NCBI RefSeq assembly: GCF_016598475.1
Contig: NZ_JAEMUX010000009.1
Location: forward strand, 62,001-126,000
Reading direction: 5' to 3'
Source of the DNA: Streptomyces adelaidensis
GTDB taxonomy: Bacteria > Actinomycetota > Actinomycetes > Streptomycetales > Streptomycetaceae
Length of the DNA: 64,000 nucleotides
Every line of letters starts with the position of its first letter. Position 1 is the stretch's first letter. Made by a program: the position numbers and the translations under genes. The notes below the pieces were generated by a model. That model was not told the origin of the DNA. It worked only from the letters and a program-made list of their open reading frames with translations, and searched no databases. Below are positions 1 to 64,000 of the stretch, piece after piece.

Positions 1-170
1 CAGCGGTCCTCCGGCGCGACGGTCTGCCAGATACGCCGCCCGATGTCCCGCAACTGCCGCTGCTGGGTCTTGCTGAGCGCGTCGAACACACAGCGCCGTA
101 CGGCGTCGGCGTGGCCCGGCGCGCTCTCGACGGCCTTGGCGTGGCCGGCGTCCGTGAGGATGGCCAGCGT
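1..170 (-). pseudogene. MarR-family regulator, C-terminal fragment
   Basis: Read on the minus strand, an open frame gives about 56 residues starting TLAILTDAGHAKAVESAPGH and ending in QLRDIGRRIWQTVAPEDR. This matches the end of the winged helix and the C-terminal dimerisation helices of MarR-type repressors ('LTDAG.A.....P.H...VR...FD.L...Q...L'). The frame stops abruptly at 170, exactly where the IS200/IS605-type right end begins, so the DNA-binding half has been separated from it. The frame runs off the left edge of the window, so the true 3' end is not seen. It is most likely a dead fragment left by the insertion. Confidence 0.7.
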
Positions 171-340
171 TTGACTTGCTCCTCGGGCTGAAGCCTGAGG
201 ATTCTGGCCTTCTCGATCGTTGCTGTGCCGCTACGCGGCACGGGCTTGGGTCGGGAATCCGTGGCTTCCTGTTTCTTCGCGCTGTGCCGGGATTGCTCCT
301 GGTCTTACCGGCGCTCCGCAGGCCGATACCGCCAGTCCGG
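150..340 (-). ncRNA. predicted TnpB guide RNA (omega/reRNA) region
   Basis: In IS200/IS605 elements the guide RNA is made from the 3' part of tnpB through the right-end hairpin, and its last bases come from the flanking DNA. Here tnpB ends at 231, the right-end hairpin is at 181-200 and the element ends at 171. The guide would therefore be the bases below 171 read on the minus strand, inside the marR fragment. This is inferred from family architecture; the 5' boundary is a guess and no promoter or processing site was identified. Confidence 0.4.
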
Positions 341-1460
341 CGGCCGTCTTCACGTTGATCGCGGCGTTGGTGTCCCGGTCGTGGACGGTGCCGCAGGCGG
401 TACAGGTCCATTCCCGGATGTTCAAGGGTTTGGGTCCGTCCTTGAGGCCGCAGGTCGAGCAGATTTGGGAGGTCGGTGTGAACCGGCCGATCTTGACCAG
501 GGTGCGGCCGTACCGGGCCGCTTTGTACTCCAGCATGCTGATGAACGAGGACCATCCGGCGTCGTGCACGGACTTGGCCAGCTTCGTGCGGGCCAGTCCC
601 GCCACCGACAGGTCCTCCACAGCGATCCCTTGGTTCTCGGAGATCAGCCTGGTGGAGAGCTGGTGGTGGAACTCATGACGGGCGTCGGTGACCTTGGCGT
701 GGGCGCGGGCGACCTTCAGGCGGGTCTTTTCGCGGTTCTTGCTTCCCTTCTGCTTGCGGGACAGCTCCCGTTGGGCCTTCTTCAGCTTCTTCTCCGCGCG
801 CCGCAGGAAGCGCGGGGAGTCGATCTTCGTGCCGTCGGACAGGACCGCGAAGTGGGTCAGGCCGAGGTCGATGCCGATGGTGCGGTCGTTTTCGGGCATC
901 CGGGCCTGGTCGGCGGCGGGGTCGGTGTCGATGACGAAGGAGGCGAAGTACCGCCCGGCCGCGTCCTTGATGACGGTGACGGAGCTGGGGGTGGCGGGCA
1001 GGGTCCGGGACCATTTCACCTTCACCTTGCCGATCTTCGGCAGGTTCAGACGGCCGCTGTCGGTGATGTTCCAGCGGGCGTTGGCGGTGAACCGGATCGA
1101 CTGCCTGGCATCCTTACGGGACTTGAACCGTGGTGCTCCCACCTTCGGTCCCTTGCGATCGCCCTTGAGGGAGGCGAAGAAGTTGCGGTACGCGGTCTCG
1201 ACGTCCCGCAGGGACTGCTGGAGCACCACCGCGGATACCTCACCCAGCCAGGACCGCTCCACCGTCTGCTTCGCCTCGGTAATCAACCTCTTCGACAGCT
1301 CTGCGGCCTTGGGGAACGGCTGCTCGGCCTTTCGGGCGTCTTCACGGGCTCGGACCGCGTCGTTGAACACGACTCGGGCGCACCCGAACTCCCTCGCCAA
1401 CGCCCTCTGTTGGCCGGTGTCCGGGTACAACCTGAAGGAGTACCGGAGCTGCATGGCCAT
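231..1460 (-). CDS. tnpB: TnpB RNA-guided endonuclease (OrfB, IS605-type)
   Basis: About 409 residues, full family length. All expected motifs are present: an N-terminal helical domain beginning MQLRYSFRLYP, RuvC acidic residues D198 in TIGIDLGL, E282 in IAVEDLS and D363 in HDRDTNAAIN, and a zinc ribbon of C334-x2-C337 and C353-x2-C356. TnpB makes RNA-guided double-strand breaks near the transposon's own target motif and helps retain the element; it is not needed for transposition. I chose the ATG at 1460 because family members start at MQLRY; an in-frame ATG at 1490 would run into the tnpA start. The catalytic triad is intact, so the protein is probably active. Confidence 0.85.
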   Translation of the reverse strand: MAMQLRYSFRLYPDTGQQRALAREFGCARVVFNDAVRAREDARKAEQPFPKAAELSKRLITEAKQTVERSWLGEVSAVVLQQSLRDVETAYRNFFASLKGDRKGPKVGAPRFKSRKDARQSIRFTANARWNITDSGRLNLPKIGKVKVKWSRTLPATPSSVTVIKDAAGRYFASFVIDTDPAADQARMPENDRTIGIDLGLTHFAVLSDGTKIDSPRFLRRAEKKLKKAQRELSRKQKGSKNREKTRLKVARAHAKVTDARHEFHHQLSTRLISENQGIAVEDLSVAGLARTKLAKSVHDAGWSSFISMLEYKAARYGRTLVKIGRFTPTSQICSTCGLKDGPKPLNIREWTCTACGTVHDRDTNAAINVKTAAGLAVSACGAPVRPGAIPAQREETGSHGFPTQARAA

Positions 1461-1479
1461 CACGATACATACTTGGGTT

Positions 1480-1896
1480 ATGGGCGACATGCAGAAGATC
1501 AGAACTGGTAGGCACTGCGTTTTCGTGATGCATGTTCACTTGGTCTTCGTGACCAAGTTCCGGCACGAGGTGTTCACCGATGCCCACTTGAGGCGCATGG
1601 AAGAGATCATGCGGTCGGTGTGTACGGACTTCGAATGCGAGCTGGTGGAGTTCAACGGCGAGAACAGCCACGTCCACCTGCTGGTGAACTTCCCGCCCAA
1701 GGTCGCCGTGACCAAACTGGTCAACTCCCTCAAGGGCGTCTCCTCCCGCCGCCTACGCCAGGAGTTCCCCGACCTGGTACGCCACTACTGGCGGGCCAAC
1801 AAGCTCTGGTCCGGGTCCTACTTCGCCGGAACCGTCGGAGGCGCCCCGCTCAGCGCGGTCAGGCAGTACGTCGAACAGCAGAACCGGCCCGTATGA
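1480..1896 (+). CDS. tnpA: IS200-family Y1 (HUH) transposase
   Basis: 138 residues, the usual size of Y1 transposases. The HUH metal-binding motif is H64-V-H66 (ENSHVHLLVNFPP) and the single catalytic tyrosine is Y130 in AVRQYVEQQ. These enzymes excise and insert single-stranded DNA at hairpin ends as dimers. Start: ATG at 1480 is followed by a second ATG at 1489 and by MHVHLVF at 1534. The family often begins near that last methionine, so the start is uncertain by up to 18 codons. Its start lies 19 bp from that of tnpB on the other strand, leaving almost no room for separate promoters. Confidence 0.85.
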   Translation: MGDMQKIRTGRHCVFVMHVHLVFVTKFRHEVFTDAHLRRMEEIMRSVCTDFECELVEFNGENSHVHLLVNFPPKVAVTKLVNSLKGVSSRRLRQEFPDLVRHYWRANKLWSGSYFAGTVGGAPLSAVRQYVEQQNRPV

Positions 1897-1902
1897 GCAC
1901 CA

Positions 1903-1999
1903 CCCGGCTCCGCCGGGAGAAGCCCTCGCGACGCTCCGCGCCGCAGGCAAAGAATTGCGGTGTCCGGCTCCGCCGGACCTGAATCCGCGACGCTCCGCG
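1903..1999. repeat. IS left-end hairpin, tandemly duplicated
   Basis: Two perfect hairpins with the same core (CGGCTCCGCCG) lie at 1903-1917 and 1962-1978. Each is followed by the same block CGCGACGCTCCGCG, at 1927-1940 and 1986-1999. The repeat period is 59 bases. The second copy ends exactly at the inferred border of the element, so the inner copy looks like a duplicated left end. Confidence 0.6.
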
Positions 2000-2295
2000 T
2001 CTTCCAGCTCCAGGCCGAGCAGAAACTTCCAGTCCATCCGGGCCCGCACCTGGTCAGCGGCCTGCCGATCGGTCAGCCCCTCCGCATACTGCAACACCGA
2101 CACCAGCGCCAACGCCCCAGGTGAAACGGCAGGACGCCCCCGGGCAGGAAACGCCCCGGCAACCGCCTCGTCCTCAAACAACGGGCCCAACGCCTCCCGG
2201 ATCCGCACCGCGAACGTCCCCTTGGGAAACGCCGCCCGCACCACCCGCGCCGTCAGCTCCGGCACTCCCTGACCAGCCCGCCACTCCAGCGACAT
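2000..2295 (-). pseudogene. IS1182-type transposase, N-terminal fragment
   Basis: About 99 residues starting MSLEWRAGQGVPELTARVVR, with the features of IS1182-family transposase N-termini: a long helical stretch, then QYAEGLTDRQAADQVRARM and DWKFLLGLELED. The frame is lost at 2000, where the IS200/IS605 left end begins; the catalytic DDE core is absent. A CACGAC hexamer repeated four times (2315-2338) lies just upstream, and the stretch to about 2430 may contain the outer end of the same IS. Confidence 0.7.
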
Positions 2296-2503
2296 CCTTC
2301 CCGGCCCTCCCGCCCACGACCACGACCACGACCACGACCACCATGGAGGACCATCGACACAGACCCTGCTCGAATCACGCTTTTCTCAGCAGAGTCCTGA
2401 AGGCCGATGCACTGCAAGTGAATTCCGGTAGCGCCCGTCGGAGGGGTCCGGCGTACGGCGCACCCAGCCGCTCTTCTCCAGCCGCTTCCGGGACGGGAGA
2501 GAG

Positions 2504-3832
2504 TCACCAGGCGAGTTCGAGGCGCTCCGGGGAGCGGTGGATCAGTGTCGGGCGCATCGTGATCTGTTGGCCCTCCGCGAGCCGTAGGCCAGGAAGGCGG
2601 CTGGTCAGGAGTTCCAGGGTGATGCGAAGTTGTTCGCGGGCGAGTTGGGAGCCGGGGCAGGTGTGGACGCCGAAGCCGAAGGAGAGGTGGCGGCCGGTGG
2701 GGTGGCGGGTGATGTCGAAGTCGTCGGGGCGCGGGTGGCGTGCCTCGTCGCGGTTGGCGCCACCGAAGGCGAGGAACACCTGTGCCCCGGCCGGGAGTTC
2801 GGTGCCGGCGAGGGTGACCCGGCGGGTCGTGATCCGGCGGAAGCCCTGCAACGCGGTGTCGTAGCGGGCGGCTTCCTCGATGGCGGCCGGGATGCGCTCC
2901 GGTTCGGCGCAGAGCAGTTCCCACTGCCTGCGGTCGCGCAGGAGGTGCAGGAAGGTGGTCCCGATGAGGGCCGTCGTGGTCAGGTGCCCGGCGATGAGCA
3001 GGTTCTGCAAGTGGCCGACGACCTGGTGTCGGTGATCGAGTGTCAGCTCGTCCTCGTCCGGGCCCGTGACGGACGCGATGAGTTCGCTGCCCAGATCCTC
3101 GCGCGGGTCCGCGTGCCGGGCGCGGACGAACGCGTCGAGACGGTGGGCCGTGGCGACCACGTCCTCGGCCGTCGCGATCTGTTCGGCCTCCGTCATGGGC
3201 CGGAAGAGCAGTTGCTCGGCGCGGTGGCCGCCGTCGACCAGCGCCGGTACGTCGTCCGGGTCGAAGCCGACGAGGCGCCCGATGACATCCCCCGGCAGCC
3301 GGCCGGCGTAGGCGGACATCAGCTCGACCCGGCCGCCCTCGCCGTCCGGTACGCCCGGTCCGTCCTCGCCGTCCTCCTTGTGCCGCGCGCCGTCCTTGAT
3401 GAAGCCGTCGATCAGGGCGGTCGCCCGCTCCGTGGCGTACGGCACGACGGCCGCGACCCTCGCCGGAGACAGGCCCCGCACGATGGGGGCCCGAAGCTCC
3501 TGATGCAGGGTCCCGTCGGCGGAGACCACGACGGGGCGGCCGCCGAAGCCGCCGGCGAGGACGGCCAGGGCGGCGGGGGCGGGCAGTACGTCCGGGCGCA
3601 GTGCGTTGGCGGACGAGAAGTCCTCCGGGCGCCGTAACACCTCTCGTACGTCGGCGTCCCGGGCGACCAGCCAGGAGTCCAGCTCGGGGACATGGGTCAG
3701 GCCGTCCGCCGCCCGGGCCCGCGCGTAGTGCGGGTACGGGTCCCGCTGCAACTCGTCGAGCTTGTCGTGCGGTTCGGAGTCCACGGGAGCACCTTCCGGC
3801 CGGCGGAGCGCGGGGCGTGCGGTCGCGCTCAT
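2504..3832 (-). CDS. cytochrome P450
   Basis: 442 residues, normal for a soluble actinobacterial P450. The heme-binding loop is FGFGVHTCPGSQLAR with C392 as thiolate ligand. The I-helix has AGHLTTTAL, so the acid of the usual A-G-x-D/E-T is replaced and oxygen activation may be atypical. The K-helix EEAARYD and the following F-R-R-I segment fit. The protein needs separate ferredoxin and reductase partners, none of which lies next to it. Substrate unknown. A methyltransferase and an SRPBCC gene are 0.2-0.7 kb away on the other strand, but no core biosynthetic gene is nearby. Confidence 0.9.
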   Translation of the reverse strand: MSATARPALRRPEGAPVDSEPHDKLDELQRDPYPHYARARAADGLTHVPELDSWLVARDADVREVLRRPEDFSSANALRPDVLPAPAALAVLAGGFGGRPVVVSADGTLHQELRAPIVRGLSPARVAAVVPYATERATALIDGFIKDGARHKEDGEDGPGVPDGEGGRVELMSAYAGRLPGDVIGRLVGFDPDDVPALVDGGHRAEQLLFRPMTEAEQIATAEDVVATAHRLDAFVRARHADPREDLGSELIASVTGPDEDELTLDHRHQVVGHLQNLLIAGHLTTTALIGTTFLHLLRDRRQWELLCAEPERIPAAIEEAARYDTALQGFRRITTRRVTLAGTELPAGAQVFLAFGGANRDEARHPRPDDFDITRHPTGRHLSFGFGVHTCPGSQLAREQLRITLELLTSRLPGLRLAEGQQITMRPTLIHRSPERLELAW

Positions 3833-4024
3833 GGTGCCGTATGGCGAGGTGGCGCGGTAGAGGATCCGCCGCGGAACGGCCCGGCGGGTCGGCCGTCCGG
3901 GGCGGGACGGTCAGAACACCACGGTCGAGCCTTCGCGGCCGGTCGCGGGTGCCGAGTTGGGCGCCGTCGGTGAAGGGGTCGGACGACGCTCTCGGGGCGC
4001 CCGTACCGTCCATAATTGTTCGCT

Positions 4025-4030
4025 TACGAT
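4025..4030 (+). promoter_or_regulatory. candidate -10 box of a leaderless gene
   Basis: TACGAT is followed six bases later by the GTG at 4037, the spacing expected for leaderless transcription in actinobacteria. No convincing -35 box is visible upstream. Confidence 0.35.
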
Positions 4031-4036
4031 CACCCT

Positions 4037-4498
4037 GTGGTTCTCATCCTCCTCGAACGCCTCCCCCGGCTCCCCGCCGACCGCGCCTGGCAGCGCCTCA
4101 CCGACTGGCACCGGCACGCCGAGGTCGTCCCGCTGACGCGCGTCACCGTGAGCACGCCTGCGCCGACCGGCGCGGGCACCGTGTTCGTGGCCCGTAGCGG
4201 CCTCGGCCCGCTCGCCTTCGACGACCCGATGGAGGTCGCGGTCTGGCAGCCGCCGGAGGGTGCGGTCGCGGGGAGGTGCCGCCTCGTCAAACATGGTTCG
4301 TTCGTGACCGGGTGGGCGGAGATCGAGGTCCATCCCCGCGGCGACGGCGCGTCCCGCGTGGTGTGGCGCGAGGACCTGCGGGTGCGGTGGCTGCCGGGGC
4401 TCTTCGACCGGCCGCTGGGGTGGCTGGCCCGGCAGATGTTCGGGCGGGCGATGGACGGGCTGCTGAGGACTCCGGAAGGGCGTCCCCTCGGCCGGTGA
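4037..4498 (+). CDS. SRPBCC-fold (polyketide cyclase-like) protein
   Basis: 153 residues from the GTG at 4037; a TTG at 4016 would add seven. The sequence fits the START/SRPBCC helix-grip fold: an N-terminal strand with ILLERLPRLPADRAWQRLTD, a mid-protein strand pair ending in SFVTGWAEIEV and a C-terminal helix with LGWLARQMFGRAMD. Members bind hydrophobic ligands or act as small cyclases; the ligand cannot be told from sequence. It ends 38 bp before the methyltransferase start, but that gene has its own promoter. I prefer GTG 4037 because a -10 box lies six bases before it. Confidence 0.7.
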   Translation: MVLILLERLPRLPADRAWQRLTDWHRHAEVVPLTRVTVSTPAPTGAGTVFVARSGLGPLAFDDPMEVAVWQPPEGAVAGRCRLVKHGSFVTGWAEIEVHPRGDGASRVVWREDLRVRWLPGLFDRPLGWLARQMFGRAMDGLLRTPEGRPLGR

Positions 4499-4506
4499 CC
4501 GCGTCA

Positions 4507-4529
4507 TTGTCAGACCCTCCGGCTAGCGT
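4507..4529 (+). promoter_or_regulatory. candidate RecA-independent DNA-damage (PafBC-type) promoter
   Basis: TTGTCAGAC (4507-4515), eight spacer bases, then TAGCGT (4524-4529). This fits the mycobacterial RecA-NDp layout TTGTCRGTG-N8-TAnnnT except at two of the nine upstream positions. The ATG at 4537 follows after seven bases, so the transcript would be leaderless. Function is inferred from pattern only. Confidence 0.45.
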
Positions 4530-4536
4530 CCCGACC

Positions 4537-5184
4537 ATGACCACTCACCATCCGCACGCCACCCGAGACTCGTACGACACCGTCGCCGCCGACTACGAGA
4601 AGCTGCTGAGAGACGAGTTGGCGAACAGCCCGTTCGAGCGGGCCATTCTGGGGGTGTTCGCCGAGCGGGTGCTGGGCGCCGGGGGCGGACGCGTCGCGGA
4701 CCTGGGGTGCGGTCCGGGGCGGGTCACCGGGCATCTGGCCTCGCTGGGGCTCGACATCTGCGGGATCGACCTCTCACCGGAGATGGTGGCCGTGGCCCGC
4801 TGGGCCCACCCCGGGCTGCGGTTCGACGTGGGCACGATGACCGCGCTCGACTTCGAGGACGGCTCCCTCGCCGGCGCCCTCGCCTGGTACTCCACGGTGC
4901 ACACCCCGCCTGCCGAACTCCCGGTGATGTTCGCCGAGTTCCACCGTGTCCTTGCCCCGGGCGGCCTCCTCGCCCTGGCCTACAAGGTCGGCGACGAGTC
5001 CGTACACCTGTCGCACGCGTACGGCCACGCCCTCGACCTCGACGTCTACCGCTTCCCACCGGAACGGATCGCCGAACTGCTGGGGGACGCCGGGCTGGTC
5101 GAGTCGGCGCGGCTGGTGCGGGAGGCCGACGGGCCGACGGCGAATACCCCGCAGGCGTATGTGCTGGCGCGCAAGCCGGAGTGA
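4537..5184 (+). CDS. class I SAM-dependent methyltransferase
   Basis: 215 residues with a Rossmann methyltransferase fold. Motif I is VADLGCGPGRVTGHL (around residues 48-62), the acidic end of strand 2 is CGIDLSPEMV, and a motif near residue 111 reads GALAWYSTVHT. The substrate acceptor is unknown; this subgroup often methylates small molecules. The start ATG at 4537 lies seven bases after a -10 box, with no ribosome-binding site, consistent with a leaderless mRNA. The PafBC-like promoter would make it a damage-inducible gene if real. Confidence 0.85.
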   Translation: MTTHHPHATRDSYDTVAADYEKLLRDELANSPFERAILGVFAERVLGAGGGRVADLGCGPGRVTGHLASLGLDICGIDLSPEMVAVARWAHPGLRFDVGTMTALDFEDGSLAGALAWYSTVHTPPAELPVMFAEFHRVLAPGGLLALAYKVGDESVHLSHAYGHALDLDVYRFPPERIAELLGDAGLVESARLVREADGPTANTPQAYVLARKPE

Positions 5185-5214
5185 ACTGTCGGGAGCCCGG
5201 CGGACGGGGCCGGG

Positions 5215-5976
5215 TCAGGAGGCGCTCGGGTCCCCGTTCCGGCCGGCGGCCAGGCCGTCCCGGCGATCGCGGTCGCCGTCGCCCGTGGTGCTGAGGAGGG
5301 TGTCGCAGATCTCGCGGAGCTTGTCGGTGGCCTGCTTGGAGAAGAGTCCGCAGAGCCCGGCGATGCCGGAGAAGCCGTACGGGTTGGTCGCGCCGGCGCC
5401 GGAGCTGCCGGCGAACAGGCCGCCGCGCAGCAGGAGATAGACGAGGAGGGCCAGGGCCACGCCGATGCCCGCGCGCAGCAGGTACCACCACAGCCAGCTC
5501 GCGTACAGGCGCCGGTTGCCGACGTAGGTCGCGAACGAGGTCGCCGCGTGGACGAAGCTGCCGAGCGCGCTGCACACGACCACGGCGAGCAGCATCGCGG
5601 TGTCGGCGGTCAGCGACCACTCGCCGAGGCCGAAGGGCGACCATCGCGCGGTGGCCGTGACGCCGGCCCCGGGCTCGACCGTCGTGAGCACGACCGGCCA
5701 GAGGGTGACGAGGGCGCCGCAGACGAAGACGACATCGGCCAGGAGGAAGAGCCCCAGCACGGTCGTCGCCGTCGTCGACAGCCGCCTGTCCCGGGTGCCG
5801 CCACCCTCGGCGCCGCCGTCGGCACCGGCCTCGGTCGAACCGTTGTCCGCGCCCGAGCCGGAGCCCGAGCCGCCGTCCTCGCCGTGCGGGCCCTCCGGCC
5901 CCCTACCGCCCTCCGGACCGTCCGGGCCCTCGTCCATGTCCCCGCTCGTGCCCCGCTCGATGCTCGTCGTGCTCAA
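5215..5976 (-). CDS. hypothetical membrane protein with acidic Gly-rich N-terminus
   Basis: 253 residues, family not recognised. Residues 1-63 are a low-complexity Gly/Glu/Asp tail. Three hydrophobic segments follow: VLGLFLLADVVFVCGALVTL (about 74-93), a second around residues 127-145 with AMLLAVVVCSALGSF, and a third around 168-185 with GIGVALALLVYLLL. The C-terminal part contains ATDKLREICDTLL and a charged tail. The second cytoplasmic stretch NRRLYASWLWWYLLR suggests several membrane contacts. It converges with the methyltransferase gene with a gap of 30 bp. Confidence 0.65.
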   Translation of the reverse strand: MSTTSIERGTSGDMDEGPDGPEGGRGPEGPHGEDGGSGSGSGADNGSTEAGADGGAEGGGTRDRRLSTTATTVLGLFLLADVVFVCGALVTLWPVVLTTVEPGAGVTATARWSPFGLGEWSLTADTAMLLAVVVCSALGSFVHAATSFATYVGNRRLYASWLWWYLLRAGIGVALALLVYLLLRGGLFAGSSGAGATNPYGFSGIAGLCGLFSKQATDKLREICDTLLSTTGDGDRDRRDGLAAGRNGDPSAS

Positions 5977-6050
5977 GTGTCCGCCCCCGATGTGCTGTTG
6001 CCGTATCGCAAACGGTCGACCCTGCCGCCCCGGCGGTCAAGTCACGAGTC

Positions 6051-7205
6051 TCAGGAGACCCGCAGACTCGGCAGTTCCACGACGCCGGGAGGGCCGTCGT
6101 GGTGGATCGGTGTGTGCGCGCCGGTCAGTGGCACTCCGCTGCCGCCACGCCGGTCGGCGACGATCTCGGCGGCGATGGACAGGGCCGTCTCCTCCGGTGT
6201 GCGGGCGCCGAGGTCGAGGCCGATGGGGGACCTGAGCCGCGCCAACTCCAGCTCGGTGACGCCGACTTGGCGCAGCCGGGCGTTGCGGTCGAGGTGGGTG
6301 CGGCGGGAGCCCATGGCGCCGACGTAGGCGACGGGGAGCCGCAGGGCGAGCCGGAGGAGGGGTATGTCGAACTTGGCGTCGTGGGTGAGGACGCAGAGGA
6401 CCGTGCGGGCGTCCACCGCTGTCCGCTCCAGGTATGTGTGGGGCCACTCGACGACGATCTCGTCGGCCTCCGGGAAGCGGGTGCGGGTGGCGAAGACGGG
6501 GCGGGCGTCGCAGACGGTCACGTGATGGCCGAGGAACTTGCCGACCCGGACCAGCGCGGAGGCGAAGTCGATCGCACCGAAGACGATCATGCGGGGCGGT
6601 GGGACGGACGACTCGACCAGCACGGTGAGCGGTGCTCCGCAGCGTGAGCCCTGCTCTCCGATCTCCAGGGTGCCGGTGCGGCCGGCGTCGAGGAGGGCAC
6701 GGGCCTCGGCGGCGACCGTGCGGTCCAGTTCGGGGTGCGCGCCGAACCCGCCGTCGTACGAGCCGTCCGGGCGGACCACCAGGGCGAGGCCCCCGAGGTC
6801 CGCCGGGCCGGACACGATCCGGGCCAGCGCGGCGGCCTCCCCGCGCACGGCGGCCGCGAGCGCGGTGGCGACCACCGGGCGGACGGGGTCGCCGACGCGC
6901 ACCGGGGTGACGAGGATGTCGATGACGCCGCCGCAGGTCAGGCCGACGGCGAAGGCGTCCTCGTCGCTGTAGCCGAACCGTTCGAGGACCGGCTCGCCGT
7001 CCGCCAGCGCCTGCCCGCACAGCTCGTGGACGGCGCCCTCCACACAGCCGCCGGAGACCGAGCCGATCGCCGTGCCGTCGGCGTCCACCGCGAGAGCGGC
7101 GCCCGGCAGGCGGGGCGCGCTGCCGCTGACGGCCACCACGGTGGCCACGGCGAAGTCACGTCCCTGCTCGACCCACCGGTGCAGCTCCTCGGCGATGTCC
7201 AGCAT
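6051..7205 (-). CDS. xdhC: XdhC/CoxI-family molybdenum cofactor insertion protein
   Basis: 384 residues. The N-terminal XdhC/CoxI domain has AVATVVAVSGSAPRLPGA, GSVSGGCVEG and GLTCGG; the C-terminal Rossmann-like domain has VFGAIDFASALVRVGKFLG and a conserved AYVGAMGSRR. XdhC binds molybdenum cofactor, stabilises its sulfurated form and delivers it to xanthine dehydrogenase; it is not a subunit of the enzyme. It is the last gene of the minus-strand purine block, 54 bp after the permease, which supports co-transcription. Confidence 0.9.
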   Translation of the reverse strand: MLDIAEELHRWVEQGRDFAVATVVAVSGSAPRLPGAALAVDADGTAIGSVSGGCVEGAVHELCGQALADGEPVLERFGYSDEDAFAVGLTCGGVIDILVTPVRVGDPVRPVVATALAAAVRGEAAALARIVSGPADLGGLALVVRPDGSYDGGFGAHPELDRTVAAEARALLDAGRTGTLEIGEQGSRCGAPLTVLVESSVPPPRMIVFGAIDFASALVRVGKFLGHHVTVCDARPVFATRTRFPEADEIVVEWPHTYLERTAVDARTVLCVLTHDAKFDIPLLRLALRLPVAYVGAMGSRRTHLDRNARLRQVGVTELELARLRSPIGLDLGARTPEETALSIAAEIVADRRGGSGVPLTGAHTPIHHDGPPGVVELPSLRVS

Positions 7206-7259
7206 CTCTCGGTCTCCTTAAGCGCGGTTGTTGCGTGGACGGTACTTGGCGGGCGGCCT

Positions 7260-8735
7260 CTAGTGGACGCCCAGCCAGCCCTCGATCGGGTTGAGGGCGA
7301 AGAAGACGAGGAAGACCGCCGTCAGGCCCCACATGAAGGCGCCGATCTCCCGCGCCCGGCCCTGGGCGAGTTTGATGGCGACGTAGGAGATGACCCCGGC
7401 CGCGACGCCCGCGGTGATCGAGTACGTGAACGGCATGATCACGACGGTCAGGAAGACCGGGATCGCGGTGGCCCGGTCGGACCAGTCGACGTGCCGGGCG
7501 TTCATCATCATCATGGCGCCGATGACGACGAGGGCGGCGGCCGCGACCTCGCCGGGGACGATCGCCGTGAGCGGGGTGAAAAACAGACAGGCCGCGAAGA
7601 ACAGGCCGGTGACGACCGAGGAGAGGCCCGTACGGGCGCCCTCGCCGACCCCGGTCGCCGACTCGACGAACACCGTCTGGCCCGAGCCGCCGGCCACGCC
7701 GCCGATCGCGCCGCCCGCGCCGTCGATGAACAGCGCCTTGGACAGGCCCGGCATCCGGCCCTTGTCGTCGGCCAGTCCGGCTTCCGTCCCTACGCCGATG
7801 ATGGTGGCCATCGCGTCGAAGAACCCGGCGAGTACGAGGGTGAAGACGATCATGCCGACCGTCATCGCGCCCACGTCGCCCCAGCCGCCGAACTCGACGT
7901 GGCCGAGGAGCGAGAAGTCCGGCATCGAGACCGCGCTGCCGTGCAACTCCGGTGCACCGCCCGCCCATTGCTCGGGATCGATGACGTCGAGGGCGTTGAG
8001 GAGCACGGCGAGGAGCGTGCCGCCGACGATGCCGAGCAGGATCGCGCCGGGGACGCCGCGCGCCTGGAGCATGAAGATCGCGAGGAGGGTGACCGCGAAG
8101 AGGAGGACCGGCCAGCCGGCGAGTTCGCCGTTCGGGCCGAGGGCGACCGGGGTCGCCTTGCCCTGGTGCACGAAACCGGCCTTGTAGAAGCCGATCAGGG
8201 CGACGAACAGGCCGATGCCCATGGTGATCGCGTGCTTCAGCGCCAGCGGGATGGCGTTCATGATCAGCTCGCGGAGGCCGGTGACGACCAGGAGCATGAT
8301 GACCACGCCGTACATCACGCACATGCCCATCGCCTGCGGCCAGGTCATCCGCGGGGCGACCTGCGAGGCGATGACACCGGAGACGGAGAGCCCGGCGGCG
8401 AGGGCGAGCGGCACCCTGCCGACGAAGCCCATCAGGAGCGTGGTGACGGCCGCCGCGAGCGCGGTCGCCGTGATCAGGGCCTTCTGGCCGAGGGTGGCGC
8501 CGGCCGCGTCCGGGCCGGACAGGATGAGCGGGTTGAGCAGGTTGAGCAGGTTGAGCAGGAGGATGTACGCCATCGCCATGAAGGTGGTGACGCCGCCGCG
8601 GACCTCGCGGGCGACGGAGGATCCTCGGTGGGTGATGTGGAAGTACCGGTCGAGCCAGGGCCTGCCGGCCGGGGGGCGGGGTTCTGTGGCCGCGTCCCCG
8701 GCGGCGGGGGTTGGTTTCAGTGACTGCTGGGTCAT
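7260..8735 (-). CDS. NCS2/AzgA-type purine permease
   Basis: 491 residues, a polytopic xanthine/guanine/hypoxanthine permease of the AzgA branch of NCS2. Evidence: GGVTTFMAMAYI at the first membrane segment, the conserved TAFF-type region FTLVLAGFFDAMATIIG, GGSGQTVFVESATGVGEG, and hydrophobic segments throughout to FALNPIEGW at the end. It would import the bases oxidised by the neighbouring dehydrogenase. Odd feature: the first membrane segment reads LLLNLLNLLNPLIL where relatives have a single N-P-L-I-L, because a 9-bp unit is present three times. The ATG at 8735 gives a normal hydrophilic N-terminus; the upstream open frame is a shadow. Confidence 0.9.
   Translation of the reverse strand: MTQQSLKPTPAAGDAATEPRPPAGRPWLDRYFHITHRGSSVAREVRGGVTTFMAMAYILLLNLLNLLNPLILSGPDAAGATLGQKALITATALAAAVTTLLMGFVGRVPLALAAGLSVSGVIASQVAPRMTWPQAMGMCVMYGVVIMLLVVTGLRELIMNAIPLALKHAITMGIGLFVALIGFYKAGFVHQGKATPVALGPNGELAGWPVLLFAVTLLAIFMLQARGVPGAILLGIVGGTLLAVLLNALDVIDPEQWAGGAPELHGSAVSMPDFSLLGHVEFGGWGDVGAMTVGMIVFTLVLAGFFDAMATIIGVGTEAGLADDKGRMPGLSKALFIDGAGGAIGGVAGGSGQTVFVESATGVGEGARTGLSSVVTGLFFAACLFFTPLTAIVPGEVAAAALVVIGAMMMMNARHVDWSDRATAIPVFLTVVIMPFTYSITAGVAAGVISYVAIKLAQGRAREIGAFMWGLTAVFLVFFALNPIEGWLGVH
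8533..8559 (-). repeat. 9-bp tandem repeat x3 inside permease TM1
   Basis: TTGAGCAGG is repeated three times exactly on the plus strand (CCTGCTCAA on the coding strand). Each copy adds Leu-Leu-Asn in frame, around residues 60-68 of the permease. Relative to the family the second and third copies are extra. Confidence 0.85.
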
Positions 8736-8912
8736 GTGGGCCTTCTCCCAAGGTTCACAGGGGCACCCGGCGTCGCACTTGGCGTTGGCCGGGATTTGGG
8801 AAGGTGCACGACCCGGGGGACGGCCCGAGACGAACGTGGTGCCTGCGGTGCTTGACCGGCATTGGGGTGGCCGGGGGGGGACTGTTGCCCGGCGGTGGGG
8901 TTGGGGTGCTAT

Positions 8913-9084
8913 GAGCTCGGGGGTTCGGATTCGTCGGCGGGTGCGGGTGCGATGTGGTTGCTCGCGCAGTTCCCCGCGCCCCTTAAAAGCGCCGGGCGAG
9001 CCCCATGCCGTCCAGGGGCGCGGGGAACTGCGCGAGCGGCCCCCACCCACCCGCACCCGCCGACGAACCGCGCCGCCCGAGCTC
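8913..9084. repeat. long dispersed palindrome, likely terminator
   Basis: The inner arms at 8960-8983 and 9014-9037 are a perfect 24-bp inverted repeat (core CGCAGTTCCCCGCGCCCCT) around a 30-base loop. The palindrome extends outward through TCGTCGGCGGGTGCGGGTG (8931-8949) and its complement near 9047-9066, to GAGCTCGG (8913) and CCGAGCTC (9084). It starts 23 bp after the stop of the molybdenum subunit gene, so it probably ends the dehydrogenase transcript or lowers readthrough into the permease. Related half-copies occur near 16031, 26362 and 33984 in this window. Confidence 0.75.
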
Positions 9085-9106
9085 AAACGCGCCGCGCCCG
9101 GACCGA

Positions 9107-11494
9107 CTACGCCGTGCCCGTGAGGTGTTCCGGGCGTACCGGCGTCCTGTTGAGGTCCAGTCCCGTCGCGTCGCGGATCGCCGCGAGGACGGCTGGGGTC
9201 GATGACAGGGTCGGGGCCTCGCCGACGCCGCGCAGCCCGTACGGCGCGTGGTCGTCGGCGAGTTCGAGCACGTCGACGGGGATGGTCGGCGTGTCGAGGA
9301 TCGTGGGGATGAGGTAGTCCGTGAAGGACGGGTTGCGGACCTTCGCGGTCTTCGGGTCGACGACGATCTCCTCCATGACCGCGATGCCGAGGCCCTGGAC
9401 GGTGCCGCCCTGGATCTGCCCGAGGACGGAGAGCGGGTTGAGGGCCTTGCCGACGTCCTGGGCGCAGGCCAGTTCGATGACCTTGACCAGGCCCAGCTCG
9501 GTGTCGACCTCGACGACCGCCCGGTGCGCGGCGAAGGTGTACTGGACGTGGCCGAAGCCCTGCCCGGTACGGAGGTCGAAGGGTTCGGTCGGCCGGTGCC
9601 GCCACTCCGCCTCGACCTCGACGGCCTCGTCGCCGAGTACGTCCACCAGGTCGGCGAGGACCTCGCCGGCGTCGGTGACGACCTTGCCGCCCTCCAGGAG
9701 CAGCTCGGCGGTCGCCCAGGCGGGGTGGTACGTACCGAACTTGCGGCGGCCGATCTCCAGGACCTTCTCGCGGACCAGCTCGCAGCTGTTCCTGACCGCG
9801 CCACCCGTGACGTACGTCTGCCGGGACGCGGACGTGGAACCGGCCGAACCCACCTGTGTGTCGGCCGGGTTGATCGTCACCTGGGTGACGCCCAGCTCGG
9901 TGCGGGCGATCTGCGCGTGCACGGTGATGCCGCCCTGGCCGACCTCCGCCATGGCCGTGTGGACGGTGGCGACGGGCTCGCCGCCGACGACCTCCATACG
10001 GACGCGGGCGGTCGAGTAGTCGTCGAAGCCCTCGGAGAAGCCGACGTTCTTGATGCCGACCGCGTAGCCGATGCCCCGGACGACGCCCTCGCCGTGCGTG
10101 GTGTTGGACAGGCCGCCCGGCAGCTGTCGTACGTCCGGCGCCTCGCCCGCCGTGAGCCACTGCTGCTCGGGCGGCAGGGGCATCGCCTTGACGCGGCGCA
10201 GGAGTTCGGCGACCGGGGCCGGGGAGTCGACGGCCTGGCCGGTGGGCAGCAGCGTGCCCTGCTCCATGGCGTTGAGCTGCCGGAGCTGCACCGGGTCCAT
10301 GCCGAGCTTCGCCGCCAGTTTGTCCATCTGCGCCTCGTACGCGAAGCACGCTTGGACCGCGCCGAAGCCTCGCATGGCGCCGCAGGGCGGGTTGTTGGTG
10401 TAGAGGGCGATGGCCTCGATGTCCACGTCGTCGATGACGTACGGGCCGGCGCCGAGCGAGGAGGCGTTGCCGACGACCGCCGGGGAGGCGGAGGCGTAGG
10501 CGCCGCCGTCGAGAACGATGCGGGCCTTGAGGTGGGTGAGCTTGCCGTCGCTGGTCGCCCCGTGCTCGTAGTACAGCTTCGCGGGGTGGCGGTGGACATG
10601 GCCGAAGAAGGACTCGAAGCGGTTGTAGACGATCTTCACCGGCTTGCCGGTGCGCAGCGCCAGCAGGCAGGCGTGGATCTGCATCGACAGGTCCTCGCGC
10701 CCGCCGAAGGCGCCGCCGACACCGGCCAGCGTCATGCGGACCTTGTCCTCGGGCAGGCCGAGGACGGGCGCGATCTGGCGGAGGTCGGAGTGCAGCCACT
10801 GGGTGGCGATGTAGAGGTCGACGCCGCCGTCCTCGGCGGGCACGGCGAGGCCGGACTCGGGGCCGAGGAAGGCCTGGTCCTGCATGCCGAAGACGTACTC
10901 GCCCTCGACGATCACATCGGCGCGTTCCCGGGCCGCCGCGACGTCGCCGCGGACGATCGGCTGACGGTGGACGATGTTCGGGTGCGCGACATGGCCGATG
11001 TGGTGGTCGGTGCGGCCCTCGTGGACGTGGATCGCGTCCGGCGCGGTGGCGGAGGCCTCGTCGGTGATGACCGGCAGTTCGCGGTACTCCACCTTGATCT
11101 TGGCGGCGGCGCGGCGCGCGGTCTCCGGGTGGTCGGCGGCGACGATCGCGACGGGCTCGCCGTGGTGGCGGACCTTGCCGTGGGCGAGGACCGGGGTGTC
11201 CTGGATCTCCAGGCCGTAGTGCTTCACCTCGGTCGGCAGGTCGTCGTACGTCATGACGGCGTAGACGCCGGGGGTGGCGAGGGCCTCGGCCGTGTCGATG
11301 GAGAGGATCTCGGCGTGGGCGACCGTGGAGCGCAGGATCTGGCCCCACAGCATGTCCTCGTGCCACATGTCGGACGAGTACGCGAACTCGCCGGTGACCT
11401 TGAGGACGCCGTCCGGGCGGAGCGTGGACTCGCCGATGCCGCCCTTGGTGCGGGAGCCCTGGGTGAGGTTGGTGGGCAGGCCGGTGGTTCCCAT
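9107..11494 (-). CDS. xanthine dehydrogenase, molybdopterin-binding subunit
   Basis: 795 residues. Motifs: an N-terminal aldehyde oxidase/xanthine dehydrogenase a/b hammerhead (VTGEFAYSSDMWHEDMLWGQ), VGGAFGGREDLSMQ at the cofactor, GAMRGFGAVQ containing the purine-positioning arginine, and RGVGEAPTLSSTP with the catalytic glutamate near the C-terminus. It performs hydroxylation of hypoxanthine and xanthine at the Mo centre and passes electrons to the Fe-S subunit. The ATG at 11494 lies two bases after the Fe-S subunit's stop, so the genes are translationally linked. Third gene of the operon starting at 12998. Confidence 0.9.
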   Translation of the reverse strand: MGTTGLPTNLTQGSRTKGGIGESTLRPDGVLKVTGEFAYSSDMWHEDMLWGQILRSTVAHAEILSIDTAEALATPGVYAVMTYDDLPTEVKHYGLEIQDTPVLAHGKVRHHGEPVAIVAADHPETARRAAAKIKVEYRELPVITDEASATAPDAIHVHEGRTDHHIGHVAHPNIVHRQPIVRGDVAAARERADVIVEGEYVFGMQDQAFLGPESGLAVPAEDGGVDLYIATQWLHSDLRQIAPVLGLPEDKVRMTLAGVGGAFGGREDLSMQIHACLLALRTGKPVKIVYNRFESFFGHVHRHPAKLYYEHGATSDGKLTHLKARIVLDGGAYASASPAVVGNASSLGAGPYVIDDVDIEAIALYTNNPPCGAMRGFGAVQACFAYEAQMDKLAAKLGMDPVQLRQLNAMEQGTLLPTGQAVDSPAPVAELLRRVKAMPLPPEQQWLTAGEAPDVRQLPGGLSNTTHGEGVVRGIGYAVGIKNVGFSEGFDDYSTARVRMEVVGGEPVATVHTAMAEVGQGGITVHAQIARTELGVTQVTINPADTQVGSAGSTSASRQTYVTGGAVRNSCELVREKVLEIGRRKFGTYHPAWATAELLLEGGKVVTDAGEVLADLVDVLGDEAVEVEAEWRHRPTEPFDLRTGQGFGHVQYTFAAHRAVVEVDTELGLVKVIELACAQDVGKALNPLSVLGQIQGGTVQGLGIAVMEEIVVDPKTAKVRNPSFTDYLIPTILDTPTIPVDVLELADDHAPYGLRGVGEAPTLSSTPAVLAAIRDATGLDLNRTPVRPEHLTGTA

Positions 11495-11496
11495 GA

Positions 11497-12099
11497 TCAG
11501 ACCTCTTCGGACTGCCGGGCGGCCGCGAGGCGGACCGCGTCCATGATCTTCTCGTAGCCGGTGCAGCGGCACAGGTTGCCCGACAGGGCCTCGCGGATGT
11601 CCGCGTCGCTCGGGTTCGGGTGGCGCTCCAGCATCTCGTCGGCGGCGACGAGCAGCCCCGGTGTGCAGAAGCCGCACTGCACCGCGCCTGCGTCGATGAA
11701 CGCCTGCTGGACCGGGGAGAGTTCGCCTCCTTCGCCGGTCTGGGAGTCGATGCCCCGGGCGGCCCACCGCTTGGCCTCGTCGAGTGAGGTCCCGGCCGTT
11801 CTGGAGGAGTTGCAGGAGTCCGTCCCGCAACCGCCGTGCTCCGACCGCTGCTTGGCGTATTCCGCCAGCCCCTCCACCGTGACGACCTCGCGGCCCTCCA
11901 CCTGTCCGGCGGCGACCAGACACGAACACACCGGTTCGCCGTCCAGGCGGACGGTGCAGGAGCCGCACTCGCCCTGCTCGCAGGCGTTCTTCGAGCCGGG
12001 CAGGCCGAGGCGCTCGCGCAGCATGTACAGCAGGGACTCGCCCTCCCATACGTCGTCGGCCTCCTGCGGCCGGCCGTTGACCGTGAAATTGACGCGCAT
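11497..12099 (-). CDS. xanthine dehydrogenase, [2Fe-2S] subunit
   Basis: 200 residues. The plant-type ferredoxin cluster is CEQGECGSCTV with a further Cys at EPVCSCLV; the second cluster is QCGFCTPG and NLCRCTGY. It transfers electrons between the Mo site and FAD. Between the two domains is an insertion of about 50 residues (from GLAEYAKQRSE to GEGGELSP) with a GGCGTDSC motif that most bacterial homologues lack. The ATG at 12099 overlaps the TAA of the FAD subunit by one base (TAATG), indicating coupled translation. Confidence 0.9.
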   Translation of the reverse strand: MRVNFTVNGRPQEADDVWEGESLLYMLRERLGLPGSKNACEQGECGSCTVRLDGEPVCSCLVAAGQVEGREVVTVEGLAEYAKQRSEHGGCGTDSCNSSRTAGTSLDEAKRWAARGIDSQTGEGGELSPVQQAFIDAGAVQCGFCTPGLLVAADEMLERHPNPSDADIREALSGNLCRCTGYEKIMDAVRLAAARQSEEV

Positions 12100-12998
12100 T
12101 ACGCGGCGCCTCCCATCCGACGTGCGGCGCGGTCGGTGCCGCGGTACGACTCCCAGGTCCACATGAGCGTGCGCCGGGCCATGACGCCGACCGCGTGGCG
12201 GCGGTAGCTCGCGGTGCCCCGGACGTCGTCGATCGGGTTGCAGGCGCCGGCGCACAGGTCGGCGAACTGTTTGGCGACCGACGGGGTGATGATCCGCCCG
12301 TTGTCCCAGAAGCCGCCCTCGTCGAGCGCCGCGTTCAGGAACTCCTCGGCGGCCTTGGCCCGGACGGGGGTCGGCGCGGCCGAGCCGATGCCGGTGCGGA
12401 CGGTCCGCGTCCCGGGGTGCAGGGCCAGGCCGAACGCGCACACGGCGATGACCATGGCGTTGCGCGTGCCGACCTTCGAGTACTGCTGCGGCCCGTCCGC
12501 CTTGTCGATGTGCACGGCGCGGATCAGCTCGTCCGGCGCGAGGGCATTGCGCTTCACGCCGGTGTAGAAGTCGTCGATCGGGATGAGCCGGGAGCCCCGT
12601 ACGGACTCGGCCTCGACCTGGGCGCCCGCCGCGAGGAGGGCCGGGTGGGCGTCACCGGCCGGGGAGGCGGTGCCGAGGTTGCCGCCGACGCCGCCGCGGT
12701 TGCGGATCTGCGGAGAGGCGACCGTGTGCGAGGCCAGGGCGAGGCCCGGCAGCTCGGGACGGAGGTTCTCCATGATCCGCGTGTACGGGACGGAGGCACC
12801 CAGGCGAACCGTTTCCTCGCCGACCTCCCACTCGGACAGTTCGCCGACGCGGTTCAGGTCGAGCAGGTACTCGGGCCGTCGGTGGTCGAAGTTGATCTCG
12901 ACCATCACATCGGTGCCGCCGGCGATCGGCACAGCGGTGGGGTGCTCGGCCTTCGCGGCGAGCGCCTCCTCCCAGCTGGCGGGGCGAAGGAAGTCCAT
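12099..12998 (-). CDS. xanthine dehydrogenase, FAD-binding subunit
   Basis: 299 residues of the CO-dehydrogenase flavoprotein fold. FAD contacts: PIAGGTDVMVEINF near the N-terminus and the double motif around residues 110-130, SPQIRNRGGVGGNLGTASPAGD. The C-terminal helical domain ends GVMARRTLMWTWESYRG. It takes electrons from the Fe-S subunit and hands them to NAD or another acceptor. It is the first gene of the operon; a GAGAG ribosome-binding site precedes the ATG. The promoter must lie in the 399-bp region shared with pucR. Confidence 0.9.
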   Translation of the reverse strand: MDFLRPASWEEALAAKAEHPTAVPIAGGTDVMVEINFDHRRPEYLLDLNRVGELSEWEVGEETVRLGASVPYTRIMENLRPELPGLALASHTVASPQIRNRGGVGGNLGTASPAGDAHPALLAAGAQVEAESVRGSRLIPIDDFYTGVKRNALAPDELIRAVHIDKADGPQQYSKVGTRNAMVIAVCAFGLALHPGTRTVRTGIGSAAPTPVRAKAAEEFLNAALDEGGFWDNGRIITPSVAKQFADLCAGACNPIDDVRGTASYRRHAVGVMARRTLMWTWESYRGTDRAARRMGGAA

Positions 12999-13216
12999 CT
13001 GACCGGCTCTCTTCTTCGTCTTGTGTCGTTCCGTTCGAGCCAGATCGGGTGCGGCGGGCCCGGCTCTCCCAGGTGCTGTTCACCTGGATCGAACTCAGTA
13101 CACAGCGCCCTCCACCAGACCGGTCAGTCACGGAAAACATGAAGGAGTTGGCTGGCCAGGGGGCGCATCTTGTAGATTCGTATGAACGGGGGCCATCAGC
13201 AACCTCCGCGTTTTCC

Positions 13217-13232
13217 TCCGGAAACATCCGGA
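13217..13232. promoter_or_regulatory. candidate operator in the xdh-pucR intergenic region
   Basis: TCCGGA-AACA-TCCGGA, two palindromic half-sites spaced by four bases; a third TCCGGA lies at 13315-13320. It sits in the middle of the 12999-13397 divergent region, where a PucR site would be expected. Assignment to PucR is only by position. Confidence 0.3.
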
Positions 13233-13397
13233 ACACATCTGGGGTGCTGCCAGCCGAATCCGAAAACCCCAGGCCACGCCCTGGATCCGCCCGCCGCCTC
13301 CGAGAACACCATCCTCCGGAAGCCGGGGGCGCGCCCCCGGAGCGAACCGAACGTTGATTTCTGGACACACGACGACACAAGAACGGCGGCGACGAGA

Positions 13398-15080
13398 ATG
13401 CGCCTGCGCGCACTGCTGGACACCGACGCGCTGGGTCTGCGGCTGCTCGGTGGCGAGGACGAGCTGGACCGCACCGTGCGCGGTGTGATGACCACCGATC
13501 TCAGGGACCCCAGCCGCTACCTCTCCGGCGGCGAGCTGGTCCTCACCGGCCTCGCCTGGCGCCGCGGCGCCGCCGACTCCGAGCCCTTCGTGCGGCTCCT
13601 GGCCGGCGCCGGGGTGACCGCCCTGGCCGCGGGCGAGGCCGAGCTGGGGGCCGTCCCGGAGGACCTGATCGTGGCCTGCGCGCGGCACCGGCTGCCGCTG
13701 TTCGCGGTGAACGAGTCGGTGGCCTTCGCGACGATCACCGAGCACGTCGTACGGCAGGTCTCCGGCGAACGCGCCGGGGACCTGGCGGCCGTGGTGGACC
13801 GCCACCGCCGGATGATGACCTCCGGCCCGGCGGGCGGCGGCCCGGACGTCGTCCTGGACCTGCTCGGCTCCGACCTGGACCTCGGCGCGTGGGTGCTCTC
13901 CTCCACCGGCCGGCTCATCGCCGGGCCCGGGGCCACCGGGCCCGCCCTCCCCGCCGAGCTGTGCGCCCGGCTGGCCGCCGAACACCTGGCGGCGGCGCGT
14001 ACGGGACGGCGCGGGCCGCACCGGGTGGCCGCCGGCTCCACGACGTACTCGCTCTTCCCGATCAGTTCCACGGGCCGCGGCCCGGGTCCCACCGGCGGCG
14101 CCGGTGACGTGCGCCGGACCGTGCTGTCCGACTGGCTCCTCGCGGTCGAGGCCGACGCCGGCGACTGGCCCGCCGAGCGGCTCGACCTGCTGTACGGCGT
14201 CACCCAGCTGATCGCCGTCGAGCGGGACCGCCGCGACGCGGCCCGTACGGTACGGCGGCGGCTCGCCCAGGAGGTGCTGGAGCTGGTGCAGGCCGGGGCG
14301 GCCCCCGCCGAGATCGCCGCCCGGCTGCGGGTCGCCGCGCCGGTGCTGCTGCCGGGCCTCGGCGCGGCACCGCACTGGCAGATCGTCGTGGCCCGGGTCG
14401 AGTGGGACGGCGGTGAGGTGGACTCCGGCCCGGCCGCCCAGTCGCTCCTGGAGGAGATCCTCGTCGATCCGCTGGCGACGGGCCCCGAGCCCTCGGACCG
14501 TATCGCCGTCGCCCACACGGGTGAGGAGGCCATCGCCCTGGTCCCCCTCCCGGCGGTCTCCACCGAGCACGACGGCTCCGAGTCCGGCATCCACGCAGAC
14601 ACGCTCCTCGCGGCCGTACGCGGCCCGCTGACGGCCGGCCTCGACGACGACGGACGGCTCACCCTCGGCGTCAGCGCGGCCGTGCACTCTGCCGAGGGCC
14701 TGCGCGGCGCCCTGGAGGAGGCCCGGCACGCGCGTCGGGTGGCGGCGGCGCGCGCCGGCCGGGTGTGCGCGGCCGGCCATCAGGAGCTGGCGTCGCACGT
14801 TCTGCTGCTGCCCTTCGTCCCCGACGACGTACGCCGCGCCTTCACCGCCCGTCTCCTCGACCCCCTCCGTGACTACGACCGCCGCCACCGCGCCGAACTG
14901 ATCCCCACCCTGGAGGCGTTCCTGGACTGCGACGGCTCCTGGACGCGCTGCGCCACCCGCCTCCACCTGCACGTCAACACGCTGCGCTACCGGGTGGGCC
15001 GTATCGAGCAGTTGACGAGCCGGGACCTCTCACGCCTCGAGGACAAGCTCGACTTCTTCCTGGCACTGCGCATGAGCTGA
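13398..15080 (+). CDS. PucR-family transcriptional regulator
   Basis: 560 residues from the ATG at 13398 (MRLRALLDTDALGLRLLGG), where PucR proteins normally start; the open frame upstream is non-coding. Domains: N-terminal PucR ligand-sensing domain (about 1-120) with GVMTTDLRDPSRYLSGGELV, a middle GGDEF-like region, and a C-terminal PucR helix-turn-helix (about 500-560) reading FLDCDGSWTRCATRLHLHVN and TLRYRVGRIE. PucR proteins sense purine-derived metabolites and control uptake and degradation genes. Divergent placement next to the xanthine dehydrogenase operon supports that role here. Confidence 0.85.
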   Translation: MRLRALLDTDALGLRLLGGEDELDRTVRGVMTTDLRDPSRYLSGGELVLTGLAWRRGAADSEPFVRLLAGAGVTALAAGEAELGAVPEDLIVACARHRLPLFAVNESVAFATITEHVVRQVSGERAGDLAAVVDRHRRMMTSGPAGGGPDVVLDLLGSDLDLGAWVLSSTGRLIAGPGATGPALPAELCARLAAEHLAAARTGRRGPHRVAAGSTTYSLFPISSTGRGPGPTGGAGDVRRTVLSDWLLAVEADAGDWPAERLDLLYGVTQLIAVERDRRDAARTVRRRLAQEVLELVQAGAAPAEIAARLRVAAPVLLPGLGAAPHWQIVVARVEWDGGEVDSGPAAQSLLEEILVDPLATGPEPSDRIAVAHTGEEAIALVPLPAVSTEHDGSESGIHADTLLAAVRGPLTAGLDDDGRLTLGVSAAVHSAEGLRGALEEARHARRVAAARAGRVCAAGHQELASHVLLLPFVPDDVRRAFTARLLDPLRDYDRRHRAELIPTLEAFLDCDGSWTRCATRLHLHVNTLRYRVGRIEQLTSRDLSRLEDKLDFFLALRMS

Positions 15081-15230
15081 GGTCATGGGGTTGTGGGCGA
15101 AGGTCCAAGTGCGCCGTCCGCACCCCATGACTTTGTGAATTCCTTCACCCACCCCCTTGGCCGGGCCCCGGAATCCGTGCTGAGATGCCGCAACCACTCA
15201 AAGCTCAAAGGCGTGCTCGGGGAGGGCAAC

Positions 15231-15995
15231 GTGGCGCATACCGCCATGTCTGGTAATGGAACGACCGCTGGTGACGATCCCCTCCAGACCGCGGTGTGGC
15301 GGCTGCGCTCACGCGCCTGCTGGGTCGACGCGGCCGCCCTCATCCAACCCGTCACCCCACAGTCCTCGCTCCAGCGGACCGCGCTGCTCGTGGAGCGCTG
15401 TCTCTACACCGAGCAGGGCTGGGAGGAGGCCGAGGACGCGCTGCGCACGGCCGAGGCGCAGGCCCGGAGCGACGAAGAGCGCGGCGCGGCGGCCTGTGAG
15501 CGCGGCCAACTGGCGTACGCGGCCACCGTGCTCGGCGTTCGGGACCGCGCCGACGAGGCGCGGGCCGCGCTCGGCCGGGCGGCGGCCCTGATCGCTCCCG
15601 GCGCGCCCGGCCGGGCTCTCCTGGACTTCCGCCGGGGTGTCCTCGCCGAGAACCTCGCCCACTCCCCGCAGTCCGCCCGCGCCGCGTATCGCCGCGCCCA
15701 CGCCGGCGCGACCGCCCACGGCGACCTGCTCCTGCAGTCGTTCACCTGGCGCCACCTCGCCGGACTCGCCCTGCGTGACGGCGAGGTGGCCGAGGCCCGC
15801 CACGGCTTCGCCGAATCCCTCCGCATCCGCGAGGAGTTGGGCTACCTCGTCGGCACGGCCCCCGCCCTCGCCTCCCTGGCCGACACCGAACCCGAGCCCG
15901 AGGCCTCCCACCTCCGCGAGGAGGCCCGCCGCCTCTTCCGCCTCCTGGGCGGCGTCCCGACCTGGCTGGCGAGGCAGTTGGCCCCGGCGGCGTGA
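15231..15995 (+). CDS. hypothetical alpha-helical (TPR-like) protein
   Basis: 254 residues from a GTG with GGAGGG four bases before it. The whole sequence is Ala/Arg/Glu-rich helix pairs, with repeat-like segments such as GWEEAEDALRTAEAQARSDE, ARAALGRAAALI, AARAAYRRAHAGATAHGD-like blocks and GEVAEARHGFAESLRI. This looks like tetratricopeptide-type helical repeats; no enzyme motif. A protein-interaction role is likely but unproven. It stands alone between pucR and a GntR gene. Confidence 0.65.
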   Translation: MAHTAMSGNGTTAGDDPLQTAVWRLRSRACWVDAAALIQPVTPQSSLQRTALLVERCLYTEQGWEEAEDALRTAEAQARSDEERGAAACERGQLAYAATVLGVRDRADEARAALGRAAALIAPGAPGRALLDFRRGVLAENLAHSPQSARAAYRRAHAGATAHGDLLLQSFTWRHLAGLALRDGEVAEARHGFAESLRIREELGYLVGTAPALASLADTEPEPEASHLREEARRLFRLLGGVPTWLARQLAPAA

Positions 15996-16030
15996 GTACT
16001 TAGGGGTCACTGGCAACCGCCGGACGACGA

Positions 16031-16153
16031 CAGCGCCCTGAAGGGGCGCGGGGAACCGCGCGACCAGCCACAACGGACCCGCGGCGACAAACACTCCGCG
16101 CCCCCGACGGCGCTGAATCCGCCACGCACGCCGCGCCTACACGCCGCGCCTAC
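16031..16153. repeat. dispersed-repeat half-copy and 13-bp tandem repeat
   Basis: GGGGCGCGGGGAACCGCGCG at about 16043-16062 is a half-copy of the palindrome seen at 8960-9037. Just after it, ACGCCGCGCCTAC is present twice in tandem (16128-16140 and 16141-16153); the second copy contains the stop codon of the GntR gene, so slippage here would alter its C-terminus. Confidence 0.5.
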
Positions 16154-17004
16154 ACGCCGAAGTGCTTCTCCACCAGACAGCAAGCGGCGTCCAGATCCTC
16201 CGCCACCAACGCGTCCACCAACGCGAGATGCTCCGCCGCGTCAGCCATCAACTCGGTACGCCCGCCACTGCCCGCCCCGCCCAAGTGGCCGACGTTCCGT
16301 GGCAGTTGCGTACGCCGGTGCAGATCGTCCGCGATCTGCGTCAGCTGCTCGTTCCCGGCCAGCCCCAGCATCCCCCGGTGAAAGGCCCGGTCGGCCTCCC
16401 CGTACGTGGCCCGGCACCCGGCGGACGCGGCCCGCGCCGACTCCTCGGCGAGCGGCCGCAGTTCGGCCCAGTGACCGGCCGGCACCGTACGCGCGAGCCG
16501 CAGGATCACCGGCACCTGGAGCAGCGCCCGCACCTCCGCGAGCTCGGCCAGCTCCCGGGCGCCCCGCCGCACGACACGGAACCCGCGGTTGGGTACGACC
16601 TCGACCGCGCCCTCGATGGCCAGTTGCTGCATCGCCTCGCGCACAGGGGTCGCGGAGACCCCGAACCGCTCGCCGAGCACGGGCGCCGAGTACACCTCCC
16701 CCGGCGTCAGCTCACCGCCCGCGAGAGCGGCCCGCAGGGCGTCGAGGATCTGGCCGCGTACGGAGGCTCGCTGAAGGACCGGGCGCTCGTGTGCACGGGG
16801 CAGCGGGATCGGCGTCTCGCTGTGCGTGTGCTCGCCGCGGGCCGCGTCGGCGACGGGGCCGCCGTCCATCGCGATGCCCCGCGCCCGGTCCACGTCCGCG
16901 ACCGCGAGCTGCGCGGGCACGCGGTAGGCCGTCGCCGCACGGGCGGCGGCGTCCGGCGCACTCGCGGCAGCGGCCTGGCGCGAGTGCGGTCCGGCCTGCT
17001 CCAC
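16150..17004 (-). CDS. GntR-family regulator, FCD (FadR-type) domain
   Basis: 284 residues. Winged helix at about 78-145 (RGQILDALRAALAGGELTPG, FGVSATPVREAMQQLAIEGA, GFRVV), then an FCD ligand-binding domain whose metal ligands are visible as D-R-A-F-H, HLALVDAL and VEKHFG. About 75 residues of Ala-rich sequence precede the DNA-binding domain; relatives usually lack this, so a later start is possible (an internal ATG encodes MDGGPVAD). Divergent from the iron reductase gene across 212 bp. Ligand unknown. Confidence 0.8.
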   Translation of the reverse strand: MEQAGPHSRQAAAASAPDAAARAATAYRVPAQLAVADVDRARGIAMDGGPVADAARGEHTHSETPIPLPRAHERPVLQRASVRGQILDALRAALAGGELTPGEVYSAPVLGERFGVSATPVREAMQQLAIEGAVEVVPNRGFRVVRRGARELAELAEVRALLQVPVILRLARTVPAGHWAELRPLAEESARAASAGCRATYGEADRAFHRGMLGLAGNEQLTQIADDLHRRTQLPRNVGHLGGAGSGGRTELMADAAEHLALVDALVAEDLDAACCLVEKHFGV

Positions 17005-17167
17005 GGGTCCTCCTCCGAGCCGGTCGTGTGGTCCAGTCGTGCGTCGGGTCGTACGCCGAGTGGTGCGGCCGACCGGTACAGGGGGGCGCTTAGGTCACTA
17101 CTGGGGTTGTTACCGGTCGTAAAGCACCATAGGCGCACATGCCCTCAGTTCAAACCTCGACCACCTT

Positions 17168-17187
17168 GGGTAAGGTGAGCCTTACTT
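17168..17187 (+). promoter_or_regulatory. iron box (DmdR/DtxR-type operator)
   Basis: GTAAGGTGAGCCTTAC at 17170-17185 is a perfect 6-bp inverted repeat around TGAG and closely resembles the actinobacterial iron box (TTAGGTTAGGCTAACCTAA-like). It sits 32 bp before the start of an FhuF-like iron reductase gene, the expected position for iron repression. Confidence 0.75.
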
Positions 17188-17216
17188 GGCAGCGATGGTG
17201 AAACGGCGGTCTCCGT

Positions 17217-18083
17217 ATGCCTCACTCAGCACCGGCACCGACCCTGGTCTCGCGCACGTCGCCGGTCACGGCCGCCTACGCCCGCCTGACCGAGGTCCTG
17301 CCGGTGATGAGCGTGACAGAACTCTCCCGCACCGATCCATTGCCCGATGGTGAGGGGTGGGTCTCGGCCGCCGGGCTCGCGGCCGCCGGAGCGGAGCTGG
17401 ACGCGTTCCTCGCCTGGGACGAGGCGCAGATACTGCGGGACCACGGCCACCCGGGCCGCCCGGACGTCGTGGCGACCTTCGGACTGCACCGGTACTCCTG
17501 GTACGCCTGTCTGCTCTTCACGGTCCCCTGGTTCCTGCAGCGCCGGGTGCCGCGGTTCCCCGCCGGGCAGGTCGCCTTCCAGCGCGAGCGGAGTCGGCTG
17601 GTGGTGCGAGGCGAAACGTTCAGCTGCCTGCCGGGCGATCCGGCGGCCGGCGAGCCGGGCGCCCGGGTGGTCCCGGACGAGGAGGCGCTGCGGGCCGAGG
17701 TACGGGCGGCGTTCGCCGAGCACATCGAACCGGTCCTCGGCGGCTTCGGTCCGCGTATGCGGCGGCGCGGGCGCGCGCTGTGGGGCATGGCGACCGACGA
17801 GATCGTCGAGGGGATCTGGTACATCGCCGAACTCCTCGGCGCGGACGAGCAGGAGCGCTGCCGACGCGAACTGGAGCTGCTGCTGCCGGGCGCGACCCGC
17901 CCGTACGTCGGCGCCGCGGGCTTCCGTGAACTGAGCGGACCCGGCGGCGAGTCGATCCCCACCCGGGACCGGGCGAGCTGCTGCATGTTCTACACGCTGG
18001 CCCCCAAGGACACCTGCGTCACCTGCCCGCGCACCTGTGAGACGGAGCGGATCGCCAAACTGACGGCCGCCGCCACCACTTGA
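17217..18083 (+). CDS. FhuF-like (2Fe-2S) ferric-siderophore reductase
   Basis: 288 residues. The C-terminus holds the FhuF-type cluster ligands C255-C256-x10-C267-x2-C270, with a further C274 (ASCCMFYTLAPKDTCVTC). The N-terminal part resembles IucA/FhuF-type reductases, with HRYSWYACLLFTVPWFLQRR. Such proteins reduce ferric iron bound to hydroxamate siderophores in the cytoplasm so that iron is released. The iron box immediately upstream predicts induction when iron is scarce. No siderophore synthesis or transport gene is adjacent, so it serves genes elsewhere. Confidence 0.85.
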   Translation: MPHSAPAPTLVSRTSPVTAAYARLTEVLPVMSVTELSRTDPLPDGEGWVSAAGLAAAGAELDAFLAWDEAQILRDHGHPGRPDVVATFGLHRYSWYACLLFTVPWFLQRRVPRFPAGQVAFQRERSRLVVRGETFSCLPGDPAAGEPGARVVPDEEALRAEVRAAFAEHIEPVLGGFGPRMRRRGRALWGMATDEIVEGIWYIAELLGADEQERCRRELELLLPGATRPYVGAAGFRELSGPGGESIPTRDRASCCMFYTLAPKDTCVTCPRTCETERIAKLTAAATT

Positions 18084-18153
18084 CGACCCCCCGGACGGCC
18101 TCCGGGGCAGGTGCCGTAAGATCAACTCCGGGTGGGACCCTCGTTGGGTTACA

Positions 18154-18203
18154 GGTGGTTCACAAATTCCTCACTTGTCGCAGGAACTTTCCGTGGAACC
18201 ACC
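18154..18203 (+). repeat. spaced inverted repeat upstream of the DUF2637 gene
   Basis: GGTGGTTC (18154-18161) and GAACCACC (18196-18203) are perfect complements with 34 bases between them. The site lies 180 bp before the next start codon. The rest of 18084-18384 shows nothing else I can assign. Confidence 0.3.
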
Positions 18204-18384
18204 CGAACAGGTAATCTCACTCGCACTCAACTCCCGTCCCTCGCGCGGTAGTTCGAGCAGAATGCCGCCTTGCGTCACTCAATGCACTTCTTTGGCGGTC
18301 TCTTGCCCCGAAACCCCCTGAGGGCCGTGAGGATTGGGCCACTATGGCGGGCGTTACGCCCTATCCCAATGCAAGGGACCCCTG

Positions 18385-19437
18385 ATGAGATTGACCGACA
18401 TATCGCTGAACTGGCTGCTTCCGGGCGCCGTACTGCTCCTGGGCATGCTGGCGGCGGTTGCGGTGCTCGCGCGCGGCAAGCGCTCCGGGGAGCATGCGAA
18501 GACCGAGGACTCGTGGGAGCGCAGCGAGGAACGCCGCAGGCGCAAGGAGGCCCTGTACGGCACGGCCTCCTACATCCTGCTCTTCTGCTGTGCCGCGGTC
18601 GCCGCCGCGCTCTCCTTCCGCGGCCTGGTCGGCTTCGGCGAACAGAACCTGGGCCTCACCAACGGCTGGCAGTACCTGGTTCCGTTCGGCCTTGACGGTG
18701 CCGCCATGTTCTGCTCGGTGCTCGCGGTGCGCGAGGCCAGCCACGGTGACGCGGCGCTCGGCTCGCGCATACTCGTGTGGACGTTCGCCGGTGCGGCGGC
18801 CTGGTTCAACTGGGTGCACGCGCCCCGTGGCCTCGGCCACGACGGCGCCCCCCAGTTCTTCGCGGGCATGTCGATGTCCGCCGCGGTGCTGTTCGACCGT
18901 GCGCTCAAGCAGACCCGCCGTGCCGCCCTGCGCGAGCAGGGCCTGGTGCCGCGTCCGCTGCCGCAGATCCGCGTCGTCCGCTGGATGCGGGCCCCGCGCG
19001 AGACGTACAGGGCCTGGTCGCTGATGCTCCTCGAGGGCGTGCGCAGCCTGGACGAGGCCGTGGACGAGGTACGCGAGGACAAGCGCATCAAGCAGGAGAG
19101 CCGCTCGCGCAAGCGTGAGCAGGAGCGTCTGGAGCGCGCCCACCTCAAGGCGATCAGTCGCGGCCACCGGGGTCTGCCCGGTCGTGGCGGCGGTGGCGGT
19201 GGCGGACGCCAGGTGGACACCACGGTGGAGCGGGTGCCTGCCGCCCAGGTCGCCTCGGAGCCTGCCATATCGGCGGCGGAGCTGCCCGTGCGCAGTCGGC
19301 CCTCCCTCCAGCCCGTCCGTAACGGCGCGGACAAGTCGTTCACCGTCGACCTCACCGCGGAGGACGACACAATGGCCCTGCCGCGACTCGACTCGCTGGA
19401 GCGCAAGCTCAAGGACCTTGAGCAGCAGTTCGGCTGA
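18385..19437 (+). CDS. DUF2637 membrane protein
   Basis: 350 residues from the ATG at 18385 with AAGGG upstream. Membrane segments: LNWLLPGAVLLLGMLAAVAV (about 8-27), then a DUF2637-type four-helix region around 60-180 with SYILLFCCAAVAAALSFRG, YLVPFGLDGAAMFCSVLA and ILVWTFAGAAAWFNWVHAP. The C-terminal half is a charged helical cytoplasmic part followed by a Gly run and a coiled-coil-like tail LERKLKDLEQQFG. DUF2637 proteins are common in Streptomyces, partly on plasmids as spread-like proteins; the role of chromosomal copies is unknown. Convergent with the ATPase gene. Confidence 0.8.
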   Translation: MRLTDISLNWLLPGAVLLLGMLAAVAVLARGKRSGEHAKTEDSWERSEERRRRKEALYGTASYILLFCCAAVAAALSFRGLVGFGEQNLGLTNGWQYLVPFGLDGAAMFCSVLAVREASHGDAALGSRILVWTFAGAAAWFNWVHAPRGLGHDGAPQFFAGMSMSAAVLFDRALKQTRRAALREQGLVPRPLPQIRVVRWMRAPRETYRAWSLMLLEGVRSLDEAVDEVREDKRIKQESRSRKREQERLERAHLKAISRGHRGLPGRGGGGGGGRQVDTTVERVPAAQVASEPAISAAELPVRSRPSLQPVRNGADKSFTVDLTAEDDTMALPRLDSLERKLKDLEQQFG

Positions 19438-19460
19438 TCGACGAACCACACAGCACACAC

Positions 19461-19496
19461 CGGACAGGGGCGCGGCTCAGGCCGCGCCCCTGTCCG
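19461..19496. terminator. bidirectional hairpin terminator
   Basis: A perfect 16-bp stem (CGGACAGGGGCGCGGC with its complement) closes a TCAG loop, 24 bp after the DUF2637 stop and between two convergent genes. Confidence 0.8.
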
Positions 19497-19510
19497 TTGC
19501 GCGTCGCCCG

Positions 19511-19538
19511 CCCTACGTCATCCGCCCTACGTCATCCG
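19511..19538. repeat. 14-bp tandem repeat x2
   Basis: CCCTACGTCATCCG occurs twice in tandem, followed by a partial CCATCCG copy. It lies in the short convergent intergenic space; function not apparent. Confidence 0.6.
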
Positions 19539-19581
19539 CCATCCGCCACGTCCGGCGTCCCCACGCCGACGGGCCGGGTCG

Positions 19582-20079
19582 CTACGTCAGCCCGCCGTCC
19601 AGGTCGAACCACACCGCCTTGCCCACCCCGTGCGCCCGTACCCCCCAGGCGTCGGCGAGGGACTGGACCAGGAGGAGGCCGCGTCCATGGATGCCGTCGT
19701 CGGCGTTCGGCAGCCGCGGTTTGGGCCTGCGACCCACGAAGTCCCGTACCTCCACATGGAGTCCGCGCGGTGAGACGGTGGCGGTCAGCACCGCGTCGTG
19801 GTCGGTGTGGATGAGCGCGTTGGTGACCAGTTCACTCGTCAGCAGCTCCGCTATCTCCGATCTTCCCGGCCGCCCCCATTGCCGTAGCAGCTCCCGCAGG
19901 GCTCTGCGGGCCTCGGGAACGGCCCGCAGATCCGCCCGCCCGAGTCTGCGCCTGAGTTCCCCGGCACCGGACCGGTCCGTCGCGTCGCCGGTCGCTTCCT
20001 CCACCACCTCTGCCGAGAAGGCCCCGACCGCCATGGGACCGCCCCCTCGCGCCTGCCTCTTCATGACCCCCGCCCACAC
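19582..20079 (-). CDS. RsbW-like ATP-binding (anti-sigma type) protein
   Basis: 165 residues of the HATPase_c_2 group. N box ELVTNALIHT, G1 box VEVRDFV and G2 box GIHGRGLLLVQSLA are all present, so ATP binding is likely. Such small serine kinases phosphorylate anti-sigma antagonists and bind sigma factors; Streptomyces encodes dozens. The first 15 residues may not be translated, because an internal ATG (MAVGAF) is a plausible start at 20034. A PP2C-like gene, possibly an opposing phosphatase, follows in the same orientation 430 bp upstream. Confidence 0.8.
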   Translation of the reverse strand: MWAGVMKRQARGGGPMAVGAFSAEVVEEATGDATDRSGAGELRRRLGRADLRAVPEARRALRELLRQWGRPGRSEIAELLTSELVTNALIHTDHDAVLTATVSPRGLHVEVRDFVGRRPKPRLPNADDGIHGRGLLLVQSLADAWGVRAHGVGKAVWFDLDGGLT

Positions 20080-20170
20080 GCCGATGCCGATTCCCCTCCT
20101 GCTCGAACACGTTCACGGAGATCCATGCCCCGTCCGGAACGCGGCACTCATGTCGAATCGTCAACGACCC

Positions 20171-20199
20171 TCCGTACGCTTTCAAACGCACAGGGTCAA
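20171..20199 (-). promoter_or_regulatory. candidate promoter for the ATPase gene
   Basis: On the minus strand TTGACC (20194-20199), a 17-base spacer and TACGGA (20171-20176). It lies 92 bp upstream of the first possible start codon. The -10 lacks the final T of the consensus. I see no gene in 20200-20507. Confidence 0.4.
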
Positions 20200-20507
20200 G
20201 CCAGCTACCGGCACCGTGTGAGAGCGCTTCCTCCCCGGGAAAACCCCCACACACGCCGCCGATCCCGACGTCTCGCACCACCCGGGCCCCTCGGCCCGGC
20301 CACGGCCGCCGGGCGCAACCGCCCATGCGGGACGGCCGATCCGGCCGTACGCCCAGGGGACACGGCTGCCCTACGCACCCGGCGCGCCCGCCCGGGATCG
20401 CCCGCTCGGCGCGATGATGTCCATTGGCCGGAATCCTGCGCTGGTACAGGCCAACTCGCGGCCGAGTCCAGCCGGTTGACACCCGTCGTGATCCGTCGGG
20501 TCGGGGA

Positions 20508-22199
20508 TCAGGCCTCCCAGACGGCGGCGGCCGTACGGTCGTCGGCGTAGCCCTTGACCCTGACCTGGGCGTCGGCGAGGAAGGCGGCGAGGCCGGGCGG
20601 CTCGGCGACTCCCCAGCGGACGGCCAGATGCTCGGCGAGCGGGGCCTCTCCGCGCAGCGGCTCGGCGAGGCCGCCGGTGCACAGGAGCAGCACGTCCTCC
20701 TCGCGGGCCACGGAGGCACGGAAGCGGAAGGGTTCGCGGGGCGGCGCGGGGGCGGGTTCGTACGGGCTCGGGGGTGTCGTGATGCCGAGGTCCATGGTGA
20801 GGCGGTCGCCGTCAGGGGTCTCGTGCGGCAGCGAGCCGAAGCCGACCACCGGCGCGCCCGCCGTGTCGGCGACCCGGGGCTCTATGTCCTGCCACTCGCC
20901 ACCCCGCAGCCGGAACAGTCCGCCGGCCCCGACCCCGAAGAACACGCGCGTACGGCACCGGGGGTCGGCCGGGAGCAGCAGACAGCGCAGGCTCGCCGTG
21001 TACTCCTCCGGGTCGAGCCCCTGCTCGACGGCGCTCGCGCGCAGCTTGCCCAGGCTGCGGTCGGTGAGCCGGTGCAGCCCGGACTTGAGGTCGCCGCGCC
21101 GGGCCGCCCGGATGTCCTCCACCAGCCGCGCGTGGCTGCGCCCGACGGCCTGCCCGATCCACCGGCATGCCTCGGCCGCCGCCCGATGCGCCCCCGGCGT
21201 GGCCCGGGCGCCCGTCGCCATGGCCACCAGCACGAGCGCCTGCTCGCCCACACCGAAGCGTGCGGTCAGCAGGGAGTCCCGGCGCTGCTCGCCCCGGTAG
21301 CGCGACGAGTCCCCGCGCATGGAGGCGGCGCGCAGCGTGCACGCGCCGTAACGCGCCCCGTCCAGCACCGTGTCCGCGACCAGATCACCCAGGTCGTCCG
21401 GGTCCGCCGGCGACAGCGCGGTCGGCTCGGCGTCGTACGTGGGCGGCCCGGACCCCACGTGGTCGACCCGCTCCCGCGCCTGCCGGCCGCTGCCCGTGAC
21501 CAGGGTGATCTCCTGCGCCTGAAGGGTGGGGAGGTCGCGGTGGGTGGGGGGCCGGGCGTCGGAGGGTGCGGCATCCGCCGGGGCGGGCGGGACGGCGTCG
21601 GCGGGCTGCCGGGCCGCGGAGGGGCGCGCCCACGGGCTCGCCGGCGCGCCCTGGCCGGGCGTACGGCGCCGGGAGGCCGCCGCGCGGAAGCCCGGCGGAG
21701 TGGGCCCGGGCGGGAAGGTCGAGGGGGCCGACGGCTGGGCGGACGGTGGTTCCCAAGGGGCCGGCTGCGGGGTGAGGCCGCTGCGGCGCAGGGCATCGGT
21801 GGTGGGGTCGGGGGGCGGGGGGTCGCTGGGTCGGCCGCCTGGTCCGCCTGGTCCGCCTGGTCCGCCTGGTCCGCCTCGGCTGCCGGGTCCGCCCGGCGGG
21901 CCTTGGGCGGGCACCCTGTCCGAGAGGGCGCCCGGGGAGTCCCGCACGGGGCGCGGTCCGCCCTGCGTACCCGGCGTACCCGGCGGAGTTTCCGGAGTCG
22001 ACGGTGTTATCGGAGTCCCCGAAGCCGTCGGAGTCGTCGGAGTCCTCGGCGGCTTCCCGACCGTTCCCGCCGCCGAGGCGAAGCGGTCGTCGAGGGAATC
22101 GGCCGCGACCGAGGGGCCCGTGTCCCCGTTGGTGTCGTCGTACAGCTGTCGCCACCAGTCGTCCTCGTGACCGGTCGGCCTCTCCCCCTGCTGGCTCAT
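20508..22199 (-). CDS. PP2C-like phosphatase domain protein with Pro/Gly-rich N-terminus
   Basis: 563 residues. The first 230 residues are low complexity, rich in Pro, Thr and Gly, including a collagen-like stretch GGPGGPGGPGGPGG coded by a 9-bp repeat near 21837-21880. The C-terminal 330 residues resemble the actinobacterial PP2C_2 group: YGACTLRAASMRGDSSRYRG, an ALVLVAMATGA strand, ACRWIGQAVG and KGYADDRTAAAVWE at the end. The canonical metal motif G-x-x-D-G-H is not recognisable, so activity is uncertain. It could oppose a Ser/Thr kinase or an RsbW-type kinase. Start: ATG 22199. Confidence 0.7.
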   Translation of the reverse strand: MSQQGERPTGHEDDWWRQLYDDTNGDTGPSVAADSLDDRFASAAGTVGKPPRTPTTPTASGTPITPSTPETPPGTPGTQGGPRPVRDSPGALSDRVPAQGPPGGPGSRGGPGGPGGPGGPGGRPSDPPPPDPTTDALRRSGLTPQPAPWEPPSAQPSAPSTFPPGPTPPGFRAAASRRRTPGQGAPASPWARPSAARQPADAVPPAPADAAPSDARPPTHRDLPTLQAQEITLVTGSGRQARERVDHVGSGPPTYDAEPTALSPADPDDLGDLVADTVLDGARYGACTLRAASMRGDSSRYRGEQRRDSLLTARFGVGEQALVLVAMATGARATPGAHRAAAEACRWIGQAVGRSHARLVEDIRAARRGDLKSGLHRLTDRSLGKLRASAVEQGLDPEEYTASLRCLLLPADPRCRTRVFFGVGAGGLFRLRGGEWQDIEPRVADTAGAPVVGFGSLPHETPDGDRLTMDLGITTPPSPYEPAPAPPREPFRFRASVAREEDVLLLCTGGLAEPLRGEAPLAEHLAVRWGVAEPPGLAAFLADAQVRVKGYADDRTAAAVWEA

Positions 22200-22459
22200 G
22201 CCCCTAATTGTCCACCTCAGGAGCCGTATGAAAACGGGGCATCCGGAAAATCAGCCCACCGGACCGACGAGTCCACGGCGTGTCGGACTACATGTCGAAC
22301 TCCGGTGCGGGACAAGGGAGTCGGGAGATATCGGGAGGGAGCGGAGGATTCTGCCGGGGCTCGGGGTGGCTCCGGGGGGCGGCTCGGGGTGGCCCGGGAT
22401 GGCTCGGGGTGGTTCGAGGGTGGCTCGCGACGGGATCTCTCGGGGACGGCCGAACAAGA

Positions 22460-22502
22460 CCGCCGGGCGGCGCCACCCCCCACAGGAGAAACCGCCCGGC
22501 GG
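22460..22502. terminator. GC-rich hairpin in the 22200-22704 intergenic region
   Basis: CCGCCGGGCGG (22460-22470) and CCGCCCGGCGG (22492-22502) form a perfect 11-bp stem with a 21-base loop. The surrounding 505 bp between two divergent genes holds no coding frame I believe; its left part (22340-22440) is a run of imperfect GGCTCGGGGTGG repeats. The hairpin may act in the 5' leader of the regulator gene rather than as a terminator. Confidence 0.35.
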
Positions 22503-22704
22503 CGCCGGGGTGACCGGTGTGTGCTGCGTGGTGCGGTGCGCATGGGCCGGTGGCCCGAGTGTGGGGCATGTTCCTTGGATTCGGCTGTGCGACCCCGCCC
22601 TGTCGGTCGGAGGTGCGGTGCGGTGATGATATGCCGAGGCGGATGGGGCGCGCGGGGGCGCGGGTCCGCCGGGAACAGCACAGCGAGGGGAGGGACGTCG
22701 CCGC

Positions 22705-23697
22705 ATGCTGGGAGCGATCGGTCTCGACGAGACGCACGAGTCGGCGTACCGGGCGCTGGTGTCCGTGGGCGCCGCCGATGTGCCGGATCTGGCGCGCCGG
22801 CTCACGCTCGGGGAGCACGACACCGAGCGCGCGCTGCGCCGCCTTGAGCGGCACGGTCTCGCGGCGCAGTCCTCCGCGCGCCCGGGCCGCTGGGTGGCCG
22901 CGCCGCCCGGGGTCGCCCTGGGGGCGCTGCTCACCCAGCAGCGGCACGAGCTGGAGAAGGCGGAGCTGGCGGCGGCGATCCTCGCCGAGGAGTACCGGGC
23001 GAGCGCGACCGAGCCCGCCGCGCACGACCTGGTCGAGGTGGTGATCGGGGCGGCCGCCATAGCGCAGCGCTTCCTCCAGCTCCAGCTGGGCGCCACGGAA
23101 GAGGTCTGCGCCATGGTCACCGGCGCGCCGATCGCGGTGTCGGGTCCGGAGAACAACCCCGCCGAGGAGCAGGCCACCGGCCGCGGGGTCGGCTATCGGG
23201 TGGTGGTCGAGCGGGCCGACCTGGACGAGGACAGCGGGCTCACCGAGCTGACCGCGGCGCTGGGCCGGGAGGAGCGGGTGCGGGTGATGGACGGCGTGCC
23301 GACGAAGCTGGTCATCGCCGACCGGACGCTCGCGATGGTCCCGCTCACCACGCACACCGCCGAGCCCGCCGCGCTCGTCGTGCACGCGAGCGGTCTGCTG
23401 GAGCTGCTGTCCGGCCTGTTCGAGTCGGCGTGGCGGCAGGCCCTGCCGCTGCGGCTGAGCGCCGGCCATGTCGCCGAGGGCGAACCGGACGGCCCCGACG
23501 ACACCGATCTGGAGATCCTCTCCCTGCTGCTGGCCGGCATGACCGACGCCAGCGTCGCCAAACAGCTCGACCTGGGCCTGAGGACCGTACAGCGCCGGGT
23601 GAAACGCCTGATGGAGCTGACCGGTGTGACGACCCGGCTGCAGCTGGGCTGGCACGCGTACGAGCGCGCCTGGGTGACCCGGGACGGTCAGCACTGA
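22705..23697 (+). CDS. TrmB/LuxR-type helix-turn-helix regulator
   Basis: 330 residues. The N-terminus is a TrmB-like winged helix (ESAYRALVSVGAADVPDLAR, TERALRRLERHGLA); a middle domain of unknown ligand follows; the C-terminal 60 residues are a LuxR-type tetrahelical HTH (LEILSLLLAGMTDASVAKQL, LGLRTVQRRVKRLMELTGVT). Streptomyces has many such two-HTH proteins without a phosphoacceptor domain; some control development or secondary metabolism. The target is unknown. It is 36 bp upstream of the DUF456 gene and probably co-transcribed with it. Confidence 0.8.
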   Translation: MLGAIGLDETHESAYRALVSVGAADVPDLARRLTLGEHDTERALRRLERHGLAAQSSARPGRWVAAPPGVALGALLTQQRHELEKAELAAAILAEEYRASATEPAAHDLVEVVIGAAAIAQRFLQLQLGATEEVCAMVTGAPIAVSGPENNPAEEQATGRGVGYRVVVERADLDEDSGLTELTAALGREERVRVMDGVPTKLVIADRTLAMVPLTTHTAEPAALVVHASGLLELLSGLFESAWRQALPLRLSAGHVAEGEPDGPDDTDLEILSLLLAGMTDASVAKQLDLGLRTVQRRVKRLMELTGVTTRLQLGWHAYERAWVTRDGQH

Positions 23698-23733
23698 CCT
23701 GCGCTTCCCGGTCCCGTCCTGCACTCTGGGCAG

Positions 23734-24216
23734 ATGGGAGCGTGGGAACTCCTGCTGGTCGGTGTGGTCCTGCTGCTCGGCCTGTGCGGAGTGCTGGTGC
23801 CCGGGGTGCCGGGGTCCTGGCTCGTGTGGGCCGGGGTGATGTGGTGGGCGCTGGAGGAGCCGCGGCCGATCGCCTGGTGGGTGCTCGTGGGCGCCACCGT
23901 CGTCCTGCTCCTCTCCCGGGCGATCCGCTGGGGCCTGCCACCCCGGCGCGTGCGGGAGAGCGGTGCGACCCCCCGAATGGCCGTCTACGCCGGTGTCGGC
24001 GCCTTCCTGGGGTTCGTCCTGCTTCCCGTGCTGGGCGCGATCCCCGGCTTCATCGGCGGCATCTACCTCTCCGAACGCCTGCGCCTCGGCCGCCACGGCG
24101 AGGCCGCGGCCGCGGTGCGTACGGCGATGCGCTCGGGCGGGTCGAGCGTGCTGGCGGAGCTGTTCGCGTGCCTGCTGGTCACGGGGGCGTGGGTGGGGGT
24201 GGTGTTCGGGGGCTGA
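23734..24216 (+). CDS. DUF456 membrane protein
   Basis: 160 residues, nearly all hydrophobic: WELLLVGVVLLLGLCGVLVP, GSWLVWAGVMWWALEE, WWVLVGATVVLLLSRAIRWG, then the Gly-rich signature VYAGVGAFLGFVLLPVLGAI and PGFIGGIYLSERLRLG, and a last segment at the C-terminus. This fits DUF456, a small integral membrane family of unknown function, at its usual length. Confidence 0.85.
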   Translation: MGAWELLLVGVVLLLGLCGVLVPGVPGSWLVWAGVMWWALEEPRPIAWWVLVGATVVLLLSRAIRWGLPPRRVRESGATPRMAVYAGVGAFLGFVLLPVLGAIPGFIGGIYLSERLRLGRHGEAAAAVRTAMRSGGSSVLAELFACLLVTGAWVGVVFGG

Positions 24217-24274
24217 GACGGACGTGGGCGGGGCGGACCCTCCCGCACCGTCGGTCGCGTCCGGTCCGCGCTCT

Positions 24275-24787
24275 CTACGGCTCCGCGTGAAGCCGGAGCA
24301 CGCCCTCCAGGCCGAGGAGGTGTCGCTTGCGGTCGAGGCCGCCGGCGTATCCCGTGAGGGAGCCGTCCGCGCCGATCACGCGGTGGCAGGGGCGGAGGAT
24401 GAGGAGCGGGTTGGCGCCGATCGCGCCGCCCACGGCCCGGACGGCGGCGCGGGGCGCGCCGATGCGGGCGGCGATGGCACCGTAGGTGGTGGTCGCGCCG
24501 TACGGCACGTCGTCGAGCGCGGCCCAGACCCGCTGCCGGAAGTCGGTGCCCTCGCCGCGCAACTCAAGCCGGAACTCCTTGAGTTCACCCGCGAAGTAGG
24601 CGGCGAGCTGTTGCTCGGCCACCCGGAAGGGCGCCGGGTCGGCCCGCCAGTCCGCCAGTGGGACCCGGCCGCCCTTCTGCTCCGGCACGGAGAGGGAGGT
24701 GACAGAACCCGACGCGTCGGCGGTCAGAAGGAGCTGCCCGAGGGGGCTGTCGACTGTGGCGTAGTAGATCCGCTGTGCGGTGGTCAC
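24275..24787 (-). CDS. ogt: methylated-DNA-protein cysteine methyltransferase
   Basis: 170 residues. The active site RPCHRVIGADG contains the acceptor cysteine (the usual P-C-H-R-V-I), preceded by the HTH with DFRQRVWAALDDVPYGATTT and YGAIAARIG. It removes O6-methylguanine and O4-methylthymine lesions in a suicide reaction. I place the start at GTG 24787 (VTTAQRIYY) because GGGAG lies eight bases upstream; the longer open frame is shadow sequence. It follows the Ada-AlkA gene by 37 bp in the same direction, so the two repair genes are likely one transcript. Confidence 0.9.
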   Translation of the reverse strand: MTTAQRIYYATVDSPLGQLLLTADASGSVTSLSVPEQKGGRVPLADWRADPAPFRVAEQQLAAYFAGELKEFRLELRGEGTDFRQRVWAALDDVPYGATTTYGAIAARIGAPRAAVRAVGGAIGANPLLILRPCHRVIGADGSLTGYAGGLDRKRHLLGLEGVLRLHAEP

Positions 24788-24824
24788 GACTGAACTCCCT
24801 GTGCGTGTACGTGTAGGTCCAGGC

Positions 24825-26297
24825 CTACGAGTGCGGCCATGTCGGCCGTGTCGGCCGTGTCGGCCGTTTGTCGGGGTATGGCTCCGACCCGCCCGCTGTC
24901 CTGAGGTGCTGGAGGGCGTACGACCGCCATGGCCGCCAGGCGTCCGGTACGGCCTCGTCCGGCGGTGCCACGTCCGGGTCACCGAGAGCGCGGGTGCGGA
25001 TCGCGGCGACGGTCCGGGTGTCCATGCCCGGCAGCGCGAGCAGCGCGGCCTCGGCGTCGTCCCGGTCGGCGCCCGCGTCGAGGCGTACGGTGCCGTCGGC
25101 GAGGGCGGTGGCGAGGGGGCCGAGGGGTCTGTCCGCTCCGGCCAGCGCGGACGGTTCCGGGAAGAGGTGCGTCAGCGTCCCGTGCGGGGCGTCCAGCGCC
25201 TTCCCGTACGCCCGCGCCAACCGCTCCGCCGCGCCGCGCCCGACGAGCGCGCGCACGGCGTACTCCTCGGGATCGGCCGCTCCGGGCGACCGCAGCCCCG
25301 GCCTGGCGGCGACCAGCGGAGCGAGCCGCGCATCCCTGCCGAGGCGCTCGTCCACGGCGTACGGGTCCGCGTCGAGATCGAAGAGCCGGCGCAGTCGCTG
25401 CACGGCGGTGGTGAGGTCGCGGGGGTCGGTGAGATGGAGGCGGGCGTCGAGCCAGCCGCCGGGGTGTCGGGCGGGGACGTGGACCCGCGTGCGCCCCCGG
25501 AGGTCCCCCGGTACTTCGTCGACCTCTGCGATTCCGGTGCCGTACGGCAGGCGCAGGGTGCGCCGGTAGGTGCGGTGGCCGCGCTCGCCGGTCAGGTCGT
25601 CGATGCCGGGGACGGCCTCGGCGGCGAGGACGTCGAAGAGGGCGGTGGACCGGTACGGGCCCCGGTACGCGAGCCGCAGGGGGATGCCGGCGGTGGGTGT
25701 GCCCGCTCCCCCGCCGGTCGGCATGCCGGTGGTCCGCCGGGGTGTCGCCGCGCGCAGCCCCGTGGGCGTCATGGCGTAGACCGCCCGGATCGTGTCGTTG
25801 AACTGGCGGACGCTGGCGAAGCCGGCCGCGAAGGCGATCTCGGTGACCGGCAGCCCCGTGGTCTGCAGGAGGACGCGTGCGGTGTGGGCCCGCTGGGCGC
25901 GGGCCAGCGCGACGGGGCCGGCGCCGACCTCGGCGCTGAGCTGCCGCTGGACCTGGCGTGCGCTGTATCCCAGCCGCACGGCCAGTCCCGCGACGCCCTC
26001 CCGGTCGACGACGCCGTCCCCGATCAGCCGCATGGCCCGGCCCACGGCGTCCGCGCGCACGTTCCACTCGGCCGAGCCCGGCACGGCGTCCGGCCGGCAC
26101 CGCCGGCAGGCCCGGAACCCGGCGCCCTGGGCGGCGGCGGCGCTCGCGTGGAACTGGACGTTCTCCCGTTTCGGCGTCACCGCCGGGCAGCTCGGCCGGC
26201 AGTAGACCCCGGTCGTCTCGACGGCGAAGAAGAACTCCCCGTCGAACCGGCCGTCCCTGCTCCGCACGGCCTCGTACCTGGTGTCCTCGTCCTTCAT
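24825..26297 (-). CDS. Ada-AlkA fusion: alkylation regulator / 3-methyladenine glycosylase
   Basis: 490 residues. N-terminal Ada zinc domain with C33, C37, C64 and C67 (YCRPSCPAV, FRACRRCRPD), then an AraC-type HTH (GYSARQVQRQLSAEVG, EIAFAAGFASVRQFNDTIR), then AlkA N- and C-terminal domains. Such fusions sense methyl phosphotriesters through the zinc cysteine and excise alkylated bases. Oddities: the helix-hairpin-helix reads LPGMDTRTVAAIRTRALGD rather than LPGIGPWTA, and the helix normally between the catalytic Asp (candidate D447) and WRPWRSYA is shortened by roughly 20 residues. The C-terminus has a T-R-P repeat from a 9-bp tandem repeat near 24840. Confidence 0.85.
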   Translation of the reverse strand: MKDEDTRYEAVRSRDGRFDGEFFFAVETTGVYCRPSCPAVTPKRENVQFHASAAAAQGAGFRACRRCRPDAVPGSAEWNVRADAVGRAMRLIGDGVVDREGVAGLAVRLGYSARQVQRQLSAEVGAGPVALARAQRAHTARVLLQTTGLPVTEIAFAAGFASVRQFNDTIRAVYAMTPTGLRAATPRRTTGMPTGGGAGTPTAGIPLRLAYRGPYRSTALFDVLAAEAVPGIDDLTGERGHRTYRRTLRLPYGTGIAEVDEVPGDLRGRTRVHVPARHPGGWLDARLHLTDPRDLTTAVQRLRRLFDLDADPYAVDERLGRDARLAPLVAARPGLRSPGAADPEEYAVRALVGRGAAERLARAYGKALDAPHGTLTHLFPEPSALAGADRPLGPLATALADGTVRLDAGADRDDAEAALLALPGMDTRTVAAIRTRALGDPDVAPPDEAVPDAWRPWRSYALQHLRTAGGSEPYPDKRPTRPTRPTWPHS

Positions 26298-26361
26298 GTC
26301 ATCCAGTGTCGACCACGGGGGCGGCTCCGGCCGGCGGGAATCGGACGCGACGCTGCGCCCC

Positions 26362-26430
26362 CGGGAAGCAGGGGCGCAGCCCCGCTTTCCCAGGGGCACG
26401 GGGCTGTACCGATATGCGGCTACGCCGCGT
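26362..26430. repeat. dispersed intergenic repeat with two hairpins
   Basis: GGGAAGCaGGGGC and GCCCCGCTTTCCC (26363-26391) form one stem, and GCGGC-tac-GCCGC (26417-26429) a second. This composite is a common Streptomyces intergenic repeat and lies between the rsgA and ada-alkA genes. Confidence 0.55.
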
Positions 26431-26466
26431 GGGCGCGACAAGCCACGGACGCCCCGCAGCCGAAGG

Positions 26467-27576
26467 TCAGCGCAGACCACCCCGCTTCGCCTCCATCGCC
26501 GCGCGCCCCACCGCACCCTTCCGCTTCCACTCCTTCCGGATCTCGGCCCGCATCCGCGCGTCGCTCTTCGCCACGATCCGCTGGTTCTCGCGGAGCAGCT
26601 TCCGGTAGCTGTCGAGCCGTCGCTCGGGCAGTTCGCCGGACTCGACCGCGCCGAGGACCGCGCAGCCCGGTTCGGCGATGTGCGCGCAGTCGTGGAAACG
26701 GCAGTTCGCGGCCAGTTCCTCGATCTCGGCGAAGACCTGCCCGACCCCGCTCTCGGCGTCCCAGAGGCCGACGCCGCGCAGGCCGGGTGTGTCGATGAGG
26801 ACCCCACCGCCGGGCAGCGCGAGGAGGTTGCGGGTGGTGGTGGTGTGCCGTCCTTTGCCGTCCACGTCACGGATGGCCTGGACGTCCATGACGTCCTCGC
26901 CGAGCAGCGCGTTGGCGAGGGTCGACTTGCCGGCGCCGGACTGCCCGAGCAGTACGGAGGTGCCGCCGGAGAGCACCGCGGCGAGGACGTCGAGGCCCTC
27001 CCCGCGGGCGGAGCTGACCGGCAGCACGGGCACACCGGGCGCGACGGTCTCCACGTCCTGCACCAGGTGCGCCATTGTCGCCGCGTCCGGCACGAGGTCG
27101 GCCTTGGAGAGCACGACCACCGGCTGGGCACCGGATTCCCAGGCCAGCGCCAGGAACCGTTCGACGCGGCCGAGGTCGAGTTCCAGGGCGAGCGACACCG
27201 CGACGACGGCGTAGTCGACGTTGGCGGCGAGGATCTGGCCCTCGGAGCGCTTGGACGAGGTCGAGCGTACGAAGGCCGTACGGCGCGGGAGGAGTGTCCG
27301 CACGTAGCGCGGGTCGCTGCCCTCAGGGTCGACGGCGACCCAGTCCCCCGTGCACACGACCTTCATCGGGTCGCGGGGAACGACGAACTCGGTGTCGGCG
27401 CGGACGGTACCGGCCGGGGTGATGACGTCGCACAGGCCGCGGTCGACCCGGACGACACGACCGGGCAGGAGACCCTGCTCGGCGTACCGAGCGAACTCCG
27501 ACTCCCAGTCCGCATCCCAGCCATACGGGGCGAGCGGGTGTGACGAAGCCGGACTCGAAAGAGAAGAGGAAGACAA
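26467..27576 (-). CDS. rsgA: ribosome small subunit-dependent GTPase A
   Basis: 369 residues from a TTG at 27576 with AAGGG six bases upstream; a GTG at 27591 is an alternative. N-terminal OB-fold (PGRVVRVDRGLCDVITPAGT), then the circularly permuted GTPase: G4 LSKADLV, G1 GQSGAGKSTLAN, G3 DTPGLRGVG, and a C-terminal zinc motif C-x4-H-x-C-type in CRFHDCAHIAEPGC. RsgA acts late in 30S assembly. Unlike a typical housekeeping copy it stands among stress and repair genes and is preceded by a short leader ORF, so it may be a regulated paralogue. Confidence 0.9.
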   Translation of the reverse strand: MSSSSLSSPASSHPLAPYGWDADWESEFARYAEQGLLPGRVVRVDRGLCDVITPAGTVRADTEFVVPRDPMKVVCTGDWVAVDPEGSDPRYVRTLLPRRTAFVRSTSSKRSEGQILAANVDYAVVAVSLALELDLGRVERFLALAWESGAQPVVVLSKADLVPDAATMAHLVQDVETVAPGVPVLPVSSARGEGLDVLAAVLSGGTSVLLGQSGAGKSTLANALLGEDVMDVQAIRDVDGKGRHTTTTRNLLALPGGGVLIDTPGLRGVGLWDAESGVGQVFAEIEELAANCRFHDCAHIAEPGCAVLGAVESGELPERRLDSYRKLLRENQRIVAKSDARMRAEIRKEWKRKGAVGRAAMEAKRGGLR

Positions 27577-27641
27577 GGGGTGACCCTTCACATGGGTGGC
27601 CCCGGCACCGCGTACTCGGACGCGGAAAGAAACAGGTGAGG
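27577..27641 (-). promoter_or_regulatory. possible attenuator between leader ORF and rsgA
   Basis: The 65 bases between the leader stop and the rsgA start contain a CCGCGT/ACGCGG stem (27608-27613 with 27620-27625) with a six-base loop. Downstream, GGTG- and CACC-type segments flank the rsgA ribosome-binding site. Alternative pairing that frees or hides this site is conceivable; no computation was done. Confidence 0.3.
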
Positions 27642-27713
27642 TCAGCCGGCGGCCACAGAGGTGGACTTGACGAACTTCCGGATGCGGGCAACGCCCATCG
27701 CAACGACAGTCAT
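27642..27713 (-). CDS. 23-codon leader peptide upstream of rsgA
   Basis: ATG at 27713, stop TGA at 27642-27644. The product begins MTVVAMGVARIRKF and ends KSTSVAAG: 23 residues, basic in the middle. A strong ribosome-binding site GGGAGGTG lies seven bases before the ATG, better than that of rsgA itself. It is in the same direction as rsgA and 65 bp upstream. Small ORFs with such sites are typical of translational attenuation or coupling. No known family is recognised; coding is inferred from the ribosome-binding site, frame and position. Confidence 0.55.
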   Translation of the reverse strand: MTVVAMGVARIRKFVKSTSVAAG

Positions 27714-27781
27714 CGGTCAACACCTCCCAGGTCGGACGCGGCGAACAGCGGCGGCACGGAGCAGCCGCAGGAACGAACACG

Positions 27782-27804
27782 ACCCTAGCCACCCTCCCCG
27801 ACGA
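27782..27804 (-). promoter_or_regulatory. candidate promoter for the leader-rsgA transcript
   Basis: Minus strand: TCGTCGGGG (27796-27804), eight bases, then TAGGGT (27782-27787). Seven of nine upstream positions agree with the PafBC-type TTGTCRGTG-N8-TAnnnT pattern and the spacing is exact. Transcription from here would leave about 60 untranslated bases before the leader ORF. Confidence 0.35.
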
Positions 27805-28008
27805 TGCACCAGCGATTTTTCAGCGCTGCTGGGCGACCCCAGCGCACGGACCTTCCGCTGGCTTTGCTCGCCGAGGCCGTCATCGGCCAGCCGGTAGTGG
27901 GCGACGACGGCATGTTCGGCGTCGGTTTCTCTTCTGCGTCGGCCATCCGGGAAACGCTCCCATCCGGGGCCGGCATCGCCTGTCAGCGCCTCCTGCCAGG
28001 ATGCGCGG

Positions 28009-28626
28009 ATGACCTCAACTGACCGCCCGCTCACCTACCATGACGATCAGCCGCGTGCCCACCTTCTTGAGTTGGTCGGTGCCATCGAACCCTGCGACGA
28101 CCTGGAGCGCATCCACCTGAAGACCGCCACGCAGTGGATCGCCGGCGGAGCCCCGCTCTACCGGGTGCGCAAGCCGGATGTTCCCGCAATGCACCTGGTG
28201 AGCTACTTCGCCGTCCTCGACGACACGCGCGGGCAGCAGCTGCTCGTCGCACACCGCAAGGCGGGCCTGTGGCTGCCGGCCGGCGGACACGTCGAGCCAG
28301 GTGAGGACCCGTGGGCCGCAGTGATCCGCGAATGCCGCGAGGAACTGGGGATCGAGGCCATGGCATCGTCGATCACCGGCGAGCTCCCCCTCTTCCTCAC
28401 CGTCACCCGAACTCGGGGGCAGGGCGCACACACCGACGTCTCGCTCTGGTACCTCCTCAACGCCGACGCTGACACCATCACCTCCTACGACCAAGGCGAG
28501 TTCGAAGCGATCCGGTGGCTGACCGATGAGCAGGTGCTCGAGGAGTCGGACAAGCTGCTCGACCCCCACATGCACCGCTTCACCCACAAGCTGCGGCATG
28601 CCCGGGCCAGAAGGCATTGCGGGTAG
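28009..28626 (+). CDS. Nudix hydrolase
   Basis: 205 residues. The Nudix box spans about residues 94-116: GGHVEPGEDPWAAVI followed by RECREELGI, with the catalytic R-E-x-x-E-E intact. The preceding strand MHLVSYFAVLDD and following LPLFLTVTRT strands fit the fold. It hydrolyses a nucleoside diphosphate linked to another group; the substrate is not predictable. Directly after its stop begins a decayed recombinase fragment, so the gene may be the edge of the insertion or its cargo. Confidence 0.85.
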   Translation: MTSTDRPLTYHDDQPRAHLLELVGAIEPCDDLERIHLKTATQWIAGGAPLYRVRKPDVPAMHLVSYFAVLDDTRGQQLLVAHRKAGLWLPAGGHVEPGEDPWAAVIRECREELGIEAMASSITGELPLFLTVTRTRGQGAHTDVSLWYLLNADADTITSYDQGEFEAIRWLTDEQVLEESDKLLDPHMHRFTHKLRHARARRHCG

Positions 28627-28807
28627 CTCGCCACCGAGCTGCCCGCCGCGGTCCTCGCTCGCACCCTCGGCATCTACATCGACATCACCGTCACCGTCGC
28701 CGTCGCCGTCGAATGGCATCGAGCCGCCGGAGACTGGGCCGCCTACGCCGCCGATGTCAGCCGCCGCGAGCACCGCACCAACCGATCCACGATCCAGGAG
28801 CGACACC
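28627..28807 (+). pseudogene. recombinase C-terminal remnant
   Basis: Frame starting at 28627 translates as LATELPAAVLARTLGIYI, then WHRAAGDWAAYAADVSRRE, which I recognise as the C-terminal end of large Streptomyces site-specific integrases. Between them an in-frame run of ACCGTC/GCCGTC repeats has expanded a short I-D-V-A-V segment. There is no start codon or N-terminal domain. It abuts the Nudix stop and runs into the SDR start in another frame. Confidence 0.45.
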
Positions 28808-29536
28808 ATGAGTTGGGACAACCACCGCGTCGTCATCACGGCCGCCGGCCGTGACTTCGGGCGAACCCTGGCCATCCGCCTCGCGGACCTCGGCGCCGAG
28901 GTCTTCCTCTCTGCACGCGAACTCGCCGCCGCTCAACGAGTCCGCGACGAGATTCGCGACCGCGGCCACCAACGGGTGCACGCCTTCGCATGCGATCTGA
29001 CGGACCCCGCCTCGATCCGCGACTTCGCTTCCAGCGTCGCGGAACACACGGACCGCGTCGACGTACTCATCAACAACGGCTCTCGCTACCTCGCGGGGCC
29101 GGACCTGCTGTCCGCACCCGACACCGACGTTGTCGACACCATCGCCTCCGGCGCCACCGGCACCGTCCTGACCACGAAAAGCTTCCTCCCCCTCCTGCTC
29201 AACTCGGAGATGCCAGATGTCGTGACGATGGTCTCCGCCTGCGGAACACCGGGCCACCACCGGTCGGGCGCGCACGACGCTTTCTACGCAGCCAAGAGCG
29301 CCCAGGCAGGATTCACCGAGATCCTCTCCAAGCGCCTGCGTCCTCAAGGGGTCCGGGTGATCTCCCTCTACCCGCCCGACTTCGACAACGCCGACCCGCT
29401 CTCCGAGCAGTGGGAGACCACCTCGCGCGAAGCCAAGGACGCCCTCACCGCGCACTCGCTCGTGGAGTGCGTCCTCTTCGCCGTCGCCCAGCCTCGCGAC
29501 TGCTTCATCAAAGCGTTCCACTTCGAACAGGTCTGA
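28808..29536 (+). CDS. short-chain dehydrogenase/reductase
   Basis: 242 residues of the SDR superfamily. The catalytic serine is in VVTMVSACG and the Y-x3-K pair is in AFYAAKSAQAG; N-N-G in VLINNGSRY is present. The nucleotide-binding glycine motif is altered: VVITAAGRDFGRTLA instead of T-G-x-x-x-G-x-G, with Ala and Asp replacing two glycines, so cofactor binding may be weak or different. A CACC-rich leader gives no clear ribosome-binding site. It lies between two recombinase remnants and probably moved with that element. Confidence 0.8.
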   Translation: MSWDNHRVVITAAGRDFGRTLAIRLADLGAEVFLSARELAAAQRVRDEIRDRGHQRVHAFACDLTDPASIRDFASSVAEHTDRVDVLINNGSRYLAGPDLLSAPDTDVVDTIASGATGTVLTTKSFLPLLLNSEMPDVVTMVSACGTPGHHRSGAHDAFYAAKSAQAGFTEILSKRLRPQGVRVISLYPPDFDNADPLSEQWETTSREAKDALTAHSLVECVLFAVAQPRDCFIKAFHFEQV

Positions 29537-29597
29537 CCAGTGCCCTCGCACGTCGACGCACGACGGCTGATGCCAGGTCCGGCGAGCCACCGCCGGG

Positions 29598-29745
29598 ATG
29601 TCCACCACCAGCGAGCTTGCCCCGCCACTCGCCGAACGCGGCATCAACCTCTCCCTCTCGCAGGTCCACCGCCTGGTCACCGGCACTTGCGAGCGGCTGT
29701 CCCTGCCGGTGCCGGCCGCGCTCTGCGACATCTTCGACCGCACGC
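29598..29745 (+). pseudogene. XRE-like HTH remnant of a recombinase operon
   Basis: About 49 codons, SELAPPLAERGINLSLSQVH then RLVTGTCERLSLP and AALCDIFD. This is the same type of small HTH protein as the intact one at 55490-55819 (ELQRSLAEHGLVISAGKMS, LDDLDVICVVLGC). The frame runs into the ATG of the next fragment with the same ATGAG overlap style. Upstream sequence for its N-terminus is missing. Confidence 0.5.
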
Positions 29746-30057
29746 ATGAGTCGCACCCGCGTCCGCGCCGAAGTCCTGTTCTGCGCGGGCTGCTACGCCC
29801 AGGCCCTGGAGCCCTACGGAACCTGCACAGGCTGCGGCGTCGAACGGCTCACCCCGGGCCTCGCGCCGGACGGCGGCAAGCTCCGCACCGACTGCGCCGG
29901 TGGCCTGATCCAGCACGAGGACGGCGAAGTCCTCGTCCGGCTCGGCGATCCACCGTCGCCCGTTCCCGCCCAGTTCGACGCGCTGCTGCTCCACTACCTG
30001 GGGCAGCGACCGGACACCAAGAACGCCAACTCGTCCTCCAAGACCCAGCCCCAGTGA
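29746..30057 (+). pseudogene. large recombinase, N-terminal remnant
   Basis: 103 codons from MSRTRVRAEVLFCAGCYAQA, with zinc-type pairs C-x2-C (FCAGC, GTCTGC), then QFDALLLHYLGQRPDTKNAN before a stop at 30057. In related integrases these zinc-ribbon and LHYLGQRP segments are separated by hundreds of residues or belong to different genes, so this piece is internally deleted as well as truncated. It corresponds in position to the large recombinase starting at 55816. Confidence 0.45.
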
Positions 30058-30155
30058 TCGTTCGGATGCTCGGCTACAACGGCGACCACACCACCCGGCT
30101 CACCGAAGAAGCCGGAGGAACCTGGAAACGCGATGCCTCCGGAGATCACACACGG
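30054..30155 (+). pseudogene. further short recombinase-type remnant
   Basis: A frame of about 34 codons reads [20 protein letters not shown] and [10 protein letters not shown], a tail I associate with Streptomyces integrase genes. It ends where homology to intradiol dioxygenase begins, so it probably marks the right limit of the insertion. Low certainty. Confidence 0.3.
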
Positions 30156-30711
30156 TGCCCCGCGCTCAGCGACGGATACGGGAAGCCGGTCACGCACGAC
30201 GTTCGTCGCCCCGCAGGTACGCTCCCGCGCGCGCCGCACGGACACCGACGGCACCCCGGTCGCCGGGGCGCGTGTGGAGGTGTGGGAGGCCGACGACGAC
30301 GGGATGTACGACGTCCAGTACGACAACGGTGCCGGCGCAGGCGCGCCCGCCGGACGCGCGCACCTGTTCACCGACGCGGAGGGCGGCTACCGCTTCTGGG
30401 GGCTCACCCCGACGCCGTACCCGATCCCGGACGACGGTCCCGTCGGCCGGCTCCTCCAGCACGCCGGCCGCTCCCCGATGCGGGCACCCCACCTGCACTT
30501 CAAGGTGACGGCCCCCGGCTTCCACCCGCTCATCACCCACATCTTCGTCGCGGGCGATCCCTGGCTGGACCGTGACTCGGTGTTCGGCGTGAAGGAGTCA
30601 CTGATCCGCCCCTTCGACCGCCATACGGCCGGAACCCCGGCGCCGGACGGCCGACAACTCGACGGCCCGTGGACGTCGGCGGCCTTCGACATCGTCCTGC
30701 GGAAGGAGTAG
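30133..30711 (+). pseudogene. intradiol ring-cleavage dioxygenase, 5'-truncated
   Basis: 192 codons remain of a family normally near 290. The C-terminal catalytic domain is present from [20 protein letters not shown], and the likely iron ligands are all visible: Y in GMYDVQYD, Y in TPTPYPIPD, and H-L-H in APHLHFKV. The end matches hydroxyquinol 1,2-dioxygenases ([19 protein letters not shown]). The N-terminal dimerisation helices are missing and are replaced by unrelated sequence before about 30200. Without them the enzyme is unlikely to fold normally, although the frame is otherwise undamaged, which suggests recent truncation. Confidence 0.7.
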
Positions 30712-30726
30712 TCCTCCGGTCCGTCC

Positions 30727-32265
<1,539 letters not shown>

Positions 32266-32492
32266 GGGTCTCCTGCATCCACGGAGCGAGGGGGGAAGGC
32301 CACGAAAGTGGTCAACTACCCTCTGGCTCAAGGGAGTTGGGGGGGGGACCACCTTGCGGCGGCCCCGAGCTTTTCACGGTTCCCGCACAACTGACAAGCT
32401 GCGTCTTCAAATGCCGTTACCACTGGTCACACTGTGAAGTTGTACGTACGCCGACCCCAATTGCCTCAACCGCCACAGGAGTTATTCAACGG

Positions 32493-33839
32493 TTACTCGG
32501 CGGCAGCCTCCGCGCCGACCTCCCCGGCGCTCTCCTCGACGGCCGGAAGGCTGTCCATGAACGAGCTGACGGAGAAGACGGCGCGGCCGGGTCCGGGCGG
32601 GCCGTATCCGGGCGGGGACGACAGCCCGAACTCGTCCATCGTGGCCCGGTACGCCTCAAGAAGGCGGATGTGGTACTCCAGCGGCGCGCCCTGCGGGTTG
32701 GCCTTGCCGAGCGGGGTCGTCGGCTCCGGGCACCAGGTCGTGAAGCGGGGCGTGATGCCCTGCGACATGAAGAAGCGCAGGCCCTCGGTGGTGGACGCGA
32801 TGGCCTCGTCGACCGTGGTGAACCCGAACGGCTCGGCCATCTCCACGCCCGCCACGAAATTGGGGATCACGTTGCGCGCGCCGAAGACTCCCGCCGAGTC
32901 GAGGATGCGCTTGTGCCACTCGTCGCGGCCGACGTAGCGCTCCTTGCCGGGGCAGTACATCTTGAAGAGGTACTCGTCCCACACCTCGTAGTTGGGGTGG
33001 TAGATCTTCACGCCGTGGTCGTGGAAGCGCTTGACGTCGTCCAGGGGCAGCGCCTGGGCGACGACCTTGCCGATCCAGCGGTCCGGGAAGCGCTCCTCGA
33101 TGGCCTTGGCGTAGTGGCCGTAGAAGTCGGCCTCGTCCCGGCCGGCCACCGTCTTGGTGATCGCGCCGCCGGTGAGCGTGTACGCGGTGGAGGTCTTCGC
33201 CGTGTCGTACCGGTCGATGATCTCCAGCGCCTCCAGGACCTCGTCGACGTCCTTCACACCCGTGTACGGCCGCCCCGCCGCCTTGTGCTGGCGCCAGTTG
33301 TGGTTGATGTCGCAGTACTGGCACTCCTCCTTCGCCCCGAAGTACTGGCAGACGCGGAAGACGGTGAGGTAGATCAGGTAGCCCCACTGGATGGTCGGGG
33401 CCACCTCCATCACGGACTTCCCGTTGGAGAGGGTGTGCCGGTAGTACTCGGGCATGGGCGGGGCGCCGACGTCCGCGATGCGCGCGCCGTCGAGATAGAG
33501 GCCGAGGAGGCCGTCCTCGCCGGCGGCCACGCGGTAGGGCGAGGACGGGTTGACCCGTACGGAGACGACTGTGCGCCGCAGGTCGTAGGGGCCGCCGGTG
33601 AGGATGATCTCCTCCGGCGGGCGGCGCAGGGCGGCTTCGCCGAGTTCCGGGAGGGTGCCGTGGTCGAAGGAGAAGATGAAGTACGACTTCGGCTTGACCT
33701 CGCCCTTCTCGTTGTCGCTGAGGGCGGAGGCGTCGAAGGCCATGCCGCCCCTGAGCAGGTCCTCCTTGAAGACGGCTTCCCGGGGCACATGGGGGAACCT
33801 CTCCATCAGGTCCTCCACCAGTGCGGTGCGGCTGCCCAT
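32493..33839 (-). CDS. radical SAM protein with unusual cluster spacing
   Basis: 448 residues. The only cysteine cluster able to bind the SAM iron-sulfur centre is C164-x8-C173-x2-C176 (RVCQYFGAKEECQYCDIN), wider than the usual C-x3-C-x2-C. It is followed by TLTGGAITKT in the position of the SAM-binding G-G-E motif, and barrel strands with KIYHPNYEVWDEYLF. The family is widespread in Streptomyces but its product is unknown to me. No peptide substrate, SPASM extension or partner gene is visible. Start: ATG 33839. The 32266-32492 gap upstream of the neighbour holds only a G-run. Confidence 0.75.
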   Translation of the reverse strand: MGSRTALVEDLMERFPHVPREAVFKEDLLRGGMAFDASALSDNEKGEVKPKSYFIFSFDHGTLPELGEAALRRPPEEIILTGGPYDLRRTVVSVRVNPSSPYRVAAGEDGLLGLYLDGARIADVGAPPMPEYYRHTLSNGKSVMEVAPTIQWGYLIYLTVFRVCQYFGAKEECQYCDINHNWRQHKAAGRPYTGVKDVDEVLEALEIIDRYDTAKTSTAYTLTGGAITKTVAGRDEADFYGHYAKAIEERFPDRWIGKVVAQALPLDDVKRFHDHGVKIYHPNYEVWDEYLFKMYCPGKERYVGRDEWHKRILDSAGVFGARNVIPNFVAGVEMAEPFGFTTVDEAIASTTEGLRFFMSQGITPRFTTWCPEPTTPLGKANPQGAPLEYHIRLLEAYRATMDEFGLSSPPGYGPPGPGRAVFSVSSFMDSLPAVEESAGEVGAEAAAE

Positions 33840-33983
33840 CCCGTTCTCCTTGCTCCCGACGTCATGTCGTCCGTCGTGCGGGGGTCGTGTTCAGCTCCTC
33901 ACGGTATGCCTCCGGCGGCTGGGGGGTGGGAGCGGGTCCCATCCCCCAGGGGCTGAGCCCCTTCGGACCCCCTCTAGCGCCTT

Positions 33984-34067
33984 ATAGCTCGGGGGGTTCT
34001 GTTTTATGGCGGGTGCGGGTGCTTCGTGGTTGATCGCGCCGTTCCCCGCGCCCCTTGAGGGGCGCGG
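33984..34067. repeat. dispersed palindrome ending at a stop codon
   Basis: TAGCTCGGGGGG and GGCGGGTGCGGGTG precede CCGCGCCCCT-tg-AGGGGCGCGG (34046-34055 with 34058-34067). This is the same family as the repeat at 8913-9084. The stem ends one base before the stop of the hydroxyacid dehydrogenase (34068-34070) and should terminate its transcript. Confidence 0.65.
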
Positions 34068-36513
<2,446 letters not shown>

Positions 36514-36616
36514 CCGCCGGCGGGCGGCCGGGGCTCTCACCTGGGAACCCGGTCCGCCGCCGGTCTCCGGCCACGGAGCGTCACCCGTCGGGGGGACTTC
36601 GTAAACCCCCTTTCCT

Positions 36617-36651
36617 AACCCCTTGTCGAAAGTCCCCGCGCGCCATAGCCT
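36617..36651 (+). promoter_or_regulatory. promoter of the ROK gene, shared motif
   Basis: TTGTCG (36623-36628), 17 bases, TAGCCT (36646-36651). The -35 is embedded in AACCCCTTGTCGAA, almost the same as the motif at the importer promoter (38286-38299). Confidence 0.6.
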
Positions 36652-36707
36652 TGCGCCGCGCCGGGGCAACAGGCCTCGTCACGGCCTGGAGGGATCGAGG
36701 AAGACCC

Positions 36708-37961
36708 ATGTCGGTGAAGCGCACATCACGCGACATTCGCACCGCGAACCGCTACGAGGTGCTGCGCCAGATCATCGCCGAGTCTCCCACCTCCCGGCAG
36801 GAGCTGGCGGCGGCCACGGGCCTCAGTCTGGCCACGGTCGCCACGCTGGTCGGCGAGCTGCTCGAACTGCGCATGATCACGGAGGTCGGGTTCGAGGACT
36901 CGGCGGGCGGGCGCCCCCGGGGGCTCGTCGCGGTCAACGCGTCGGGGGGCGCGCTGATCGGCGTCGACATCGCGGAGACGTACGTCCATGTCGAGCTGTT
37001 CGATCTCGCGCTGAACGTCCTGGCCCGCGCCGAGGAGGACGTACGCCCCGGCGAGAGCCTGCCCGGGCAGATGGTCAGCCATGTCGCCGCCACCGTCGGC
37101 TCGGTGGTCACGCAGGCCGGGATCGAGGGCGCGCGGGTGCTCGGCGTCGGAGTGAGCGTGCCGGGACAGGTGGACCGCGCCACCGGCATCTCGGAGTACG
37201 CGCCCAACTGGGACTGGCACGACGTGCCGCTCCTCGACCTGCTCACCGAACACATCGCCTACCCCCTCTACCTGGACAACCCCTTGCGCGCCGGCGCGGT
37301 GGCCGAGCTGTGGTTCGGGGCCGCGCGCGGGCGCGGGGACGCCGTGGTGGTCAACCTCGGGACCGGCGTGGGCGCCGGGCTCATCCTGGGCGGCGGACTG
37401 CACCGGGGCGTCAGCAACAGCGCCGGCGAGTGGGGCCACAACACGATCGTGCTGGACGGGCGGCTGTGCCGCTGCGGCAACCACGGCTGTGTGGAGACGT
37501 ACGTCGGCGCGCCCGGGATCATGCTGAACCTGCGGGAGTCGAGCCCCGGCAGCACGCTGCTGCATCCGGAGGACCAGACGGCGACCATCGCCGCGCTGGC
37601 CCAGGGGATGCTCAGGCAGGACCCGGTGGCGATCAAGGTGGTCCGTGACACCGCCCGCTATCTCGGCGCCGGCATCGCCGACCTGGTCAATCTGTTCAAC
37701 CCCGAAGTGGTCGTGCTGAGCAGCTGGGTCGCGGCGGCCCTCGGCGAACCGCTGCTCGCCGAGGTGCGCGAGGCCGTCGCCCGGCACGCGCTGCCCCGGC
37801 CGATGGCCGCCACCGAGATCGTCCTCTCCACGATTCCCACCGACCCGGCGTGTCTGGGCGCGGCGACCTTCGCGCTCGAAGGGGCGCTGCAGTCCGTCGG
37901 TCAGAAGTCGGGGAAGAAACGGACCACCACCGTCAAGAACCGCATGGCACCGACCTCATGA
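36708..37961 (+). CDS. ROK-family transcriptional regulator
   Basis: 417 residues. N-terminal winged helix (YEVLRQIIAESPTSRQELAA, ATGLSLATVATLVGELLEL), then a ROK sugar-kinase fold with ALIGVDIAETYVHVELF, the phosphate loop VVNLGTGVGAGLILGG, and the ROK zinc site GEWGHNTIVLDG and CRCGNHGCVETY. Repressors of this type sense a sugar or sugar phosphate. It lies 455 bp upstream of the sugar importer operon in the same direction and shares promoter motifs with it, so it is the likely regulator of that operon. Confidence 0.85.
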   Translation: MSVKRTSRDIRTANRYEVLRQIIAESPTSRQELAAATGLSLATVATLVGELLELRMITEVGFEDSAGGRPRGLVAVNASGGALIGVDIAETYVHVELFDLALNVLARAEEDVRPGESLPGQMVSHVAATVGSVVTQAGIEGARVLGVGVSVPGQVDRATGISEYAPNWDWHDVPLLDLLTEHIAYPLYLDNPLRAGAVAELWFGAARGRGDAVVVNLGTGVGAGLILGGGLHRGVSNSAGEWGHNTIVLDGRLCRCGNHGCVETYVGAPGIMLNLRESSPGSTLLHPEDQTATIAALAQGMLRQDPVAIKVVRDTARYLGAGIADLVNLFNPEVVVLSSWVAAALGEPLLAEVREAVARHALPRPMAATEIVLSTIPTDPACLGAATFALEGALQSVGQKSGKKRTTTVKNRMAPTS

Positions 37962-38171
37962 CGACGCAAGGGATGCGGGTGACCCACCCCCGCCGCAGGA
38001 GATCGGGCGCCCCGACCGACGCCCGCGCGCCCGGTGCCGCGCTGCGCCGGTCGTACGGCGCCGGGAGCGCCTCAAGGAGCCGGAAGTCCAGCGGCCGGAT
38101 CGGCGAGGCGTCCGGCACCTTCCCGGACCTGGCCGGACAGGCCTGGTCACCGCAGTAGTACCCCATGATCC

Positions 38172-38203
38172 GAGGGCCGCCGGACCCTGACCCGGCGGCC
38201 CTC
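38172..38203 (+). terminator. hairpin terminator after the ROK gene
   Basis: GAGGGCCGCCGG and CCGGCGGCCCTC form a perfect 12-bp stem with an 8-base loop. It separates the ROK gene from the importer promoter. The rest of 37962-38415 has no coding frame I can support. Confidence 0.7.
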
Positions 38204-38285
38204 TCCGGCCTGCTCCAAACCCGTTGCACCGCTTGGACGTTCGGGAAGCCGAACCGAATACAACGCTTCGAACAGACTTCGTCCA

Positions 38286-38319
38286 ACCCCTTGCCGAAGC
38301 CTTAGCCGAAGGTTAACGT
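38286..38319 (+). promoter_or_regulatory. promoter of the sugar importer-GH2 operon
   Basis: TTGCCG (38291-38296), 17 bases, TAACGT (38314-38319). The -35 is inside AACCCCTTGCCGAA, the motif shared with the ROK promoter. The transcript would have about 90 untranslated bases. Confidence 0.6.
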
Positions 38320-38415
38320 CCCGCACCGCAAGCCCCTTTGAGCCAACTGGCACTGAGCCGCAGAGCCATCAAGAGGCGCAGAGCCGCAGCCGTACTACAA
38401 GACAAGGACGTCACT

Positions 38416-39681
38416 ATGTCGGCATTGAGCAACAGCAACTGGGACCGCCGCTCCGTCATGCGCGCCGCCATGGGCCTGGCCGCCGCCGGCGGACTCGCCG
38501 CGTGCGGCGGCAACACCGGAAGAAGCAACGCGTCCGGTTCGGGCGTGAACCTCACCCAGTACTTCCACGCGTACGGCGAGGCCGGGACCGAGCAGGCCAT
38601 CAAGAAGTACGCGAAGGCCTACGACAAGGCCAACGTGACCACACAGTGGATCACCAGCGCCGACTTCGAGAGCAAGCTCTTCGCGACGCTGCTCACCGAC
38701 AACGCGCCCGACCTCTTCGAGTTCCACCCGCAGATCCAGATGATCAGGAGCGGCCAGGTGGCGGACCTGACCGACATCGTCGAGCCGGTCAAGGACGACT
38801 TCAACCCGGCGGACATCCAGTCGCACACGGTGGACGGGAAGATATACGGCGTCCGGATGATCGACGACCCGCAGTTCTTCTTCTACCGCAAGTCGATGTT
38901 CGAGAAGGCGGGCGTCGAGGTCCCGACCACGCTGGACGAGCTGATGGAGGCCGCCGCCAAGCTCACCACCAGCAAGGTCAAGGGCCTGTACCTGGGCAAC
39001 GACCTGCACAACGTCATCCACCCGATGATCTGGTCGGCGGGCGCCGACACCCTGAACGAGAAGAACGAGATCGCCTACCACACGGACGGCGTCATCGAGG
39101 GCATCAAGAAGATGCGCAAGCTGTTCACCAGCGGCGACCTTCTCCTCGGCGCCCCGACCGAATCCTGGGACCCCTCCTCGCTCAACCAGGGCCTGTGTGC
39201 CATCCAGTTCTGCGGAATGTGGGCGATGCCGGGGATCCAGGACGCGCTCGGCGACGACTGGGGGGTCTTCCCCTTCCCGAAGACCATCGACTCCGGCAAG
39301 CAGTCGGTCTACAACGGCGGCTGGTCGATGTTCGTCAACGCCAAGAGCGAGAACGTCGAGGCGGCCAAGGAGTACGTGAAGTGGCTGTGGATCGACCAGA
39401 AGGAGTACCAGGAGGACTGGGCCACCTCCTACGGCTTCCACATCCCGCCGCGCACCTCGCTCGCCGAGTCCGCGACCAAGCTCAAGTCGGGCAACGCCGC
39501 TGAGGGCGTCAGGCTCTTCAACGAGTTCGGGCACTTCGACAACATCGGCTGGACCCAGGCCATGATCACCTCCCTCGAGGACGTCTTCGCCAACTCCGTC
39601 CGCAAGGACATGGACCCCGAGGCCGCCCTCGACAAGGCCGACGCGGCCGTCAACCGCGAGCTCAAGAAGCTGTTCGGATAG
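38416..39681 (+). CDS. sugar ABC transporter, solute-binding lipoprotein
   Basis: 421 residues, family 1 extracellular binding protein. The N-terminus combines a twin-arginine motif (D-R11-R12-S-V-M) with a lipobox L-A-A-C whose C30 would be lipidated, so it is probably a Tat-exported lipoprotein. Binding-protein features include NAPDLFEFHPQIQM and QGLCAIQFCGMWAMPGI. Start: ATG 38416 with AAGGA; the open frame to 38338 is upstream leader. First gene of a four-gene operon ending with the GH2 enzyme, so its ligand is likely a galactoside or related oligosaccharide. Confidence 0.9.
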   Translation: MSALSNSNWDRRSVMRAAMGLAAAGGLAACGGNTGRSNASGSGVNLTQYFHAYGEAGTEQAIKKYAKAYDKANVTTQWITSADFESKLFATLLTDNAPDLFEFHPQIQMIRSGQVADLTDIVEPVKDDFNPADIQSHTVDGKIYGVRMIDDPQFFFYRKSMFEKAGVEVPTTLDELMEAAAKLTTSKVKGLYLGNDLHNVIHPMIWSAGADTLNEKNEIAYHTDGVIEGIKKMRKLFTSGDLLLGAPTESWDPSSLNQGLCAIQFCGMWAMPGIQDALGDDWGVFPFPKTIDSGKQSVYNGGWSMFVNAKSENVEAAKEYVKWLWIDQKEYQEDWATSYGFHIPPRTSLAESATKLKSGNAAEGVRLFNEFGHFDNIGWTQAMITSLEDVFANSVRKDMDPEAALDKADAAVNRELKKLFG

Positions 39682-39701
39682 ATCGCAGGACGGACCGCGA
39701 C

Positions 39702-40667
39702 ATGTCGACGACCAAGACGCGCGACCTCGCGCGCCCCGCCCCGGCGAAGGCCTCACCGGCCAAGCCGCGGCGGGGTCTGCGGGGCAGCCCCACCTTCAAC
39801 TTCTGGCTCTTCACCGGGCCGTTCCTCATCGGCCTGACGATCTTCGTCTACGCCCCGATCCTCTGGAGCCTCTGGCTCAGCTTCTTCGAGGCCCGCTTCA
39901 CCGTCACTCCCGACAAGTTCGTCGGGTTCGAGAACTACACGTACATGCTGACGAACGACGACTTCGTCGGCTCGCTCGTCACCTTCACCGTCTTCGCCGC
40001 GTTCATCGTGCCGACCACCTGGGCGCTCTCGCTGGGCCTGGCGCTGCTGGTGAACCGGCTGCGCTTCATGCGGGCGTTCTTCCGTTCGGTGTTCTTCCTG
40101 CCCACCGCGTGCAGTTATGTGGCCGCCTCGCTGATCTGGAAGATGTCCATCTTCAGCGGGGTCCGCTTCGGCCTGATGAACACGGTCCTGGGCTGGTTCG
40201 GGATCGAGAACATCGCCTGGCTGGCCGACCCCAATCCGCCCTGGTACTGGCTGGTCATCGTGACCGCCCGGCTGTGGCTGCAGGCCGGCTTCTACATGAT
40301 CCTGTTCATAGCCGCGCTGCAGAACATCCCGGACGAGCTGTACGAGGCCGCCTCCATCGACGGCGCCAAGCCGGGCTGGCAGACCTTCTGGTACATCACC
40401 CTGCCGCAGCTGCGAGCCACCTCCACCGCGGTGATCCTGCTGCTACTCGTCGCCGCTTATCAGGCCTTCGACGAGTTCTTCAACCTCTTGTCGAAGACCA
40501 CGTGGGGGCGCCCGCCCCTCGTCGAGCTGTACTACAAGGCACTGGGCGAGAGCCAGGACTACGGCGCCGGCAGCGCGGGTGCCGTGATCCTGACCGTATT
40601 GATCTGTGCCGTGACACTGCTCCAGGGCAAGATCATGGGCTTCGGAAGGGGGGAGGAGTCCAAGTGA
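39702..40667 (+). CDS. sugar ABC transporter permease (MalF/LacF type)
   Basis: 321 residues with six predicted membrane segments, from FWLFTGPFLIGLTIFVYAPI to GAVILTVLICAVTLL. The coupling loop that contacts the ATPase is E-A-A-S-I-D-G-A-x8-P (ELYEAASIDGAKPGWQTF, ITLP). It starts 20 bp after the binding-protein stop and its TGA overlaps the next gene's GTG. Confidence 0.9.
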   Translation: MSTTKTRDLARPAPAKASPAKPRRGLRGSPTFNFWLFTGPFLIGLTIFVYAPILWSLWLSFFEARFTVTPDKFVGFENYTYMLTNDDFVGSLVTFTVFAAFIVPTTWALSLGLALLVNRLRFMRAFFRSVFFLPTACSYVAASLIWKMSIFSGVRFGLMNTVLGWFGIENIAWLADPNPPWYWLVIVTARLWLQAGFYMILFIAALQNIPDELYEAASIDGAKPGWQTFWYITLPQLRATSTAVILLLLVAAYQAFDEFFNLLSKTTWGRPPLVELYYKALGESQDYGAGSAGAVILTVLICAVTLLQGKIMGFGRGEESK

Positions 40668-41563
40668 CCACCACCATGCCCGAGGTGCGGGAATCCGCAC
40701 CTCCGTCAGGCAAGCCAGTCCGCGTCAAGCGCGGCGGCGGGGGCGTGATGAGCTCCACCGGGCTCTACATCGCCACCGGTGTCGCCACCTTCCTCTTCCT
40801 GGTCCCGTTCTACCTGCTGGTCCGCAACGCCCTCTCCACGGACGCCGAGATCACCGGAGAGAACTGGAAGTTCTTCCCCACCGACATCCAGTGGGGCAAC
40901 ATCGGCGAGCTGTTCAGCGACGAGACGGTGCCCTTCGCCCAGTCCCTGTGGAACTCGGCGGTCGTGGCCACCCTGCACACCGTGGGCGTCCTGCTGGTGT
41001 GCTCCCTCGCGGGCTACGGTCTCGCCCGCATCCCGTACAAGCACGCCAACAAGGTGTTCTACGCCGTTCTGGGCACCCTGATGGTCCCGACCGCCGTCAC
41101 CTTCGTGCCGAGCTTCGTGCTGGTCTCGTCGCTCGGCTGGGTGGACACCTACCGGGGTCTCATCATTCCGGGCCTCTTCAGTGGTTTCACCTGCTTCCTC
41201 TTCCGGCAGTACTTCCTGGGGTTCCCCAAGGAGCTGGAGGAGGCGGCGCGCGTGGACGGACTGGGCTACTGGGGCGCGTACTGGCGCATCGTGGTGCCCA
41301 ACTCGCTGAACTTCTTCGCGGCGATGGCGACGATCACCTTCATCCAGGGCTGGAACTCCTTCCTGTGGCCGCTGGTCATCGGTCAGGACCCGGGCTCGTG
41401 GACCGTCCAGGTCGCGCTCTCCAACTACATGACCAACCAGACCGTCGTCTTCCACATGATCTTCATGGCCACCGCCTTTTCGATCCTGCCCCTGGTGTTC
41501 GTGTTCCTGTTCCTCCAGCGCTGGCTGGTGCAGGGCATCGCGCAGACTGGCATCAAGGGCTAG
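40664..41563 (+). CDS. sugar ABC transporter permease (MalG/LacG type)
   Basis: 299 residues from a GTG that overlaps the upstream stop by four bases (GTGA), so translation is coupled. Six membrane segments; the coupling loop reads ELEEAARVDGLGYWGAYWRI. It forms the channel together with the upstream permease. No ATPase gene follows; in Streptomyces such importers generally share the MsiK ATPase encoded elsewhere, which I infer here. Confidence 0.9.
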   Translation: MTTTMPEVRESAPPSGKPVRVKRGGGGVMSSTGLYIATGVATFLFLVPFYLLVRNALSTDAEITGENWKFFPTDIQWGNIGELFSDETVPFAQSLWNSAVVATLHTVGVLLVCSLAGYGLARIPYKHANKVFYAVLGTLMVPTAVTFVPSFVLVSSLGWVDTYRGLIIPGLFSGFTCFLFRQYFLGFPKELEEAARVDGLGYWGAYWRIVVPNSLNFFAAMATITFIQGWNSFLWPLVIGQDPGSWTVQVALSNYMTNQTVVFHMIFMATAFSILPLVFVFLFLQRWLVQGIAQTGIKG

Positions 41564-44458
<2,895 letters not shown>

Positions 44459-44500
44459 CGGGCCACGGGTGACGCGCTGACGGGTTGACGCGCCGACCGA

Positions 44501-44544
44501 CCGGGCGCGCGAGGGTTGTCGTACGGCAACCCTCGCGCGCCCGG
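44501..44544 (+). terminator. strong hairpin terminator after the GH2 gene
   Basis: A perfect 18-bp stem (CCGGGCGCGCGAGGGTTG and its complement) with an 8-base loop, 42 bp after the lacZ stop and before the xylanase gene. Confidence 0.85.
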
Positions 44545-44611
44545 CGGCGACGGAGGGGTGAGACACCGCATCCGCACCCACCCCCACCCCTTCGCCTCGC
44601 GAGGAGTCGCC

Positions 44612-45697
44612 GTGCTGAACCGCACCCCCCACCCGTCGCGTCACCGCCGCCGTCGCGCCCCGCGTCCGCTTCTCGCCGCCGCCGCACTGCTGGCCGCCGG
44701 AGTCGTGGCGCTCCCCCAGCTCACCCCCGACGCCGAGGCGGCGACCACGCTGCGCGGTTACGCCGACGGGCGTGGCGTGAGGATAGGCGCGGCGGTCGCC
44801 GACGGGCCGTTGCAGAGCGAGTCGGCGTACACGACCGTGCTGGACCGGGAGTTCAACTCGGTCACCGCCGAGAACGCGATGAAGTGGGACGCGCTGGAGC
44901 CGAGCCGGGGCTCGTACAACTGGGCCGCGGCGGACCGGCTGGTCAACCACGCGACCTCGCACAGCCAGGGCGTACGCGGCCACACGCTCACCTGGTACGC
45001 GCAGCTGCCGTCCTGGCTGAAGAACGGCAACTTCACGGCGGCCCAGCTGAACACGATCCTGCAGAACCACATCAACACGACGGTCGGCCGCTACAAGGGC
45101 CGGATCTACGCGTGGGACGTCGTCAACGAGGCGTTCGACGAGGACGGTTCGATGCGCGCCTCGCTGTGGCAGAACGGTCTCGGCACCGCCCATATCGCCA
45201 ACTCGCTGCGCTGGGCGCACGCGGCCGACCCGAGCGCCAAGCTGTACATCAACGACTACAACATCGAGGCGGACAACGCCAAGAGCGACGCCCTGTACGC
45301 CCTGGCCCAGCAACTCCTCGCCCAGGGCGTGCCGTTGCACGGCATCGGCTTCCAGTCCCACTTCGTTCTGGGCGGGGTGCCCAGCACGATGAAGGCCAAC
45401 CTGAAGCGCTTCTCCGACCTCGGCCTCGAGGTCTCCCTCACCGAGCTGGACATCCGCGTCCCGCTCCCCGCCTCCACCGCCGAACTGGCCCAGCAGTCCA
45501 CGGACTACAAGACGGCCAGCGAGAACTGTCTGGGCGTCCCGCGCTGCGCCGGGGTCACCACCTGGGGGCTCACGGACAAGCACTCGTGGGTGCCGGGCAC
45601 ATTCAGCGGATACGGGGCCGCCCTGCCGTACAACGAGAGCTATGCGGCGAAGCCGGCGTACACGGGGTTGTCGAACGGGCTGAACCCGAACGCCTGA
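44612..45697 (+). CDS. secreted endo-1,4-beta-xylanase, GH10
   Basis: 361 residues from a GTG at 44612 with GAGGAG six bases upstream; the ATG at 44516 lies in the terminator arm and is unlikely. A signal peptide follows a very basic start (RHRRRRAPRPLLAAAALLAA) with cleavage expected near DAEAATT. GH10 catalytic residues: acid/base E173 in WDVVNEAFDE and nucleophile E278 in SLTELDIRV. It cleaves xylan outside the cell. Unlike many Streptomyces xylanases it has no carbohydrate-binding module; the chain ends after the barrel. Confidence 0.9.
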   Translation: MLNRTPHPSRHRRRRAPRPLLAAAALLAAGVVALPQLTPDAEAATTLRGYADGRGVRIGAAVADGPLQSESAYTTVLDREFNSVTAENAMKWDALEPSRGSYNWAAADRLVNHATSHSQGVRGHTLTWYAQLPSWLKNGNFTAAQLNTILQNHINTTVGRYKGRIYAWDVVNEAFDEDGSMRASLWQNGLGTAHIANSLRWAHAADPSAKLYINDYNIEADNAKSDALYALAQQLLAQGVPLHGIGFQSHFVLGGVPSTMKANLKRFSDLGLEVSLTELDIRVPLPASTAELAQQSTDYKTASENCLGVPRCAGVTTWGLTDKHSWVPGTFSGYGAALPYNESYAAKPAYTGLSNGLNPNA

Positions 45698-45719
45698 CCG
45701 GGCCGCAGAGCCGATTCCC

Positions 45720-45754
45720 GAGCCGTGTCCGCGAGCACCACGCGGGCACGGCTC
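45720..45754 (+). terminator. hairpin terminator after the xylanase gene
   Basis: GAGCCGTGTCCGCG (45720-45733) pairs with CGCGGGCACGGCTC (45741-45754) with one G-T wobble; loop of seven bases. It starts 22 bp after the xylanase stop. Confidence 0.75.
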
Positions 45755-45901
45755 CTCTCGTGCGCAACCTCGATCGAACGACCTCTGCATTCACTGTTTC
45801 CCCAGCTGACCTTTCCCGTCACACTGGTTGCCACAGGACATGAGCACTGTTCAATTCCCCCTGGTTTTCCCTTCGTTCCCCTCCCCCGACCGGAGACCCC
45901 C

Positions 45902-47221
45902 ATGAGAAGACTCCTCGGCACCCTCGCGGCCGGCGCGCTGGCCGTCACCGGCCTCGCCACCACCGGCGCGACGCCCGCGGCGGCCGCCACCAGCGGCACG
46001 TTCAACGTGCTGACGTACAACGTCGCGGGCCTCCCGGAGGGGCTGAGCTCCGGCAACCCGGAGACGAACACCCCGCTGATATCGCCGCGCCTCGGGGCGT
46101 ACGACATCATCAATGTGCAGGAGGACTTCAACTACCACGCGGCGCTGTACGCGGGCGACAACCACGCGTACCGCACGGCGACCAGCGGTGGTGTGCCCTT
46201 CGGGGACGGTCTCAACACGCTGTCGGACTACGCGTTCGAGGACTTCGAGCGGGTGAAGTGGAACGACTGCACCGGCACCAACTGCCTCACCCCGAAGGGC
46301 TTCTCGCTGGCCCGGGTCCGGCTCGACGAGGGCGTCTTCGTCGACCTCTACAACGTGCACACCAACGCCGACTCGGACGACGCGGCGCTGGCCGCCCGGC
46401 GCGCCAACGTCGAGCAGCTCTCGGACTTCATCCAGGCGAACTCCGCGGGCAACGCGGTGATCGTCATGGGTGACACCAACACCCGCTACACACGCACCGG
46501 CGACAACATCCGCACGCTCGTCGACGAGAACGGCCTCACGGACCCGTGGGTGCAGCTGATCAAGGGCGGCACCGCGCCGGCCCTCGGCAGCGACGCGCTG
46601 GTGTGCCCGACGACGGCCCCGACCAACGACTGCGAGGTCGTGGACAAGGTCTTCTACCGGGACAGCAAGGTGGTGGACCTGACCGGCAGCCGTTACAACA
46701 ACGAGTGGGCGAAATTCCTCGACTCGGCGGGCGCCAACCTCTCCGACCACTTCCCGCACACTGTCGACTTCTCCTGGAAGCTCGACTCGGGGCTCCGGGC
46801 CAGCGACTTCTTCGGCGGCCCGCACGGCACGGCGTACAACGACGCGGACAACCTCCCCTCGACGGTGTCACCCCGCACCCTGACCCTGCGCGGCGCCTCC
46901 CGCCTCGACGCGGTCTCGCTCACCCACGACGGCGGTACGACGCTGACCCACGGCGGTACGGGCGGCACGGCGGCCTCCCTCACCCTGGCCTCCGGCGAGC
47001 ACCTCACCTCCGTGAAGCTGACCCAGGGCCAGAAGGACAGCCGCACCCGGATCTTCTCCGCGTCCTTCGCCACCGACAAGGGCCGCACCCTCTCCTCCGG
47101 CACCGCCACCTCCGACACCAAGACGTTTACCGCCCCGTCCGGCTGGCAGATCGTCGGGTTCACCGGCCGCGCGGGCGACGAGATCGACAAGCTGGGCGTG
47201 GTGTACGCGCCGATCGGCTGA
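45902..47221 (+). CDS. secreted endonuclease/exonuclease/phosphatase-family protein with jacalin-like C-terminus
   Basis: 439 residues. Signal peptide at 1-28 (LLGTLAAGALAVTGLATTGA). The EEP domain includes FNVLTYNVAGLPEG, DIINVQEDFNYH, VDLYNVHTN, AVIVMGDTNTRY and NLSDHFPHTV, covering the usual catalytic N, E, D and H positions. Residues from about 300 form beta strands like a jacalin-type lectin (FGGPHGTAYNDADNLPSTVS, WQIVGFTGRAGDEIDKLGVV). It may be a sphingomyelinase-like or nuclease-type hydrolase that binds glycans; the substrate is unknown. ATG 45902 follows GGAG. Confidence 0.8.
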   Translation: MRRLLGTLAAGALAVTGLATTGATPAAAATSGTFNVLTYNVAGLPEGLSSGNPETNTPLISPRLGAYDIINVQEDFNYHAALYAGDNHAYRTATSGGVPFGDGLNTLSDYAFEDFERVKWNDCTGTNCLTPKGFSLARVRLDEGVFVDLYNVHTNADSDDAALAARRANVEQLSDFIQANSAGNAVIVMGDTNTRYTRTGDNIRTLVDENGLTDPWVQLIKGGTAPALGSDALVCPTTAPTNDCEVVDKVFYRDSKVVDLTGSRYNNEWAKFLDSAGANLSDHFPHTVDFSWKLDSGLRASDFFGGPHGTAYNDADNLPSTVSPRTLTLRGASRLDAVSLTHDGGTTLTHGGTGGTAASLTLASGEHLTSVKLTQGQKDSRTRIFSASFATDKGRTLSSGTATSDTKTFTAPSGWQIVGFTGRAGDEIDKLGVVYAPIG

Positions 47222-47307
47222 CCTGCGGTCACACGGCCTGGCGGACCTTTGATCACCGGGCGGTAGCCTGGTCACTCGGGGTCTCAGAGGTGAAGAAGGT
47301 GGTCTCC

Positions 47308-47889
47308 ATGGCCCGTGCCGGGCTCACCGTCGACCGGGTCGTGGAGGGCGGGGCCGAGCTCGCGGACGAGATCGGGTTCGAGAAGGTCACCCTGTCCGCG
47401 CTGGCGCGGCGTTTCGGGGTGAAGGACGCGAGTCTGTACTCGCACGTCAAAAACCTCCAGGACCTGCGGACGCGGGTCGCGCTGCTGGCGGGCGGCGAGC
47501 TGATCGACCGGATCGCGGAGGCCGTGGCCGGCCGGGCGGGCAAGGACGCGCTGATCGCCTTCGCCGGTGCCTACCGGGCGTACGCCCTGGAGCGGCCCGG
47601 CCGGTACGCGGCCACGCAGATCCGTATCGACCAGGACCTCGTCGCCGGCTCCCCCGGCTTCCGCCGCACCGCCGAGATCACCTACGGCATGCTCCGCGCC
47701 TACGGCCTGGAGGAACCCGACCTCACCGATGCCGTACGCCTGCTGCGCGGCACCTTCCACGGCTACTGCGTGCTGGAGGCGGCGGGCGGCTTCGGCGCGT
47801 CGCGGGACGTGGGGGCGTCCTGGGACCGGGCGGTGGAGGCCCTGCATGTGGCGTTGGAGCACTGGCCCCGGGCCGAGCCCTCGAAGTGA
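47308..47889 (+). CDS. TetR-family regulator
   Basis: 193 residues. N-terminal HTH: RVVEGGAELADEIGFEKVTL, SALARRFGVKDASLYSHVKN. The C-terminal domain is of the TetR_C_33 type with RIAEAVAGRAGKDALIAFAG and LLRGTFHGYCVLEAAGGFG. ATG 47308 is preceded by AAGGTGG; a GTG at 47290 would add six residues. TAGCCT at about 47264 could be its -10. The neighbours on each side are secreted proteins with no obvious link. Confidence 0.8.
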   Translation: MARAGLTVDRVVEGGAELADEIGFEKVTLSALARRFGVKDASLYSHVKNLQDLRTRVALLAGGELIDRIAEAVAGRAGKDALIAFAGAYRAYALERPGRYAATQIRIDQDLVAGSPGFRRTAEITYGMLRAYGLEEPDLTDAVRLLRGTFHGYCVLEAAGGFGASRDVGASWDRAVEALHVALEHWPRAEPSK

Positions 47890-47940
47890 GTGGTGGCTGA
47901 GCCTGAGTGAGTGAGGAGCTCGGCGGCAACCTTTCCCCCA

Positions 47941-47957
47941 CCTGTGGCAACCACAGG
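47941..47957 (+). promoter_or_regulatory. hairpin covering a ribosome-binding site
   Basis: CCTGTGG-CAA-CCACAGG is a perfect 7-bp stem with a 3-base loop whose right arm contains the AGGA before the ATG at 47960. The related sequence GCCACAGGACATGA occurs at 45830-45843 upstream of the secreted EEP gene. Confidence 0.4.
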
Positions 47958-47959
47958 AC

Positions 47960-49363
47960 ATGACATCCGCAACACCCCCTTCCTCGGCCCCTTCCGCCCC
48001 CTCCAGACACCGTCGGCGACACCTCGCGCGTAAGCCCGTCGTGGGTTCGCTCGTGGCGGCGTCCCTGTTGGCGGGCGCCTGGTACGCGACCGCCGGGGCG
48101 GCGCCCACGACCACCGCGGCCGCCGCGCTGAGCGTCACGAACACGACGGTGAGCCTGGCCGCGAAGTTCCCCTATCTCTCGGCGGGTTACAACAACAGCC
48201 GGGAGTGGACGCGGACGGCGACAGCCGTGGCCCCGAACGGCACGCTGCGGGTCGCCTGGCCCGCCTCGGACGGCATCCACGTCACCCCGCTGACCTCGGC
48301 CGGGAAGCGGTCCGGCGCCGACACGGTCGTCAAGGGGACGAAGGAGGTCGGTGGTCTTGTCGCGCACAACGACGGGTTCGCGCTGCTGACCCGGGTCGCC
48401 GACACGAACAAGTGGAAGGAGACCGCCGCCGCGATCGTCCGCTACCAGAACGGCAAGCAGACCTGGCGGACCAAGCTCACCGGCACCTCCTCGAACGACA
48501 CGGCGCCGCTGCTCGACGGCCAGCTGGCCTGGAACGGCAAGAAGTACGGCGCCTACTTCGTCGTGCACGGTGCGGGCGGCTTCGCCGACGGCCACTTCGG
48601 CGACAAGCTGTCGTACGTCGATCCCAAGGGCAAGAAGCTCGGCGGCGGCTGGGGCTGGGGCTGCTCCCACAACGAGGGCATCGCGCTGCGCGCCGAGACC
48701 AGCGGGAACTTCACCTCCCTCTGCTTCGACGACTGGCGTTCGGGGCTCTTCGTCTCGACCGGCATAGCCGCCCCCGACAACGCGCCCGTCGTGCAGCGCG
48801 AGCAGTGCTGGGCGGGCTACTGCGGCGGCACCTTCGCGGGCCGCACCGGCGACCTCGTGAAGTCGTCCACCGGCCGCTACGCCACCGCGTTCGCCTCGCG
48901 CGGTGCCGCCTCCGCCAAGAAGAACCCGGACGACTCCAGCGGCCGGGGCTGGACGGTCAAGCCGAAGACGAGCACCCACCAGGTCGCCGTCGCGTTCCTC
49001 AAGAACCGCGACACGCCGTCGGGCAAGCCGGTCTACCTGACCAGCGCCAAGGGCACCGAGCACGTCAACGTCCGCGTCGCCCCGTACGGCAAGAACCGGC
49101 TCCTCGTCTCCTACGAGACCTTGAAGAACGCCAAGTGCGCCAGCGGCACCTGCACCGGCACCCACTTCCGCCTCGTCGACTGGAACGGCAAGCTCCAGGG
49201 CGCCGACAAGGTCGTCGAGGCCCGCATCAGCGGTGACATCGCGGTCCTGAAGGACGGGACGCTGACCTGGGCCTACGCGCCGGTGACCCCGTCGTACACG
49301 ACCGCCCTCAACGGGGCGTCGCCGACGACGAAGACGCTGAAGATCGCCCGGCTGACGCCCTGA
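47960..49363 (+). CDS. secreted protein of unknown function, probable beta-propeller
   Basis: 467 residues. A basic N-terminus (RHRRRHLARKPVV) and hydrophobic core GSLVAASLLAGAWYATAGAA indicate export. The mature part is a series of about 40-residue beta-rich blocks, each with a hydrophobic strand ending in a Gly or Asn turn (TLRVAWPASDGIHVTPL, FALLTRVADTN, GYCGGTFAGRTGDLVKSSTG, RLLVSYETL), as in beta-propellers. Several Cys pairs (CSHNEG, CFDD, CWAGYC, CASGTC) suggest disulfides. No enzyme motif recognised. Its last 56 bases overlap the convergent DUF2264 gene. Confidence 0.65.
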   Translation: MTSATPPSSAPSAPSRHRRRHLARKPVVGSLVAASLLAGAWYATAGAAPTTTAAAALSVTNTTVSLAAKFPYLSAGYNNSREWTRTATAVAPNGTLRVAWPASDGIHVTPLTSAGKRSGADTVVKGTKEVGGLVAHNDGFALLTRVADTNKWKETAAAIVRYQNGKQTWRTKLTGTSSNDTAPLLDGQLAWNGKKYGAYFVVHGAGGFADGHFGDKLSYVDPKGKKLGGGWGWGCSHNEGIALRAETSGNFTSLCFDDWRSGLFVSTGIAAPDNAPVVQREQCWAGYCGGTFAGRTGDLVKSSTGRYATAFASRGAASAKKNPDDSSGRGWTVKPKTSTHQVAVAFLKNRDTPSGKPVYLTSAKGTEHVNVRVAPYGKNRLLVSYETLKNAKCASGTCTGTHFRLVDWNGKLQGADKVVEARISGDIAVLKDGTLTWAYAPVTPSYTTALNGASPTTKTLKIARLTP

Positions 49364-51083
49364 GGTCCACCGAGTCGAGCCCTCCGTCCGTGAGCCGGAC
49401 CCGCACCTCGGGCCCACCGGTCCAGTGGACGTGGAGTTCGCCGCTCGCCTCCAGCGTTACGGACACCGCCTCCTCCAGGGGGACGGTGTCCGGCTCGGCG
49501 GTGAGGCGGGCGAGGGCGACGAAGAGCGCGCCCTCGGACGTCGTTCCGCAGAGGGCACCCTCGGGTGCCGCTCCGGTGTGCTCGTCGGTGAGACCGACCG
49601 CCGGCCGGAGTTCGGCCCGGACGCCGTCCCGCGCCGCCCATCCGGTCACCCGCACCGGGGTGCCGGGCTCCGCGCCGGTCACGAGATGCGCCCGCACCTC
49701 CGCCGCGCCGTGCGCGAGCACGAGGCTCGTCACCCGCACTCCCCCGCCCGCCGTGTGGCGGGACGCCACCCACCCCTCGCCCACCCCCAGCGGCTCGATG
49801 TCGGTACGGCTCGCGTCGCCGTCGACGATCACGCTGTTGTCGTACGACTGAGGGGCCTCCGCCAGGGGCACGGGCTCCGTCACCGTCGAGTAGGCGAGCC
49901 GGGTGTAGAAGGGGTCGTAGCGGACGTCCTCGCTGCCGTGGTTGTGGAGGCGGACGACGCCGTCCGAACTCGTCGACTGGAGAAGCCAGTTGGGAGGTCC
50001 GACCGGGCGCAACTCGTCGCCCCGCTCCACCGGCGCCGGCTCTTCCGTCGCCGTCCACACCTCGTGGTCCGGCGGCAGCAACAGGCCGAGGAAGCCCTTG
50101 CTGGCCCAGTAGGGGGAGGCCGGGCCCGAATAGCCCTGCAGGACGGCGGGGTTCGGGCCGTGCCAGCCGAGGGACAGCAGGCCCCGGCCGTCGACCGCGC
50201 CCCGGTCGAGGAAGTACTTGAGCGCGCCCGACGCCAGCCGCCTCGTCTCGCCCGGCGACAGTGGCGTACGGCCGGTGAGGGCGCCCAGCCACAGCGGGAC
50301 CGTGGTCGCGAAGCGGTAGGTGAGGGAGCGGCCCTGGTGCAGGGGGGCGCCGTCGCCGCCGAACAGGCGGGCGTAGTCAGCGAGATGGGTCGAGAGCCGG
50401 CCGCCGTAGAGGTCCAGCAGGCGTTCGTCGTCGGCCAGCCAGGCGTGCAGCACCGGATAGAGGTGCATGGCCCAGCCGTTGTAGTAGTCGAACTTGCGGC
50501 CGTCGCCGTCGGTGTACCAGCCGTCGCCCACGTACCACTGCTCGATACGGTCGAGGCGCTGGTCGATCACCCGGCGCGCCAACTCCGGTTCGTGGCCGAT
50601 CGCTTCGAGGAAACCGCCGACCGTCACCGGGAACAACTCCCAGTTGCAGGGCCAGGGTTCGGCGGTGAGCGCGTCGCCGAGCCAGACCGCCGCGCGCTGG
50701 CGGACGCCGTCGTCAAGCCGGTCCCAGAGCGCTTCCCGGGTCACGCGGAGCGCGAAGGCGATCGACGCGGCCTCCACCAGTGGCTGGCTGCGGTCCTCGA
50801 TGCGGGGCCAGACGCCCGAGACACCGGCCGCGAGGCCGTCGGCGTAGCGCGCGAGCGCCTTCTCGTCGCGGCGGAAGGCGGCCAGCAGCAGCGTACGGGC
50901 GTATCCCTCCAGTCCGTCCGAGACCGTGCCCGACCAGCTCGCGCGGTCGCCGGGCAGGTGGTACAGGGCGCCGTCGGCGGTGGCGTACGGCTCCACGGCG
51001 GCCAGCAGCGAGTCCGCGGCGGCCTCCCAGTGGGCGCGGGTGTAGCCGGTGTACGGGCTGAGGGTGCGGTCCTCGGGGGGCAT
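49308..51083 (-). CDS. DUF2264 protein
   Basis: 591 residues, matching DUF2264: GYARTLLLAAFRRDEKALAR, WPRIEDRSQPLVEAASIAFA, PCNWELFPVTVGGFLEAIG, DGRKFDYYNGWAMHLYP and HQGRSLTYRFAT are typical of its (alpha/alpha)6 barrel. The family is linked to unsaturated or uronic polysaccharide fragments and has members now placed among glycoside hydrolases. No signal peptide is visible. It is downstream of the rhamnogalacturonan acetylesterase gene by 75 bp on the same strand, which supports a pectin role. The 3' end overlaps the convergent gene. Confidence 0.8.
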   Translation of the reverse strand: MPPEDRTLSPYTGYTRAHWEAAADSLLAAVEPYATADGALYHLPGDRASWSGTVSDGLEGYARTLLLAAFRRDEKALARYADGLAAGVSGVWPRIEDRSQPLVEAASIAFALRVTREALWDRLDDGVRQRAAVWLGDALTAEPWPCNWELFPVTVGGFLEAIGHEPELARRVIDQRLDRIEQWYVGDGWYTDGDGRKFDYYNGWAMHLYPVLHAWLADDERLLDLYGGRLSTHLADYARLFGGDGAPLHQGRSLTYRFATTVPLWLGALTGRTPLSPGETRRLASGALKYFLDRGAVDGRGLLSLGWHGPNPAVLQGYSGPASPYWASKGFLGLLLPPDHEVWTATEEPAPVERGDELRPVGPPNWLLQSTSSDGVVRLHNHGSEDVRYDPFYTRLAYSTVTEPVPLAEAPQSYDNSVIVDGDASRTDIEPLGVGEGWVASRHTAGGGVRVTSLVLAHGAAEVRAHLVTGAEPGTPVRVTGWAARDGVRAELRPAVGLTDEHTGAAPEGALCGTTSEGALFVALARLTAEPDTVPLEEAVSVTLEASGELHVHWTGGPEVRVRLTDGGLDSVDLRASAGRSSASSSSATPR

Positions 51084-51158
51084 GCCGTAACGCTCTCTGT
51101 CTCGTCGATGTGGTTCGAACCTGGGGCGCCCCGGTTCCGGTCGGGGCGCCCCAGGGGC

Positions 51159-52202
51159 TCATCCCACCCTGGTCCTGCCCTCCGGCACCAGACCCTGGGC
51201 GACGAGTTCGTCGCGGACGAGGCCGGCGTAGACGGTCGCGCCGTGCACGGAGGTGTGGGTGTTGTCGCGCTTCTCGTTGTAGAGGTAGAGCGCCTTGGAG
51301 CCCTCGGTGCCCAGGGACTCGACCAGTGCCTTCGTCCGGGCAGTGAGGTCGATCAGGGGCACGTCGTGGGCGGCGGCGACCGAGCGGGTGACCGCCGGGT
51401 GGTCGACGCCGAGACCGTTGACCAGGAGGGCCGTGTTGTTGTTCAGGGTGCCGTCCGCGTTGAACCAGCGGCGGACGATCGGGGTGACCAGGACCGGCTT
51501 CCCGCGCTTCTCCCGGACGCCCGCGACCAGCGCTTCGAGGTTGGCGCGGTAGGTCGCCTCGTCGGTCTGCTTGTCGTTGTGGGCCAGCTGGATCAGGACC
51601 AGGTCGCCGGGGTGGATCTTCGGCTGGACGGTGGCCCACAGCCGGGCGTCGGCGAGGTAGGACACCGTGCTCTCGCCGGAGTCGGCGTGATTGGCGACCG
51701 AGACGCCCTTGCGGAGGTACTGCGGGAGCTGCTGGCCCCAGCCGGAGTAAGGGTCGCCGGGCTGGTCGCAGACCGTGGAGTCGCCGACGAGGAGGATCTG
51801 CCGGGCCCGCTTCGCGAGGGTCACGCGGATGTCGGCGAGGGCGGGCGCCGAGCCGCCTATGGCGAGGTCGAGGCCGGGGGTGCCGTCGGCGGCGGTCGGC
51901 TCGCCCTCGGGGGTGCGGACGTCGACGGTGAAGCTGCGGGAGACGGGCGCGCCCGCCGCTGTGACCGTCTCGGGCAGGAGTGTGCGGCGCGTCTCGCCGG
52001 TGATCGCGGTGCTCCCGGCCGTCTCGCCGCCGAGGCGGACGGTCACGTCGTACGTGCCGACGGGGACGTCGAAGTGGCAGGCGTTCGCGGCGCAGTTCTC
52101 CAGACCGAGCGCGGGGCGGCCCTGGTGGGCCTGGGCCGGTACGGCCGACAGCACGGTGCCCAGGGTCGCCGCCGTCAGCACGGCGACGGTGAAACGTCTC
52201 AT
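51159..52202 (-). CDS. secreted rhamnogalacturonan acetylesterase (SGNH, CE12-like)
   Basis: 347 residues. Signal peptide FTVAVLTAATLGTVLSAVPA. After an N-terminal beta domain comes the SGNH hydrolase: block I LLVGDSTVCDQPGDPYSGWG with the nucleophile serine, block II ADSGESTVSYL, block III LIQLAHNDKQ and block V KRDNTHTSVHGA with Asp and His. This set matches rhamnogalacturonan acetylesterases, which remove acetyl groups so the lyase can cut. GGGAGG lies eight bases before the ATG. It is divergent from the lyase gene over 190 bp that contain a LacI-type operator. Confidence 0.85.
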   Translation of the reverse strand: MRRFTVAVLTAATLGTVLSAVPAQAHQGRPALGLENCAANACHFDVPVGTYDVTVRLGGETAGSTAITGETRRTLLPETVTAAGAPVSRSFTVDVRTPEGEPTAADGTPGLDLAIGGSAPALADIRVTLAKRARQILLVGDSTVCDQPGDPYSGWGQQLPQYLRKGVSVANHADSGESTVSYLADARLWATVQPKIHPGDLVLIQLAHNDKQTDEATYRANLEALVAGVREKRGKPVLVTPIVRRWFNADGTLNNNTALLVNGLGVDHPAVTRSVAAAHDVPLIDLTARTKALVESLGTEGSKALYLYNEKRDNTHTSVHGATVYAGLVRDELVAQGLVPEGRTRVG

Positions 52203-52252
52203 TGCGGCTACCTCCCGAGGATGACAAGACCCGGCGGCAGGACCGTACATCG

Positions 52253-52270
52253 TTTGGCAAGCGCTTTCTA
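52253..52270. promoter_or_regulatory. LacI-family operator between RG esterase and RG lyase genes
   Basis: TTTGGCAAGCGCTTTCTA with a perfect AAGCGCTT centre (52259-52266), the typical CpG-centred LacI/GalR-type palindrome. Its place between two divergent pectin genes suggests joint control by a regulator encoded elsewhere. Confidence 0.65.
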
Positions 52271-52392
52271 GATGTCGGATCACTTTCACAAGATTGCCAA
52301 CTTCCCCCCACCGAAAGCCCTTTCGCGAAATCGATTCAACTGTCACCCTTCCGAATCACCCGCACTCCCCCCACATCCCGAGGAGGACCCCC

Positions 52393-54108
52393 ATGTCCGA
52401 ATCCATCGACAGACCGGCCGTGCCGGCCACACCCGCCATGCCCTCGGTGCCGGCCCTGGGCCGTCGTGGCTTCGTCGTCGGCACCGCGGCCACCGCCGTG
52501 GGCGCCGCCCTCGCCGGGCCGCTGGCCGGCACGGCCCGCGCCGCCGCGTTCGGCTACAGCGACGACGGCACCAACTACGTGATCGACACCGGCGCGAACC
52601 TCGTCTTCAAGGTCAAAAAGAGCAACGGCGACCTGTCCTCGATCGTCTACCGGGGCACGGAGTACCAGGGCTACGGCGGCATGAACTCGCACATCGAGTC
52701 CGGCCTCGGCAGCTCCACCGTCACCATCAGGCAGTCCGGCTCGACGATCCTCGTCTCCGTCACCTACGGCACGCTCAGGCACTACTACGCGGCCCGCAGC
52801 GGCGAGAACAACATCTACGTGTGGACCAACAAGGCCGACACCTCGGTCTCGGCGACCCGCTTCATCCTGCGGGTGAAGGCCGGCCTGTTCCTCAACGACG
52901 AGCCCGACTCGTACACGTACACGAACAGCACCATCGAGGCCTCGGACGTGTTCAGGAAGTCCGACGGCCAGACCCGCTCCAAGCACTACTCGAAGCTGCG
53001 GGTCATGGACTACAACTACGTCGGCTGGTCGGCGAACGGCGTCGGCCTGTGGGTGGTGCGCAGCAACCACGAGAAGGCCTCCGGCGGCCCCTTCTACCGC
53101 TCCCTGCTGCGCCACCAGAGCGCCGACGGCGGCGGCCTCTACGAGATCCTGTACTACGGCCAGAACCAGACCGAGGCGCAGCGGTTCGGCCTCCAGGGCC
53201 CGTACGTCATCGCCCTCACGGACGGCGGGGCGCCCTCCTCGTCGCTGTTCCCGGGCACGCTGACCACCGCGTGGGCGGACTCGCTCGGCCTGTCCGGGTA
53301 CGTCGCCGCGGGCGGCCGGGGCCGGGTCGCGGGCGTCGGGATCACCGGCCGCAACACGTCGTACGCGTACACGGTGGGGCTCGCCAACTCGGCGGCCCAG
53401 TACTGGGGTTCGGCACGTTCGTCGGACGGCTACTTCTCCATCTCGGGGGTGCTTCCGGGGTCGTACACGCTGACCGTCTTCAAGGGCGAGCTGGCGGTGT
53501 ACACGACCTCGGTGACGGTCACGGCGGGCGGTACGACGACGCTCAACTCGATCGCGATCCCGTCGTCGAACGACCCGTCCAACGCGGGCGTGATCTGGCG
53601 GATCAACGACTGGAACGGCACACCGAGCGGCTTCAAGAACGCCGACCTGATGACGTACGCGCATCCGTCGGACGCCCGGGCCGCCTCCTGGACCGGCAAT
53701 GTGGTGATCGGCAGTGGCACCGAGACCTCCGCCTTCCCCTGCTACCTCTGGAAGGACGTCAACAGCGGTCTGCTGGTCTACTTCCGGCTGACCGCGGCGC
53801 AGGCCGCCGCCGCGCACACCCTGCGGATCGGTGTGACGACGGCCTACGCCAACGGCCGGCCGCAGGTCGCCGTCAACAGCTGGACCTCGGCCATCCCCTC
53901 CCCGCCCACCCAGCCGAACACCCGGTCACTGACCAACGGGTCCTACCGGGGCAACAACCACACGTTCACCTACAGCGTCCCGGCGTCCGCCTGGCTGACG
54001 GACACCAGTCAGTACAACGTGCTGAGGATCGACGTGGTGAGCGGGTCGGGGGCGGCCTCCTATCTCAGTGCGGGTACGGCGATCGACGCTATCGATTTGC
54101 TGCCGTGA
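52393..54108 (+). CDS. secreted rhamnogalacturonan lyase (PL4-like)
   Basis: 571 residues from ATG 52393 with AGGAGG six bases before. Tat signal: GRRGFVVGTAATAVGAALAG, cleaved near ARAAAF. Three regions follow the fungal RGL4 plan: a catalytic beta-sandwich with YVIDTGANLVFKVKKSNGDL, SIVYRGTEYQGYGG and RSKHYSKLRVMDYNYVGW; a fibronectin-like domain (YFSISGVLPGSYTLTVFKGE); and a C-terminal jelly roll (WRINDWNGTPSGFKNAD, LRIDVVSGSGAASYLSAG). It cleaves the rhamnogalacturonan I backbone by beta-elimination. Pairs functionally with the acetylesterase next door. Confidence 0.85.
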   Translation: MSESIDRPAVPATPAMPSVPALGRRGFVVGTAATAVGAALAGPLAGTARAAAFGYSDDGTNYVIDTGANLVFKVKKSNGDLSSIVYRGTEYQGYGGMNSHIESGLGSSTVTIRQSGSTILVSVTYGTLRHYYAARSGENNIYVWTNKADTSVSATRFILRVKAGLFLNDEPDSYTYTNSTIEASDVFRKSDGQTRSKHYSKLRVMDYNYVGWSANGVGLWVVRSNHEKASGGPFYRSLLRHQSADGGGLYEILYYGQNQTEAQRFGLQGPYVIALTDGGAPSSSLFPGTLTTAWADSLGLSGYVAAGGRGRVAGVGITGRNTSYAYTVGLANSAAQYWGSARSSDGYFSISGVLPGSYTLTVFKGELAVYTTSVTVTAGGTTTLNSIAIPSSNDPSNAGVIWRINDWNGTPSGFKNADLMTYAHPSDARAASWTGNVVIGSGTETSAFPCYLWKDVNSGLLVYFRLTAAQAAAAHTLRIGVTTAYANGRPQVAVNSWTSAIPSPPTQPNTRSLTNGSYRGNNHTFTYSVPASAWLTDTSQYNVLRIDVVSGSGAASYLSAGTAIDAIDLLP

Positions 54109-54123
54109 CGAGCTGAATGTGCG

Positions 54124-54255
54124 TCAGGTTTCGTGTGTCCACTGCTGGTTCGTACCGCTGTTGCACGTGTACGTGATGACGGCGGCACCCTCGGCGGTGG
54201 ACGCGCCGTTCACGTCCAGGCACTCGCCGGTCGCGCGGGAGTGTGCGACATCCCG
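54124..54255 (-). pseudogene. ricin-type lectin domain, C-terminal fragment
   Basis: Minus-strand frame DVAHSRATGECLDVNGAST and AEGAAVITYTCNSGTNQQW, then a stop. This is the last repeat of a ricin B/CBM13 domain with its Q-x-W motif. The reading frame loses similarity near 54250, where the recombinase element begins, so a secreted, CBM13-bearing enzyme gene was cut there. The remaining part was not found in the window. Confidence 0.65.
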
Positions 54256-54413
54256 TGAGTTCCCCTGAGCTCTGCTGACTCCCTGGGCCCGTGGCCGGGG
54301 GGTTCTTCCTCCTTCGTGTGCTCTGGTGGCCTGTGACGTAACTTCGGGATTCCTGAAGCGTTCTCATCTCGTCCGACCGATCTGCCGTCGGACCGAAGGC
54401 GAGGAGGCTCGGG

Positions 54414-55493
54414 TTGGCGGCACTGGCAGTCGTACGGGACCTGCGTGAGCACTGGGCGCCCGCGTCGGCGGAGGAACTGGAGCGGTTCGAGACCGACGTG
54501 CTGTCCGGGTTCGTTCTCGCGCGGGCCTCGGCAGGGCTGGCGGACGGCACGATCCGCGGGGACGTCGGGCATCTGGAGCAGATCAGGTCCTGGTTCGGCC
54601 GGCCGCTGTGGGACATGGAGCCCGCCGACGCGGACGTGTACTTCGGGAAGGTGCTGCGGCACTCGCCCAGCGGCACCCGGCTGGGCCGGTCGCAGGCGCT
54701 GAGCACGTACTTCATGTTCCTGGAGTTGCGGCACAAGGTCGAGCTCCACCGGATGACCGGCCGGGTCGTCGAGTGCCCGGTCGACGAGATGAACCGGCCG
54801 CGCGGGGCCAAGGATGCCCAGTTGCGGATCCCTCCGAGTGAGGCGGAGATCGGGACGCTGTTCACGGGCTGGGGCGGCGAGCTGGCGACCTGCCGGAAGT
54901 TCGCCCCCACCGCCCGTAACTACACCGCCTCGAAGCTGATGTCCCAGGTCGGCCTGCGGGTGAGCGAGGCATGCGGCCTCGACCTGGACGACATCAAGTG
55001 GGACCTGGGCCGCTTCGGCAAGCTCCACGTCCGCCACGGCAAAGGCGCCCGCGGCTCGGGGCCGCGCGAGCGGATGGTGCCGCTGATCAACGGCGCCGAC
55101 CGGACACTGCGGTGGTTCATCGAGGACGTGTGGGGCCAGTTCGACGACGACCACACCCGGCCCGGTGCCCCGCTGTTCCCGAGCGAGCGGAAGAACACCG
55201 ATGGCTCCGCCCGCCGGGTCGGCGACGACGCCCTGCGCAACGGTCTCGACAACGCCGTCGAGGCTCATCTGCCGGGCTGGACGGACAAGTTGACGCCGCA
55301 CGTCCTGCGGCATTTCTGCGCGTCCCAGCTCTATGGGAACGGGCTGGACCTGCTCGCGATCCAGGAGGTTTTGGGACATTCCTGGATTGCCACCACGATG
55401 CGGTATATCCACGTGCAGCAGACCCGGGTCGAGGACGCCTGGGTCGCCGGGATGGAACGGGCCGCGAAGCGGCTGGAAGGACTGGCCCGATGA
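54414..55493 (+). CDS. tyrosine recombinase, first gene of the trio
   Basis: 359 residues from a TTG with GAGGAGG seven bases upstream. An N-terminal SAM-like core-binding region (RGDVGHLEQIRSWFGRPLWD) precedes the catalytic domain: Arg I in QVGLRVSEACGLDLDD, Lys in VRHGKGARGSG, H-x-x-R in LTPHVLRHFCASQLYG, His/Trp site in EVLGHSWIATT and tyrosine in MRYIHVQQ. All catalytic positions are intact. It overlaps the next gene by four bases (ATGA). Confidence 0.85.
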   Translation: MAALAVVRDLREHWAPASAEELERFETDVLSGFVLARASAGLADGTIRGDVGHLEQIRSWFGRPLWDMEPADADVYFGKVLRHSPSGTRLGRSQALSTYFMFLELRHKVELHRMTGRVVECPVDEMNRPRGAKDAQLRIPPSEAEIGTLFTGWGGELATCRKFAPTARNYTASKLMSQVGLRVSEACGLDLDDIKWDLGRFGKLHVRHGKGARGSGPRERMVPLINGADRTLRWFIEDVWGQFDDDHTRPGAPLFPSERKNTDGSARRVGDDALRNGLDNAVEAHLPGWTDKLTPHVLRHFCASQLYGNGLDLLAIQEVLGHSWIATTMRYIHVQQTRVEDAWVAGMERAAKRLEGLAR

Positions 55494-55819
55494 GGTGGAA
55501 CCTGCGGCTGACCGCCGCGAACAAGGGTATCTGGAAGGCGTCCGAGCTCCAGCGGAGCCTGGCCGAGCACGGCTTGGTGATCTCGGCTGGGAAGATGTCC
55601 GGGCTGTGGTCCGGCCAGCCGGTCTCCCTCAAGTTGGACGACCTGGACGTCATCTGCGTCGTGCTGGGCTGCGAGATCGGCGACCTGCTGATCCCGGAAC
55701 CGCAGAAGGTCACCCGCCCCGGCGAGGAGAACACCAGCCGGACCGCTGTCGGTGCCGCCGCACCGGTTCCGGCGGTGGTGCCCAAGCGTCGCGACGGCCG
55801 GTCGCTGCCGCCTGCATGA
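55490..55819 (+). CDS. small XRE-type HTH protein of the trio
   Basis: 109 residues. The HTH core is about residues 17-66 (ASELQRSLAEHGLVISAGKM, SGLWSGQPVSLKLDDLDVIC) with a Cro/C1-like pattern, followed by an unstructured tail. It overlaps both neighbours by four bases, so the three genes are one translational unit. By analogy with small accessory proteins of multi-recombinase transposons it may control orientation or frequency of transposition; this is inference. Confidence 0.75.
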   Translation: MRWNLRLTAANKGIWKASELQRSLAEHGLVISAGKMSGLWSGQPVSLKLDDLDVICVVLGCEIGDLLIPEPQKVTRPGEENTSRTAVGAAAPVPAVVPKRRDGRSLPPA

Positions 55820-57434
55820 GCCGGTATCCGAAGGGCTACTACAAGCCCACCGACTCCTGCGACGGCTGCCTGGCCTGGGGCGACTTCAGCGGACGGCTCT
55901 GCCCGACCTGCTACATGTTCGGCCGCAGCCACGCGACGGCCGTCTGCGCCGGCTGCCGCCGTGTCCAGCCGCTGAAGTGGGATTTCTGTCGTCTGTGCTG
56001 GTGCCAGGCCCGGCTGGGCGCCCAGGCCGCTGTCGACCGGCTGGCCGCGGAGGCCGATGTGAGGGCCCGCCTCAACGCGGTCCGGCACCATCAGCTGTTC
56101 TTCATGGGCATGCACCACCGCAACGGATCGGCACTCGCCCCTCGGCGGCGCGGCGGACGGCGGGGCGCCCCTCGCAAGCCACCGCCCGCGCCGGCCTGGC
56201 GGCCGAATGCCGATTGGAGACAGCTGCCGCTGTTCGGACAGGTCCCGCGCGACTACGGCCGCCTCGACCCCTCCGGCGTTGACTTGACCAGCCCCTGGCT
56301 GACCTGGGCGAAGTACCTCGCTCACCGGTTCGCCGAGGCACGGGGCTGGGGACGCAACATCCGCTTCGCCGTCAACCGCGGCCTGGCCCTTGTCCTCACC
56401 GGGTACGTCGAGGGCGACGCCATCCGGCACAGCGAGATCTTCACCCCGCTCCGGTCCCGCGACCTCCCGGTCGGCCACGTCATCACGGTCCTGGAGGAGA
56501 TGGCAATCTTCGAGGACGACAGCGAACCCTCCTTCGAGGGCTGGCTCGCCGAGCGTCTGGAGGGTCTCGCACCCGGCATCCGCTCGGAGGCCGAGCGCTG
56601 GACCCGCGTCCTGCGTGACGGTGGCCCCCGCAGCCTCCCGCGACGGGAAGGCACGGTCTGGCTCTACCTCAACCGTGTCCGGCCGGCCCTGCTGGAATGG
56701 TCGGACCGCTATGACCACCTGCGGGAAGTGACCCGCGACGACGTCCGGCCTACATCAAGACACTGCACGGCCACCAGCGGCGTGACCAACTCGTGGCCCT
56801 GCGCTCGCTGTTCTCCTGGGCCAAGCGGAATGGGCTGCTTTTCCGCAACCCGACCAGCCGGATCAAGGTCGGCCAGTACGAGTACGGCGTGCTCCAGCCG
56901 CTGGTCCCCGCCCAGGTCGGCCGGTCCGTCGCGGCGGCCACCACCCCGGCAACACGACTCATCCTCGCCCTCGCCGCGGTGCACGCCGCCCGGGTCGCCC
57001 AGATCGGCATGCTCATGCTCGACGACGTCGACCTCGGCAACCGACGGCTGACCATCGCCGGACGCGTCCGCCCGCTCGACGACCTCACCCTGAAACTGCT
57101 GCTGGACTGGCTCGGCCACCGGCGAGACCGGTGGCCGAGCACCGCGAACCTCCATCTGCTGATCAACAACCAGACCGCCACCAAGACCAGCCGCGCCAGC
57201 AACCACTGGATCAGCGCCTCGATGCGCGGCCAGGACGCGACACTGGAGCGGCTCCGCGTCGACCGGCAACTCGAAGAGGCCCTGACCCACGGGCCCGATC
57301 CGCTTCACCTCGCCGAGGTGTTCGGGCTCGACGAGAAGACCGCAATGCGCTACGCGGACTCCGCACGGGCACTACTGGAACAGGCAGCCGAGCACTCGGC
57401 ATCGCCCTCGGGAAAAGAACTTGGCCCGGATTGA
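55816..57434 (+). pseudogene. large zinc-finger tyrosine recombinase, single-base frameshift
   Basis: The frame from ATG 55816 has N-terminal zinc pairs (SCDGC, LCPTC, VCAGC, FCRLC), a long middle region and HLREVTRDDVR, then loses meaning. Good coding resumes one frame earlier with ALRSLFSWAKRNGLLFRNPT and continues to the stop at 57434, with R in HAARVAQIGMLMLDDVD and a C-terminal AMRYADSARAL tyrosine. Adding one G near 56747-56750 (cgtccGGcctac) would restore about 540 residues. Either the gene is inactivated or this is a sequencing error in a G/C run. Confidence 0.75.
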
Positions 57435-57447
57435 AGGGACTTGAAGA

Positions 57448-57963
57448 ATGACGGCCATGCAGACTCGACAGGCATGGCCTGATGACGCATCAGCGGTAGC
57501 CGGTGTTTACGTGCGCTCCTGGCAGGCGGCCTTTGCCGGTCTTGTCCCCCAGCACTACCTCGACGCCATGGACCCAAGCCGCGAAGAGTCCGAGTGGAAG
57601 ACACGCATCGCGGAGACACGATGGCCGTTGTCGGGAGTACTGGTAGCCGAAACCGAGGCGGGGATCGTCGGATTCGCAGGTTTCGGCCCGTCTCAGGAGA
57701 CCCCTGCCGTCGCGGAAATCGGCACGCTTTACGCGATGCCCGAGGTCTGGGGCACTGGGATCGGGAAGCACTTGATGCTGGCCACGTTGACGACTCTCCG
57801 ACAGGCCGAGTACACGCAAGCCACCTTGTGGGTCCTGGAAGACAATCGTCGCGCCCGGCGCTTCTACGAAGCTGCCGGCTGGCGCGCAGACGGCGCAGCC
57901 GTTGAAGACACCACCGGTGGGGCTTCTCTCAACAAGTTGCGCTACCGCCGCCCTCTTGGCTAA
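57448..57963 (+). CDS. GNAT-family N-acetyltransferase
   Basis: 171 residues. The acetyl-CoA loop is MPEVWGTGIGKHLMLATL (Q/R-x-x-G-x-G/A type), with GIVGFAGFGP before it and RRARRFYEAAGW after it, the standard GNAT order. Substrate unknown; may act on small molecules or proteins. It begins 13 bp after the recombinase frame ends and could be cargo of that element. Its codon use and GC are slightly lower than the chromosomal genes around it. Confidence 0.85.
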   Translation: MTAMQTRQAWPDDASAVAGVYVRSWQAAFAGLVPQHYLDAMDPSREESEWKTRIAETRWPLSGVLVAETEAGIVGFAGFGPSQETPAVAEIGTLYAMPEVWGTGIGKHLMLATLTTLRQAEYTQATLWVLEDNRRARRFYEAAGWRADGAAVEDTTGGASLNKLRYRRPLG

Positions 57964-58144
57964 CCCGCTCGGCGTCTTGCCCGTCCAGGGGACCAGGAAC
58001 GGCAAGGTCGCGAGTTGGCCTCGAACCCACGGAAGCAACTCCGCAGAACACGACGACGGACCCTTGAGTTCCCACCGAGAACCCTTCAGTTTGCGTGAAC
58101 TCACGGGACTCACGAGGGCTGAGGAACATCCGTGTCAGATCGTG

Positions 58145-58182
58145 CGCTAAGTGGTCTGCGCCGTAAGTCCTTCGGGGGTTGA
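58145..58182 (+). repeat. terminal inverted repeat, left
   Basis: Starts CGCTAAGTGGTCTGCG and ends AAGTCCTTCGGGGGTTGA. The last base is next to the transposase stop codon (58183-58185). Confidence 0.75.
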
Positions 58183-59349
58183 TCATGCTTCCGGGGTGGC
58201 GGAGGATTCTTCTGGGTGATCGGCGGTGTGCCGGTCGAGTCTGGCCAGCAGATCGTCCAGGTCGGAGGTGGTGAACTTCCACTGGAACGGCTGTGCCGTG
58301 GCGTTGTAGCGGTCTTCGAAGGCTCGGAGCCGGTCCCCGACCTGGGCGAGGTCGGTGAAGTCGTTGGGCGAGACGACCTTGCGCTGGACGACGGAGAAGT
58401 AGATCTCCACTTGGTTCAACCACGAGGCGTGGACCGGGGTGTGGACCATGACCGCGTTCGGGAACGCACTGGTCAGCCGGTCGGCAGCCTTCTTGCCGCG
58501 GTGGGAGGAGCCGTTGTCGACGATCCAGAACACGCGTTCCGCGCTGGCGTACGGCTCCTGGGTCATGACCTGGGCGACCAGGTTCATGAACGGGTCGATG
58601 CCGGTCTTGGGTTCGGTGCGGCCGAACACTTTCGCGTGGTGGACGTCGTAGGCGGCGAGGTAGGCCAGGGCGCCGCCGCGGCCGTAGGTGTGGTTGACGC
58701 GCATAGCCCGGGCCTGGCCGGGGGCGAGGGTGGGGTGACAGCGGCAGCGGGCCTGGATGGAGGTCTTCTCGTCCGCGCTGATGACGTACTCGTCCGCGCC
58801 GAGCGGGACACCCTCGAACGTGCGGGCGTACAGGTCCAGAACACGCTGGGTCTTGACGCGGAAGTCCGGGTCGCGGATGAAGATCCAGGACCGGTACTGC
58901 CAGGGCTTGAGCGCGTCCTCGCGCAACCAGCGGCGCACCGTGGACGCGGAGACGGTCTCGGTGATCCCGCGCGCGGTCAGCTCGGCAGCCAACTCCGGGC
59001 ACGACCAGCGCGCCAGCGGCACGCCGGTCTCGGCGGGTAACTGGCAGGCCAACGCTTTGGCCTCGGCGACCTGCACGGGGGTGAAACGGGCGGGGCGCCC
59101 GGAGCGCTTGCGGTCAGCCAGGGCCGGCAGCCCGCCGTAGGCGAACCGGCCGCGCCAGGTCCGGACCGTGTCCACGTGCAGGTGGGTCTCGGCGGCGATC
59201 CTGGCATTACTCCGGCCACGTGCCGCAAGGAGGACGACTGCGGCACGCTGCCGGGCTTGGTGTGGAGTCTTGTGCCCGTAAGCCATCTTCTTCAGCCGGT
59301 GGCGCTCGGCGGCGGTCAGCACCACCGCCACGGCAGCGCGTATGGCCAC
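58183..59349 (-). CDS. IS630-family transposase
   Basis: 388 residues. N-terminal HTH domains (RSNARIAAETHLHVDTVRTW, RSGRPARFTP) and a DDE core: D in VISADEKTSIQ, D in FWIVDNGSSH and E in SWLNQVEIYFSVVQRK. Full family length and no interruptions, so probably active. The ATG at 59349 is far (about 2.1 kb) from the only candidate right-hand inverted repeat. The intervening 59350-59557 shows a GGAGGCGGAAGGAAGAGAGG purine run but no repeat. Confidence 0.9.
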   Translation of the reverse strand: MAIRAAVAVVLTAAERHRLKKMAYGHKTPHQARQRAAVVLLAARGRSNARIAAETHLHVDTVRTWRGRFAYGGLPALADRKRSGRPARFTPVQVAEAKALACQLPAETGVPLARWSCPELAAELTARGITETVSASTVRRWLREDALKPWQYRSWIFIRDPDFRVKTQRVLDLYARTFEGVPLGADEYVISADEKTSIQARCRCHPTLAPGQARAMRVNHTYGRGGALAYLAAYDVHHAKVFGRTEPKTGIDPFMNLVAQVMTQEPYASAERVFWIVDNGSSHRGKKAADRLTSAFPNAVMVHTPVHASWLNQVEIYFSVVQRKVVSPNDFTDLAQVGDRLRAFEDRYNATAQPFQWKFTTSDLDDLLARLDRHTADHPEESSATPEA

Positions 59350-59557
59350 GTACCTGTCCCCCGGATCCTGCGGCAGGCTGATAAGCCTGAATGATTTCGA
59401 CTGCCCCCGCTCTTCCTTCCACCTCGTTGGATCTACAAGGAGGCGGAAGGAAGAGAGGTAGTGACGGCCATCGTGATCGTTGAAGGTTCGTCGGCGCCCA
59501 GGAAGGCGGCCGGTGGCCTACGCTCGTGTCTCGCGTGTCACCGAGGATCGGGGGCGC

Positions 59558-60211
59558 TCACGCGGCGGACCGGACCTTGATCGCGTGGCTGAGGGCTGCC
59601 TGCTCTTCGTCGGGAAGGCGACGCTCGGCATGGAGCATGCGCAGGGCGGTGGTGACGCGTTCCTCGTCCTCGGATGTGCCGAGGCTGCCCATGTACGGGG
59701 GCAACAGCAGACTCAGGGCTTCGAGGTCCGTGCGTGCGCAGAGCGTGGTGAGGAGTTCACCGACAGGGTCTTCGTGCTGCTGTGGTGCGGGCCGGGCGGT
59801 GGCACGCAGTCCTGCGGCGATACGGTAGCGGAGCCATTGCTGGTGGGGGCCGGCTGGGACGTCGTCGATGTGCGTGGCGGCGGACTCGAAGTGTTCGCGG
59901 GCCTGTTCGATCTGGCCGAGGTCCCGGTGGGCCCGGGCCATGTTGCCGTGAAGTGAGGCGTAGAAGCCGCGGACACGATCGTCGCCGACCTTGTCGGCCC
60001 GGGTCAGGCACTCCTGGTTCCACCGCAGAGTCTCCTGCGGGGTCGGCTGGTGCCGGGCGAGGTAGTGCGCGGCGATGCAGGCGTCGTAGTCGTCCTCGGC
60101 CGCTTCCCAGGCTTGAAGGAACAGGTCCCGTGCTCGGGCATCTCGTCCTTCGGTCTCGGCCTGCATACCCTGCGCGCACAGCTGCACGACGATGTTCTCG
60201 GGGTCGGTCAC
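59558..60211 (-). CDS. tetratricopeptide-like protein
   Basis: 217 residues from a GTG with AGGAGA upstream. Helix-pair repeats: AETEGRDARARDLFLQAWEA, YDACIAAHYLARHQPTPQET, RWNQECLTRADKVGD and GNMARAHRDLGQIEQAREHF. These resemble TPR units of Streptomyces regulatory proteins. It lies 40 bp after the MerR/clamp gene on the same strand, so the two form an operon inside the IR-bounded segment. Function unknown; protein binding is likely. Confidence 0.7.
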   Translation of the reverse strand: MTDPENIVVQLCAQGMQAETEGRDARARDLFLQAWEAAEDDYDACIAAHYLARHQPTPQETLRWNQECLTRADKVGDDRVRGFYASLHGNMARAHRDLGQIEQAREHFESAATHIDDVPAGPHQQWLRYRIAAGLRATARPAPQQHEDPVGELLTTLCARTDLEALSLLLPPYMGSLGTSEDEERVTTALRMLHAERRLPDEEQAALSHAIKVRSAA

Positions 60212-60251
60212 GGTTCTCCTGAGGTGATGAGAGTGCGATGTTGAGGAAGAG

Positions 60252-61325
60252 TCAGCTGGAGGTGTCGAGGGCGACGGGCATGATCAGCGTGGTGAAGCTG
60301 CCCTGGTCTGCGGAACGCACCACGACAGGCCGATCTACGGCGGAAATCTCCAACAGAACGTCGGGCCCGACACTGGCCTCCAGCGCGGGGCCCAGGACGG
60401 CGGGGTCGAAACCGATCCGCTGGGGCAGGTCTCCATGGCAGACCGCCGGCAGGGTGACGGCGTCGGAGTGATCGGCAAGCGAGACGACCAGCTCGTCGTC
60501 CGCGAAACTCAGAGCGATGCGTGCAGCGTCTGCGTGGCTGTTGACCGCGTCACGCAGAGCCAGGCGATCCACGATCACGCGGTATTCCGGCGGGGCCAGA
60601 GCCGAGAGCATCTCGCGGTAGGCAGGGAACAGGTCATCGGTCGTCACCAGGACACGGCACTCTGCCGTACTGCGTGCGCGGGCGCCGTCCGGTCCGACCT
60701 GGATGGTGACCTCGTGGACTCGCGCCGCCCATTGCCCGAACTCGATCAGGTCAGCCGCGTGCACCAGCAGGCGGCAGGGCCCTCCGTCGAGTGCCGCCGG
60801 CCTCAGAACGCGCATCGACAGGCGATAGCGATCGGTAGCCACCAGACGCACCTCGCCGTCATCGATCTCGATGAGGACGCAACCCAGCGCAGGGAGTTCC
60901 ACGTCGGAGGCCGCGGCCGGCACCACCTGGCGTACCGCACTGGCCAACTCCACGCCGCCGATCCGCGCTTCCGTCATGCTGCCGGCAGTCGAGAGGGAAC
61001 GTAGAACCACGGCGATGGCGGCCTCGGCCGTTTGCGTCTGGTCCCGCATCCTCTCCAAGTGCCGTTCCAGCACCTCTCGGCCCTCGCGCTCGGGCCCGTC
61101 GAGCACCACGGTGACCTCAGCCAGTGGCAGTCCCGCTTCTCGCAGACTGCGCAGGAGGGCGGCACGGGCCTCCTGCGCAGGACTGTAGAAGCGGTATCCC
61201 GTCGCCCCATCAACCCACGCCGGCCGCAGAACGCGGCAGTCGTCGTAGAAACGCAGGGCGCTCGGAGCGAGACCGACCCGCCGCGCGAAGGCGCTGATGC
61301 TCAGTAGTTCCGTGGTGCCGTCCAT
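60252..61325 (-). CDS. MerR HTH fused to a DNA polymerase III beta-clamp-like domain
   Basis: 357 residues. Residues 1-75 are a MerR winged helix (SISAFARRVGLAPSALRFYD, GYRFYSPAQ), followed by a short coiled coil to about 110. From about 120 the chain resembles the sliding clamp: LGCVLIEIDDGEVRLVATDR, YRLSMRVL, later VIVDRLALRDAVN, and a C-terminal VVVRSADQGSFTTLIMPV that matches the DnaN ending (P-V-x-I-R-x-A-D-x-G-x-F-x-x-L-x-M-P-V). Only about two clamp domains fit in the length, not three. It may be a regulator with a clamp-fold sensor, or bind clamp partners. Confidence 0.75.
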   Translation of the reverse strand: MDGTTELLSISAFARRVGLAPSALRFYDDCRVLRPAWVDGATGYRFYSPAQEARAALLRSLREAGLPLAEVTVVLDGPEREGREVLERHLERMRDQTQTAEAAIAVVLRSLSTAGSMTEARIGGVELASAVRQVVPAAASDVELPALGCVLIEIDDGEVRLVATDRYRLSMRVLRPAALDGGPCRLLVHAADLIEFGQWAARVHEVTIQVGPDGARARSTAECRVLVTTDDLFPAYREMLSALAPPEYRVIVDRLALRDAVNSHADAARIALSFADDELVVSLADHSDAVTLPAVCHGDLPQRIGFDPAVLGPALEASVGPDVLLEISAVDRPVVVRSADQGSFTTLIMPVALDTSS

Positions 61326-61417
61326 GGCCCCGATTGTCGACGTTCATCCAACTTGAAGGTCAACTCGCCCTTCGGCCGGGTTCCGCGCCACCACTTGGCA
61401 CGGGAGCTGCCTCAGCG

Positions 61418-61455
61418 TCAACCCCCGAAGGACTTCGAGAGCCGACCACTAAGCG
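61418..61455 (-). repeat. terminal inverted repeat, right
   Basis: Reverse complement begins CGCTTAGTGGTCGGCT and ends AAGTCCTTCGGGGGTTGA; 32 of 38 positions equal the left copy. It lies 92 bp upstream of the MerR/clamp start. A separate hairpin (CGTCAGCC with GGCTGACG, 61458-61482) follows immediately. Confidence 0.75.
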
Positions 61456-61647
61456 TCCGTCAGCCCTGGTGGGCGGCTGACGGGACGTCGGCCGCGGGGC
61501 CGGTGTGAAGTTTTTTCACAGATATGTACCTGTCTTTGAAGTCCCCCGGTGGTGGATTCGCTTGGCTCAGATTCGAACGGACACCCATCGAGCTGGGTGC
61601 GATGGCTTCTGTAGCCTGCTGCCAGCTGTGTGTCGGGGGGAGCTGGC

Positions 61648-62064
61648 GTGGTGAACATCCTGTCTGTGGCCATCGGGGCTGGTTTCGGCCTCATAGGGGC
61701 CGTGTTCGGGTCTTGGTTCACTGCGCGCCGGCAGGACCGCATGTGGCTGCGCGAACAGAAGTTGAAAGCCGGGGTCGGCTTCAACACCGCCGTGGTCCAG
61801 CTCATCGACTACCTTCGGGAAACACGGCTGAGTGACGACGGTGCCGGGGCCAACGAACTCGCGGGCCGGATGCAGGAAGCCCGGTCAGCCCTCTACCTAC
61901 TGTGCGCCGACGACACCGTCGATCTCGCCGACGCTCTCGCGCGTCGGGTCTGGAGCTCCCTGCCCAGCGAGGGCAGGGACGATCGCAGGACTGAGCACAG
62001 GGAAACGGAGGATCTGCTCCGCCGCTTCACCCACCAGCTCCGGCAAGAGATCGCCAGGACGTAG
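61648..62064 (+). CDS. small membrane-anchored hypothetical protein
   Basis: 138 residues from a GTG at 61648; an ATG-like start at 61630 and a GTG at 61651 are alternatives. GGGGGGAGC precedes it. One N-terminal membrane segment (LSVAIGAGFGLIGAVFGSWF) is followed by a basic turn TARRQDRMWLREQKLKAG and a helical cytoplasmic tail ending LLRRFTHQLRQEI. Proteins of this shape (one helix plus a cytosolic coiled tail) are common and unassigned in Streptomyces. Confidence 0.55.
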   Translation: MVNILSVAIGAGFGLIGAVFGSWFTARRQDRMWLREQKLKAGVGFNTAVVQLIDYLRETRLSDDGAGANELAGRMQEARSALYLLCADDTVDLADALARRVWSSLPSEGRDDRRTEHRETEDLLRRFTHQLRQEIART

Positions 62065-62212
62065 TCTCAGCCGGTTCTTCAACGGGAAGATCGGTGCAGA
62101 CAGTGCGGTTTGAGCCGGTGCTGGCCGAGGAGATGACGCTGTCAGCGAGGACGATCAGTCCCGTGCGGCTTCTCGGGATTCGGGCCGGCCGCTCCGGCGG
62201 GCCGCACGACGG

Positions 62213-62244
62213 CGGCTCGCCCCCGAATGCCGCGGGGCGAGCCG
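62213..62244 (-). terminator. hairpin terminator after the DUF397 gene
   Basis: CGGCTCGCCCC and GGGGCGAGCCG form a perfect 11-bp stem with a 10-base loop, 17 bp beyond the DUF397 stop. It also faces the plus-strand gene ending at 62064. Confidence 0.7.
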
Positions 62245-62260
62245 TCGTTGCAGAGTTCCC

Positions 62261-62482
62261 CTACTCAAGACCGCCGAATCGACCCTCAGCCGCAGTGGAG
62301 ACGAACGCGGAAAGCTGCCCACGGTTCACCAACAGCGCCGGTCCGTGCGGCCTCTTGCTGTCCCGTACAGCCACCGTCTCGGCATCGACGATGCCGCACT
62401 CGACGCACTGCGCCCCCGTGTCACTGTACGAGGACTTCCACCACGTCACGGGGAGGGCGGACGCGTCGCCAACAGAGTTCAT
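62261..62482 (-). CDS. DUF397 protein
   Basis: 73 residues with the family signature TWWKSSYSDTGAQCVECGIV and VAVRDSKRPHGPALLV. DUF397 proteins pair with XRE regulators of the WhiJ type in Streptomyces and are thought to modulate them. The ATG overlaps the XRE stop by three to four bases (ATGA), so the pair is translationally coupled. Confidence 0.85.
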   Translation of the reverse strand: MNSVGDASALPVTWWKSSYSDTGAQCVECGIVDAETVAVRDSKRPHGPALLVNRGQLSAFVSTAAEGRFGGLE

Positions 62483-63342
62483 GCGGTCTTCCTTATTGTC
62501 GTGACCAGTTCCGCCGACTCCTCGACCGAGAGCGCGGCAGATGTCAGCCGTTGCCAGGCGTCCCGGTGAGCGGCGACCCCGTTGCCGTCCTCGACGTACA
62601 GCGCCGAGGCCAACCCCTCGGTATGGACGACGTCGAGGTCAGCATGCGGGCCGAAACCCAGAATCGTGAAGCTGCCCAACTGGCCGACGTGAAGGGGTGC
62701 GTCCGAGGGGAGCACCTGAATGTTGACGTTCGGACGTTTCGCCATGGTGAGCAACCGGCCCAACTGCTCGTTCATCAGGCCCTCAGTCTTCGATGACGAC
62801 CGTAGGGCGCCCTCGGCGATGATCGCCCACAGCGTGAGTGGGTCCTCGCGGGTGAGCACTGCCTGACGAGCGAGGCGCACCTCGACCAAGGCATCGACCC
62901 GCGCCTCAACCGCCTCAGACATCGCCGTGGCCCGGATGATCTCGCGGGCGTACTCAGCTGTGTGCAACAGGCCGGGAATCGCCCCTAGTTGCCACGACGA
63001 GACCGATTCGGCCTCGGCCTCAAGACTGATCAGATCCTCGTACACAGGGTTGAGGACGCCCCGATACGAGTGCCACCAACCACGCTGCGCACCCTCTTTG
63101 GTGAGGGTGAGCAGCGCGGCCCGTAGTTCGTCGCTCACCTCCCGGCCCAGCTCGATGTACAGATCGAGCAGAGCATCGACGTCCTTCTCTTTGGCCGGGC
63201 TCTTGGCCGTCTCGATCCTCGACAACTTCGAGGAGACGAACCGCCCTTCGGACTTCTCCGCGACCTCTTCGAGGGTGAGTTCACCCCGAAGTGCCTTCAG
63301 CTTGGCACCGAGGCGTCGGCGGCGCACTGTAGGCGCACTCAC
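62479..63342 (-). CDS. XRE-family regulator, Scr1/WhiJ type
   Basis: 287 residues from GTG 63342 with GGAGGG upstream; the longer open frame has no ribosome-binding site. N-terminal HTH: RLGAKLKALRGELTLEEVAE, GRFVSSKLSRIETAKS. The C-terminal 180 residues are the DUF5753 domain (LGAIPGLLHTAEYAREIIRA, LWAIIAEGALR, NVNIQVLPSDAP, YVEDG). These regulators act with a DUF397 protein and often an anti-sigma-like ATPase in developmental or antibiotic control. All three components are present here. Confidence 0.85.
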   Translation of the reverse strand: MSAPTVRRRRLGAKLKALRGELTLEEVAEKSEGRFVSSKLSRIETAKSPAKEKDVDALLDLYIELGREVSDELRAALLTLTKEGAQRGWWHSYRGVLNPVYEDLISLEAEAESVSSWQLGAIPGLLHTAEYAREIIRATAMSEAVEARVDALVEVRLARQAVLTREDPLTLWAIIAEGALRSSSKTEGLMNEQLGRLLTMAKRPNVNIQVLPSDAPLHVGQLGSFTILGFGPHADLDVVHTEGLASALYVEDGNGVAAHRDAWQRLTSAALSVEESAELVTTIRKTA

Positions 63343-63443
63343 GTTCGTTCCCTCCCCTTCGACGATCCACGCAACAGTCTGCCGTGCCCCACATTCGCTG
63401 TCACCTGCCCACTCATCGCTCCACACCCCATCCCACTATCGTG

Positions 63444-63461
63444 TGCAATTTTCTATGCAAT
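63444..63461. promoter_or_regulatory. candidate operator upstream of the XRE gene
   Basis: TGCAATTTTCTATGCAAT: two TGCAAT boxes 12 bp apart, each with a self-complementary TGCA core. This AT-rich site is in the 243-bp divergent region between the XRE and ATPase genes, where autoregulation would be expected. A small frame at 63468-63575 (MACAEESWGSNLVVLKCECG) also lies here, but I cannot tell whether it is translated. Confidence 0.4.
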
Positions 63462-63585
63462 GACGACATGGCTTGCGCTGAAGAGAGTTGGGGGAGCAAT
63501 CTGGTCGTGCTGAAATGCGAATGCGGCCGCAGGCATGCCGAGAGAGGCAGTGTGCGCTGCGGCGCTTACCCGTGAGGGGACGTGC

Positions 63586-64000
63586 ATGATCGAACGACGG
63601 GCCACCGTGCCCGCCCGCTGCACACCAACCGTCGGCCCGCCTTCCATTCTGTTACTGCATGGCGTGCCTCAATCCGCCAGACATGCCCGCGAGTTCGTAC
63701 GTGAGTTCATCGCGTACCACGTTCCGGGGGCGTCCGAGGACCACGTCGAGAACGCCATCCTGGCCGCCTCAGAGATGGTCACCAATGCCATCCGGTACGG
63801 CACCGAACCCGGCGACTCCCTTCGGGTGGAGATTCACGCCGACGACGTCCGGACGCGCATCGAGGTACACGACCCCGTTCGCCGCCGTCCCCGCTCCCTC
63901 CCCAAGTCGGACGAACGGGATCGCGGCCGGGGCTTGATCATCCTCGACGCCCTGTGCGGCCCCCACGGCGCAGGGTGGGGAGTCAAAGACATCCCACTCG
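63586..64000 (+). CDS. RsbW-like ATP-binding protein, 3' end outside window
   Basis: ATG at 63586 with GAGGGG seven bases upstream; the frame is open for 138 codons to the window edge. HATPase_c_2 motifs: N box LAASEMVTNAIRYGTEPG, G1 box IEVHDPVRRRP, G2 box DRGRGLIILDALCGPHGA. The catalytic-domain length so far is normal, with perhaps 10-20 residues missing. It is divergent from the XRE-DUF397 pair, the usual partner arrangement. Confidence 0.8.
   Translation, partial: MIERRATVPARCTPTVGPPSILLLHGVPQSARHAREFVREFIAYHVPGASEDHVENAILAASEMVTNAIRYGTEPGDSLRVEIHADDVRTRIEVHDPVRRRPRSLPKSDERDRGRGLIILDALCGPHGAGWGVKDIPL

Follow-up and report, generated by a model that had tools for sequence, protein, structure and literature searches.

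A gene of Streptomyces adelaidensis encodes a protein in which a MerR-type DNA-binding domain is followed by two domains of the replication sliding clamp. The gene lies on the reverse strand at positions 60252..61325 of the 64,000-nucleotide stretch of DNA analyzed here (the window), begins with an ATG codon, and specifies 357 amino acids. The best explanation of this protein, to which a probability of roughly one half is assigned, is that it represents a one-component sensor that regulates its own gene and holds its ligand in a clamp pocket put to a new use. We were not aware of any transcription factor that senses through a replication sliding clamp, and neither this arrangement nor any description of a MerR-clamp fusion was found in a literature search, which is weak evidence because the search covered mainly open-access papers. 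The sliding clamp constitutes a drug target class for which few natural inhibitors are known, and the fusion can be tested directly as a natural biosensor of molecules that bind the clamp. If its pocket is the sensor, clade-specific variants of the pocket point to clamp ligands in soil, possibly including unknown antibiotics.

Domain Architecture and Predicted Fold

The fusion protein consists of a helix-turn-helix (HTH) domain (residues ~9–76), a predicted helix (79–112), and clamp domains II and III (~115–354). The HTH was assigned by the Pfam model MerR_1 (PF13411; residues 9–76, E 1.3e-11, 44.8 bits against a cut-off of 21.6) and the clamp part by DNA_pol3_beta_2 (residues 126–177, E 4.5e-8, above its cut-off). 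The N-terminal clamp model of Pfam matched weakly, at 0.006 and below its cut-off, and no domain III match was listed in the Pfam search of the protein. The NCBIfam dnaN model TIGR00663 aligned residues 126–352 with model positions 133–366 of 367 (E 2.9e-9), and its score of 36.4 bits fell far short of the equivalog cut-off of 137.65, in keeping with a protein other than DnaN. In a sequence search of the PDB, the best match was the mycobacterial clamp 5ah2 (1.3e-8, residues 127–341).

An AlphaFold2 model of the monomer, built from an alignment of 25 sequences, had a mean pLDDT of 91.2 and a pTM of 0.67, the latter value leaving the relative placement of the MerR and clamp halves uncertain. Prediction from the single sequence was poor (pLDDT 38.5) and was left unused. 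The predicted helix that follows the HTH in the AlphaFold2 model is long (34 residues), like the dimerization helix found at this place in the MerR family. Comparison of the model with the PDB by Foldseek retrieved entries whose titles named a sliding clamp or DNA polymerase III beta in 49 of 50 cases among the matches listed (best E 4e-18), the remaining title reading only ‘Mismatch Repair Complex’. VIA-align placed model residues 115–356 on clamp residues from ~121 to the end, i.e., domains II and III, with Z scores of 24.2–28.5 over 50 sliding clamp entries among the matches listed (one tagged clamp chain being numbered from 162), and the clamp part was 14–29% identical to the solved clamps among those matches. 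Domain I is absent from the fusion according to both TIGR00663 coverage and VIA-align.

Profiles, model, and PDB comparison concur, and together they confirm, at the level of a predicted fold, that a MerR DNA-binding domain is joined to clamp domains II and III. A sequence-only reading of this gene had proposed a MerR HTH fused to a clamp fold, which was borne out by Pfam, TIGR00663, the AlphaFold2 model, and the PDB comparison. Its description of the C-terminus as clamp-like holds for domains II and III and not for a whole clamp, since domain I is missing; the comparison of a predicted structure with DnaN and the DnaN profile search that it had proposed returned the clamp fold and the matches given above. 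Full-length homologues from numerous independent genomes show that the fusion did not arise as an assembly artefact, and the gene is distinct from the dnaN gene of its own genome. The fold of domains II and III and the partner-binding pocket are shared with DnaN, the beta sliding clamp, whereas DnaN has three domains per subunit and the fusion has two, with a MerR head in place of domain I.

This architecture bears on whether the protein could be a working or ring-forming clamp, i.e., a processivity factor or clamp poison equipped with a DNA-binding head. The clamp fold does extend across two domains, and DNA binding by the head could load such a clamp near the operator, but half of the dimer interface is missing along with domain I, and a ring-forming clamp is considered highly improbable. 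The net charge of the four inner helices was not above that of DnaN, which is weak evidence against a ring since the count is crude and DnaN itself is not basic by it; a basic inner channel was for this reason set aside as an uninformative sign of DNA encircling.

Distribution and Clades

A profile of the fusion matched at E ≤ 1e-40 in 110 of 246 Streptomyces genomes, nearly full-length in 107 and partial in three (G159, G129, and G100). The profile also matched 24 of the 396 genomes that made up a phylum sample. Coverage indicated a full-length fusion in 11 of the 24, comprising seven Streptomyces and four genomes elsewhere in the class, one of which (G479) has an internal stop codon in the matched region; the other 13 matched in the clamp part only, like ordinary DnaN. 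A scan of named genomes yielded at least 80 loci. According to record titles, full-length relatives occur in at least 12 actinomycete genera beyond Streptomyces, namely Amycolatopsis, Prauserella, Saccharopolyspora, Saccharomonospora, Streptoalloteichus, Streptosporangium, Kribbella, Nonomuraea, Actinoallomurus, Microlunatus, Nocardia, and Gordonia. Nine plasmid records carry a nearly full-length relative, which is annotated only as ‘MerR family transcriptional regulator’ in seven; one of the remaining records has no feature at the position of the fusion and one has no annotation at all.

A midpoint-rooted tree of 188 regions resolved three clades, A, B, and C, with the window protein in A. 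The 188 regions contain eight duplicates between two samples and thus 180 distinct genes; the duplicates are still included in the tree, the pocket statistics, the control-gene count, and the MFS-distance and repeat counts reported below. The full-length genus match G195 was left out of the 188 regions, the partial relative L034 was left out of the counts, and L033 was left out of alignment A1 and the 81-member pocket comparison. The genome from which the window derives contains a second fusion copy (L002/L125), which belongs to clade B and has a TPR gene downstream. This paralogue, at 8224–9345, is unusual at its N-terminus and is not preceded by the promoter box described below, and a frameshift or assembly error is possible. 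A C-terminal clamp remnant without a MerR part (L148, 8460–8810) is probably a decayed copy.

Zero matches to the fusion were obtained in a phage collection, and a phage origin was rejected. The suggestion made from the sequence that the protein could act in replication-linked defence found no direct support in this collection, which holds no relatives.

Conservation of the Peptide-Binding Pocket

A review catalogues 18 distinct residues of the clamp pocket (PMC11139829). Seventeen of these positions were mapped onto the fusion proteins, V344, whose alignment was unsure, being left out, and conservation was assessed in 108 sequences gathered without motif selection (107 genes of the genus sample and the window protein). 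Mean information was 3.48 bits for the pocket and 2.58 bits for the whole clamp region, and 0 of 10,000 random draws was as high. By clade, the excess was strong in A (p 0.0001) and C (0 of 10,000 draws) and weaker in B (3.82 versus 3.50 bits, p 0.04). The equivalents of L155, T172, P242, M362, and P363 were invariant in 107 of 107 sequences and that of R176 was conserved in 106, and subsite I is kept in the fusion proteins. V360 and L177 show conservative changes. G174 is replaced by R and H175 mostly by Y, likewise in the eight actinobacterial DnaN proteins compared, and E. coli residues R152 and R246 are mostly lost in clades A and B, at positions where the same eight DnaN proteins also mostly differ.

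Subsite II varies by clade. In the sample not chosen by motif, the positions of N320 and Y323 are occupied by D (20/20) and V (18/20) in clade A, by E (21/29) and T (29/29) in clade B, and, near to DnaN, by N (53/58) and F or Y (57/58) in clade C. The N320 position was more mixed in the 81-member set (D 53, N 9, T 6, E 5), which is biased because it was partly found by patterns covering ATDRYR or SALRFY; the comparison was repeated on pattern-free loci. The pocket is read as having kept an ability to bind ligands, with a specificity that probably changed by clade. Together with the MerR-type promoter discussed below, the conserved peptide pocket favors the earlier proposal that a clamp fold may act here as the sensor of a regulator.

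Two other readings are affected by these findings. Pocket residues are strongly conserved in ordinary DnaN as well, so their retention could partly reflect inheritance or fold constraint, and this general conservation and the weaker excess in clade B limit the pocket argument. The clamp domain might accordingly be a mere scaffold, or might bind an unrelated small molecule elsewhere, leaving the pocket as a relic. The weak clade B excess fits such a relic, as does the presence of non-pocket positions (A128, A130, R249, L311, P333, and R337) among the conserved residues of the clamp part, but the strong pocket excess in clade A, clade C, and the pooled sample, despite 14–29% identity to solved clamps, makes it unlikely. 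Alternatively, the pocket might bind the clamp clients of the cell itself, such as polymerases and repair proteins, in which case the protein would report levels of free clients or be tethered to replication factories, and would not be a sensor of a compound from outside. Subsite I is as in DnaN and subsite II of clade C is also close to it, as a replication-coupled regulator might have it. The glutamine subsite (N320, Y323), however, is altered in a clade-specific manner in A and B, which argues against canonical QLxLF clients, and patchy presence (107 of 246 genomes) and mobility speak against a housekeeping function.

Predicted Promoter and Autoregulation

In MerR-type promoters, the operator dyad resides within a long (19-bp) spacer. 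A promoter/operator of this type is predicted on the reverse strand at 61333..61363, from sequence reading and a conserved box. It comprises TTGACC (61363–61358), a 19-bp spacer, and GACAAT (61338–61333), followed by 7 nt to the ATG codon, with a dyad, GACCTTCA-N7-TGAACGTC, at 61361–61339, mostly inside the spacer. The box TTGACCYTS is present upstream of 174 of 180 distinct fusion genes (84/88 in clade A, 33/34 in B, and 57/58 in C, which has its own variant of the dyad) and upstream of 12 of 2,221 control genes, i.e., other genes of the same loci; since the pattern was drawn from these loci, the contrast with the control genes is the test. On the strength of this contrast, the fusion gene is very likely self-regulated via the predicted operator. 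The six regions of 188 in which the box is absent are L236, L125, L046, L242, L038, and L077, of which L046, L242, and L077 contain near-box variants and L038 has lost its 5′ flank.

A search of the same genome with the operator pattern, allowing at most one mismatch, found, besides this promoter, one palindromic site close to the end of a contig and one site with a single mismatch. That the pattern is nearly unique in its genome further argues against a ring-forming clamp that would be loaded through its DNA-binding head. The palindromic copy (L126, 9700–9724) is located ~130 bp from the contig end, and no clear regulator gene was seen with it.

Genes Coupled to the Fusion

In the window, a co-directional gene for a TPR-like protein of 217 amino acids (59558..60211, reverse strand) starts 40 bp downstream of the fusion gene. 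Its assignment draws on a TPR_12 match (E 2.1e-6, just under the cut-off) and on conserved pairing. A TPR homologue lies within 1.5 kb downstream of 56/88 distinct genes in clade A, 31/34 in clade B, and 0/58 in clade C (one A and one C region being too short in DNA to tell), and in 48 named loci the two genes are −35 to 146 nt apart. The co-directional coding partner noted from the sequence is thereby confirmed, with a pairing conserved in most of A and B. Presence of the pair in both of these clades suggests that the association is old and that some lineages then lost the TPR gene. The TPR protein was rejected as a clamp client, strings resembling the clamp-binding motif having been found in 2 of 61 TPR proteins, where shuffled sequences gave a mean of 5.2; an internal clamp-binding motif in the fusion was also rejected, with 10 of 188 against a shuffled mean of 20.3 and hence no enrichment. 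A third TPR relative in the same genome (L127, 7651–8190 and 8385–9068) is found without a MerR-clamp gene and adjoins a gene of the uracil-DNA glycosylase superfamily (PF03167).

The Kribbella group comprises 12 loci (one titled Streptomyces sp. SID13031), none of which has a TPR gene. In seven of them (L087, L095, L100, L102, L105, L107, and L108), an MFS gene, identified in the L108 copy by MFS_1 (E 1.1e-32), overlaps the stop codon of the fusion by 4 nt, and the promoter box is present in all 12 loci, including these seven. Transport is the likely output in these seven loci, fitting a resistance switch. The overlap slightly raises the standing of both the sensor explanation and its drug-sensor version and slightly lowers that of a replication-coupled regulator. 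Resistance to clamp-targeting compounds, as suggested by the sequence-only reading, remains a candidate role through these seven loci and the analogy discussed below. Clamp-binding motifs in the TPR proteins are no more frequent than chance, which speaks against a direct clamp link of this partner. A general link to efflux was dropped: the main MFS cluster, which is other than the Kribbella overlap cluster, is represented in 36 of 81 loci at a rate that shows no trend with distance from the fusion (10/473 genes at positions 1–3, 12/447 at 4–6, and 16/470 further away).

Neighboring genes supply two additional points in favor of replication coupling. A gene of the DnaB helicase cluster is present within the fetched stretch in 15 of 81 loci (DnaB being confirmed for the L067 copy), and on plasmid pADI95-16b (L253, 3484–12116) a fusion copy with its downstream partner is separated by ~3.6 kb from a plasmid dnaE gene and by ~7 kb from a Ku gene. 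This plasmid copy is clade B-like and 38% identical to the window protein. The dnaE neighbor is a single case, however, and the MFS coupling in Kribbella is also at odds with a housekeeping function; a replication-coupled regulator is on the whole rather doubtful.

Proposed Mechanism and Comparison With Known Systems

If the protein is a self-regulated sensor with a repurposed clamp pocket, the MerR half would dimerize and bind the dyad in its own 19-bp-spaced promoter, as the conserved box implies. Without domain I, the normal clamp ring should not close, but the hydrophobic partner-binding pocket is retained. A ligand in this pocket, with a clamp-binding peptide, a protein tail, or a cyclic peptide of the griselimycin/mycoplanecin kind as candidates, would shift the MerR dimer and presumably switch its own operon on. 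The operon would then yield more of the decoy clamp domain along with the product of an output gene with a putative effector role: the TPR-like gene for most members of A and B, and the MFS transporter gene for some of the Kribbella group. In clade C, which lacks the TPR gene, the regulator itself may be the output, as a ligand sponge or a TipA-like self-contained sensor.

MerR regulators with C-terminal ligand domains, e.g., TipA, BmrR, and BrlR, are similar to the fusion in their N-terminal MerR HTH and long helix, their ligand-sized C-terminal domain, and a 19-bp-spaced promoter box before their own gene. The C-terminal domain of the fusion differs from those of TipA and BmrR in being a DnaN-derived clamp rather than of the TipAS or BmrR type, and the TipAS family was absent among Pfam matches of the fusion up to E 1. 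TipA has been presented as a minimal autoregulated resistance system that combines sensor, activator, and drug neutralizer in one gene (PMC7762955), and by analogy the fusion may still work like TipA despite its clamp fold.

A second comparison concerns GriR and MypR, which are described as second dnaN genes in the griselimycin and mycoplanecin biosynthetic clusters; the second dnaN gene of the mycoplanecin cluster is reported to have transposases nearby, and the same has been reported for griR (PMC10817943). Like the fusion, these are extra clamp-type proteins beside transposase genes, and the same paper ties them to clamp-binding antibiotics (PMC10817943). They differ in that they are full-length dnaN within clusters, while the fusion is a regulator with domains II and III only. 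Because of the GriR/MypR analogy and the MFS coupling in Kribbella, a drug-sensor version of the preferred explanation can be proposed, if only tentatively. A decoy clamp-transcription factor might allow actinomycetes to sense antibiotics or rival proteins that bind the clamp, and perhaps also to sequester or export them, with a pocket tuned to different ligands in the three clades, coupling to MFS transport in Kribbella, and one version spread by IS630.

An IS630-Type Element and Its Relatives

The possible mobile unit inferred earlier from the sequence can now be defined as an IS630-type element with terminal inverted repeats. The whole element spans 58147..61453, and its cargo consists of the MerR-clamp gene and the TPR gene. 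It encodes an IS630 family transposase of 388 amino acids (58183..59349, reverse strand; NF033545, E 1.3e-48, 166 bits against a cut-off of 100) and is bounded by terminal inverted repeats at 58147..58182 on the transposase side (forward strand) and 61418..61453 on the regulator side (reverse strand), with 3,301 bp between the motif starts in the window copy. DNA of ~58147–61453 is common to a Streptomyces linear plasmid (L159, 89%) and a Kitasatospora plasmid (L160), and DNA of the element is also present in three other genomes (L150, L039, and L038). The matches in L160, L150, and L039 are piecewise and cover shorter spans, and L038 lacks the regulator-side end; repeats at both ends were refound in L159, L160, L150, and L039. 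The IS630 family generates a TA target duplication. Junctions of this element are mostly CT-[element]-AG, and the flanking dinucleotides vary. The element repeats are found in only five of the 188 fusion regions (one a duplicate and one the window itself), all in clade A, so movement by this element appears to be recent and confined to one lineage.

Passenger-carrying insertion sequences are of a known kind. The window element resembles IS630 insertion sequences with passenger genes in its transposase, terminal inverted repeats, and cargo before the far repeat; it differs in carrying the MerR-clamp/TPR pair, where sister elements carry other genes. In this Streptomyces IS630-type family, the cargo that separates the transposase gene from the distal inverted repeat varies among members, and includes a methyltransferase (L257), an S66 LD-carboxypeptidase (L260), a GNAT acetyltransferase (L268), a protein kinase family protein (L276), a carbon-nitrogen hydrolase (L278), an HTH regulator with small proteins (L279), and a TetR regulator with a reductase-like protein (L280). 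Cargo-carrying IS630 elements show a route by which such sensors spread. The repeat pair was present in 9 of 9 plasmid records examined (of 48 matching, besides L159 and L160), two of them with six mismatches at one end, and in 9 of 20 genome loci, where the 1.5 kb flanks may cut others; three of those nine genome loci are the window and two copies already named, and L269 is apparently the same record as L282.

Four IS630 elements of ~1.67 kb encode the same small protein of 107–111 amino acids, 62–70% identical among copies (L265, 1060–1383; L275, 5282–5617; L277, 5288–5614; and L281, 4288–4614), and a Pfam search of the L265 and L275 copies returned no match. In the window itself, a tyrosine recombinase (54414–55493) and a weaker, partial recombinase-like open reading frame (56793–57434) lie at lower coordinates than the element, and 62479–63426 encodes a DUF5753 HTH regulator that is related to the Sco1979 family at a score under the family cut-off.
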